Of a stretch of DNA of 39,423 nucleotides, positions 1-39,423 are shown piece after piece. Source of the stretch: Pseudomonadales bacterium (GTDB taxonomy: Bacteria > Pseudomonadota > Gammaproteobacteria > Pseudomonadales > Pseudohongiellaceae); NCBI GenBank assembly GCA_022825945.1, contig JAJDVS010000112.1:1-39423 (forward strand), written 5' to 3'. Position 1 is the stretch's first letter; each line of letters starts with the position of its first letter. The notes beneath the pieces were generated by a model. The model had not been told where the DNA came from. It saw only the letters and a list, made by a program, of their open reading frames with translations, and made no database searches. Made by a program: the position numbers and the translations under genes.

Positions 1-58
1 AATTCGGAGTTTACTCCGAGAAAGTTTGAGTGCAAACTGTTTGTTCTGGGAGCGAAGT

Positions 59-107
59 GTCGTTCTGCGCGAGAAGATTGAGATTCCGCGACTTCGCGCG
101 GAATGAC
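59..107. repeat. Short palindromic repeat, family A (degenerate copy)
   Basis: Imperfect inverted repeat: GTCGTTCTGCGCG on the left faces CGCGCGGAATGAC on the right, with an inner ATTCCGCGACT arm. Better copies of the same palindrome lie at 3891-3975, 18017-18102 and 28361-28447. All are intergenic. Just upstream, 4-19 is a separate perfect hairpin (TCGGAG, TTTA loop, CTCCGA). Confidence 0.6.
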
Positions 108-135
108 GGAGGGAACTGCGGGGGAGGCGGCGCGG

Positions 136-566
136 CTAGCGGCCGGCGCGGGCGATGTGGTCGTTGATCAGGTTTTCCACCAGTTCCTGTTTGCCGCTGA
201 TCCGGGCGGGCTCGCCCGCGGCGGCGGCGATGTCCCGTAGCGCCGGCAGATCGAGTTCCCGGTTTTCGAAGCGTTCGCCGTCGCCGGAATCGAAGCTGCC
301 GTAGCGTCCCAGCCTGAGCGAAGGCATTTTCGGGTCGGCCAGGATGCTGTCGGCGATGAGCAGGCCTCGCGCGAATGCGTCCATGCCGCCGATGTGGGCG
401 ATGAACATGTCCTCGATGTCGGTGGATTCCCGCCTGACCTTGGCGTCGAAGTTGAGTCCGCCGCGGCCGAGGCCGCCCGCTTCGAGCACGACCATCATGC
501 CGTGGACGCAATCGTACAGGTCGAGCGGGAACTGGTCGGTGTCCCAGCCGTTTTGCGGGTCACCGG
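136..566 (-). pseudogene. xylA: Xylose isomerase, C-terminal fragment
   Basis: The minus strand encodes about 143 residues matching the C-terminal third of xylose isomerase (D-xylose to D-xylulose, metal-dependent TIM barrel). The conserved motifs are [19 protein letters not shown] and [14 protein letters not shown] normal stop lies at 136-138. The intact enzyme is about 440 residues, so the N-terminal two thirds, including the catalytic His/Asp region, are missing. Homology begins at a [10 protein letters not shown] stretch and stops abruptly near 566, where an oppositely oriented lysA fragment takes over. It is therefore a gene remnant, although the reading frame itself is undamaged. The long minus-strand frame continues to 765 only as antisense of lysA. 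The family call is firm; the exact junction base is approximate. Confidence 0.85.
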
Positions 567-1156
567 GGGCGAGGCGGGCAGGACCGTGTTTTCCGGGCCG
601 GGCAAGAGCGCAGCCGAGATTCGCCAGGCGCTGGCCGCGGGCATCCGCTGCTTCAATGTGGAATCCGAAGCGGAACTCGAGCGCATCAACGAAATCGCTA
701 TCGCCATGGACGTCATCGCGCCGGTTTCCCTGCGCATCAACCCCGATGTGGACGCCCGCACCCATCCCTATATTGCCACCGGCCTGAAAGAGAACAAGTT
801 CGGCATCCCCGTCAGTTGCGCCCTCGTGTTATATCGCCGCGCGGCCCGCTTGCCGGGGCTGCATCCCGTGGGCATCGACTGTCATATCGGTTCCCAATTG
901 ACCAGCGTGGCGCCATTTCTCGACGCCATCGACCGGCTGCTGCCCATTGTCGGCCAACTTGCCGCGGAGGGCATCGCGCTGCGGCATCTCGATATCGGCG
1001 GCGGCCTTGGCGTGCGCTATGGCGGGGAAGCGCCGCCCCAGGGCCGGTTCCGCCGTGGTCTGTGATGTAGTGGGGCCGGTTTGCGAGTCGGCCGATTTTC
1101 TCGGCAAGGAACGGGAACTTTGCCTTGCGGCCGGCGACCTGCTCGCGGTGCGCGGC
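567..1156 (+). pseudogene. lysA: Diaminopimelate decarboxylase, internally deleted fragment
   Basis: Two pieces of LysA (meso-diaminopimelate to L-lysine, PLP-dependent) lie side by side. The first, about 567-1045, reads [20 protein letters not shown], then [37 protein letters not shown] and [17 protein letters not shown], all core barrel motifs. It starts without the N-terminus and its PLP lysine. The second, about 1056-1156 and in another frame, reads VVGPVCESADFLGKEREL and GDLLAVR, the C-terminal substrate-binding region. Roughly 100 residues between them are missing and the frame changes at the join. No start codon or ribosome site fits. The fragment is fused upstream to inverted xylA and downstream to glycosyltransferase sequence. 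It cannot make functional enzyme; an intact lysA presumably exists elsewhere. Confidence 0.85.
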
Positions 1157-1426
1157 GCCTTCCGCTTTCGCTGCGATGTGGACTACTACTCGGGCGCCTT
1201 TCTCCTGTTCGCCAGTGAGAAGTTCCGGGAACTCGGCGGTTTCGATGAAGCTTATGCGCCCGCCTACTATGAGGAGTCGGACTTCTGTTTGCGCCTGTAT
1301 CGCGACGCGGAACTGTGGGAGCGGCTCAGCAGGACCGCTGCCGAAGCTGTGGCGCGGGACTGTTCCGCCGAGCGCTTCCGGCAGACGCTGCGAGAGGTGG
1401 TCGGGATCGATCCGGACCCCGGGTAG
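1157..1426 (+). pseudogene. Glycosyltransferase fragments (GT2 core joined to GT1-like tail)
   Basis: In the same frame as the second lysA piece, codons from about 1160 to 1306 encode DVDYYSGAFLL and GGFDEAYAPAYYEESDFCLR. This is the acceptor-site block (GGFDE, YYEE.D.CLR) of family-2 glycosyltransferases. At about 1307 it switches to DAELWERLSRTAAEAV and FRQTLREVVG, a signature typical of the very C-terminus of GT1/GT4 glycosyltransferases. The simplest reading is a large multidomain glycosyltransferase with a big internal deletion. The frame ends at 1426. Neither piece has a start codon or an NDP-sugar-binding domain, so it is a remnant. Confidence 0.7.
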
Positions 1427-1457
1427 CCCGCGCAACGCGGCCACAAGCCCGGAACCG

Positions 1458-2093
1458 TCAATACTCCACCGGCACCGCGTCCAGGCTGCGCCAGAGATAC
1501 CAGGACGCCACCGAACGCCAGGGCCGCCAGGGTTCGGCAATGGCGATCATTTCCTTCGGCCCCGGGCGCTGGCCGTTATTGAAATGATTGGCGATGGCTT
1601 TCTGGATGCCGATGTCGTCCACTGGCAGCACATCGGGTCGCAGCAAGTGGAAAATCAGGAACATTTCGGCGGTCCAGCGGCCAATGCCCTTGACCTTGAC
1701 AAGGCGTTCAATCACCTCCTCGTCGTCCATTTCACTCCATTGCTCCTGTTGCAGCGAGCCATCGAGAAAGCGCCCCGCCAGGCTGAGCAGATAACTCGCC
1801 TTTTGCCGTGACAGGCCGCAGCCGCGCAGGCTCTCCACATCCTCCCCGCCCACCGCCTCCGGCGAAATCCCGCCAAGCCGCCCGAGCATCTTCCGCCAGA
1901 CCGACTCCGCCGCTTTCACCGAAATCTGCTGGCCCACGATCGAGCGCGAAAGCGAGAAGAAAGGATCATGCCGCGGCCGCAGCATCGAGTCACCCGCCCG
2001 GGCGATAATCCCGCCCAGCACCGGATCAACCCCTCCCAAAGTCCGCCGGGCCTCATCCCAGTACGGCGCAGGCCGCTCGTCGCCGCCGCCCAT
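1458..2093 (-). CDS. alkA: DNA-3-methyladenine glycosylase II (AlkA-type)
   Basis: A 211-residue HhH-GPD superfamily glycosylase that removes alkylated purines during base-excision repair. Visible motifs (numbered from the chosen Met): SIVGQQISVKAAE near 50-62, the helix-hairpin-helix VKVKGIGRWTAEM at about 132-144, and catalytic Asp in PVDDIG at 159/160. The C-terminal PWRSVASWYLWR segment is typical. The ATG at 2093 is preferred because family members begin close to this point and GGAGGAG lies about 13 nt upstream. The frame stays open to 2243, but that extension has no family resemblance. It lacks the E. coli AlkA N-terminal domain, as many compact homologues do. It is divergent from the thiolase gene that follows, and the region between could hold both promoters. 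Confidence 0.9.
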   Translation of the reverse strand: MGGGDERPAPYWDEARRTLGGVDPVLGGIIARAGDSMLRPRHDPFFSLSRSIVGQQISVKAAESVWRKMLGRLGGISPEAVGGEDVESLRGCGLSRQKASYLLSLAGRFLDGSLQQEQWSEMDDEEVIERLVKVKGIGRWTAEMFLIFHLLRPDVLPVDDIGIQKAIANHFNNGQRPGPKEMIAIAEPWRPWRSVASWYLWRSLDAVPVEY

Positions 2094-2272
2094 GATTCTG
2101 GACAAATCCAACTCCTCCGCTGTACGGTATGCCAGAGTAAAAGCAATGCCGGGGAATGTCCATTGCATTACAACCTGTGCATTACAATCTGGATATCCGG
2201 TCTCCCAAACGGCCTTTTTGACTTGCGAAACAAATTTTTCCATGATTTTCCACCCGACAAGGCGAAGCCATT

Positions 2273-3811
2273 TTGCTTGAAGACTCCACTCCGGTAATTG
2301 TCGGCGCGGGCCAGTACAGCGAGCGCAAGCCGCCGCTGCGGGCTCTGCCGCCCATGGGTCTTGCCGCCCGCGCCGCGGACGCCGCCCTTCAGGATACGGG
2401 GAGGAAAGAAGGGCTTGCCGCCCACATCGACACGGTGGCGGTGGTTCGCTGTTTCGAGGATTCCCGCAACCGGCCCCGGGACGATCATGGCTTCGGTCGG
2501 GCGGAAAACCCGCCGCGGGCTGTGGCGCGGCGTATTGACGCGAACCCGTCCCGGATGGTCTATGGTCCGATTGGCGGCGATACCCCCCAGACCCTGGTGA
2601 ATGAAATCGCCCAGGCGATTGCCGAAGGTGAAGCGGGCATGGCCCTGCTTGCCGGCGGCGAAGCCATCGATACCGCCCGCACCGCGTCCCGCGCCGGTCT
2701 CAGCCTCGATTGGCATGAGCCCGGCGGTGGTCCGCTGGAGGACCGCGGCATGGGCGCAGTGCTGGCGACTCCGCACGAATTGGCCCATGGCGTCGGTATT
2801 CCCGTGCAGACCTATCCGCTGTTCGAAAACGCCATCCGCGCCCGGCTTGGCCACAGTCTGCATGAGCATTTGCCGCACATGGGCCGGCTCATGGCGCCCT
2901 TTACCCGGGTGGCGAAGGACAACCCCTTCGCATTTTATGGAGAGGCCCGCAGCGCCGGGGAACTTGCCAGGGTCGGCGAAGACAATCCCTTCATCTGTCT
3001 GCCGTATCCCAAACTGCTCAACGCCAGGGACCGGGTAAACCAGGGCGCCGCCCTGCTCATGACTTCGGTGGGTCGGGCGCGGGAGTTGGGTATCGACCCG
3101 CGCCGGTGGATTTTCCTCCACGGCTGCGCCGAAGCAAGGGAAAAGCGGCTCGTCTCCCAACGGGTCAATTATCATTCCTCACCGGCGATTCGCGCCAATA
3201 CCGCCACGGCTTTCGCCATGGCCGGCAAGACCGTGGCCGACATGGATTTCATCGATCTGTATTCCTGCTTTCCCTCGGCGGTGGAAGTGGCCTGCGCCGA
3301 ACTCGGTCTGGCGGTCGATGATCCAAGGGGCCTGACGGTTACCGGCGGATTGCCGTTCTTCGGCGGCCCCGGCAACAACTACAGCATGCACGCCATCGCC
3401 ACCCTGCCAGGCTTGCTCCGGGCGCGTCCCGGCAGTTTTGGACTCGTCACCGCCAACGGGGGCTATCTTTCCAAGCATGCAACGGGGATATACTCCACGG
3501 CGCCATTCGCCGGGCCATGGCGGAGGCCGGATTCTTCCGCGATGCAGGCGCAAATCGACGCCATGGCCGGCCCGGAGTTCACCGAACAGCCCCGGGGAGC
3601 GGCCACGGTGGAAACCTGGACCGTTTGCTTTCGGCGTGGCGCGCCTGTGCGGGGTATCGTCATTGGCCGATTGCGCGATAACGGAAAGCGATTTATCGCC
3701 AACACCCCGGCGGATGAAGCCACATTGCGGCGCCTTGCAGACGAAGGGCAAATCGGTCGCGGCGGCCGGGTCAATGCAACCGGAGAGGGTAATATGTTCA
3801 GGCTCGAGTGA
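2273..3811 (+). CDS. SCP2/thiolase-like acetyl-CoA acetyltransferase family protein
   Basis: A 512-residue protein of the thiolase-like superfamily, with the layout of the acetyl-CoA acetyltransferases that carry an extra C-terminal domain (TLP1-type). The N-terminal thiolase half begins PVIVGAGQYSER and has LLAGGEAIDTARTA. The second half has INxYSCFPSAV-like FIDLYSCFPSAVEVA, then TVTGGLPFFGGPGNNYSMHA and VTANGGYLSKHATGIYST. From about residue 420 a small beta-rich domain follows (ETWTVCFRRG, GIVIGRLRDNGKRFIANT). Such proteins are usually linked to fatty-acid or sterol side-chain metabolism; the substrate cannot be read from sequence. The start is TTG at 2273, with an AAGGCGAAG stretch just upstream. 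No in-frame ATG lies near the family N-terminus. Confidence 0.88.
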   Translation: MLEDSTPVIVGAGQYSERKPPLRALPPMGLAARAADAALQDTGRKEGLAAHIDTVAVVRCFEDSRNRPRDDHGFGRAENPPRAVARRIDANPSRMVYGPIGGDTPQTLVNEIAQAIAEGEAGMALLAGGEAIDTARTASRAGLSLDWHEPGGGPLEDRGMGAVLATPHELAHGVGIPVQTYPLFENAIRARLGHSLHEHLPHMGRLMAPFTRVAKDNPFAFYGEARSAGELARVGEDNPFICLPYPKLLNARDRVNQGAALLMTSVGRARELGIDPRRWIFLHGCAEAREKRLVSQRVNYHSSPAIRANTATAFAMAGKTVADMDFIDLYSCFPSAVEVACAELGLAVDDPRGLTVTGGLPFFGGPGNNYSMHAIATLPGLLRARPGSFGLVTANGGYLSKHATGIYSTAPFAGPWRRPDSSAMQAQIDAMAGPEFTEQPRGAATVETWTVCFRRGAPVRGIVIGRLRDNGKRFIANTPADEATLRRLADEGQIGRGGRVNATGEGNMFRLE

Positions 3812-4072
3812 CCCATTTGGTCATTCTGCGCGCCTCCCCGGTCGCGGTTGCGCGCGCTTTCCCGCCGTGGTTGTGCGCGCGTTCCCCGCCGTCATTCTGC
3901 GCGCAGTCGCAGAATCTCATTGGGAGGGCGCTGCATGGGGTTCTGCGACTCCGCTTCGCTCCGCGCAGAATGACAGTGAGGGTGGCTTCGCTCCGCGCAG
4001 TATGATGGGAGGGTGACTTCGCCGCGTGCGGTGTGAAGAAAATCAACCACTGGACAGGATGCAGATGCCAAA
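3812..4072. other. Repeat-filled spacer between thiolase and SDR genes
   Basis: There is no gene here. The spacer holds one full family-A palindrome (3891-3975) plus at least three partial copies of its GTCATTCTGCGCG arm or CTTCGCTCCGCGCAG arm at 3820-3835, 3950-3993 and 3999-4027. I see no promoter that stands out for the downstream SDR gene. The repeats look like serial insertions of one element into its own copies. Confidence 0.7.
3891..3975. repeat. Short palindromic repeat, family A
   Basis: Outer arms GTCATTCTGCGCG and CGCGCAGAATGAC are perfect inverted repeats. Inner arms AGTCGCAGAATCTC and GGTTCTGCGACT also pair. The centre is a variable TTGGGAGGGCGCTGCA loop. The architecture matches 18017-18102 and 28361-28447. 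Confidence 0.85.
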
Positions 4073-4831
4073 ATGAGATTCGACAATCAGAAAGTACTGG
4101 TCACCGGCGGCTCCCGGGGCATCGGTCGCGCCATTGCGCTGGCCTTCGCCGGGGCCGGGGCGCAAGTCGCCATCGTGTACCGCGGCAATACGGCGGCGGC
4201 GGAAGCGGCGCTGGCGCAATTGCCGGGCGAGGGTCATATCGCCCTGGCCGCCGACGTGGCGGACCCGGATGCGGTTCAATCCGCTGTGGACGATGTCGCG
4301 GAACGCCTTGGCGGCATTGATGTTCTCGTGAACAATGCCGGCATCGGCATCTATCATCGCATCGCCGAGGTTTCTTATGGGGAATGGCAGAGGGCCTGGC
4401 GCGAGACCCTGGCCGCGAATCTGCTCGGCCCCGCCAATCTCTGCTATTGCGCGGCGCGGCACATGATCGCGGGCGGCGGCGGAAGGATTGTCAATATCAC
4501 TTCCCGGGGGGCTTTTCGCGGCGAGCCGCTGAAACCCGCCTACGGCGCGAGCAAGGCCGCACTCAATTCCCTGAGCCAGTCACTCGCCGTGGCGCTGGCG
4601 CCGCACGACATCTTCGTTGGCGCGGTGGCGCCGGGATTCGTCAATACCGAATTGACCGCTGATCGCCTTGGCAGCCCCGAAGGCGAGGAAATCCGCGCCC
4701 AGAGCCCTTTCCATCGCGTCGCCGAACCCGGGGAAGTCGCCCATGCCGTGCTTTTCCTCGCCTCCCGCGGCGCCGAATTCGCCACCGGAACCATCATCGA
4801 CGTCAACGGCGCCTCCTACTTGCGCTCCTGA
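4073..4831 (+). CDS. SDR-family oxidoreductase (FabG-like)
   Basis: A 252-residue classical short-chain dehydrogenase/reductase, NAD(P)-dependent and cytoplasmic. The Rossmann motif TGGSRGIG is at 11-18, the DV dinucleotide-site pair at 61-62, NNAG at 87-90 and the structural Asn in AANLLG near 115. The catalytic Ser144, Tyr157 and Lys161 fall in ITSRGAF and PAYGASKAAL. The C-terminus ends in the usual GTIIDVNGASY block. An Arg in the VYRGN loop after beta-2 would favour NADP(H). The closest functional group is 3-oxoacyl-ACP reductase, but neighbours give no pathway and the substrate is unknown. The ATG at 4073 directly precedes the family N-terminus. The stop lies 2 nt from the end of the convergent cytochrome gene. 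Confidence 0.9.
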   Translation: MRFDNQKVLVTGGSRGIGRAIALAFAGAGAQVAIVYRGNTAAAEAALAQLPGEGHIALAADVADPDAVQSAVDDVAERLGGIDVLVNNAGIGIYHRIAEVSYGEWQRAWRETLAANLLGPANLCYCAARHMIAGGGGRIVNITSRGAFRGEPLKPAYGASKAALNSLSQSLAVALAPHDIFVGAVAPGFVNTELTADRLGSPEGEEIRAQSPFHRVAEPGEVAHAVLFLASRGAEFATGTIIDVNGASYLRS

Positions 4832-4833
4832 AG

Positions 4834-5184
4834 CTACAAGGCTTCGATTTCCCCGGCGCTGATGGGATCGCCGCTATTGCTCCAGGCATTGCGCACGTAA
4901 TTGATCACCGCCGCCATTTCCGCCGAACCGAGCGCCCCGCGAAAGGAAGGCATCTCGCCGCGTCCGATGATGAGCACCAGCGCCATATCAGCCCCGGAGC
5001 CCGTCACGGTTTCATTGCCGTCGAGGGCGGGATACACATTCGCGACCCCGCGTCCATCCACCTGATGACATTCCGCGCAATTGTCCAAAAACAGCCGCTC
5101 GCCATCGAGCCCGGCAACAGGTTCCACGCCCGCGCAGGCCGAAAGCGGCAAAAGCACAATCAAGATACGAAAAGTCCGGCCCAT
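4834..5184 (-). CDS. Cytochrome c family lipoprotein
   Basis: A 116-residue protein whose N-terminus, MGRTFRILIVLLPLSACAG, is a lipoprotein signal with the lipobox cysteine at 17. It should be exported and membrane-anchored on the periplasmic side. The haem c site is CAECH at 36-40, and the methionine ligand is probably in GEMPSF. The family is the short class I cytochrome c type found in alternative oxidase or dehydrogenase chains. The ATG at 5184 is chosen because it puts a proper signal peptide first; the frame remains open to 5217, which would place charged residues ahead. It diverges from the ModF-like gene with only 32 nt between start codons, so the two promoters must overlap the coding starts. 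Confidence 0.88.
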   Translation of the reverse strand: MGRTFRILIVLLPLSACAGVEPVAGLDGERLFLDNCAECHQVDGRGVANVYPALDGNETVTGSGADMALVLIIGRGEMPSFRGALGSAEMAAVINYVRNAWSNSGDPISAGEIEAL

Positions 5185-5216
5185 CAGTTTCCTGGCCTGT
5201 TCGCTATACTCGCGCA

Positions 5217-6833
5217 ATGTTATTCCAGATTGACCAGGCGCGCTGCCGAATCAACCGCCATGACTTGTTCACCGTGGAGCGCTTTGCAGTCAACGCCGGC
5301 GAGCACTGGTGCGTTTTCGGCCCCAATGGCGCCGGCAAATCCCTGCTCGTCGACCTCATCACCGGGCGTCGTCCCGAAACCGGCAGCTACCTGCGATTCG
5401 CCGGGGGTTTTGACCCCGTCCGGGATATCCTGTCCGTTTCCTTCGAGGAGCAGCAGCGGCTGTGGCGGCGTGATGAGCGGCTCGACATCAGCGATTTCCG
5501 CGAAGACGCGATCGACCAGGGCACCCTGGTGGCTGAACTGATTCGTTCAAGCTTGCCAGCGGCGAAACAGGACGAATCACGACTGCGGGGGCTTGCTGCG
5601 GAGCTCGACCTCACCGCCCTGCTGCAAAAGGGAATCCGCTTTCTTTCCTCAGGCCAGATCCGCCGCGCTCTCATCGCCCGGGCGCTATACGGCCAGTACG
5701 CATCACGCCCGCGGCTGCTGATTTTCGATGAGCCACTGGAAGCGGTGGACCGGGAATCCCGCGCTCGCATCGAGCAGGCCATCGCCGGGCATCTTGGTCC
5801 CGGTTGCGCCAGCCTGCACCTGTGCCGGCGCGGGGGCGACCGCTTCCCCGGCGCAACGCATTTGCTCGTCATGGAAAACCTTGGCGTGCTGGCGCAGGGC
5901 CCAATGCGGGAAGCCCGATGGCAAAAGGCCATTGCGCGCTTTCGGCGCGAGCCGGTTATCCCCGAACGCCTGCCATTCGCGCACTTTGTTGACGAGACCA
6001 GCCGAAAAAAAAGCCGGAAAAGCCGGGACACCCATCCAAAAATCCAGGATACCCATTCCCCGGACACAAACCAGGACACCCACCCGCCTGAATCGAAACT
6101 GATCGAACTGAAAGGCGTGAGCGCCGGCTACGGCGACCTGCAAGTGCTGCGGGATGTTCACTGGACCATGACCAGCGCGCATCACGTGCTCGTCGAAGGC
6201 CCCAACGGCTGTGGCAAGTCCACCCTGCTGAGCCTCATCGACGGCGAGAACCACAAGGGCTATGGCCAGGAGGTGTACCTGTTCGGCCGGCGCAAGGGCA
6301 GCGGCGAGACCGTCTGGGACATCAAGCGCTGCTTTGGCGTCGTGTCCAATGAGTTGCACAACCGCTATGTGAAGGGCTGGAAAGTGCTCGATGTGGCGGT
6401 GTCGGGATTTTTTGATTCGGTGGGGCTTTACGACGACAGCGCCGCCAGTGAACAGGGTCGGGCCGGGGCCTGGCTTGAAAGTCTTGGCATGGCGCATCTT
6501 GCCGGGCGCTACTACCACCAGATTTCCTTCGGTCAGCAGCGCCTCGTGCTGCTCGCCCGGGCGATGGTGAAACAGCCCGCCATTCTCGTGCTCGACGAGC
6601 CCTGCGTCGGTCTCGATGACTACCACAGGGACTTCGTTCTCGGAATGCTCGACGCCATCGCCGGGCAAACACCCACCCGGCTGATTTACGTCAGCCACAT
6701 CCCCGACGAAAAACCCGCCTGCATCAATTACCGCCTGCGCTTCGTCGCCACCAGGGACGGCGGATACCGGCTGGAACAGTCGGAAGCAGGGCAGGGCGGC
6801 ACTTCCATGTGCCGCAGGGAAGCTCTGACTTGA
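5217..6833 (+). CDS. ModF-like twin ABC ATPase
   Basis: A 538-residue soluble protein with two ABC nucleotide-binding domains and no membrane segment, as in the ModF/PhrA group. Domain 1: Walker A GPNGAGKS at 35-42, signature LSSGQIRRAL, Walker B LLIFDEP. Domain 2: Walker A GPNGCGKST, signature ISFGQQRLVLLARAM, Walker B ILVLDEPCVGLD, H-loop YVSHIPDE. In domain 1 the usual H-loop histidine position reads CRRGGD, so that site may be catalytically weak. The domains are joined by a low-complexity linker with three DTHP/DTHS-like repeats (about residues 260-295) from a repeated GGACACCCA DNA motif. The last residues (TSMCRREALT) and the stop are supplied by an interspersed hairpin repeat. ModF function in E. 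coli is itself poorly defined, so the role here is open. Confidence 0.88.
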   Translation: MLFQIDQARCRINRHDLFTVERFAVNAGEHWCVFGPNGAGKSLLVDLITGRRPETGSYLRFAGGFDPVRDILSVSFEEQQRLWRRDERLDISDFREDAIDQGTLVAELIRSSLPAAKQDESRLRGLAAELDLTALLQKGIRFLSSGQIRRALIARALYGQYASRPRLLIFDEPLEAVDRESRARIEQAIAGHLGPGCASLHLCRRGGDRFPGATHLLVMENLGVLAQGPMREARWQKAIARFRREPVIPERLPFAHFVDETSRKKSRKSRDTHPKIQDTHSPDTNQDTHPPESKLIELKGVSAGYGDLQVLRDVHWTMTSAHHVLVEGPNGCGKSTLLSLIDGENHKGYGQEVYLFGRRKGSGETVWDIKRCFGVVSNELHNRYVKGWKVLDVAVSGFFDSVGLYDDSAASEQGRAGAWLESLGMAHLAGRYYHQISFGQQRLVLLARAMVKQPAILVLDEPCVGLDDYHRDFVLGMLDAIAGQTPTRLIYVSHIPDEKPACINYRLRFVATRDGGYRLEQSEAGQGGTSMCRREALT

Positions 6834-6845
6834 TCAGAGCTTCCC
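6817..6845. terminator. Perfect 12-bp hairpin at the end of the ModF-like gene (repeat family B)
   Basis: GGGAAGCTCTGA and TCAGAGCTTCCC form a perfect stem around the loop CTTGA. The stop TGA (6831-6833) sits in the loop and right arm. There is no long T-tract, so terminator function is inferred. It lies between convergent genes and could act on both strands. A related hairpin closes rlmE (23973-23995), and the arm resembles the IS5 terminus at 17364. Confidence 0.6.
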
Positions 6846-6857
6846 TAACGGTGCCGG

Positions 6858-7289
6858 TCAGCTGCGAATGTAATTCTGCAATTGCTCTATGGTCGCCCGC
6901 TGGTCGCTCATGATGTCCTTGACGATATCGCCAAGCGAGGCGATGCCCACCACCAGGCCGTCATCCACTACCGGCAAATGGCGGATGTGGTTGTCGGTCA
7001 TCAGATTGAGCGCAGCGTCCACGGCATGGCTGGAAGGCACCGAAACCACCCGGGTGGTCATGATTTCATCAACCCGGGTATCCCGCGAAGCGCGGCCCTT
7101 GAGAATCACCTCCCGGGCGTAATCGCGCTCGGAAATGATGCCCTGCAATTCGGGCCCGGTCATCACGAGCAAGGCGCCGACGCGATGATCCGCCATCAGC
7201 TTGATGGCGTCATAGACGCTGGCCTCCGGGCGAATGGAGCAGAGTTCCTTCTTCTGTTTGCGGTCGAGTATCTGTCGCATGGTATGCAT
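6858..7289 (-). CDS. CBS-domain pair protein
   Basis: A 143-residue protein made almost entirely of two CBS motifs. CBS1 is about 18-75 (ASVYDAIKLMADHRVGALLV, then GIISERDYAREV). CBS2 is about 82-138 (SSHAVDAALNLMTDNHIRHL, then LVVGIASLGDIVKDI). Such stand-alone pairs bind adenosyl ligands (AMP, ATP, SAM) and act as regulators of unknown partners. The ISERDY and SLGDIV segments are the usual ligand-contacting strands. The ATG at 7289 is supported by GGAGGCGCGCC just upstream on the minus strand. It lies 17 nt after the stop of the lipoprotein gene on the same strand, so the two may be co-transcribed. No nuclease, kinase or transporter domain is attached. Confidence 0.9.
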   Translation of the reverse strand: MHTMRQILDRKQKKELCSIRPEASVYDAIKLMADHRVGALLVMTGPELQGIISERDYAREVILKGRASRDTRVDEIMTTRVVSVPSSHAVDAALNLMTDNHIRHLPVVDDGLVVGIASLGDIVKDIMSDQRATIEQLQNYIRS

Positions 7290-7306
7290 GGCGCGCCTCC
7301 AGTGTT

Positions 7307-7864
7307 TCAGTCGAGCCGGGTCAGCAGGATATTGGCGTAACCCGCATTGTTGCCATAGAAACCGTAGCTGTCATTGACGAACAGGGCGAGATTGCCGCTG
7401 CACGCCGCGACGAAGCGGTAGCTGCCGCTCGCCGCGTCGTACTGCAGGTCGGAGACTCCCGCAAGGCTGTCCCGGGGGCAATCCGGCTGGCGCAGCATGA
7501 GTTCGAACCAGTTGTGGCTCCGGGACCGGCGCAGATTGCCCGCCCACTCGAAGGGCATCAGGCTGTTGCCGAAACCCCGCTCGTCCAGCGGTTCCCCGGC
7601 TTCATTGACGTCAATGTCGCGGTCGATCCAGTGGCTCAGGATCGTGATGCGAAAGGCGTAATCCGCTCCGGCGTCGAGGGATACGCCGGTATCGAAATTC
7701 AGGTAGCTGGTGAAAAAGTCCAGATTGACTTCTTCACCCACCGCCAGGGGGGCGCCCGGCCCGGCGGCGCCGAACAGGTTCAACCGGGGCGCCTGGCAGG
7801 CCCCGAGCAGCAGCAGGCTTGCCGCAAAAACCCCGGCAAGGGTCAACAAAGTGGTTCGATGCAC
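7307..7864 (-). CDS. Putative lipoprotein of unknown function
   Basis: With a GTG start at 7864 the product is 185 residues. GGGAG stands 7 nt upstream of that GTG; an ATG at 7897 would add 11 residues before the signal and looks less likely. The N-terminus (HRTTLLTLAGVFAASLLLL) ends in a lipobox GAC, so it should be exported and lipidated. The mature part is acidic, beta-rich by eye and ends NNAGYANILLTRLD. This tail recalls carbohydrate-binding or LecA-like sandwich proteins (FVNDSYGFYGNNAG), but I cannot assign a family. The first 98 bases of coding sequence and 75 bases upstream of the GTG recur at 17777-17949 as a truncated second copy on the far side of the defence island. Confidence 0.75.
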   Translation of the reverse strand: MHRTTLLTLAGVFAASLLLLGACQAPRLNLFGAAGPGAPLAVGEEVNLDFFTSYLNFDTGVSLDAGADYAFRITILSHWIDRDIDVNEAGEPLDERGFGNSLMPFEWAGNLRRSRSHNWFELMLRQPDCPRDSLAGVSDLQYDAASGSYRFVAACSGNLALFVNDSYGFYGNNAGYANILLTRLD

Positions 7865-7939
7865 TGGAATACTCCCTGGGTCATCAATCTCCGGCATGGA
7901 CCGCTCAGTCTACCCCGAGCGTTCATGCCGTCAAGTCCG
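7767..7939 (+). repeat. 173-bp direct repeat, left copy (flanks the defence island)
   Basis: Identical to 17777-17949 except for two G/A differences (7799 and 7880), in the same orientation. This copy is the 5' end and upstream region of an intact lipoprotein gene. Weak similarity continues for a few tens of bases past both right ends (CAAGT.GCC, ACAAGA). The two copies bracket 9.8 kb of accessory DNA. Confidence 0.95.
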
Positions 7940-8193
7940 GGCAAGTCGCCCTTTACAAGAATCCTGGTCCCCGGATAAGCGCGGCCCGCGGATTGCGGAG
8001 GCCGATCTCCGTCGTTTTTGTGTGCGTCGCCGGTCCCGGCATTGGCGGATTCTGGTTTTTTGTCGTGATGGACGGGGATTTGGCTCTGGCCGGGGGTTTC
8101 TCATGCAGGATTCTCGACCCGCGGGCGCGGGGCGACCCGCCACTGTCGGCGTCGCGGCCTTGCTCCAGGAGAGAGACGCGGCTATTCGAGTTG

Positions 8194-8663
8194 TCAGGCA
8201 GCGTACAGCAGCCAGTCGAGGCGGAAGTTCGTCGTGGCGAAATCCAGACGCCAGCATCGGCCGCTGCGCACCAGTCTGGCCATGGTGCGGATCAGATGAC
8301 GGATCAACGTACGCAGTCCGTGTGTGCGGTCCGCGACAGGCAGTAACTCGTATTGCATGGCGCGCAGCAGCAACTGCGCGAGCTGGCCGCAGGCGTAGAA
8401 CGCCTGATTGGCCCGGAAGTTCCGGCAGGGCGGATGGTGCAGGTCCAGATCCGCATGTGAGGTCAGGATGACCGTGTGCGAAGTCGGTAGACAAAGCTGG
8501 GGGCCGTCGTGAAGCCGCCGTACCATGACGTAGTCCTGCGTCTACCAGCCGCTGGGGCGGTGTCGCACCCGCGCCGTCGACTCGGCCAGCCACTCTGGCC
8601 GGTCAATTGCGTGTTCCTGAAGTCGATCTCGATTTTCGGCGGGTTTGGGATTATCTTGGACAT
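8194..8663 (-). pseudogene. IS1380-family transposase relic
   Basis: The minus strand carries both ends of an IS1380-type transposase without its middle. The N-terminus (ATG at 8663) reads MSKIIPNPPKIEIDF and NTQLTG, typical of this family's opening beta strands. After a frame change the C-terminus (about 8480-8194) reads HADLDLHHPPC, FRANQAFYACGQLAQLLL and TLIRHLIRTMARLVRSGRCW, the conserved H.d.gL.r.PC..F.AN block and final helices. About 470 bp remain of an expected 1.3-1.5 kb, and the DDE catalytic core is gone. It marks the left edge of the defence island. It is a different element from the IS1380 5' piece at 38384, whose N-terminus differs. Confidence 0.75.
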
Positions 8664-8966
8664 GCGGTGCACCTGCGGGGTGAGGGTTTCGTCACCCGGC
8701 ATTTTGCTATTTTCACCAAGCGGGTTGCGCCGCTCTTCTATCTGGATTCAATCCTTATCCGGGAATGAGGGAGATTGGCTGCACGGCGGACCGGGATCGA
8801 GAAGATGTACTATGATATTGACTGTACGTACATAATGGTATGATTCGACCCAATGGCTCTCCGAGTTATCTGGTTTGGTTCCGCTGCCGATATATAGCGT
8901 ATATGGCGCTTACGGAATATTTTTAACGACGATGTCCACAGTTGAAACAGAGGAAGGCGGGGAGCA
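8664..8966. other. Spacer upstream of the defence operon
   Basis: No gene is recognised. The first part is probably leftover IS end. The second part turns AT-rich and contains a likely promoter (8818-8844), the 10-bp palindrome TGTACGTACA at 8823-8832, and an inverted pair ATATA/TATAT around AGCG at about 8894-8906. Either palindrome could be an operator for a control protein, but no regulator gene is visible nearby. Confidence 0.5.
8818..8844 (+). promoter_or_regulatory. Possible promoter of the methyltransferase operon
   Basis: TTGACT (8818) and TATGAT (8839) are near-consensus -35 and -10 boxes. The spacer is 15 bp, shorter than the optimum 17. It leaves a leader of about 115 nt before the ATG at 8967. 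The palindrome TGTACGTACA overlaps the spacer, which would suit repression. Confidence 0.45.
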
Positions 8967-11180
8967 ATGACGGCCTGGATGCCTCAATATCAAGGAAAGC
9001 TCAACCTCGGGTCCGCACCTGCGGAGGAAGACCGTTTTCCACCGTTCAAAGGACCATGTGCTCTGGAAGACGACGACTTCCCCTTTGAGGCGATCAGTCA
9101 AATTGCCGCTGTCGAGAGTTGGCGAAAGGAAATCAATCGGCCGACGTACCACATCCATAAGTGGTGGGCGCATAGGCTCGGGACAGTCTTTCGAGCAATC
9201 GTGCTCGGTGCGCTCACGCCTTCTGGAACGGATGTGCTCGAAGCCTTTTATCGTCCTGTCCATTTAAGAAACAGGGTTATCTTCGATCCCTTCATGGGCA
9301 GTGGCACAACTATCGGGGAAACGCTCAAACTCGGGGCGCGCGCTATAGGCCGCGATATTAATCCGGTGGCGCACTTCCTGGTGCGGAACGCCCTTGCCGT
9401 TCATGATCGCAGAGCCATTCTCGAGACATTCCAGAGTATCCAGAACGATGTGGCTGAAACCATCAAGGCTTACTACAAGACTAAACTCAAGGACGGTGCG
9501 CAAGCCGATGTCTTGTACTATTTCTGGGTCAAACAAGTCGAATGCCCGAATTGCAGCGCGAGAGTCGACCTCTTTGCGACAAGGATTTTCGCGCGCCACG
9601 CCTACGCCAAACGTCATCCGGAATCTCAGGCCACTTGCCCTTCCTGTGGAGAAGTGAATCCAGTGGACTACGATGCCCATAACGCGGTCTGCTCAGGTTG
9701 CTCACTGGCTTTTGATCCGCAAGAGGGGCAAGCACATGGACAGAAGGCCACTTGCTCGGAGTGTTCTCACAGCTTTCCGATCGCCAAGACAGTGCAGGAA
9801 AAGAACGATCCGCCAGCGCACCGCCTCTATGCAAAGCTCGTTCTTCTCCCAGACGGGCGAAAGCAATACATGGCTGTAAACGAATCGGACCAAGAACTCT
9901 ATTTGAAGGCTTCTGAAGTATTGGCCCAGAGGAGTGATGCTTATCCCGTGGTTGGTCTGGAGCCTGGCTACAATACAAACCAGGTGCTCAGGTACAACTA
10001 CCGTTATTGGCACGAGATGTTCAATGATCGGCAATTGCTTTGCTTATCGATTTTGGCCGAACGCATACGCAAAGTGCCTGATCCGGCGCTCAAGAATCTG
10101 TTCACCTGCCTTTTCTCGGGTGCTCTCGAATTCAACAACATGTTCGCATCTTATAAAGGTGAAGGCACTGGTGCAGTTCGCCATATGTTCGCCCACCACA
10201 TCCTCAAACCTGAACGCATCCCACTTGAAGCTAATGTTTGGGGGACAGCCAAAAGTTCCGGTTCGTTCATGACAATGTTCGAGGGACGCATCCGTCGAGC
10301 TCTCGATTATGCCGACAACCCGTTTGAGTTGCGGCTCACCGATAGTCGGCGCCGCAGGGTTACAGAAAAGGTTTATGGTCTTTCTGAGCCTCTGGGTTCG
10401 GATATTGCCGCAGACTTTGACGCCTTTGAAAAAGGAAAACGCGTTTATCTGTCGTGCGGTGATTCCAGCCAGACTGATCTGGCAGATGGAAGCGTGGATG
10501 CCATAATTAGCGATCCACCCTTCTTCGACAATGTTCATTACTCCCAACTCGCCGACTTCTTTCATGTGTGGCAGCGTCATATCCTGGACGATCAGGAGCA
10601 AAGATTGTCTCGGACTACACGCTCAGTCGCCGAAGTGCAAAATGCCGATGCAGATGCCTTTACCCAGAGACTGTCGAAGGTCTGGGTCGAAGCCCATCGA
10701 GTCCTGGCCGATGAAGGCGTGCTTGTTTTTACTTACCATCACTCACGCAACGAAGGCTGGAGTTCAGTTCTCCATGCCGTTATGAAGGCGGGATTCGCCG
10801 TCACAGCCGCTCATCCAATCAAAGCCGAGATGTCGGTGGCCATGCCCAAGCTCCAAGCCAAAGAACCAATCGATCTCGACATTATTCTGGTATGCCGCAA
10901 GCGCTCCAGCCTCCCTTCTCTTCAATGGAACGGAGACTTGTGGGACACCATCCTTCCAATTGTATCTGAACAGGTAGTGCGGCTAAGGGAACTCCGGCAA
11001 AAGCTCAGTCTCAACGATGTTCGGATTATTGTAATGGCGCAGTTAATTCGACAACTGTCACGAATGCGTGAATTGAAGGCAGCTCTCTCTCTTCTGCAAA
11101 CGAGCGAGCCGGAAATCGAGGACGCGATTCAGAACTTGCATACTCCATATTGTGATAATTTTGAAGAGGCAAATTCATGA
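8967..11180 (+). CDS. DNA amino-methyltransferase with internal zinc-finger block
   Basis: A 737-residue DNA methylase. HKWWAHR at 64-70 is the conserved N-terminal block of the DUF1156-like DNA methylase group. The SAM-binding motif I is DPFMGSGTT at 107-115. Motif IV, SDPPFFD, is at 515-521 and marks an N6-adenine or N4-cytosine methyltransferase. Between them, four CxxC pairs (193/196, 224/227, 242/245, 263/266) predict two zinc ribbons, possibly for target recognition. The 400-residue gap between motifs I and IV is large but usual for this architecture. The start is supported by GGCGGGGAG just upstream. Its stop overlaps the next start (ATGA), so translation of the nuclease is coupled to it. 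Target sequence unknown. Confidence 0.88.
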   Translation: MTAWMPQYQGKLNLGSAPAEEDRFPPFKGPCALEDDDFPFEAISQIAAVESWRKEINRPTYHIHKWWAHRLGTVFRAIVLGALTPSGTDVLEAFYRPVHLRNRVIFDPFMGSGTTIGETLKLGARAIGRDINPVAHFLVRNALAVHDRRAILETFQSIQNDVAETIKAYYKTKLKDGAQADVLYYFWVKQVECPNCSARVDLFATRIFARHAYAKRHPESQATCPSCGEVNPVDYDAHNAVCSGCSLAFDPQEGQAHGQKATCSECSHSFPIAKTVQEKNDPPAHRLYAKLVLLPDGRKQYMAVNESDQELYLKASEVLAQRSDAYPVVGLEPGYNTNQVLRYNYRYWHEMFNDRQLLCLSILAERIRKVPDPALKNLFTCLFSGALEFNNMFASYKGEGTGAVRHMFAHHILKPERIPLEANVWGTAKSSGSFMTMFEGRIRRALDYADNPFELRLTDSRRRRVTEKVYGLSEPLGSDIAADFDAFEKGKRVYLSCGDSSQTDLADGSVDAIISDPPFFDNVHYSQLADFFHVWQRHILDDQEQRLSRTTRSVAEVQNADADAFTQRLSKVWVEAHRVLADEGVLVFTYHHSRNEGWSSVLHAVMKAGFAVTAAHPIKAEMSVAMPKLQAKEPIDLDIILVCRKRSSLPSLQWNGDLWDTILPIVSEQVVRLRELRQKLSLNDVRIIVMAQLIRQLSRMRELKAALSLLQTSEPEIEDAIQNLHTPYCDNFEEANS

Positions 11181-11968
11181 GCCTTGTATGCGCCGTGTTC
11201 AAGGAATGTGTCTCCGCCATGCGCGATGGCATCCTCATTGAGCGCAACGATCAAAATGACAAAGAATTCCATTTCCAGAACTGGTTCAAGTCTCGCCTTG
11301 ATGACGTAGGTGAGAATTACGATGAATCTGGTCGCAACACTTATCCTGATTTCAAGCTCGTTCGCTACTGTGAGGGGTTCGAGTTGAAAGGGCTGGCTTA
11401 TCCGGGCCGGGACGCCGACTATGATTGCAATAGTCAGGTTCCATGCGGCGAACACAATGGACGCCAAGTGTTCTATGTATTCGGCCGTTATCCAAAAAGG
11501 CCGGATGGCAACCGGTACCCTGTTCTGGATCTGGTAGTTTGTCACGGTAGTTTCTTGAACGCCGACAGTACTTACGTTCACGAGAACAAGAGCTTTCGGG
11601 GGATTGGTAGCTACGGCGATATACTGGTGCGAGATCGGAAAATGTATGTTGCGCCGACGCCATTTGCCTTGGCCGATGGCACAGCGCATCACCGTACGCT
11701 GATTCTTCCTGCTGATATGCCGGTAGATGATGACTTGGTCGAAGTTTCGAGTCTGACGCGGCGCGAAGTTGAGCGAATGGTAGCTGCCTACAATTTTGAC
11801 TTGCGCTCCAATGAACTCAAGACAACTCTAGTTCCAAACCCTTCCGCTGGCACCGCGCATTTCTTCAAGGCGTATCGCCTGCGGGGCGACCCCATTGCGC
11901 CACTGACCTTACGCGAGCGCTCCCGCGAAATTGCCGAGCAAGCATACCAGTACTTGATTGATGGTTAA
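11177..11968 (+). CDS. Putative restriction endonuclease, PD-(D/E)XK type
   Basis: A 263-residue protein that overlaps the methyltransferase gene by 4 bp. The likely catalytic core is YPDFKLV (Asp58) followed by FELKGL (Glu69, Lys71), a PD-x(10)-ExK pattern on neighbouring beta strands. Upstream, the helix EFHFQNWFKSRL would supply the usual acidic N-terminal residue. The middle contains VFYVFGRYP and VLDLVVCHG, strands expected for this fold. The C-terminal part (LTLRERSREIAEQAY) is helical. Coupled expression and the neighbouring methylase make a type II-like restriction role the natural reading. I do not recognise a named restriction family. Alternative: a nicking or methyl-directed nuclease. 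It is clearly less GC-rich than the flanking chromosome. Confidence 0.7.
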   Translation: MSLVCAVFKECVSAMRDGILIERNDQNDKEFHFQNWFKSRLDDVGENYDESGRNTYPDFKLVRYCEGFELKGLAYPGRDADYDCNSQVPCGEHNGRQVFYVFGRYPKRPDGNRYPVLDLVVCHGSFLNADSTYVHENKSFRGIGSYGDILVRDRKMYVAPTPFALADGTAHHRTLILPADMPVDDDLVEVSSLTRREVERMVAAYNFDLRSNELKTTLVPNPSAGTAHFFKAYRLRGDPIAPLTLRERSREIAEQAYQYLIDG

Positions 11969-12021
11969 ATGCGAGAAATAGGAATTTTCATTCCTTCACT
12001 ATTGGAACGTGCTCCGAATTT

Positions 12022-14469
12022 ATGGAATCCAAATCCAACAACCATGAGGAACAATTGGCGATACCCGAAAGCATTAAGCCATCGGAGTTTATGCGCGGTC
12101 TGCGCCCCGAATACTATTCCGATAGCAAAGACCGAACGACTACCAGTCTGCGGGCTGACCAATTCGAATACCATCTGGACACGATAACCTCCCGAAACCA
12201 GGACCACGATTTCGAGTTGTTCTGCCGCAAACTCTGCGAACGAGCAATATGTCCGGGCTTGAGAGCACAGACTGGTCCCGAAGGTGGTGGCGACAGTAAG
12301 GTCGATACAGAAACTCTACCGGCCTCTGAAGAGATTCGGGAACGCTACTATGAAGGCATCGCGAACCACGGAAGCGAGAAATGGGCCTTTGCGATTAGCG
12401 CTAAGAAAAAATGGACAGATAAAGCCCGTAGCGATGTACGTGGCATCGTACACACGGGCCGCGGCTATGAACGTATTTTTTTCGTCACCAGTAGGCACGC
12501 TCGCGCCAAAGACCGTGCCAGATTGGAGGATGAGCTTACCAACTTATATGGAATTCCGGTCACTATTCACGACCGCACATGGATCGTTGATGAGACTATA
12601 GCAAAGGAGCGAACTGATCTCGCGTATAATTTCCTAAAGGTCGGCGAGGCCGAAAGTACCCCTAAGCTTGGCCCGAATGACTATTTACGGAAAAGCCAGC
12701 TTGAAGAAATTGAGAGCGAGATTCACAATCCCGATGACTTCGCAGGTATGAAGCTTCAACTCGCCTCGCAAGCGCTGGTGGCTGCAAGACTTTCGCGTAA
12801 CCTTGAACTGCCTCGCGATGACACGAATGGTCGATTTTCCAGAGCTATCCGACTTGCTGAGAAATACGGCACATCGCGCCAGAAACTCGAAGCGCGTTAC
12901 GAGCGCGTCTGGACCGCCTTCTGGTGGTTTAATGACTTTGATTTCCTGCTCGCAGAATATGAAGAGTTCGAAGAAAGATCTCTTCAATCTGATAATACTG
13001 TTGACCTCGAATGGCTCTGCAACCTATTTCAATTGCTAGTAAACAGCGTCATTTACGGACACGTTTCAGCAGCAGACGCAAAACTTTGGGAACGTGCAGA
13101 TAGACTCGAAGAAAAGCTGGAAAGCCTCGCGAACGAACGAGGGCGACCAAACAACCAACTCGAAGCGCGCTCTGCAATACTGCTCATTCATTTCAATCGT
13201 GCAATGCTGAAGAACGAACATGAGCAGCTTCCAAAAATCTGGAGAAAATATGCCAAAGTGGTAGACGATGCGCGTGGATTGGGAGAATTCGATTTTAGGA
13301 CATTGATTCGCATCATCGATCTTTCAGGGGAATTGGCAGGAAACGACCCTGATTACAATGATCTTGTCGAGGTATGTGCAAACGCAGTGGCGGAAAGGGA
13401 AAGTGAAGGCAAGGCCGCTCTCATGCATCTGAATCGAGCTAAAAAGCTCAGCTTCGACGACAACTTCGATATGATTCGTTGGCTTGGCAAAGCCGCTGTA
13501 GGATTGTTTAAACAGGAATACACGGAAGAACTTGCTGACGCAATGTTTTACTTGGCCTTGGCGTATCGAAGTGCAGGCCTCTTATGGGCTGCACGAGCAA
13601 GCTGTGCTGTGACCATGGCCACTCTCTTCACCGCGATGGAAAGAGAAAATGACATCCCGATTGAGGCCATAAGGACTTCAATGCTCTGGGCGTGGATATC
13701 ATTGGAGTTGGGGCATCTGCCGGATGTGCTAAACAATATACAACTACTCAACGGTCTCTTGGTTAACACATCCTTGAGTGACAATTCCAAGGACCGCATG
13801 GATACGCAGCTACGAGACTTTGATCTGGCCTTGGGGGTCTTCATCCTAAATTTGGACGCTGACGACCTTAGCCACGTGGAAAAACTGCCAGATGTACTCG
13901 ATAGTTTGGGATTAAGAGTTGCGCACATAGCGCTCCTATATGCGCTCGGTCATCTGGAGACATTGCGGGTCAATAAGACAATTCCTGAACTTGAGTCCGA
14001 TGAAGCTGTGGCAGAGATGATGAGTCAACTGAAAAACCAGAGCATCTCGGACAATTTCGATGTGCCGCTTGTACTAAATGAGGATGGCGTCCAATCTTTG
14101 AGCAGTTTGATTCTTGGCATGCGGGTCATAGTCGATTTCGAGGGCGCTGAGCTAATTCCCGTTGCGGAAACAATTGTGGGAGCTTTAGAGGCGTTCTTTG
14201 CTACAGCAATCGAGCAAAAGATTGTTCCACATGTTGAAGAGTATCGAATCAACCTGGTAGCGAATGACGATACGAACAAACCTCAAGTACTGACAGAAGC
14301 TCTCCAAATGATGACGCAAGTAGTCTGGCCGCGCCAACTTGACGTCGGAGATCCTGAAAAAAGCCATGATATCCATGAATCGCTGTCTCTCCTCGCGGTC
14401 AATGTTCTGGGAGTAAGCTGCATTACCCCTAATTTCGAAGACCTGATAAAACGACTGATTAATGATTAA
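12022..14469 (+). CDS. Mrr-like nuclease domain fused to a long helical-repeat region
   Basis: 815 residues. The N-terminal 200 look like a PD-(D/E)XK restriction fold: helix DFELFCRKLCERAI (61-76), GGGDSKVDTE (88-97, Asp91/Asp95), then WAFAISAKKKW (121-131) in the E/SxK strand position, and RIFFVTSRHARAKDR (151-165). The segment TIHDRTWIVDE (181-191) closes the domain. From about 230 to the end the protein is almost entirely alpha-helical with repeated WA..SCAVTMA, YLALAYRSAGL and LWAWISLELGHLPD units, resembling degenerate TPRs. No Walker A or STAND NTPase motif is present between them, unlike Avs-type nucleases. It follows the nuclease gene by 53 nt. Inference: effector nuclease with a sensor or partner-binding tail. 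Confidence 0.65.
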   Translation: MESKSNNHEEQLAIPESIKPSEFMRGLRPEYYSDSKDRTTTSLRADQFEYHLDTITSRNQDHDFELFCRKLCERAICPGLRAQTGPEGGGDSKVDTETLPASEEIRERYYEGIANHGSEKWAFAISAKKKWTDKARSDVRGIVHTGRGYERIFFVTSRHARAKDRARLEDELTNLYGIPVTIHDRTWIVDETIAKERTDLAYNFLKVGEAESTPKLGPNDYLRKSQLEEIESEIHNPDDFAGMKLQLASQALVAARLSRNLELPRDDTNGRFSRAIRLAEKYGTSRQKLEARYERVWTAFWWFNDFDFLLAEYEEFEERSLQSDNTVDLEWLCNLFQLLVNSVIYGHVSAADAKLWERADRLEEKLESLANERGRPNNQLEARSAILLIHFNRAMLKNEHEQLPKIWRKYAKVVDDARGLGEFDFRTLIRIIDLSGELAGNDPDYNDLVEVCANAVAERESEGKAALMHLNRAKKLSFDDNFDMIRWLGKAAVGLFKQEYTEELADAMFYLALAYRSAGLLWAARASCAVTMATLFTAMERENDIPIEAIRTSMLWAWISLELGHLPDVLNNIQLLNGLLVNTSLSDNSKDRMDTQLRDFDLALGVFILNLDADDLSHVEKLPDVLDSLGLRVAHIALLYALGHLETLRVNKTIPELESDEAVAEMMSQLKNQSISDNFDVPLVLNEDGVQSLSSLILGMRVIVDFEGAELIPVAETIVGALEAFFATAIEQKIVPHVEEYRINLVANDDTNKPQVLTEALQMMTQVVWPRQLDVGDPEKSHDIHESLSLLAVNVLGVSCITPNFEDLIKRLIND

Positions 14470-14490
14470 GTCGTACTCTACAGGATTTCC

Positions 14491-15186
14491 ATGGTGATGG
14501 CATGCTCCAATAGCTACAACCGCATTAACAACAAATCTTACGCTCAGCTCAAAGATTGGGATAAACTCATTCCAAAACGCTTTGAACTTAAGGCTCAAAG
14601 ACCTGCATTTTTTCCACAAAACAAAAATAAGGAGTTCGAACGAACGGAACAGACCGACATTGCTATTCCAAAGAGCCACAAGAAACTGGCGGTCCGCTCG
14701 GTAATCCATTCGCCGACATGGGACAAGGCCATTTGGCGGGGCTGTGGCTACTTAAGTTTTGGGTATGATCTTCCACCCAACATGGCACTTCTGTTCGAAG
14801 ACGAGAGTGCGGGTCGGAAGATTTTCGAGCAGTGGCGTGATCGTTTTGGAGATAGAGATGAAAAAGATGAAATTGCCATTTCGATTATCCGAAACGTGCC
14901 CGAATTGAAACCCCATCACTATATCGTTCAGATTGGGTCAAGCCTGCCAGAAAATGACAATTTGAACAAATCAAGAAAGGTCACGTTTGTGACACGCTAT
15001 TCTGAAATGAATCCAGATAGTTCAAAAAACCTTAATCGCTTTCTTGCAGATTATAGGCGGATTGGCGTTTACAAAATCGTACCCGGATTTCTGAAACGCG
15101 CGCCAGAAACAGGACCAGAATTTGACTTTAGCGTTGCTATTGCAAAAAAAGCTCTCACAGTTAAGAATGCTGATGAAAATCAATGA
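14491..15186 (+). CDS. Unknown protein, last gene of the methyltransferase operon
   Basis: Up to 231 residues; the start may be ATG 14491 or ATG 14497. It follows the 815-aa gene by 21 nt in the same direction, so it is probably co-transcribed. I recognise no family. The N-terminal 60 residues are basic and polar (KAQRPAFFPQNKNKEFERTE). The central part (IWRGCGYLSFGYDLPPNMAL) and the block HHYIVQIGSSLP look like a compact alpha/beta domain, and EQWRDRFGDRDEKDEIAI is helical. No signal peptide, membrane helix, zinc site or nuclease motif is obvious. Its fixed position in the operon suggests an accessory protein, for example an immunity, specificity or regulatory partner of the 815-aa protein, which is inference only. 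It converges on the dGTPase gene 57 nt downstream. Confidence 0.6.
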   Translation: MVMACSNSYNRINNKSYAQLKDWDKLIPKRFELKAQRPAFFPQNKNKEFERTEQTDIAIPKSHKKLAVRSVIHSPTWDKAIWRGCGYLSFGYDLPPNMALLFEDESAGRKIFEQWRDRFGDRDEKDEIAISIIRNVPELKPHHYIVQIGSSLPENDNLNKSRKVTFVTRYSEMNPDSSKNLNRFLADYRRIGVYKIVPGFLKRAPETGPEFDFSVAIAKKALTVKNADENQ

Positions 15187-15242
15187 AACCGATTTTGAAG
15201 CCGTCGCCATGCAATTACGAAGAATTAGGCAGAAATGAAATT

Positions 15243-16541
15243 CTACAACTCGTCGCGACTAGATCCTCTCCCTGGAAGAAAAAGACGACTATATATTTTT
15301 TCTGCATAGTTATCAGTCATTCCTGCAATGTAATCACAAACCCTTCTATCTTTATCATCGTCATCATTAAGCGCACTCCATGCAGATTCAGGGATTAGGT
15401 CTGCTGGCGCCAAAGCAAACTCATCAAATAATTTCTTGATAATTCTCTGACCTCGGCGCTCCAATTGTTGAATCTCAGCATGCTTTATTACAAGATCATA
15501 TGTAAGTTTTTTAAGCGTTTTAAGTAATTTCTCAATAGGTTCTTCAAACTTTACATGGTATTTGAGCAATGGATGAAAAAATTCCTCTTTTGACCATAAC
15601 GAACAAGATGTTATAAACAAGTTTATTAACTTTCCAATCAGCCTTTTCCTTGCAAAACTATTTTCAAATAGATCTTTCTCAAATTCACCTAGACTAACCC
15701 CCTTTTCACTCCCACCTATTATTGGGCCAAATTCGCAAAATACTGGTTGCAAGTATTTAGTAACTTCATCCTGGCGCACCATCTGTCTAGCTACTACGTC
15801 CTCCAAGTCATGAACTGCATAAACGACATCATCTGCCGTTTCCATAATGGAACTGTCAAGTGTTCTGTGGACCGGTTTTCCTGCGGAGATTCCTCCACTT
15901 GTGAATCGTTCAATTTCGCCATCCGAAAATGGATCTCCCAATGCCCAATCCACAATTAGCTTCTCAGTGTCGAAGTAGCATTTTGGAGGCTTCGCAGGAA
16001 AACTACTTATATCAAAATTTGAATATGGAACTGGATATTTTAGTAGGGCCAAGATCAAGCGCCGCGTCGGATTCATTCCTTTGCCAGCCTTGTACTTCTC
16101 CAAGCGAGTTACAATTCGTAGAGTTTGACCATTTCCCTCAAAACCTCCAGAATTTATCATTCGAGCATGGAGGGCCTTCTCTCCACTATGACCAAAAGGC
16201 GGGTGACCAAGGTCATGAGCCAAGCAAGCTGCTACCAACAAGTCATTTGGCGGCAGCCATTCTAGCGCTTCTTGTGCACCTGCTTTCCTGAAGCATATTG
16301 AAGCCAAAATTCCTTCACCAATTTGCGACACCTCAATCGAATGGGTTAATTGTGTTCGGTGGAAATCACCTTCGCCAACTCCCATAACCTGAGTTTTTGC
16401 CTGAAGTCTACGAAACCCAGAAGAATGGATGATACGAGACTTATCGCGGTGATACTCATCTCTCTCGTCTTCAGCCCTTGGAGGCTCGTATTCCCAGAAT
16501 CGCTGCCTAAACACTTTGTTGTTCATTCTACACTGCGCCAA
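15243..16541 (-). CDS. Deoxyguanosinetriphosphate triphosphohydrolase-like protein (dGTPase)
   Basis: About 432 residues of HD-domain dNTPase that hydrolyses dGTP or related dNTPs to nucleoside and triphosphate. Motifs: RDKSRIIHSSGFRRLQ and KTQV (family N-terminus), LTHSIEVSQIG (first metal His), HDLGHPPFGHSGE (HD pair plus His), and METADDVVYAVHDLEDVV (final Asp). All four metal ligands appear present. TTG at 16541 is the best start: AAGGAGG (16550-16556) stands 8 nt before it. ATG at 16526 is the alternative but lacks a site. HD dNTPases of this kind are known anti-phage proteins that deplete nucleotides, and this one lies in a defence island with markedly AT-rich codon use. It follows the HNH-like gene by about 33 nt on the same strand. 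Confidence 0.88.
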   Translation of the reverse strand: MAQCRMNNKVFRQRFWEYEPPRAEDERDEYHRDKSRIIHSSGFRRLQAKTQVMGVGEGDFHRTQLTHSIEVSQIGEGILASICFRKAGAQEALEWLPPNDLLVAACLAHDLGHPPFGHSGEKALHARMINSGGFEGNGQTLRIVTRLEKYKAGKGMNPTRRLILALLKYPVPYSNFDISSFPAKPPKCYFDTEKLIVDWALGDPFSDGEIERFTSGGISAGKPVHRTLDSSIMETADDVVYAVHDLEDVVARQMVRQDEVTKYLQPVFCEFGPIIGGSEKGVSLGEFEKDLFENSFARKRLIGKLINLFITSCSLWSKEEFFHPLLKYHVKFEEPIEKLLKTLKKLTYDLVIKHAEIQQLERRGQRIIKKLFDEFALAPADLIPESAWSALNDDDDKDRRVCDYIAGMTDNYAEKIYSRLFLPGRGSSRDEL

Positions 16542-16549
16542 AATCAACT

Positions 16550-16556
16550 CCTCCTT
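16550..16556 (-). promoter_or_regulatory. Ribosome-binding site deciding the dGTPase start
   Basis: On the minus strand AAGGAGG is followed after 8 nt by TTG (16541-16539). The other in-frame starts are too near (TTG 16547, 2 nt) or too far (ATG 16526, 23 nt). Confidence 0.7.
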
Positions 16557-16574
16557 AGGCTAAATCGAAAAATT

Positions 16575-17339
16575 CTACCAATTTTCCCAAATTGTTTCGG
16601 TTGCCAAATATTCCCAAATTACCGTGCGCACAGTAACACATGAAGACCAATCAACGAAGTATCGATACTTGCCCTCTTCAACTACTATCCAGCCGTCAAC
16701 CGTGTCCACTCCTGCAGTTATTCTCTCCATCATACGACTACCCATTTCAGGCCAGACGCTAGGACCATCTCCGGTATCTTCAAAACTCTCTTTAGACTCT
16801 TCGGGCAACTGGCTAAATGGCACAAAAGAGACAATGGTCGGCTCACCTAGAGCCTCACTCAATTCATGATATGCATGGCCTCTCGCATTTTTCAATATAA
16901 CCCTACGAATACGATCAGGGTCTGGGTAAAGTACGAAAGGCTCATTCTCGCCACTAAAGAGCGGTATTTGGCCATCTGGCCCGTACTTGAGCAACTTAAC
17001 AATGTCCCGGTTACTACGCAATAAATGATAAGCTTCTTTGTTAACCTTTGGATCAGGGTAAAGTGTCCCTGCGAATACTGCTTGCAACACGCAGAGCAAA
17101 TACACCTCGTCTCTTGAAAATCCGGAGTTACAGCGCTTGCAAATAATCACTTGCGGCAGGTAGTCGTAAGGCTTAACACCTTTCTTGTCATATTCTGCAC
17201 CTCTTTCTCTCATTTTTTTCGACAAGAATAGCTTACTTGGCACATGATCGCGATTTACCTCAATACTTGCAATTGCTCTATTACAATGGATACACCACTG
17301 TTTCAGGCGATTATCACTAAAATCTTCCAGTTCCAACAT
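16575..17339 (-). CDS. HNH-like zinc-binding protein
   Basis: 254 residues. The N-terminal 80 residues form a treble-clef HNH-type site: CIHC (16-19), NRDHVPSK (Asp31, His32), then IICKRCNSGFSRDE with Cys67, Cys70 and Asn71. The spacing and the DHVPSKLFL wording match a small, poorly studied family annotated as HNH endonuclease-like. The remaining 170 residues are alpha/beta without a recognised domain and end in EYLATETIWENW. Whether it cuts DNA is not proven by the motif. It is first in a two-gene unit with the dGTPase on the minus strand, AT-rich like its neighbour. Its upstream region is only 25 nt long before an IS5-type end begins, so its original promoter may be lost or supplied by the element. 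Confidence 0.65.
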   Translation of the reverse strand: MLELEDFSDNRLKQWCIHCNRAIASIEVNRDHVPSKLFLSKKMRERGAEYDKKGVKPYDYLPQVIICKRCNSGFSRDEVYLLCVLQAVFAGTLYPDPKVNKEAYHLLRSNRDIVKLLKYGPDGQIPLFSGENEPFVLYPDPDRIRRVILKNARGHAYHELSEALGEPTIVSFVPFSQLPEESKESFEDTGDGPSVWPEMGSRMMERITAGVDTVDGWIVVEEGKYRYFVDWSSCVTVRTVIWEYLATETIWENW

Positions 17340-17363
17340 CTTTCGAGTCTTACGCTAATTCTA

Positions 17364-17776
17364 GGGAAGATCTGATCAACTGCCGATATGGGGGCCATTT
17401 GTCCATCCCCGGGTTTTTTGGCGATCCTCCATCGAATCAGTCGCCGGATTTCCGCCGGAATCATGGATTCTGGCCCATTTCCACCTCTTTCCACGGTGTG
17501 CGGGCGCACCCACCCTATCTCAAGCCGCCGCGTAGCGGCCGGCGATCAACAGATTCGAGAAACCCGGCAACATCGCGATGCGCTGTGTGTTCTTCGCCAA
17601 ACCCCGGTACCTCACCTTGCCGTAGCCAAAGTGCCGTTTCACATACAGGGACGGATGCTCCACCTTCGCCCGCACCGACGCCTTGCGCTTCTCTACCGCC
17701 GCCTCCGGACCATCCCTGTCCAGTTCGCGCCGCCGCCCGGCTTCATCACGGTTCGCCGAGGTGGTTGCCAGCGTAT
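17364..17776 (-). mobile_element. IS5-family element, truncated 3' part
   Basis: 17364-17382 (GGGAAGATCTGATCAACTG, after CTA) looks like an IS5-group terminal inverted repeat at a CTAG-type target. On the minus strand 17776-17520 encodes a transposase C-terminus: KASVRAKVEHPSLYVKRHFG, YGKVRYRGLAKNT and FSNLLIAGRYAAA, the classic end of IS5 transposases, with stop at 17520-17522. The N-terminal two thirds and the other terminus are missing. Instead, the sequence joins abruptly to the right copy of the 173-bp repeat at 17777. Non-autonomous. Confidence 0.8.
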
Positions 17777-17949
17777 GCGCCGAACAGGTTCAACCGGGGC
17801 GCCTGGCAAGCCCCGAGCAGCAGCAGGCTTGCCGCAAAAACCCCGGCAAGGGTCAACAAAGTGGTTCGATGCACTGGAATACTCCCTGGATCATCAATCT
17901 CCGGCATGGACCGCTCAGTCTACCCCGAGCGTTCATGCCGTCAAGTCCG
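17777..17949 (+). repeat. 173-bp direct repeat, right copy (lipoprotein 5' fragment)
   Basis: Two mismatches to 7767-7939. This copy has only the first 98 bases of the lipoprotein coding region (minus strand) plus its upstream DNA; the rest is replaced by the IS5 remnant. It lies between the defence island and carA. Confidence 0.95.
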
Positions 17950-18016
17950 CCGCCCGGACAAGTTGCCTGACAAGAGATGTCCCACAGCAATTCTCATTTT
18001 GGCGCTCCAATCTTCA

Positions 18017-18102
18017 TGTCATTCTGCGCGAAGCGAAGCGTAGTCGCAGAATCTCTTGCAATGGCCACGCGATGAGATCCTGCGACTGCACGCAGGATGA
18101 CT
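18017..18102. repeat. Short palindromic repeat, family A
   Basis: GTCATTCTGCGCG and AGTCGCAGAATCTC on the left pair with GATCCTGCGACT and CACGCAGGATGAC on the right, with one base step differing. The spacer TGCAATGGCCACGCGATGA is close to that of the copy at 28361-28447. Confidence 0.85.
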
Positions 18103-18156
18103 GATATGAGCGCACCCATTGCCATAATGAGAATTGCTGGATGTCCCATTTTCAAG

Positions 18157-18185
18157 TAGACACCCGCGGCGCATCGGCCTAGAAT
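18157..18185 (+). promoter_or_regulatory. carA sigma70-type promoter
   Basis: TAGACA (18157-18162) and TAGAAT (18180-18185), each one base from consensus, are separated by exactly 17 bp. The CGGCCTAGAAT context is familiar from gammaproteobacterial carA promoters. Confidence 0.75.
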
Positions 18186-18305
18186 ACCCCCTCAGTATGT
18201 GGAATGCTGAAACCTGTGCCGGCGGCCCCAGCGGAGCTGTTCCCGAGAGCGGATTGGAGCAATCTCCATTCCGTTTTTTTGTGCCCGCGATTCAGGTTGC
18301 CTTTT

Positions 18306-18309
18306 GGAG
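18306..18309 (+). promoter_or_regulatory. Ribosome-binding site deciding the carA start
   Basis: GGAG is followed after 6 nt by TTG (18316). The family N-terminus (K-S-A-x-L-x-LEDG) begins there. An upstream in-frame TTG at 18304 precedes the GGAG and is unlikely. Confidence 0.65.
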
Positions 18310-18315
18310 CGAAAG

Positions 18316-19473
18316 TTGAAGAAGTCCGCGGTCCTGGCCCTTGAAGACGGTAATCTGTTCGAGGGTATCGCCATTGGCGCAGCCGGTTGCAGCAGTGGCG
18401 AAGTCGTTTTCAATACCGCCATGACCGGCTATCAGGAAATCCTCAGCGATCCATCCTACGCCCGGCAGATCGTAACCCTCACCTATCCCCACATCGGCAA
18501 CACCGGCGCCAACGCCGAGGACATGGAGTCCTCCCGGGCCTGGGCCGCCGGGCTGGTTATCCGCGACCTGCCGCCGCTGGCGAGCAATTTCCGCAGCCGG
18601 CAAAGCCTGGACGAATTTCTCAAGGAGCAGAATGTCGTCGCCATCGCCGAAATCGACACCCGGCGCCTCACCCGCCTCCTGCGGGAAAAGGGCTCGCTGA
18701 ACGGTTGCCTGCTCTCCGGCCCGGAGTTTGTCCGGGGCGGCGCCGAACGGGCTCTCGCCGAGGCCCGCAAGTTTCCCGGCCTCAAGGGCATGGACCTGGC
18801 GCGGGTGGTCAGCGTTGCCGACAGTTACGCCTGGGACGAAGGCGTCTGGGCGCTCGACAAGCGCAATGAAACCGCAGCAGCCGCGCTGGATGTTTCCCGC
18901 TTTCATGTCGTGGCTTACGATTTCGGCGTCAAGCACAATATTCTGCGAATGCTCGCATCCCGGGGCTGCGCCATCACCGTGGTTCCCGCCACCACCCCGG
19001 CGGGGGAGGCGCTGGCCATGGGGCCTGACGGCATTTTCCTTTCCAACGGCCCCGGCGACCCGGAGCCCTGCGATTACGCCATTGCCGCAGTGCGCGAGTT
19101 TCTCGCCGCCGGCATACCCCTGTTCGGCATCTGTCTCGGCCATCAGTTGCTTGGCCTCGCCTGCGGCGCCCGTTCGGTGAAAATGCCCCATGGCCATCAC
19201 GGCGCGAATCATCCCGTGAGCGATCTTGATGACGGCTCGGTGCTGATCACGAGCCAGAACCATGGATTCGCCATCGACGAGGACAGCCTGCCGGCGCCGC
19301 TTCGCTGCACCCACCGTTCCCTGTTCGACGGCAGCCTGCAAGGCATCGCCCACCGGGACAAGCCCGCCTTCGGCTTTCAGGGCCATCCGGAAGCCAGCCC
19401 CGGGCCACACGACGCCGCGCCGCTTTTCGACCATTTCATGCAACTGATGACCAGCCATGCCCAAGCGCACTGA
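18316..19473 (+). CDS. carA: Carbamoyl-phosphate synthase, small (glutaminase) subunit
   Basis: A 385-residue subunit that hydrolyses glutamine and delivers ammonia to CarB for carbamoyl phosphate, the precursor of arginine and pyrimidines. The N-terminal domain has [23 protein letters not shown] and [11 protein letters not shown]. The C-terminal class I amidotransferase domain has the nucleophile in [11 protein letters not shown] (Cys at about 273) and the His/Glu pair in [14 protein letters not shown]. Length and motifs match the E. coli enzyme (382 aa). TTG start, see the ribosome site at 18306. Its end overlaps carB by 17 bp. First gene after the carA promoter and the start of the housekeeping block; dapB, often upstream of carA, is not present. 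Confidence 0.97.
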
Positions 19474-22400
19474 TATCAAGAGCATCCTGATCATCGGCGC
19501 CGGCCCCATCATCATCGGCCAGGCCTGCGAGTTCGACTATTCCGGCGTCCAGGCCTGCCGCGCGCTCAAGGAAGAGGGGTATCGCGTCATTCTGGTGAAT
19601 TCGAATCCCGCCACGATCATGACCGATCCCGCCATGGCGGACGCAACCTATATCGAGCCCATCACCTGGCAAATGGTGGCGAAGATCATCGAACGCGAGC
19701 GCCCTGACGCCCTGCTGCCCACCATGGGCGGGCAGACCTCGCTCAACTGCGCCCTCGACCTCAACCGCATGGGCGTGCTGAAAAAGCACGGCGTGGAGTT
19801 GATCGGTGCCAGCTGCGAGGCCATCGACAAGGCCGAGGACCGGGAACTGTTCGACCGGGCCATGACCGCCATCGGCCTCGAAACCCCCCGCCACGGCATG
19901 GCCCACAACATGGAGCAGGCTTTCGAGGCCCTGGCCAAGGTCGGCTTTCCCTGCATTATCCGTCCGTCCTTCACCCTCGGCGGCACCGGCGGCGGCATCG
20001 CCTACAACCGCGAGGAATTCGAGGAAATCTGCTCCCGCGGGCTGGAATTGTCCCCCACCAACGAACTGCTGATCGACGAATCGCTGATCGGCTGGAAAGA
20101 GTACGAACTCGAAGTCGTCCGGGACCGCAACGACAACTGCATCATCGTCTGCCCCATCGAGAATCTCGACGCCATGGGCGTCCACACCGGCGACTCGGTA
20201 ACCGTGGCGCCGGCCCAGACCCTGACCGACAAGGAGTACCAGATCATGCGCAACGCCGCCATCGCGGTATTGCGCGAGATCGGCGTGGAAACCGGCGGCT
20301 CCAATGTGCAATTCGCGGTGAATCCCGCCGACGGCAGGCTCGTGGTCATCGAAATGAACCCGCGGGTTTCGCGCTCCTCGGCGCTGGCGTCCAAGGCCAC
20401 CGGTTTCCCCATCGCCCGGGTGGCGGCCAAGCTCGCCGCGGGTTACACCCTCGATGAACTGCGCAATGAAATCACCGGCGGCGTGACTCCGGCTTCCTTC
20501 GAGCCGAGCATCGACTATGTCGTCACCAAGATTCCGCGCTTCACCTTCGAGAAATTCCCCGAAGCCAACGACCGCATCACCACCCAGATGAAATCGGTGG
20601 GGGAAGTCATGGCCATTGGCCGCACTTTCCAGGAATCGCTGCAGAAAGCCCTGCGCGGGCTCGAGGTGGGAGTGTGCGGGCTCGAACCGATTCTGGACCG
20701 CGGCCGGGATCTTCAGCCGAGCGCCAGGGTCAGGCTGACCCGGGAATTGACCGAGGCCGGCGCCCAGCGGCTGTGGTATCTCGCCGAAGCCTTTCGCCAG
20801 GGCTGGAGCGTGGAGAAAATCGCGGGTTTGTCCGGCATCGACCCTTGGTTTCTGGTGCAGATCGGGGAACTTGTGAATCTGGAGCAGGCCCTGGCCGGCA
20901 AGACGTTGGCGGAACTGCCCCGGGACGAGTTGTTCCGCCTCAAGCGCAAGGGCTTTTCCGACCGGCGCCTCGGGCAATTGCTCGGCGCCGCGGAGGGCGC
21001 CGTGCGCGCCCGGCGCCGGGAACTCGACCTCCGCCCGGTATTCAAGCGGGTGGACACCTGCGCCGCCGAGTTCGACTCCACCACCGCCTACATGTATTCC
21101 ACCTACGAGGAAGAATGTGAAGCGAAACCTTCGTCGCGGCGGAAGATCATGGTGCTCGGCGGCGGGCCCAACCGCATCGGGCAGGGTATCGAGTTCGACT
21201 ACTGCTGCGTCCACGCGGCGCTGGCCATGCGCGAAGACGGTTACGAGACCATCATGGTCAACTGCAATCCGGAAACCGTTTCCACCGACTACAACATCTC
21301 CGACCGGCTCTTCTTCGAACCGCTCACTTTCGAGGACGTGCTCGCCATTGTCGAGCTGGAGCAGCCCGAGGGCGTCATCGTCCAGTTCGGCGGCCAGACG
21401 CCGCTGAATCTCGTCAAGCAGCTCGAAAGCGCCGGGGCGCCCATCATCGGCACTTCTCCCGACGCCATTGACCGCGCCGAGGACCGCGAGCGCTTTCAGC
21501 AATTGATCCGCAAGCTGGGGCTGAAGCAACCGCCCAACCGCACCGCCCGCAGCGTGGAAGAAGCCATTGGCGCGGCCAGGGAGATTTCCTATCCCCTGGT
21601 GGTGCGGCCTTCCTGGGTTCTCGGCGGTCGCGCCATGGAAATCGTCTACAACGAATCCGAACTGCGGCGCTACATGCGCGATGCGGTCAAGGTCTCCAAC
21701 GAGAGCCCGGTGCTGCTGGACTGTTTTCTCGGTTCCGCCATCGAGATCGACGTGGATGTGGTGAGCGACGGCGAGCAGGTCATCGTCGGCGCCATCATGC
21801 AGCATATCGAACAGGCCGGCATCCATTCGGGGGATTCGGCCTGTTCCCTGCCGCCCTACAACCTGCCTGAGGAAGTGCGGCAGCGCATTCGCGGCCAGGT
21901 TTCCGCCCTGGCCCTGGAACTCGGCGTGGTGGGCCTGATGAATACCCAGCTCGCCTGGCAGGACGGCGAGGTCTATCTCATTGAAGTCAATCCCCGGGCC
22001 TCGCGCACGGTGCCCTTCGTATCCAAGTGCATTGGTACCTCCCTGGCCAAGGTGGCCGCCCGCTGCATGATCGGCAAGTCCCTTGCCGAACAGGGTTTCA
22101 CCCGGGAAGTCATTCCGCCGACATTCGCCGTGAAGGAAGCGATATTCCCCTTCAACAAGTTTCCCGGGGTGGACCCGATCCTCGGCCCGGAAATGAAATC
22201 CACCGGCGAAGTCATGGGGGTGGGCGCCACATTCGCCGAAGCCTATGGCAAGGCCCAGCTCGCCGCCGGCGCCCATATCGAAAAGTCCGGCACCGCTTTC
22301 ATCAGCGTGCGCGACCCGGACAAGGTCCACCTGGTGGAGATCGCCCGGGAGTTGCTCAAGCTCGGCTACCGGCTCGCCGCGACCCGGGGCACCGCAGCCG

Positions 22401-22687
22401 TGCTAGATGCGGCGGGCATACCGGTAAAGCGGGTGAACAAGGTCGCCGAAGGTAGACCCCACATCGTCGATATGCTAAAAAACGACGAGATCGAACTCGT
22501 GTTCAACACCACGGAAGGCAGACAGGCAATAGCGGATTCATCCACGATCCGGCGCACCGCGCTCCGTCACGATGTATTCTGTACCACGACCATAGCCGGG
22601 GCCTTCGCGGTTTGCGAAGCCCTGAAATTCGGTGACAACATGTCGGTTTACACGATTCAGCAATTGCATGCCGAACTCGATGGGTGA
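19457..22687 (+). CDS. carB: Carbamoyl-phosphate synthase, large subunit
   Basis: 1076 residues, full length (E. coli 1073). Two homologous ATP-grasp halves: the carboxyphosphate half begins [24 protein letters not shown], and the carbamoyl-phosphate half begins [20 protein letters not shown] at about residue 565. Both contain the NPR/NPRASRT metal-site blocks ([33 protein letters not shown]). The C-terminal allosteric MGS-like domain ([30 protein letters not shown]) would bind UMP or ornithine. It overlaps carA by 17 bp, so translation is coupled. The stop codon falls in the first bases of an interspersed repeat (22686-22755). Confidence 0.98.
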
Positions 22688-22755
22688 AGGCAAGCGCTTG
22701 CGAAGCGCAGCTTCGCGCGCCGCCGCATCGGCGCGGAGATATGCTCTGTGACTGG
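22686..22755 (+). repeat. Twin-hairpin interspersed repeat, family C, copy 1
   Basis: Starts within the carB stop codon. It has two small hairpins: GCGAAGC/GCTTCGC and CGGAG/CTCTG. A second copy, about 80% identical by eye, is at 35973-36044. Between this repeat and greA (22756-22868) there is one more small hairpin, AAAACCCC/GGAGGTTTT at 22808-22833, possibly a leader structure of greA. Confidence 0.65.
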
Positions 22756-22868
22756 AGCAAGCCATTGAATTCGTGAGCGAAAAACCACGCTTTTGTTTTG
22801 CGATAATGAAAAACCCCACGGATGGAGGTTTTCAGAGAATACTTGGCGGAAAGAAGCAAGGCCAGACC

Positions 22869-23345
22869 ATGCCCAGAGTACCCATGACCGTCGCTGGCGA
22901 AAAGAAGCTGCGGGAAGAGCTGCAGCATCTCAAGTCCGTGGTTCGCCCCTCGATTTCCAAGGCCATTGCCGAGGCGAGGGAACACGGCGACCTGCGCGAG
23001 AACGCTGAATATCACGCCGCCCGGGAGCAGCAGGGGTTCTGCGAGGGCCGCATTACCGAAATCGAACGCAAGCTTGCCGACGCCGAAGTGATCGACGTGA
23101 CCCGTATCGAGGCTGGCGGCAAGGTCATTTTCGGCGCCACTGTCACCCTGTTCAATCTCAAGACCGGGGAAAAAGTGGCCTACCAGATTGTCGGCGAGGA
23201 CGAAGCCGACGTCGCCGCGGGCAAGATTTCCGTGGTTTCCCCCATCGCCCGGGCGCTGATGGGCAAGGTCGAGGGAGACGAAGTCGTGGTGCAGGCGCCT
23301 GCGGGCGACATCGAGTACGAAATCGATACCGTGGAGCATGTCTAG
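22869..23345 (+). CDS. greA: Transcription elongation factor GreA
   Basis: 158 residues, the standard size. The N-terminal coiled coil (residues 8-75) includes the acidic tip region [18 protein letters not shown]. The C-terminal FKBP-like domain contains [36 protein letters not shown] and GDEVVVQAP. GreA inserts into the RNA polymerase secondary channel and stimulates cleavage of backtracked RNA. The frame is open from 22773, but the family begins at [18 protein letters not shown], so ATG 22869 is used. Its last codons overlap the rlmE start by 8 bp (ATGTCTAG). The YhbY gene, often near greA in other species, is absent here. Confidence 0.96.
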
Positions 23346-23985
23346 GAGCCGGTCGAGATCGAGCAAGCGCTGGCTGCGGGAGCATTTTTCCGATCCACAT
23401 GTCAAGCGCAGCCGGGAGCAGGGCTACCGTTCCAGGGCGAGTTGCAAGCTGTGGGAGATTCAGCGGCGGGACCGGATGATTCGCCCGGGCATGACCATAG
23501 TGGACCTTGGTGCGGCGCCGGGTGGCTGGTCCCAGGTGGCAACGGAGTGCAGCGGCCCCAATGGCAAAGTGATCGCAGTGGATCTGCTGCCCATGATGCC
23601 GATTCCCGGCGTTGAATTCATCCAGGGCGATTTCAGCGACCAGGCCGTGCTTGATGAGGTGCTTGGCCGTCTGGCGGGGGCAGGCGCGGACCTTGTAATC
23701 TCCGACATGGCCCCCAGTATGAGTGGAGTGAAGGGCATTGATCAGCCCCGCGCCATGGCGCTCGCCGAGCTTGCGCCGGACTTGGCGGCGCGTGTGCTCG
23801 CTCCCGGCGGCGGCCTGTTGGTAAAAGTCTTCCAGGGCGCGGGCTGCGAGGAATTCCGGGCATCGCTCAAGGCGGAGTTCGCCACGGTCAAAACCAGAAA
23901 ACCGGAAGCGTCCCGGGCGCGTTCCAATGAAATGTACTTGCTCGCAAGCGATTTTCGTGGGCAGAATAGAACAAGCTCTGATTAA
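23338..23985 (+). CDS. rlmE: 23S rRNA 2'-O-methyltransferase RlmE (FtsJ/RrmJ)
   Basis: 215 residues. It methylates U2552 of 23S rRNA at the 2'-O position late in large-subunit assembly. The catalytic tetrad is visible: Lys37 (SCKLWEI), Asp123 (SDMAPSMSG), Lys163 (LVKVFQG) and Glu198 (SNEMYLLA). The SAM site is [12 protein letters not shown] at 55-66. The basic N-terminal stretch [11 protein letters not shown] is a normal RNA-binding feature. It overlaps greA by 8 bp and precedes ftsH, the classical rlmE-ftsH order. The last four codons and the stop lie inside a hairpin of repeat family B, so the native C-terminus has probably been replaced by a few residues. Confidence 0.97.
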
Positions 23986-23995
23986 ATCAGGGCTT
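23973..23995. terminator. Hairpin closing rlmE (repeat family B)
   Basis: AAGCTCTGAT pairs with ATCAGGGCTT (one G-U pair) around TAA, which is also part of the rlmE stop. Followed by TTCCTGCGGCAGATGGAAGTG, a reverse-complement match to the flank of the hairpin at 6817-6845. Attenuating rather than fully terminating activity is likely, since ftsH follows. Confidence 0.5.
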
Positions 23996-24075
23996 TCCTG
24001 CGGCAGATGGAAGTGTCAGAGAATATCTAGACAGTTCGCAGCGCCTGCTGGCGGGATGCGGTCCGGGGCTGACCC

Positions 24076-24083
24076 GGGGGAGG
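24076..24083 (+). promoter_or_regulatory. Ribosome-binding site deciding the ftsH TTG start
   Basis: GGGGGAGG ends 7 nt before TTG 24091. The next candidate, ATG 24100, is in frame but 16 nt from the site. N-D-M-A-K-N at the chosen start matches the E. coli S-D-M-A-K-N opening. Confidence 0.75.
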
Positions 24084-24090
24084 CAAGGCC

Positions 24091-26028
<1,938 letters not shown>

Positions 26029-26067
26029 CCGGTTGTTCCCGCGGCGCAGTTCCTGACAGTGGCCACC

Positions 26068-26922
26068 ATGCTCAGCACCGGCCAGGGCGGTCTTGACCTC
26101 TCGCGCCCGGTTTGCATGGGCATCGTCAATCTGACGCCGGACTCCTTCTACGACGGCGGTGCCCTGGCCGCGGAATCCGGTAGCGGTTTTCGCATCGATC
26201 TCGACAAGGCCCTGCGTCAGGCCGAAGGCATGGTCAACGAAGGCGCGGCGCTGATCGATATCGGTGGCGAATCGACCCGCCCCGGCGCCGGGCAGGTTTC
26301 AGCCGAAGAAGAAATCGGCCGGGTGATGCCACTGGTGGAGGCGGTACTGGCCCGCCTTGACGTGATCGTTTCGGTGGATACGAGTTCGCCCGAAGTCATG
26401 CGGGCCGCCGCCCGCGCCGGTGCCGGCATGATCAATGACGTGCGCGCCCTGCGCCGCCCCGGCGCCCTGGAAGCCGCAGCCGGCTCCGGCATGGCGCCTT
26501 GCCTGATGCACATGCGCGGCGAGCCGGGAACCATGCAGCAGCAACCGGAGTACGGCGATGTGGTTGCCGATGTCGCGGATTTCCTCGATCGGCGCGCAGC
26601 GGCCGCCATGGCGGCGGGCATCGCTCCCGAGCGCATTCTTGTCGATCCGGGATTCGGCTTCGGCAAGACCGCCGCACACAACTACACCCTGTTGCGCAAT
26701 CTTTCCCGGTTTGCCGATTCCGGCTTTCCCGTGCTCGCCGGCGTGTCGCGCAAGGCCATGATCGGCGCCGCCACGGGCCGGGCGCCCGGGGACCGATTGC
26801 CAGGCAGCATCGCCGCCACAATGCTTGCCCTGGAAGGTGGCGCCCGCATCATCCGCAGCCACGACGTGGCTGCCACGATGGACGCGATTGCAGTACACTC
26901 ATTCCCCGGGGAAGCTGGTTGA
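26068..26922 (+). CDS. folP: Dihydropteroate synthase
   Basis: 284 residues. It condenses para-aminobenzoate with hydroxymethyl-dihydropterin diphosphate in folate synthesis and is the sulfonamide target. TIM-barrel motifs: [61 protein letters not shown] and IRSHDV. ATG 26068 is chosen because homologues have about 15 residues before the MGI.N.TPDSF motif; a GTG at 26059 in the same frame is possible. Conventional loop sequences are seen, with no obvious insertion at the known sulfonamide-resistance loops. It ends 11 nt before the glmM ATG. Confidence 0.96.
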
Positions 26923-26933
26923 ACCACATCGCC

Positions 26934-28283
26934 ATGGGCAGCAACGGCAAACAATATTTCGGCACCGATGGCATCCGCGGCCCCGTGGGCGCCGCGCCGA
27001 TCACGCCGGACTTCATGCTCAAGCTCGGCTGGGCCGCGGGCAAGGTGTTCGGCGGCATGGGCAACGGCCGCAACAAGATTCTCATCGGCAAGGACACCCG
27101 CATTTCCGGCTACATGTTCGAAGCCGCCCTCGAAGCCGGCGTCACCGCCGCTGGCGTGGACATCAGCCTGCTAGGCCCCATGCCGACGCCGGCCATCGCC
27201 TACCTGACCCGCACCCTGCGCGCCCGGGCCGGCATCGTCATCAGTGCTTCCCACAATTCCTTTCACGACAACGGCATCAAGTTCTTCTCCGGCCAGGGAA
27301 CCAAATTGCCCGACGCCATTGAACTGGCCATCGAGGCCGAACTGGACAAGGAACTGACCACGGTTTCCTCCCAGACCATCGGCAAGGCCTCGCGAGTCGA
27401 TGACGCGGCGGGGCGCTACATCGAATTCTGCAAGAGCACCATCGGCCCGATGCTCAAGCTGACCGGGCTGAAAATCGTGGTGGACTGCGCCCACGGCTCC
27501 ACCTACCACATCGCGCCGAATGTCTTCGAGGAACTCGGCGCCGAAGTCAGCGCCATCGGCGTTTCCCCCAACGGACTCAATATCAACAAGAAAGGCGGCT
27601 CCACCCTGCCCGGAAAGCTGGTGGAGCGGGTGCTGGAAGCCGGCGCCGACCTCGGCATCGCCTTCGATGGCGACGGGGACCGGGTCATCATGGTGGACCA
27701 TCGCGGGAGAATCGTCGACGGCGACGAAATCCTCTATGTCATCGCCCGCAATCGGCAACGGGAAGGCCTGGAATTCGGCGGCGTGGTCGGCACCCAGATG
27801 AGCAATCTCGGGCTTGAACTTGCCCTGGCGGAGCGCGATATTCCCTTCGCCCGCAGCCCGGTGGGCGACCGCTATGTCATGCAGGAACTGGTCGACCGGG
27901 GTTGGGGCCTGGGCGGTGAATCCTCGGGCCATATCATCATCACCGATCTCAACACCACTGGCGACGGCATCGTCTCGGCGCTGCAAACCCTGGCGGCCAT
28001 CGTCGGCCTGGAACAATCCCTGGCGGATTTGTGCCAGGACATGCACAAACTGCCACAGTCCATGGTGAATGTTCGCATCGCCAACGGCGCGGACCCAACC
28101 ACCCATCCGGCGGTACGGGCCGCCATTGCCAGGGTGGAGCAAAAGCTCGGCGGCAATGGGCGGGTGCTGCTGCGGTCATCGGGCACCGAGCCCGTGGTCC
28201 GCGTCATGGTGGAAGGCGAAGACGCCGCCAACGTGCAAACCCTCGCCGAGGAACTCTCGGAACTGGTCGCCCGGCAGAGTTGA
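26934..28283 (+). CDS. glmM: Phosphoglucosamine mutase
   Basis: 449 residues, normal length. It converts glucosamine-6-phosphate to glucosamine-1-phosphate for peptidoglycan and lipopolysaccharide precursors. Motifs: [12 protein letters not shown] at the N-terminus, the phosphoserine loop [13 protein letters not shown] (Ser about 106), the metal loop [12 protein letters not shown], the sugar-binding GGESSGHII, and the phosphate-binding [15 protein letters not shown] at the C-terminus. ATG 26934 fits the family start. TTG at 26919, which overlaps the folP stop and has GGGGAAG upstream, is an alternative that adds five residues. The much longer open frame back to 26499 is antisense-type noise across folP. 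Confidence 0.97.
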
Positions 28284-28360
28284 ATTCCCGCGGTGCAAAA
28301 CCGGCCCTCGTCATTCCGCGTGTACCCCCCCCTCCCGTCATTCCGCGCGTAGCCCCCTCC

Positions 28361-28447
28361 CGTCATTCTGCGCGTAGCGAAGCGAAGTCGCAGAATCTCA
28401 TGCAATGGCCTCCCAGGGAGATTCTGCGACTACGCGCAGAATGACGG
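28361..28447. repeat. Short palindromic repeat, family A (best copy)
   Basis: Outer arms CGTCATTCTGCGCGTAG and CTACGCGCAGAATGACG are perfect. Inner arms AGTCGCAGAATCTC and GAGATTCTGCGACT are perfect. The loop is ATGCAATGGCCTCCCAGG. An 85-bp structure of this regularity suggests a small mobile palindrome such as a REP/MITE. Confidence 0.9.
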
Positions 28448-28503
28448 GGAGGGACAACCTCCGGGACACCCACTGCCGTGTTTCGGCTCAGCAAAGCTAG
28501 CTA

Positions 28504-28532
28504 TTGCGCGCAAAGAGCGCTTTCGCTAGAAT
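28504..28532 (+). promoter_or_regulatory. tpiA promoter
   Basis: TTGCGC (28504-28509) and TAGAAT (28527-28532) with a 17-bp spacer. About 50 nt of leader precedes the tpiA ATG. It would also drive secG and tRNA-Leu. Confidence 0.65.
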
Positions 28533-28590
28533 CAGCGCCCCGTTTTTGGCGGCTTGAATCGCTGCTTCGGAATACGAGAAATCAGCGGAC

Positions 28591-29349
28591 ATGCGCCGTA
28601 AACTGGTGGTCGGCAATTGGAAAATGCATGGCTCCCCGGGACGAAACAGGGACTTGCTTGAAGCCATCAAGCCCGCCCTGCAAAGCCTTGAGGGCCGGGT
28701 GGAAATCGCGGTTTGCCCTTCGTTTCCGCATTTGGCGGATACCAGGGCGATACTGGCCGGAAGCCGGATCGGATTGGGCGCCCAGAACCTGTTCAGCTTC
28801 GGGGAAGGCGCCATGACGGGAGAAGTGTCCGCTTCCATGCTGGCGGACGCCGGCGTTGGCCTGGTCATTGTCGGGCATTCCGAGCGCAGGGGGAGACTCG
28901 GGGAAACCGATGCCCAGACAGCGGACAAGTTTGCCGCCGCCCGGAAAGCCGGGCTCGTGCCGATCCTCTGCGTCGGCGAAACGAGGCCGGAACGCGACGC
29001 CGGCGAAACCGCGGCGGTGGTCCTGCGCCAGCTTGACGCCGTCATCGACAATCAGGGAATCGCAGCCCTGGACAAGGCGGTGCTGGCCTACGAGCCGGTC
29101 TGGGCCATCGGCAGCGGCGACCCGGCGACGCCGGAACAGGCCCAGGCGGTTCACGCGCTGTTGCGCGGGCGGCTCAAGCAGCGCAGTGGGAAAATTGCGG
29201 ACGAAATTCGCATTCTCTATGGCGGCAGCGTAAACGCGGCCAATGCCGGGGAATTATTCGCCCAGCCGGACATAGATGGTGGTCTGGTGGGAGGCGCTTC
29301 GCTGCAAGCGCGGGAATTCATCGCCATCTGTGCCAGCGCGGGTAGCTGA
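28591..29349 (+). CDS. tpiA: Triosephosphate isomerase
   Basis: 252 residues. It interconverts dihydroxyacetone phosphate and glyceraldehyde-3-phosphate. Catalytic residues are visible: Asn9 and Lys11 in VGNWKMHG, the His in IVGHSERR, and the Glu in LAYEPVWAIGSG (loop 6 nearby). The phosphate-gripping ILYGGSVN and GGLVGGASL are at the C-terminus. The ATG at 28591 sits right before RRKLVVGNWKM, the family N-terminus. It is placed between glmM and secG as in pseudomonads. The stop is 1 nt from the secG ATG. Confidence 0.97.
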   Translation: MRRKLVVGNWKMHGSPGRNRDLLEAIKPALQSLEGRVEIAVCPSFPHLADTRAILAGSRIGLGAQNLFSFGEGAMTGEVSASMLADAGVGLVIVGHSERRGRLGETDAQTADKFAAARKAGLVPILCVGETRPERDAGETAAVVLRQLDAVIDNQGIAALDKAVLAYEPVWAIGSGDPATPEQAQAVHALLRGRLKQRSGKIADEIRILYGGSVNAANAGELFAQPDIDGGLVGGASLQAREFIAICASAGS

Positions 29350-29350
29350 T

Positions 29351-29869
29351 ATGCAAACACTGGTTGTCGTCCTCCATGTCGTCGTGGCCGTGGCCATAGT
29401 CGGCCTCGTCCTGCTGCAGCAGGGCAAGGGCGCCGACGCCGGCGCCTCATTCGGCGCCGGGGCGTCGCAAACCGTTTTCGGCTCCTCGGGCAGCGGCAGC
29501 TTCCTCGTGCAGGCCACCACGGTGGCCGCGGTGCTGTTCTACGGCACCAGTCTCGTGCTGGCGATTTTCGCCCGGGGCCAGTCGCAAATTGCAGACCCCA
29601 CAGGCCTGCCCATCGAAAACCAGGATTTGCTGCAGCAATCGGTTATCGAACAGCAGACTGCGGTCGATGACCTGAATGAGATCGAACTGCCCGTAGACGA
29701 CAGCCTCCCGCAAATCGACGCCGGCGGCGATATCATCATCTCGGAACCCATCCAGATCACGCCGGCGGACGACGCCGGCAATGCCGATCTCATCCAGATC
29801 GTCCCGGCAGCCGATGACCTCCCCCAGGTGGATGAACCCAACCAGGACGATTTGCCCGACCCGCAATGA
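29351..29869 (+). CDS. secG: Protein translocase subunit SecG, with long acidic tail
   Basis: 172 residues. The first 75 are a standard SecG: TM1 about 3-22 (TLVVVLHVVVAVAIVGLVLL), the conserved QQGKGADAGASFG and GSSGSGSFL loop, and TM2 about 54-73. SecG joins SecY/E in the inner membrane and assists SecA-driven export. From about residue 80 the protein continues as a roughly 95-residue acidic tail rich in Asp, Ile, Pro and Gln, with spaced repeats of QI(T/V)PA(D/A)D. E. coli SecG is 110 residues, so the tail is longer than usual. It has no recognised domain and is probably a flexible cytoplasmic extension. tpiA-secG-tRNA-Leu is a typical order. Confidence 0.93.
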   Translation: MQTLVVVLHVVVAVAIVGLVLLQQGKGADAGASFGAGASQTVFGSSGSGSFLVQATTVAAVLFYGTSLVLAIFARGQSQIADPTGLPIENQDLLQQSVIEQQTAVDDLNEIELPVDDSLPQIDAGGDIIISEPIQITPADDAGNADLIQIVPAADDLPQVDEPNQDDLPDPQ

Positions 29870-29887
29870 ACCCAGCAGAAAAAATGT

Positions 29888-29973
29888 GCCGAAGTGGTGG
29901 AATTGGTAGACACGCTATCTTGAGGGGGTAGTGGCCCACGGCCGTGCCGGTTCAAGTCCGGCCTTCGGCACCA
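29888..29973 (+). tRNA. tRNA-Leu (anticodon GAG)
   Basis: 86 nt including encoded CCA. The acceptor stem GCCGAAG/CTTCGGC is perfect. The anticodon loop CTTGAGG gives GAG. A long variable arm is present, and the T arm CCGGTTCAAGTCCGG is typical. A class II tRNA right after secG is expected. It also marks the border of the second accessory segment, and tRNA 3' ends are common integration points. Confidence 0.97.
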
Positions 29974-30018
29974 AACATAGTCGCACAGGGGGATGCCCGT
30001 GCCTGTAAGACCCGACAG

Positions 30019-30040
30019 CCCGACACATGGTTGTGTCGGG
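30019..30040 (+). terminator. Hairpin downstream of tRNA-Leu
   Basis: CCCGACACA and TGTGTCGGG form a perfect 9-bp stem with a TGGT loop. There is no T-run after it, so it may be only a processing or pausing structure. Confidence 0.5.
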
Positions 30041-30099
30041 TGATGCTTCCGGAAAAGGATCGGCAGTGATTCCCCAGACTATTAAGGCAAGATTTGCGG

Positions 30100-31260
30100 A
30101 TGTTTAAAGTCAATCAGCCAGATAACCACCTCATTCGGCCTGAACGGCAGTGTTTCAGCGATTTGAAGCTGCAGGAACGGCCTCATCTTCAGGAGTGGCT
30201 CGTACAAACTCCAGAGGCGCTTGGTGAAGATCTCTTGGTCATTCAGAAGGAATTCGACGGCTTTGCGGATACTCGCGAGCGTCTCGATTTGCTGATGCTT
30301 GATAAGGAAGGCCGGCTGGTGATCATCGAGAATAAGCTTGACGATTCTGGACGTGATGTTGTGTGGCAGGCGCTCAAGTATGTGGCTTATTGCTCCAGCC
30401 TGAAAAAGGCGGAAATCGTGGAAATCTACCAGAGGTATCTCGACCGGTGGTGTAACGGACAAAATGCCGTAAAAAACCTTTGCGAATTCCTCAACGTTGA
30501 AGACCTCGACGACACAGTGCTGAATGCGGGCAGTGAGCAGCGATTGATACTGGTAGCAGCTAACTTCCGTAAAGAAGTGACGGCGACCGTGCTCTGGCTG
30601 ATCGGACACGGGGTTCGGGCGCAGTGCTTTCGGGTGTTGCCGTACAGCTTGGGCGAAGAGCTTCTGATCGATCTTCAGCAGATCATTCCAACGCCCGAGG
30701 TTGCAGACTACATGATCGGAATGGCAGCGAAGGAATACGAGGAAAAGTCTGTGCAGGGCAGCCAAAAGCTCCGTAACGAGATTCGGCGGACTTTCTGGAC
30801 AAAGACTCTGGAGGAACTACGTGCTCGCAGTATCGTGCGATACTCCAACATCAGTCCGTCCAAGGATCACTGGCTGGCCAGCGCCACCGGCGTGTCTGGC
30901 TGCGCATTCAACCTGATCTTTTTGAAGAGCGAGGCGCGTGTTGAACTTATGCTCGCACGTTCCGAGGGTTCGGAAAACAAATGGATTTTCGATCAGCTTG
31001 AACAAGAAAGGCACAAAATCGAAGAGCGTTTCGGATCGATACTTGATTGGCAGAGGTTGGACGAGAAGAAGGCGTGTCGAATCTGCTACTCGCAACCGTT
31101 TGATGGTTTCGACGAAGAGAATTGGTCGGAAAGGATTGATTGGCTTTGTCGGCACATAGTCAAGCTGGAGGAGGCATTCTCAGATCCGCTCGCACGTCTG
31201 AACCGGCAGTTGAAGTCCCAAAGCGGCACATCGGTCAGCGGTCAGGACGAATTCCAATAG
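30100..31260 (+). CDS. DUF4268-type protein with PD-(D/E)XK-like N-terminal domain
   Basis: 386 residues from ATG 30100 (TTG 30094 is an alternative). The N-terminal domain has RLDLLMLDKEG (Asp63), then LVIIENKLDD (Glu77, Lys79) and QALKYVAYCS (Gln90). This is the D...ExK...Q arrangement of PD-(D/E)XK nucleases. The C-terminal half, from about 215, has EIRRTFWTKTLEEL and WLASATGVSGCAFNLIF and ends in RIDWLCRHIVKLEEAFSDPL, which matches the DUF4268 domain layout. The biological role of the family is unsettled; it is often seen in defence-gene neighbourhoods, so a phage-related function is inference. It is the first gene after tRNA-Leu in the accessory segment. Complete, with no visible partner methylase. 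Confidence 0.7.
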   Translation: MFKVNQPDNHLIRPERQCFSDLKLQERPHLQEWLVQTPEALGEDLLVIQKEFDGFADTRERLDLLMLDKEGRLVIIENKLDDSGRDVVWQALKYVAYCSSLKKAEIVEIYQRYLDRWCNGQNAVKNLCEFLNVEDLDDTVLNAGSEQRLILVAANFRKEVTATVLWLIGHGVRAQCFRVLPYSLGEELLIDLQQIIPTPEVADYMIGMAAKEYEEKSVQGSQKLRNEIRRTFWTKTLEELRARSIVRYSNISPSKDHWLASATGVSGCAFNLIFLKSEARVELMLARSEGSENKWIFDQLEQERHKIEERFGSILDWQRLDEKKACRICYSQPFDGFDEENWSERIDWLCRHIVKLEEAFSDPLARLNRQLKSQSGTSVSGQDEFQ

Positions 31261-31375
31261 TTTCAGCGTCCACATGACGTGTTGCAGAGATCACTCGAAA
31301 TTGAGAAGTATTGCAGCAGAGAATTGCTACGCATCGGTCGCTAGATACCGAAACCGAGAAAAGTAATTGATCTGT

Positions 31376-31891
31376 ATGAAGAAGAGGCGGCTAACCAGCA
31401 GGGATGACACCAATGCTCTTGAAGATGAAATCCGACGCGCCGCAGAGTGTGCTCTTTCGACTATTCGAAAAATTGCGGAAGAAGGCGACGGAATCGGAGT
31501 ACTGGAAGCACTTAAGTTCGAAAAGATCGGCCGTGACCCTTTTGATACGACACGGCCTCTAAATCTGATAGAGCAGGTGAATCAGACCTTCACTGGCCTC
31601 GTAAGCGTGCGGGCAGCCAACTATCTTTTTGATCATCATCCCGATGCCGCTCCATTTTGGTTGAATTTGGGCACGACTCGCGGTCCCGATATCATGTCAG
31701 AAGACGGTTCGGTGGTCGCAGAGGTGTTTTCTGCAACGCACCCAAACTCCAACAACAAGAGGAAAAAAGACATTGAAAAGGTGAGAGGCGAACTCGATGC
31801 GTCCCACCGTTATGTTTTCTATTATTGTCCAGGCAATCATGTCTGCAAGACTTTGGGTGGAGTAAAAGTCGTACCGTTGGAATTGGAGTAA
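31376..31891 (+). CDS. Unknown protein, possible nuclease-like fold
   Basis: 171 residues from ATG 31376; TTG 31367 would add three. No named family comes to mind. The N-terminal third is helical (ALEDEIRRAAECALSTIRKI). The C-terminal half reads FWLNLGTTRGPDIMSEDG, VVAEVFSATHPNSNNKRKKD and HRYVFYYCPG. An Asp in GPDI, a following AEVF strand and a basic helix resemble the core of small PD-(D/E)XK-type proteins, but the lysine normally two residues after Glu is not present. It could be an inactive nuclease relative. It follows the DUF4268 gene by 115 nt on the same strand, and no terminator is seen between them. Confidence 0.5.
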   Translation: MKKRRLTSRDDTNALEDEIRRAAECALSTIRKIAEEGDGIGVLEALKFEKIGRDPFDTTRPLNLIEQVNQTFTGLVSVRAANYLFDHHPDAAPFWLNLGTTRGPDIMSEDGSVVAEVFSATHPNSNNKRKKDIEKVRGELDASHRYVFYYCPGNHVCKTLGGVKVVPLELE

Positions 31892-32214
31892 GGCGAGTCA
31901 GAGACTTTAGATCCAAGGACTATCCTCCGCAAAACTTAGCACGTCTGTTGTTGAATATGTAATCTGGATCTGGGATTTGTCGAGAATAGAAGTCTTAGTC
32001 GACAACTTCGACCGATTGGCACTACCGGTTGTCAGACGTGCTGTATGAGTCGAATCACTTGTTTGCAGTCTAGTTCAATGTCTGCATCAGAGTTGCAGAA
32101 CTTCAGACAGTTCGGTGCGGCATAGCCCATTCTGGCGTGCAATAATGGGAACAAGAGGATAGAGAGCGGTGGTGGAAAGGCGGATGTGCCAAAGGGGTGG
32201 CGCAGTATGAAAGA
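31892..32214. other. Gene-free stretch with a long-range inverted repeat
   Basis: No coding region recognised. AGCACGTCTG (31938-31947) is the exact reverse complement of CAGACGTGCT (32033-32042). The 85 nt between include TCGAC/GTCGA-type inner complementarity. This could be a structured RNA or the ends of a small lost element. Confidence 0.4.
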
Positions 32215-32388
32215 TCATCTAGCTTCGATTGATACCTCAATCTGGCTGACAACCTCTGTGTAGAGGTCAACGTCTGAGTCGGGAGTGCGGATGCTGACGG
32301 CAAGGGCGTACCGCGCGTTGCGGTTGGCACAACCGAGCCGGTCGCGCGTGCGCCACCAACCATTCGTCGGGAAGACAGCGACCAGCGC
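32215..32388 (-). pseudogene. C-terminal fragment resembling an S8 (subtilase) family peptidase
   Basis: About 58 codons on the minus strand encode VAVFPTNGWWRTRDRL, RNARYALAVSIRTPDSDVDL and YTEVVSQIEVSIEAR, then stop. The GWW-x-R, YAL(V)VSI.TP..DVDLYT..  .Q I pattern is the characteristic end of a group of subtilases that travel with an AAA ATPase. No catalytic triad is left; homology ends at about 32388, where an ISAs1 relic begins on the other strand. A broken AAA ATPase lies 1.7 kb downstream on the same strand. The family call rests on a short tail only. Confidence 0.45.
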
Positions 32389-32684
32389 ACGGACCATGTA
32401 CTGCCCATCAAGGACAACCACCCCGGCGTGCGCGAAGACCTCATCGTCTTCGACACCGCGCCGGCCCCGCGGAAATCCTCGCCCTGAACCGGCTCCACCA
32501 TGTCCGCAACTGGTCCTGGAACGAGGACTGGTTCCGGGTGCGCAATGGCAACCTGGCCTGCCTGTCCAACGTCGCCATCTCCATCATCCGAATGCGCGGG
32601 CGGTTCCAGCATCAACCACAGGCCCAGCGGCACTACGCCGCCCGCCAGGGCGAAGCCCTGCGGGAAGTCGTCGGTGTCGCCTGA
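32389..32684 (+). mobile_element. ISAs1-family transposase relic
   Basis: Frame 1 reads DHVLPIKDNHPGVREDLIV, matching the YVLP.KDNQP..  block of ISAs1 (H-repeat) transposases. After a frame change, ALNRLHHVRNWSWNEDWFR, VRNGNLACLSNVAISIIR and RHYAARQGEALREVVG match the HW.IENRLHwVRD...R...RTGN...  C-terminus. The IENR part is shortened. About 300 bp remain of roughly 1.1 kb. No terminal repeats were identified. Confidence 0.7.
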
Positions 32685-33106
32685 TCCCGCACCAAAACGC
32701 CGAAACCGCCCGAACGCCGCGCAACGACCGGACCCGGCCGCCAAAAGACCGGATCCGGCGTAACCAGACCCACGCGGGGAACCATCCACAGGGCGAAAAC
32801 CGCCCCGTTCACAGGGAATCGCCACCCGGAACGGACGCGACCCATCCAATCAAAAGGCAGCGCCAACGACCTATGCGACTATAGGATGGCCCTGGGAGGA
32901 TTGGGTCTTCTGCTGCAGGTGGGTCAATCGGGCCATTGAGATAACCCAGAATCCTTAACTTTTTGATATTATGAATTTTTTACAAAAAATGTGTATTGAG
33001 CACACTTCTTTGTGCTTAACCTGGGTATTAGCGCTTACGCTGGCAAAAATGGGTAGTGGAATCGAGAAAGTGCTATTGTTGCCGATGGACAGAGTTGAGT
33101 AAAAAA
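32685..33106. other. Gene-free stretch upstream of the HNH endonuclease
   Basis: The first part (to 32880) is GC-rich, low complexity and probably IS-derived. From about 32930 it turns AT-rich (TTTTTGATATTATGAATTTT) and has a small hairpin, AGCACA/TGTGCT at 32998-33015. A promoter for the following gene is plausible but no pair of boxes is convincing. Confidence 0.5.
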
Positions 33107-34051
33107 ATGAAAAGAATTGGCGATCCTGACTGGGCCATTCGGGCCAAGGCGTTTGAGGTGCTGGAGCACCTGGCTCTTGAGTTCAATGGCCGGATTCCTT
33201 GGGAACGCATCAATGCCGGGTTCGAATTTCAGGGAGAGAACATCAAATTCGCCAGTCGGGCGTTGGGGATATTCAAACCACGTCAAATGAGCGCCTCTCT
33301 CAGCGTCAAGACTGTGGTACCGAGGGCCGGCCGCAATATTTGGTATCAGGATCAGGAAAAAGCTTTCGATTTCGATTCAGGACTCCTTTCGTATGATCTC
33401 GCCAAAGGAAGACTGGATTCAGGCGCCAATGCCCAGCTAAGACTCGCCTACGAAAGAAAGGTGCCGATCATATACTTTCGAGGCGTGGAGTCCGGAATCT
33501 ACGATGCAGTCTGTCCGGTTTGGATAGAGCATTTCGATACGATGGAGAGGAGAGTCTTGCTGGCGGCTCCCGATGTTGTGCGTTCAAACGTGAGCTCGGT
33601 GGAGGCATTTCCTACGAGTCAGATCGAAGTTAGAGAGGTTTCTTGGACAGTTGCGCAAAGCAAACGTAGAAACCATCAGGCATGGTTCAGCAGCGTGGTC
33701 AAATCGGCTTATGGATATCGCTGTGCTTTCAGCGGGCTTCCGCTTCGCAATCTGCTCGTTGGCGCACACATAATCCCCGATGCCGAGGCGGGACCAGTGG
33801 CTGTCACTAATGGAATTTGCATGTCCACGTTGCATCACAGCGCGTTCGACTCTTACCTGATCGGAGTGGATCCGGATTATCGAGTTCATGTGGCTCGCAA
33901 TATGCTGGAAGAGCGAGACGGCCCGATTCTGGAAAGCTTGAAGGGACTTGACCGCCAAAAGTTGCGCCTACCAGTAAACGAGGCAGAGCGCCCCAGCCAG
34001 ACCTATCTGGAACAGCGGTTCAAACAATTCGAAAAACTCGCAACGATCTGA
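33107..34051 (+). CDS. HNH endonuclease (HNH_2-like)
   Basis: 314 residues from ATG 33107. A GTG at 33056 would add 17 residues, two of them in a CYCC motif, but family members start near RIGDPDW. The N-terminal domain DPDWAIRAKAFEVLEHLALE, IPWERINAGFEFQGE and GIFKPRQMSASLSVKT is the conserved region found ahead of HNH_2 nucleases. The HNH core is AYGYRCAFSGLPL, then LVGAHIIPDAEAGP (His of AHI), then NGICMSTLHHSAFDSYLI (LHH..FD). All three motif parts look intact. Such nucleases act in restriction or toxin-like systems. It stands alone between IS remains and a broken ATPase gene, with no methylase next to it. Confidence 0.85.
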   Translation: MKRIGDPDWAIRAKAFEVLEHLALEFNGRIPWERINAGFEFQGENIKFASRALGIFKPRQMSASLSVKTVVPRAGRNIWYQDQEKAFDFDSGLLSYDLAKGRLDSGANAQLRLAYERKVPIIYFRGVESGIYDAVCPVWIEHFDTMERRVLLAAPDVVRSNVSSVEAFPTSQIEVREVSWTVAQSKRRNHQAWFSSVVKSAYGYRCAFSGLPLRNLLVGAHIIPDAEAGPVAVTNGICMSTLHHSAFDSYLIGVDPDYRVHVARNMLEERDGPILESLKGLDRQKLRLPVNEAERPSQTYLEQRFKQFEKLATI

Positions 34052-34111
34052 TACCAACACAGCCAGTAGCCGGTGAGGAATAGAGGCCGTTTCAGTCGAA
34101 AGTCCGAGCCC

Positions 34112-35280
34112 TTAGCCTTGGGCTGGAATCGAAGCGATTCCGTTTCCAATGAAGTATTCGATTCTCATGGGAATGGCTACCTTGTACCCACCGTCCAGGC
34201 TATCCCTGTCAATGATGTCCTCTCGTAGCATGTAACCCAGAATCTCTCTGGACTGGAAGTCGTCCAAACCAACGGATTCGCCGGCGTTGACAACAACTTC
34301 GTCTAACTCTTGTTTGAAAAGTATGTCTTTCTCGCGCAAAGCCTTTCCAACTTTTTCAATCATCGTAAGCTCGTCTTTATTCCAATCCCTTCTTCTAAAC
34401 CTTTCGTTTTCCCAATTTGATAATCAAATATCCATTTGGCATTATCCACATCTTCTTCGATTATACAGTTTTTGTGATGCTACCGATTCTCGTTCCAAAG
34501 TATATTTCCCCAGAATTGAACGAAAAACGGGTGCCCACCTGCGGCTGTCGCAACGTCAAGCAGGGCTTGATCTCCAATTGGAATTTCTCCGAGTGCAAGA
34601 GTAGAGTGCGCAACCTTGCAAACTTCGAAAAACTTCAATGGCCTGAGCCTGACGACATCTGTCGACAAATCGAAATCGCGCGATCGACTGTTCACATCTC
34701 GTATCAAGTCGAGTAGCTCCTGCCTTCCCCCGAGTATGAGAAGTATCGCTACCCCCTCGGTCCGTCTAAGCCACTCGACTTCATTGGTGAGTGAAGTAAG
34801 CGCATCTATTTCAATAAGTTGCGCATCGTCAACAAGAATGATATTCGTGGCTTTCAGGTAATGCCTGTCAATTGCCTTGCTGATGTTTGGTGCGAACTGG
34901 CCTTTTTCCCATTTCCGCCATTCGGCAAGCAGATACACTTTTGACTTATCCTTAATGCCACTCCAAGTCTGCTTCCATATTTCGCCATCCACGTCCCCAC
35001 CGAATAGCTTTCTCGCGTCCTCCGGAGATTGCAGCATACTTCCCGATACGAGGGTAACTTTCAGGCTCTCTCTCCCGGTACGATTTCGTCCTTCGCATGA
35101 CCTTCGACCCAACGTAGGATTGCAGTTTTACCGATACCAATCGGGTCGAGGATGATCGGAATAACTTTGGGTGGGCTGCCATCAATGGTTGCCCTGATAT
35201 AAGTATGGATTCTATTGCACACTTCTCTTCTACCTTCAAGATAAACAGGCGCGGCGCCATTGGTAAAACGGGTTACATGG
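34112..35280 (-). pseudogene. AAA-family ATPase, broken by a frameshift and an in-frame stop
   Basis: Reading right to left: FTNGAAPVYLEGRREVCNRI, then the P-loop DPIGIGKTAILRW, a frameshift near 35060, then NIILVDDAQLIEID (Walker B type), VAILLILGGRQELLDLIRDV (sensor-1-like) and HPFFVQFWGNILWNENR. An in-frame TAG at 34480-34482 interrupts the frame, which continues HHKNCIIEEDVDNAKW and ends in a winged-helix-like LDDFQSREILGYMLREDIID. Without these two lesions the product would be about 390 residues, similar to stand-alone AAA ATPases paired with effector proteases or transposition proteins. The 5' end is cut at about 35280, where DUF899 sequence begins on the opposite strand. Expression of a working protein is unlikely. 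Confidence 0.75.
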
Positions 35281-35308
35281 GTGGGCGCGCGCGTTTTCCT
35301 TCAGATGC

Positions 35309-35909
35309 GTGATAACCGGTTCCATCACGGAACTTCAGAAGGAGATATTCGATCTCATCGGGGAACTCGAAACCCTGCAACGGAGCAATTCGGGCGACGA
35401 AGTTCCCAATTAGTTCCGCCACCGAACACGGCGAAGTCAGCTTGCTCGATCTGTTCGGCGGGAAGGACAAGTTGCTGCTGATCCACAACATGGGTCAGGG
35501 CTGCCGCTATTGCATGATGTGGGCGAACGGGCTGAACGGCATCCTGTCGCATCTCGAATCGGCCATGGCGGTCGCGCTGGTGTCGAAGGACGCGCCGGAA
35601 TTGCAGCGGCGCATGGCGAACAGCCGCGCCTGGCGCTTCCGGCTTGCCTCTCACGGTGGCGGGGACTACATCAAGGAGCAAACCGTAAGCGAGGGCAGCG
35701 ACAACTATCCGGGTGTGGCCACCTACAAGCGCGACGGCGACAAGATCATCCGGCTGAACTCCAGCATATTCAGCCCCGGCGACCTCTATTGCTCGACCTG
35801 GAATCTGCTCGCAATGACAGGCATCGGCTTCGACGACTGGACGCCCCAGTATGCGTACTGGACCCGACCGGAAAAAATGGACGACGGCGGCAAGGACGTG
35901 CTGGGGTGA
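35309..35909 (+). pseudogene. DUF899 thioredoxin-like protein with a 2-bp deletion
   Basis: The N-terminal piece (GTG 35309) reads ITELQKEIFDLIGELETLQR and DEVPN, then TAG at 35411. Two bases earlier or later in phase, the sequence continues TEHGEVSLLDLFGGKDKLLL, IHNMGQGCRYCMMWANG, SKDAPELQRR, SHGGGDYIKEQTV and DDWTPQYAYW to a stop at 35907. Homologues read VPNYTF.T..GEVSL across this point, so a loss of two bases after the Asn codon explains the break. The CxxC of GCRYCMMW is retained. Alternatively, translation could restart at 35442 (Met before LDLFGG), giving a 155-residue protein lacking its first strand. Function of the family is poorly known. Confidence 0.75.
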
Positions 35910-35972
35910 GGCCCGATCGGCGTAGCCGAAAAAAGGCAACGCTTTTTCAGGGCCGAACGACTGGCCAGGAGC

Positions 35973-36044
35973 GAGGGCAAGCGATTACGAAGCGTAGCTT
36001 CGTGCGCAGCCCAGAGCGGCGCAGAGCCATGCTCTGCGACTGGA
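35973..36044 (+). repeat. Twin-hairpin interspersed repeat, family C, copy 2
   Basis: Shares GGCAAGCG, CGAAGCG.AGCTTCG, GCGG(C)GC and ATGCTCTG.GACTGGA with 22686-22755. Hairpins ACGAAGC/GCTTCGT and CAGAG/CTCTG. The remaining spacer from 35910 to the tRNA promoter holds nothing else that I recognise. Confidence 0.65.
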
Positions 36045-36139
36045 CCGGCCAGGCTGGGGGTACTCGCAGCCACCAGCATTGCGCCAGGGATGGCATTCAC
36101 AAAAGAGGTGGATACAGGTTGCGCACCGGTGTCGAATTC

Positions 36140-36168
36140 TTGACGCCCGGCGGGCCACTCACTATACT
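36140..36168 (+). promoter_or_regulatory. Promoter of the initiator tRNA gene
   Basis: TTGACG (36140-36145), 17-bp GC-rich spacer, TATACT (36163-36168). Each box differs from consensus by one base. The C-rich stretch after the -10 box is a GC-rich discriminator typical of stringently controlled tRNA genes. Confidence 0.85.
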
Positions 36169-36197
36169 TTCCCGCCTTGACCAAGCCCATGATTTGT

Positions 36198-36274
36198 TGC
36201 GGGGTGGAGCAGTCTGGCAGCTCGTCGGGCTCATAACCCGAAGGTCGCAGGTTCAAATCCTGCCCCCGCTACCA
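36198..36274 (+). tRNA. Initiator tRNA-Met (CAT)
   Basis: 77 nt with encoded CCA. Initiator signatures: unpaired first base (T1 opposite T72), three consecutive G-C pairs at the base of the anticodon stem (CGGG CTCATAA CCCG), and TTCAAATCC in the T arm. E. coli has C1-A72; here the mismatch is T-T. It has its own promoter and terminator, so it is a single-gene unit. Confidence 0.96.
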
Positions 36275-36281
36275 AGTACAG

Positions 36282-36329
36282 AACGGCTCGAAGTTTCCGG
36301 CGCACGCGCCGCGGGTTCGAGCCGTTTTT
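36282..36329 (+). terminator. Rho-independent terminator of tRNA-fMet
   Basis: AACGGCTCGAA pairs perfectly with TTCGAGCCGTT. The apical part contains a second small stem GGCGC/GCGCC. Followed by TTTTT. Confidence 0.9.
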
Positions 36330-36486
36330 CGTTGATTTGCCGAAAGAACCGCCCTGATCGACACAGTTGCCGATCAGTCGATCTGTGGTAGTTTGGGGGT
36401 TCGTTTTTCGGCAAACATTCAATTGCGCCCAAAAGCACCCATGGATCGACGCCGGAAAGCAACGCGTGACTATCGGGGAGGTTGAA

Positions 36487-36765
36487 ATGAGCCCACAATT
36501 GGGTAACGAGGAACGGGAAATTCTGGAGAAGTTCGAGCGAGGCGAGTTGCGTCGCGCCGCCGATGCCCCGAAGTAAATAAAATCTGCCCAAATCGCGGCC
36601 CGCAATACGTTCAACAAATCTCGAAAGGTAAATCTCCGGGTTACCGAACGTGACTTCAATCTCGCGCATGCGAGAGCCCGGGAAGAAGGCATTCCATAAC
36701 AGACGCTGCTATCGAGCGTTATCCACAAATATCTGACCGGCAGGTTGGCCGAGCGCGGCGACTGA
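36487..36765 (+). pseudogene. CopG/BrnA-like antitoxin with two in-frame TAA codons
   Basis: One frame of 93 codons reads MSPQLGNEEREILEKFERGE, LRRAADAPK, stop, IKSAQIAARNTFNKSRKVNL, RVTERDFNLAHARAREEGIP, stop, QTLLSSVIHKYLTGRLAERG, stop. The family (short N-terminal E.GE motif, then R-x-NLR(V/I)..D...  (A/R)...G(I/L)PYQTL(L/I)SS..HKY..G.L) covers the full length. The two internal stops replace what should be Glu (GAA to TAA) and Tyr (TAC/TAT to TAA). GGGGAGG lies 5 nt before the ATG. The protein ends after 31-34 residues without its DNA-binding part. The partner toxin, expected upstream, is not seen. Confidence 0.75.
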
Positions 36766-36974
36766 ACGATTTCATCCGGCGGAGTGTCAGTCGCACTCCT
36801 CCCTGTTCCGCTTCCCGCCCGGATGTGGGGCCATTCCGTATGGATGCTCTGTGGTGTGTGTTGTAAATTTTCGTGAAATGTTATAACGTTGCCCGCCAAA
36901 ATCGGAATTCCAGACAGGCGATGACGAAGCCACCGACCCCACTTCGCCCCTCCGCCCCGCAGGGGGTCGCCGGC

Positions 36975-37109
36975 ATGAGGAGGCGGCGCACAACTTCTAT
37001 CCGGCTGCTGTCGCTTGGCGTCGGGCACCGGCTGCTCGGCGCGGCCCTGATCGTTGCCGCGCTCTGGAGCGCATTCTTCTTGACGACCTCCACGCCGGGA
37101 TGGTTATGA
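36975..37109 (+). CDS. Small single-pass membrane protein ahead of the zinc ABC gene
   Basis: 44 residues from ATG 36975, with AGGGGG 8 nt upstream. A basic N-terminus (MRRRRTTSIRLLSLGVGHR) is followed by one hydrophobic helix (LLGAALIVAALWSAFFLTT). The stop overlaps the AztA-like start (ATGA), which indicates translational coupling. The open frame extends to 36873 but lacks support. I do not recognise the family; position suggests a subunit or regulator of the metal transporter, which is inference. Confidence 0.55.
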   Translation: MRRRRTTSIRLLSLGVGHRLLGAALIVAALWSAFFLTTSTPGWL

Positions 37110-37849
37110 CCTACGCCCTCAAGTTTCAGGATCTGACTCTCGGCTATGACCGGCATCCGGCCGTACATCGCCTGGACGGCGAGATCGCCGAGGGCAGCCT
37201 GACGGCCATCGTCGGACCCAACGGGGCCGGCAAGTCCACGGTGTTGAAGGGAGTGACCGGTACACTCCGTCCGCTCGAGGGGCGGATCGCCTTCGGCGGG
37301 CTCGCGCGGAGCGATATCGCCTACCTGCCGCAGCAATCGGATATCGACCGAACTTTCCCGATCACCGTTGCCGACCTCGTAAGCACGGGGCTCTGGCGGG
37401 AAGTCGGCGGCTTTGCGGGATTGCGGGCGATTCACCGGGCGCACGTCGCCGAGGCAATCTCCGCGGTCGGCCTCGAAGGGTTCGAGAAGCGGCCGATCGG
37501 ATCGCTGTCGGGCGGACAGATACAGCGTGCGCTCTTCGCGCGGCTGCTGCTGCAAGACGCACGGCTCGTCCTGCTGGATGAGCCCTTCACCGCGATTGAC
37601 GCGAGAACCATGGCGGACCTGATCGGCGTGATTCGGCGCTGGCACGGCGAAGGCCGCACGGTGCTCGCCGTGATGCACGATTACGACACGGTGCGGGCCC
37701 ACTTCCCCCGCACGCTGATGCTGGCCCGGGAACTCGTCGCCCACGGACCCACGTCCCAGGTGCTGACCGCCGAGAACCAGTTTCGCGCGCGCCAGATGTG
37801 CGAGGCCTGCGCCGGCCCTCCGCACAGTTGCGGGCGGAGTGCGGCGTGA
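37106..37849 (+). CDS. Metal ABC transporter ATP-binding protein (AztA/ZnuC-like)
   Basis: 247 residues from ATG 37106, which overlaps the previous stop by 4 bp (ATG 37100 is possible). It is a single ABC ATPase energising uptake of Zn2+ or Mn2+ through an inner-membrane permease. Motifs: Walker A GPNGAGKST (about 37-45), Q-loop IAYLPQQSDIDRTFPITV, signature LSGGQIQRALFARLLL, Walker B LVLLDEPFTAID, H-loop VMHDYDTV. The PQ.S.IDR.FPI block and the Cys-rich C-terminus (CEACAGPPHSC) are typical of zinc/manganese systems and of AztA in particular. The permease gene that follows is truncated and no binding protein is present, so the transporter is probably inactive here. Confidence 0.85.
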   Translation: MTYALKFQDLTLGYDRHPAVHRLDGEIAEGSLTAIVGPNGAGKSTVLKGVTGTLRPLEGRIAFGGLARSDIAYLPQQSDIDRTFPITVADLVSTGLWREVGGFAGLRAIHRAHVAEAISAVGLEGFEKRPIGSLSGGQIQRALFARLLLQDARLVLLDEPFTAIDARTMADLIGVIRRWHGEGRTVLAVMHDYDTVRAHFPRTLMLARELVAHGPTSQVLTAENQFRARQMCEACAGPPHSCGRSAA

Positions 37850-37965
37850 TGTGGGAGATTCTCGCCCAGCCCTTTGTTGATTTCGATTTCATGCAACGTG
37901 CCCTCGTGGGCTGCGTGGCGATTTCGATGAGTTGCTGGCAAAATGCCTTAATGGTGCGTATATGA
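37849..37965 (+). pseudogene. Truncated metal ABC permease (AztB/ZnuB-like N-terminus)
   Basis: ATG overlaps the AztA-like stop (TGATG). The codons MWEILAQPFVDFDFMQRALVG and CVAIS match the N-terminus of zinc/manganese permeases. From about 37928 the homology ends and the frame runs to a stop at 37963. A functional permease needs about 270-290 residues. Confidence 0.65.
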
Positions 37966-38383
37966 TGACCTACCCGCCGATGAGTTCCAGCAATGTTGCA
38001 GGAGAATGCAAGTACTACGCTGACTTGGTTTTGGCGGGTCCGAGCCTTGATAGTGACTCCAATGCAGATTTCAATTTCCGCGAGCGTCTTGAGTTCTTCG
38101 CACAAAAACTGGCGGACGCTCTCGGATTGTCAGAACGTGGGCGCACATGAAGTGTATTATTCGATCAACCACCAAGTCTTGCTTTACCGGACATGATTTA
38201 TATTTCCTTTTCTCCATATCCAAGGTGTTGTCCAACCATTTCAACATCCATCGTGAATCCCTGATGATTTTGTTACTTTGCTTTTCTGACATCCTAGCCC
38301 GAATATTGCATGATCAGGTGGGCGGGGTGCCCTGTATTTCGATATAATTCAGTTACTTAAGCCGATATCGAAGGACTGCGCCC
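37966..38383. other. Region between truncated permease and IS1380 start
   Basis: No gene recognised. A plus-strand frame covering 37932-38150 (ending FRERLEFFAQKLADALGLSE) and a minus-strand frame at 38071-38292 are open but match nothing I know. The last 50-60 bases (CCCTGTATTTCGATATAATTC onward) are probably the IS1380 left end leading into its transposase. Confidence 0.4.
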
Positions 38384-38548
38384 ATGACAGATTGTAATCC
38401 GCATTCCATCGCTTTTCCACACTGCAAAGGCCGCCTCGTGGAGGCCTCTTTTTCCGGGGGCGCGATCACCTCCGACGGCGGCGCGGTGCTGCTGCGCCAG
38501 GCCGACCGGATGCTGGGATTGACCGACCGGCCAGGGGCGCGGCGATAG
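38384..38548 (+). mobile_element. IS1380-family transposase, N-terminal fragment
   Basis: ATG 38384 opens MTDCNPHSIAFPHCKGRLVE, then ASFSGGAITSDGGAVLLRQA and DRMLGLTDRPG, the standard IS1380 opening (F..  G..lTSDGGa.LLr..D). A TAG at 38546 ends the frame immediately after the GARR codons. The following DNA is unrelated, so about 85-90% of the gene is gone. It is not the same element as the relic at 8194-8663. Confidence 0.8.
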
Positions 38549-38637
38549 CGAATTCCTACGGCGCAGGCTCCTAGGTTTCCTGCTACTTTCTCAAAATGTA
38601 TCTTTCCAACCTTACGAAACTTGTCGATCCAGACGAT

Positions 38638-38919
38638 TTATTCTTGTATTGGCCATTGCCTTGACGCGTGAAGCACTCGAAGAATACAGATCGAATACTC
38701 TGTGATTTCGTATATCAGGACATAATTTTCGAGCACTACAAGCTCACGTGTACCGTCAACTCGACCTCGACGACCCAACATTGGATGATCGGCAAGCCTC
38801 ATGGCCTTCTCTGAGAACAGTTCGTCAAGTGCCAGAGCCGCTGCAGAATTATCCAGTTCGATATAGTCGAAAATGCCAGCCCGGTCAGCTAGCGCTTCCG
38901 CTGCCCATAGCAGTTTCAC
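38638..38919 (-). CDS. ParE/RelE-superfamily toxin
   Basis: 93 residues. MKLLWAAEALADRAGIFDYI matches the ParE opening (W...A..DL..I..YI). The middle, LADHPMLGRRGRVDGTRELV and VLENYVLIYEI, is the conserved P..GR.GR..GTREL....Y...Y strand pair, and ILRVLHASRQWP is the typical C-terminal HA.R.WP. All signature residues are present. ParE toxins poison gyrase; RelE relatives cleave mRNA, and sequence favours the ParE/YafQ-like Txe group with HxRRQWP-type ends. The start overlaps the antitoxin stop by 4 bp, the usual antitoxin-first order. Both genes look intact. Confidence 0.9.
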   Translation of the reverse strand: MKLLWAAEALADRAGIFDYIELDNSAAALALDELFSEKAMRLADHPMLGRRGRVDGTRELVVLENYVLIYEITEYSICILRVLHASRQWPIQE

Positions 38920-39203
38920 GCAGATTCATTCAGTTTACGACGCAGTGTGTCCCTGCGTTTGGCGAATATGGATTCTACTTCTTCGTTTGGGATTACGTTG
39001 CCTTCTCTCGCGGACTTCAATCCCGCCGCTACTTGTTCCCGAAACCAGGCGTCATAGTCTTCCGCCTCCCTTTCGCGGCGCACGATTTCCCTCATGTAGT
39101 CGCGCAGCAATTGCGCGCCGCTGCGGTCCATGGATTTCGCCGCCAGAGCGAACTCGGCTTTCAGTTCCTCGTCGACCCGAAAAGTGAAAGTGGCGTGACT
39201 CAT
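38916..39203 (-). CDS. Ribbon-helix-helix antitoxin (RelB/DinJ-like)
   Basis: 95 residues. TFTFRVDEELKAEFALAAKS and SGAQLLRDYMREIVR form the ribbon-helix-helix DNA-binding N-terminus. The C-terminal half (DAWFREQVAAGLKSAREGN, EEVESIFAKRRDTLRRKL) is the helical toxin-wrapping segment with the (V/I)...EV...F..RR..L..K pattern. It probably represses its own operon. Upstream, TACATTGCACTTAACAGCTA contains no clear promoter that I can defend. The overlapping toxin gene follows. Confidence 0.88.
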   Translation of the reverse strand: MSHATFTFRVDEELKAEFALAAKSMDRSGAQLLRDYMREIVRREREAEDYDAWFREQVAAGLKSAREGNVIPNEEVESIFAKRRDTLRRKLNESA

Positions 39204-39362
39204 GTAATTGCTTGATATTTAGCTGTTAAGTGCAATGTAGCACAAAACTGCTTCTGGTCAAGGAAGGCGGCGCGTTTCCTTGCCCGAATTGCGCCGCCAG
39301 CGGGCGCGTCATATTATCGGCGCGAACGGCGGCCGGGCCGTCTTCTGCTGAAGGAACGAAAA

Positions 39363-39423
39363 ATGATCATTTACGGTGTCGCCCTGCTTTCCGCCTGCCT
39401 CGTGGCGGGCATGCTGATCGGCG
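39363..39423 (+). CDS. madL: Malonate transporter subunit MadL, 5' end only
   Basis: The first 20 codons (MIIYGVALLSACLVAGMLIG) run off the window edge. This opening is almost identical to MadL, a small membrane subunit of the MadLM malonate uptake system. GAAGGAACGAAAA just upstream contains a good ribosome site. Only the N-terminus can be judged. Confidence 0.75.
   Translation, partial: MIIYGVALLSACLVAGMLIG

Follow-up and report, generated by a model that had tools for sequence, protein, structure and literature searches.

A likely mobile island places a type II-like restriction-modification pair beside an interrupted member of a widespread large-protein family with a nuclease motif

In the STAND/Avs-like sensor scheme, as set out in the accessible text of PMC9122126, a nuclease effector is combined with repeats. 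PD-(D/E)XK domains were found in 13 of 31 further validated Escherichia coli systems, and TPR is named in figure legends, in the accessible part of PMC13092281. Our literature search, which included the accessible main texts of PMC13092281, PMC7159879, and PMC9122126 with their supplements outside its scope, found no published description of a TPR-nuclease defence family with a protein of the kind reported here; a member may be listed in the supplements of PMC13092281. The protein family, of ~1,070 aa, is widespread and so far unnamed. One of its members, broken by a stop codon, lies next to a restriction-modification (R-M) pair in the window, by which we mean the whole analysed stretch of 39,423 nucleotides from a Pseudomonadales bacterium. 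The explanation that we favour, with good confidence, is that a mobile island carries two unrelated units, the R-M pair and the interrupted large gene, whose family would be a single-gene nuclease.

Four reading frames follow one another on the plus strand, namely gene 1 (8967..11180, 737 aa), gene 2 (11177..11968, 263 aa), gene 3 (12022..14469, 815 aa), and gene 4 (14491..15186, 231 codons). Genes 1 and 2 share a 4-bp overlap (ATGA), and gaps of 53 nt and 21 nt separate gene 2 from gene 3 and gene 3 from gene 4, respectively. The frames, their common direction, the overlap, and both gaps were re-derived as a preliminary description of this DNA had given them. Its statement that the second nuclease lacks an NTPase also held, as the Pfam, PADLOC, and NCBIfam searches of genes 2–4 gave no match to an NTPase family.

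Judging from its protein families and motifs, the segment 8967–11968 forms a type II-like R-M pair complete in itself, with a presumptive specificity and activity, which agrees with the earlier reading of the first two genes as an R-M unit. Gene 1, the M gene, encodes a DUF1156-like amino-methyltransferase (N6/N4) that matched Pfam N6_N4_Mtase (4.8e-12) and DUF1156 (6.3e-05; 23.5 bits, cutoff 24) and PADLOC DUF1156_MTase (1.2e-28), and that scored 126.3 bits against NF042963, an anti-phage DUF1156 protein, below the curated cutoff of 1000. It carries motif I (DPFMGSGTT), motif IV (SDPPFFDNVHY), and an insert with zinc-ribbon-like CxxC pairs; D107-P-F-x-G-S-G and D516-P-P were invariant in all seven aligned sequences (the window and six relatives). 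Gene 2, the R gene, encodes a putative restriction endonuclease whose PD-x10-E-x-K motif was present in 6/6 aligned sequences (the window and five relatives), and no match to it was found in Pfam, PADLOC, NCBIfam, or PHROGs. A gene-1-type methylase adjoined gene 2 in seven of the eight other gene-2 loci, with gene 2 alone in the remaining one, and the order of the two genes varied between lineages.

The R-M pair and the large gene are part of a 10-kb low-GC insertion that also holds a dGTPase gene and an HNH-like gene and is flanked by 173-nt direct repeats. The left repeat (7767..7939, plus strand) covers the 5' end of an ORF on the minus strand (7307-7897) and the DNA before it, and the right repeat (17777..17949, plus strand) marks the right edge of the insertion; the two copies are 99% identical at a spacing of 10,010. 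Putative transposase remnants, both on the minus strand and both below cutoff, were found at the left end (8194..8526; DDE_Tnp_1_4, 6.5e-05, C-terminal part only) and at the right end (17520..17789; DDE_Tnp_1, 0.00022). The HD-type dGTPase (15243..16547, minus strand) is of the anti-phage type (NF041026, 449.5 bits, cutoff 400; PADLOC dGTPase, 1.7e-131), and its gene is convergent to the large gene. The HNH-like protein (16575..17339, minus strand) showed a weak match, below cutoff, to Pfam HNH_5 (0.0035); its relatives were found in nine plasmid records, and in all three that were opened they lie near DNA methylase or restriction genes. Two sister genomes showed the empty site, which in one of them (G032) holds a single copy of the 173-nt repeat. 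A sister copy of the island carries the R-M pair with a stop at codon 34 of gene 2 and with gene 3 cut after 31 codons. Because that copy retains 95 nt from the start of gene 3, at least one ancestor had gene 3 next to the pair.

Genes 3 and 4, which the preliminary description counted as two genes, belong together, because the gene-3 relatives are undivided proteins of ~1,070 aa, with gene 4 matching their final ~230 aa. By sequence comparison, 12022–15186 is one interrupted gene, separate from the R-M pair, with gene 3 as its N-terminal 815 codons and gene 4 as its C-terminal domain, in the same frame and severed by a single in-frame TAA (14467..14469, plus strand). Gene 4 matched the C-termini of three relatives that are each encoded by a single gene, at 32% (E = 3e-32), 42% (3e-39), and 31% (3e-24), and a single profile match spanned 12049-15189 with the TAA inside it. 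At 71 of 80 genome loci, a single open frame covers both regions. The TAA replaces exactly one codon relative to 23 of 42 relatives, while the remaining 19 give other values. Such interruption is not unique to the window, since four more of the 80 loci are broken and a further member, L077, ends close to where gene 3 does. The large gene in the window genome is most likely inactive or freshly broken.

It could be argued that the gene is intact in the organism and that the TAA arose by mistake in sequencing or assembly. The genome is a draft of 113 contigs, and a single codon is affected within family-like surroundings. However, a true fresh nonsense change would look identical, and the sister copy of the island, with its stop in gene 2 and its truncated gene 3, decays too, so we regard such an error as rather unlikely. 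Still less probable is a functional fission, in which gene 3 and gene 4 would be translated apart and assemble into a two-subunit nuclease. Gene 4 could be translated, since its start codon and an AGGA 5 nt upstream are kept; this ATG lies 21 nt past the stop, is aligned with a Met of the relative P0008, and opens a frame of 231 codons, and the early end of L077 suggests that a protein lacking the C-terminal domain may exist elsewhere. Yet most loci are fused, the four loci whose gene-4 match falls outside the frame are interrupted at positions other than that in the window, and no C-terminal domain or separate C-terminal ORF was found in the 884 nt remaining at L077. Moreover, the codons between the TAA and the ATG of gene 4 are still family-like, as expected of a recent stop, and the stop sits at the end of the gluzincin-like domain, ahead of its last residues. 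One interrupted gene thus remains our reading of genes 3 and 4.

The preliminary description had combined all four frames into a composite defence system, with the methylase labelling self DNA and two nucleases answering different signals. The tight co-directional arrangement speaks for it, and so does sister genome G018, where the junction of gene 2 and gene 3 is retained at 97% DNA identity, making the adjacency older than the window genome. The comparison set out in advance, whether unrelated genomes hold the families together and in one order, nevertheless found them apart. Neither gene 1 nor gene 2 was present in the sequence examined around any of 98 loci of the large family (87 distinct at 95% DNA identity), and none of the eight other gene-2 loci held an intact gene 3. 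In a set of 369 genomes from the class, no genome other than that of the window contained both units. With gene 4 not a separate gene either, the composite system is refuted as proposed, and we consider it extremely improbable; two unrelated units side by side are the reading retained here.

The large protein is predicted, with good model confidence, to consist of a nuclease-motif domain, a TPR superhelix, a degenerate aminopeptidase-like domain, and a C-terminal domain, in this order. A PD-(D/E)XK-type domain would occupy codons ~1-217 of gene 3 according to its motif and predicted secondary structure, followed in the model of relative L017 by the TPR superhelix (codons ~218-668) and most of a degenerate gluzincin-like domain (codons ~688-815), all on the plus strand; these borders were transferred by eye from the L017 model and are approximate. 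The earlier description of gene 3, an Mrr-type nuclease motif at the start and a helical repeat behind it, held in both parts. The motif set is Mrr-type (GGGD...SAK) and follows the D...(Q/S)xK arrangement of Mrr, with D91 conserved in 43/43 rows and K128 in 42/43, and a helical-repeat tail is predicted in an intact relative. Membership in the Mrr family was not adopted for want of profile similarity (hhalign probability 0.2 against one sequence, E. coli Mrr), and the likeness was retained as a motif resemblance. Against PDB sequences, the nuclease part gave one match (E = 0.42), the C-terminal part gave none, and the sole match of the whole family was the designed protein 8g4k (E = 0.00015), which we took as a chance helical-repeat match and not as a true relative. 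Pfam searches with 44 family rows showed no nuclease and no Mrr match, the only match at E <= 0.01 being a Cdc6-lid (0.0058). PADLOC gave no match to these 44 rows, and NCBIfam and PHROGs gave none to the two pieces in the window. Because no match to Mrr, PDB, or Pfam was convincing, the nuclease assignment rests on the motif and the predicted secondary structure. The HExxH zinc motif was found in 0/42 rows, so the aminopeptidase-like domain is at most a degenerate relative of the gluzincins. For neither model did Foldseek return a match at E <= 0.001. In the full-model fold search, TPR matches took up the whole list, so that search speaks for the TPR part only, and the absence of listed matches for the nuclease and C-terminal domains is no sign of a new fold.

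A scan of one genome per species gave 215 stretches matching the family of genes 3 and 4. The 98 loci represent 87 clusters at 95% DNA identity, and the 80 genome loci represent 73; L096 and L103 denote one place and count once (as L103), L058 and L114 look identical in place and were counted twice, and a weak genome match (G236) was excluded from the 98. The family was also found in 14 plasmid records, of which six were typed as conjugative and four as mobilizable; ten of the 14 were opened, leaving out H6, H8, H9, and H14. One unannotated phage record matched at 27%.

Neighbours were scanned among ORFs at positions ±1 or ±2 with lengths of 130-900 aa (124 of 199; mechanically called, some surely spurious), after nine near-duplicate or short loci (L016, L040, L059, L069, L072-L074, L087, L094) had been dropped. 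No constant partner gene recurred among the 80 loci. The largest neighbour clusters comprised 9, 8, 8, and 6 of them, and the mostly near-identical Sphingopyxis-type loci (L053, L054, L059, L069, L072-L074, L088) accounted for 7/9, 7/8, and 8/8 of the three largest. The nine-locus cluster reads like a tyrosine integrase, and Phage_integrase matched 5 of the 124 neighbour ORFs.

These surroundings bear on whether the large family serves its mobile elements, in maintenance or transfer, rather than defence. The plasmid records, with their conjugative and mobilizable members, and the integrase, resolvase, and ParA-type families among the neighbour ORFs favour such a service gene. On other genome contigs, however, neighbours matched type I R-M, GajA, AbiEii, and other defence models (each in one or two of the 124 ORFs, scattered and without a baseline, so that no enrichment is claimed). 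The copy in the window also sits in an island of R-M, dGTPase, and HNH genes, and a constant neighbour family was found nowhere, which makes a service role doubtful in our view. A defence role, suggested by the nuclease motif and by surroundings of mobile and defence type, is itself only moderately supported, since no partner recurs and the defence matches are scattered and lack a baseline.

We therefore propose, on the preferred reading, a small mobile defence island holding two unrelated units side by side. In the R-M pair, the amino-methyltransferase of gene 1 would modify a host site and the PD-(D/E)XK endonuclease of gene 2 would cut unmarked DNA. The intact ~1,070-aa protein is probably a single-gene defence nuclease, with the N-terminal PD-(D/E)XK-type domain as its presumed effector. 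Its TPR superhelix, degenerate metallopeptidase-like domain, and C-terminal domain would most likely sense an infection cue, and this sensing part would then switch the nuclease on without NTP hydrolysis. More tentatively, at somewhat less than an even chance, the family is an undescribed NTP-independent, single-protein immune sensor-nuclease found across several phyla of bacteria. On this view, an inactive peptidase fold would have been co-opted to recognize a ligand or a protein and so to trigger the nuclease. The analysis removes a false 'new system' and illustrates how a single gene can pass for two when a premature stop divides it. A further outcome is a widespread family that combines a nuclease motif with an unusual, sensor-like architecture. 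If the family protects against phages, it would be a new type of single-gene defence, and its intact members in environmental bacteria, such as those of Desulfobulbus elongatus (L017) and Variovorax sp. EL159 (L018), allow direct tests.

Among described systems, type II R-M is matched by the pair in its adjacent amino-methyltransferase (SAM and DPP motifs) and PD-(D/E)XK protein, although the R protein found no counterpart among the family models searched. Gene 1 further resembles NF042963 and the BREX-related systems, as described in the accessible text of PMC12839542, in its weak DUF1156 N-terminus and methyltransferase core, whereas no ATPase or helicase partner was found among the island proteins scanned. 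BREX, DISARM, and a DUF1156-type system were rejected for the locus, as the score of gene 1 is far under the cutoff and the partner genes are absent among the same proteins. The large family differs from the catalytic domain of M1/M61 gluzincin aminopeptidases in its lack of HExxH, and Foldseek gave no match at the threshold used. With Mrr-type (type IV) nucleases, a fusion to a TPR superhelix and C-terminal domains and the lack of profile similarity to E. coli Mrr set gene 3 apart, whereas the GGxGD...xAK arrangement is common to E. coli Mrr and gene 3. The large family differs from STAND/Avs-like proteins in showing no NTPase family beyond the one weak Cdc6-lid match and no PADLOC match, and it was not assigned to them, as no STAND NTPase domain was found in the 44 family rows. 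What it shares with the STAND/Avs-like scheme is the build itself, a putative N-terminal nuclease followed by C-terminal helical repeats as a possible sensor.

The four open reading frames listed in the preliminary description, all on the forward strand, were confirmed in the window together with their 4-bp overlap and gaps of 53 and 21 nt. They comprise a methylase gene (gene 1, 8967-11180), a putative endonuclease gene (gene 2, 11177-11968), gene 3 (12022-14469, 815 aa) and gene 4 (14491-15186, 231 aa). They had been taken for four separate genes, but genes 3 and 4 share one reading frame interrupted by a lone TAA (14467-14469) and are a single gene. The three plasmid relatives compared align with gene 4 at their C-terminal ends (31-42% identity, E 3e-24 to 3e-39), and the family profile covers 12049-15189 as one match with the TAA inside it. 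When both pieces were projected onto 42 relatives, the stop replaced exactly one codon in 23, with values of -2 to 22 in the other 19. The codons that separate the stop from the ATG of gene 4 remain family-like, an invariant Arg included, and this points to a recent stop. Since AGGA lies 5 nt upstream of this ATG, the detached C-terminal part may be translated. The window's copy of the large gene is presumably inactive.

Intact members of this family are large proteins (~1,070 aa) with a nuclease-motif domain, a TPR superhelix, a degenerate aminopeptidase-like domain and a C-terminal domain. A protein search of plasmids found relatives in 14 records, of which ten were inspected and eight translated; in all eight, one ORF of 1017-1112 aa makes up the large gene, and the end of the shortest (L009) adjoins an IS5 transposase gene. 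The other two were L012, a distant relative, and L013, whose large gene is broken. Scanning one genome per species gave 215 stretches that encode relatives. Among the best 80 of these, one open frame spans both parts in 71 (1045-1121 aa, median 1076), the gene-4 match is out of frame in four, with break points that differ from the window's, three run past the contig end, and two lack the C-terminal match. One of the latter, L077 (7929-10439, Tsuneonella), is family-like up to about the window's stop position and ends there; the remaining 884 nt of its contig show no C-terminal part.

Besides the window's copy, four family members (loci L033, L048, L078 and L091) are also broken, being interrupted at places other than the window's, hinting that the large family is frequently lost. 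In the Desulfobulbus elongatus protein, which combines the nuclease motif with TPRs, residues about 684-820 (window about 14083-14466) form a degenerate M1/M61 aminopeptidase-like domain that lacks HExxH. On plasmids of two genera (L008:4858-10168 and L013:5401-8193, the latter with the broken gene), the large gene adjoins a divergent ATPase and S8 peptidase pair, a possible second defence unit.

The genes lie in a low-GC insertion at about 7940-17949 (GC 0.496 over 7950-17776, against 0.63 in the flanks), which is bounded by 173-nt direct repeats (7767-7939 and 17777-17949) 10,010 bp apart, with transposase remnants near both ends and carA as its right-hand neighbour. The usual target duplications of transposons are far shorter than this repeat. 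Two further island genes, convergent with the others, lie at 15243-17339 on the reverse strand: one for an anti-phage-type dGTPase (NF041026, 449.5 bits), the other HNH-like. At this site the sister genome G032 has no island and a single copy of the repeat unit, window 5240-7946 mapping to positions 1-2613 of its locus L130 and 18139-18301 to 2626-2788. The same empty site is present in a second sister genome, G018 (locus L132), on a contig that ends after 131 nt of left flank.

The gene-3 family set comprised 98 loci (80 genome, 10 plasmid, 5 viral-contig and 3 from genome searches), forming 87 clusters at 95% DNA identity; flanks varied, with the full 18 kb in 45 of the 80 genome loci and short flanks in those from genome searches. 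Within the locus DNA examined, gene 1, gene 2, the dGTPase and the HNH protein had no match in any of the 98 (E <= 0.001), and the gene-4 part was present in 94. Outside the window, gene 2 was found at eight loci: all four plasmid records, two same-genus genomes and two viral contigs. A gene-1-type methylase adjoins it in seven, R preceding M in five of them and M preceding R in two. The remaining locus, on a 166-kb viral contig (L105:5833-6729), holds a gene-2 relative (42%) in a phage-like gene neighbourhood, with no gene-1 match within the 12.7 kb examined. Intact gene 3 occurred in none of these eight loci within the DNA examined. A class-wide sample of 369 genomes contained gene 2 only in the window's own genome and the gene-3 family in four, own included, one being a weak match. 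Among 97 relatives including the own genome, each was found in three, one gene-3 occurrence consisting of the first 32 residues only. In the loci examined the units come apart, and the composite four-gene defence system proposed earlier is not supported. The window very probably holds a known kind of R-M pair beside a large gene that is broken and belongs to a widespread, unnamed protein family, although our confidence is slightly lowered by L077, another member that ends near the same place.

The earlier recognition of the first pair as an R-M unit held. Gene 1 encodes an amino-methyltransferase in which an insert with CxxC pairs separates motif I (residue 107) from a DPP motif (516-518), and it matches PHROG 10183, a phage DNA methyltransferase family (3.5e-116). 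Gene 2 carries PD-x10-E-x-K in all six aligned sequences. The two genes are read as a type II-like R-M pair, which would restrict unmodified DNA.

In G018, L101:1-1778 aligns with window 10339-12116 at 97.1% DNA identity and diverges after the first 95 nt of gene 3; a stop interrupts its gene 2 at codon 34. This is a second, decayed copy of the pair at a different chromosomal place, with gene 3 truncated after 31 codons. In G037, of the same genus, a DUF1428 gene directly follows the pair, and the contig ends about 0.5 kb past gene 2. Neighbours of the pair also vary among L006:7001-12843, L014:6965-11898, L007 and L104. An AAA ATPase gene comes after the plasmid pair in two records, and DUF262 and HEPN-like genes follow the pair on one plasmid (as annotated) and on one viral contig (by our own reading).

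The large-protein family is the part worth following. An intact member would use its TPR, peptidase-like or C-terminal parts to detect a phage cue, and would then cut DNA. STAND proteins are described as effector-plus-repeat sensors in PMC9122126; the large family would resemble them in this outline only, and a recognised NTPase is absent from it. Gene 1 resembles DUF1156 methylases, yet its score for the anti-phage family NF042963 is 126.3 bits, where the cutoff is 1000. Together, genes 1 and 2 appear analogous to known two-gene type II R-M systems.
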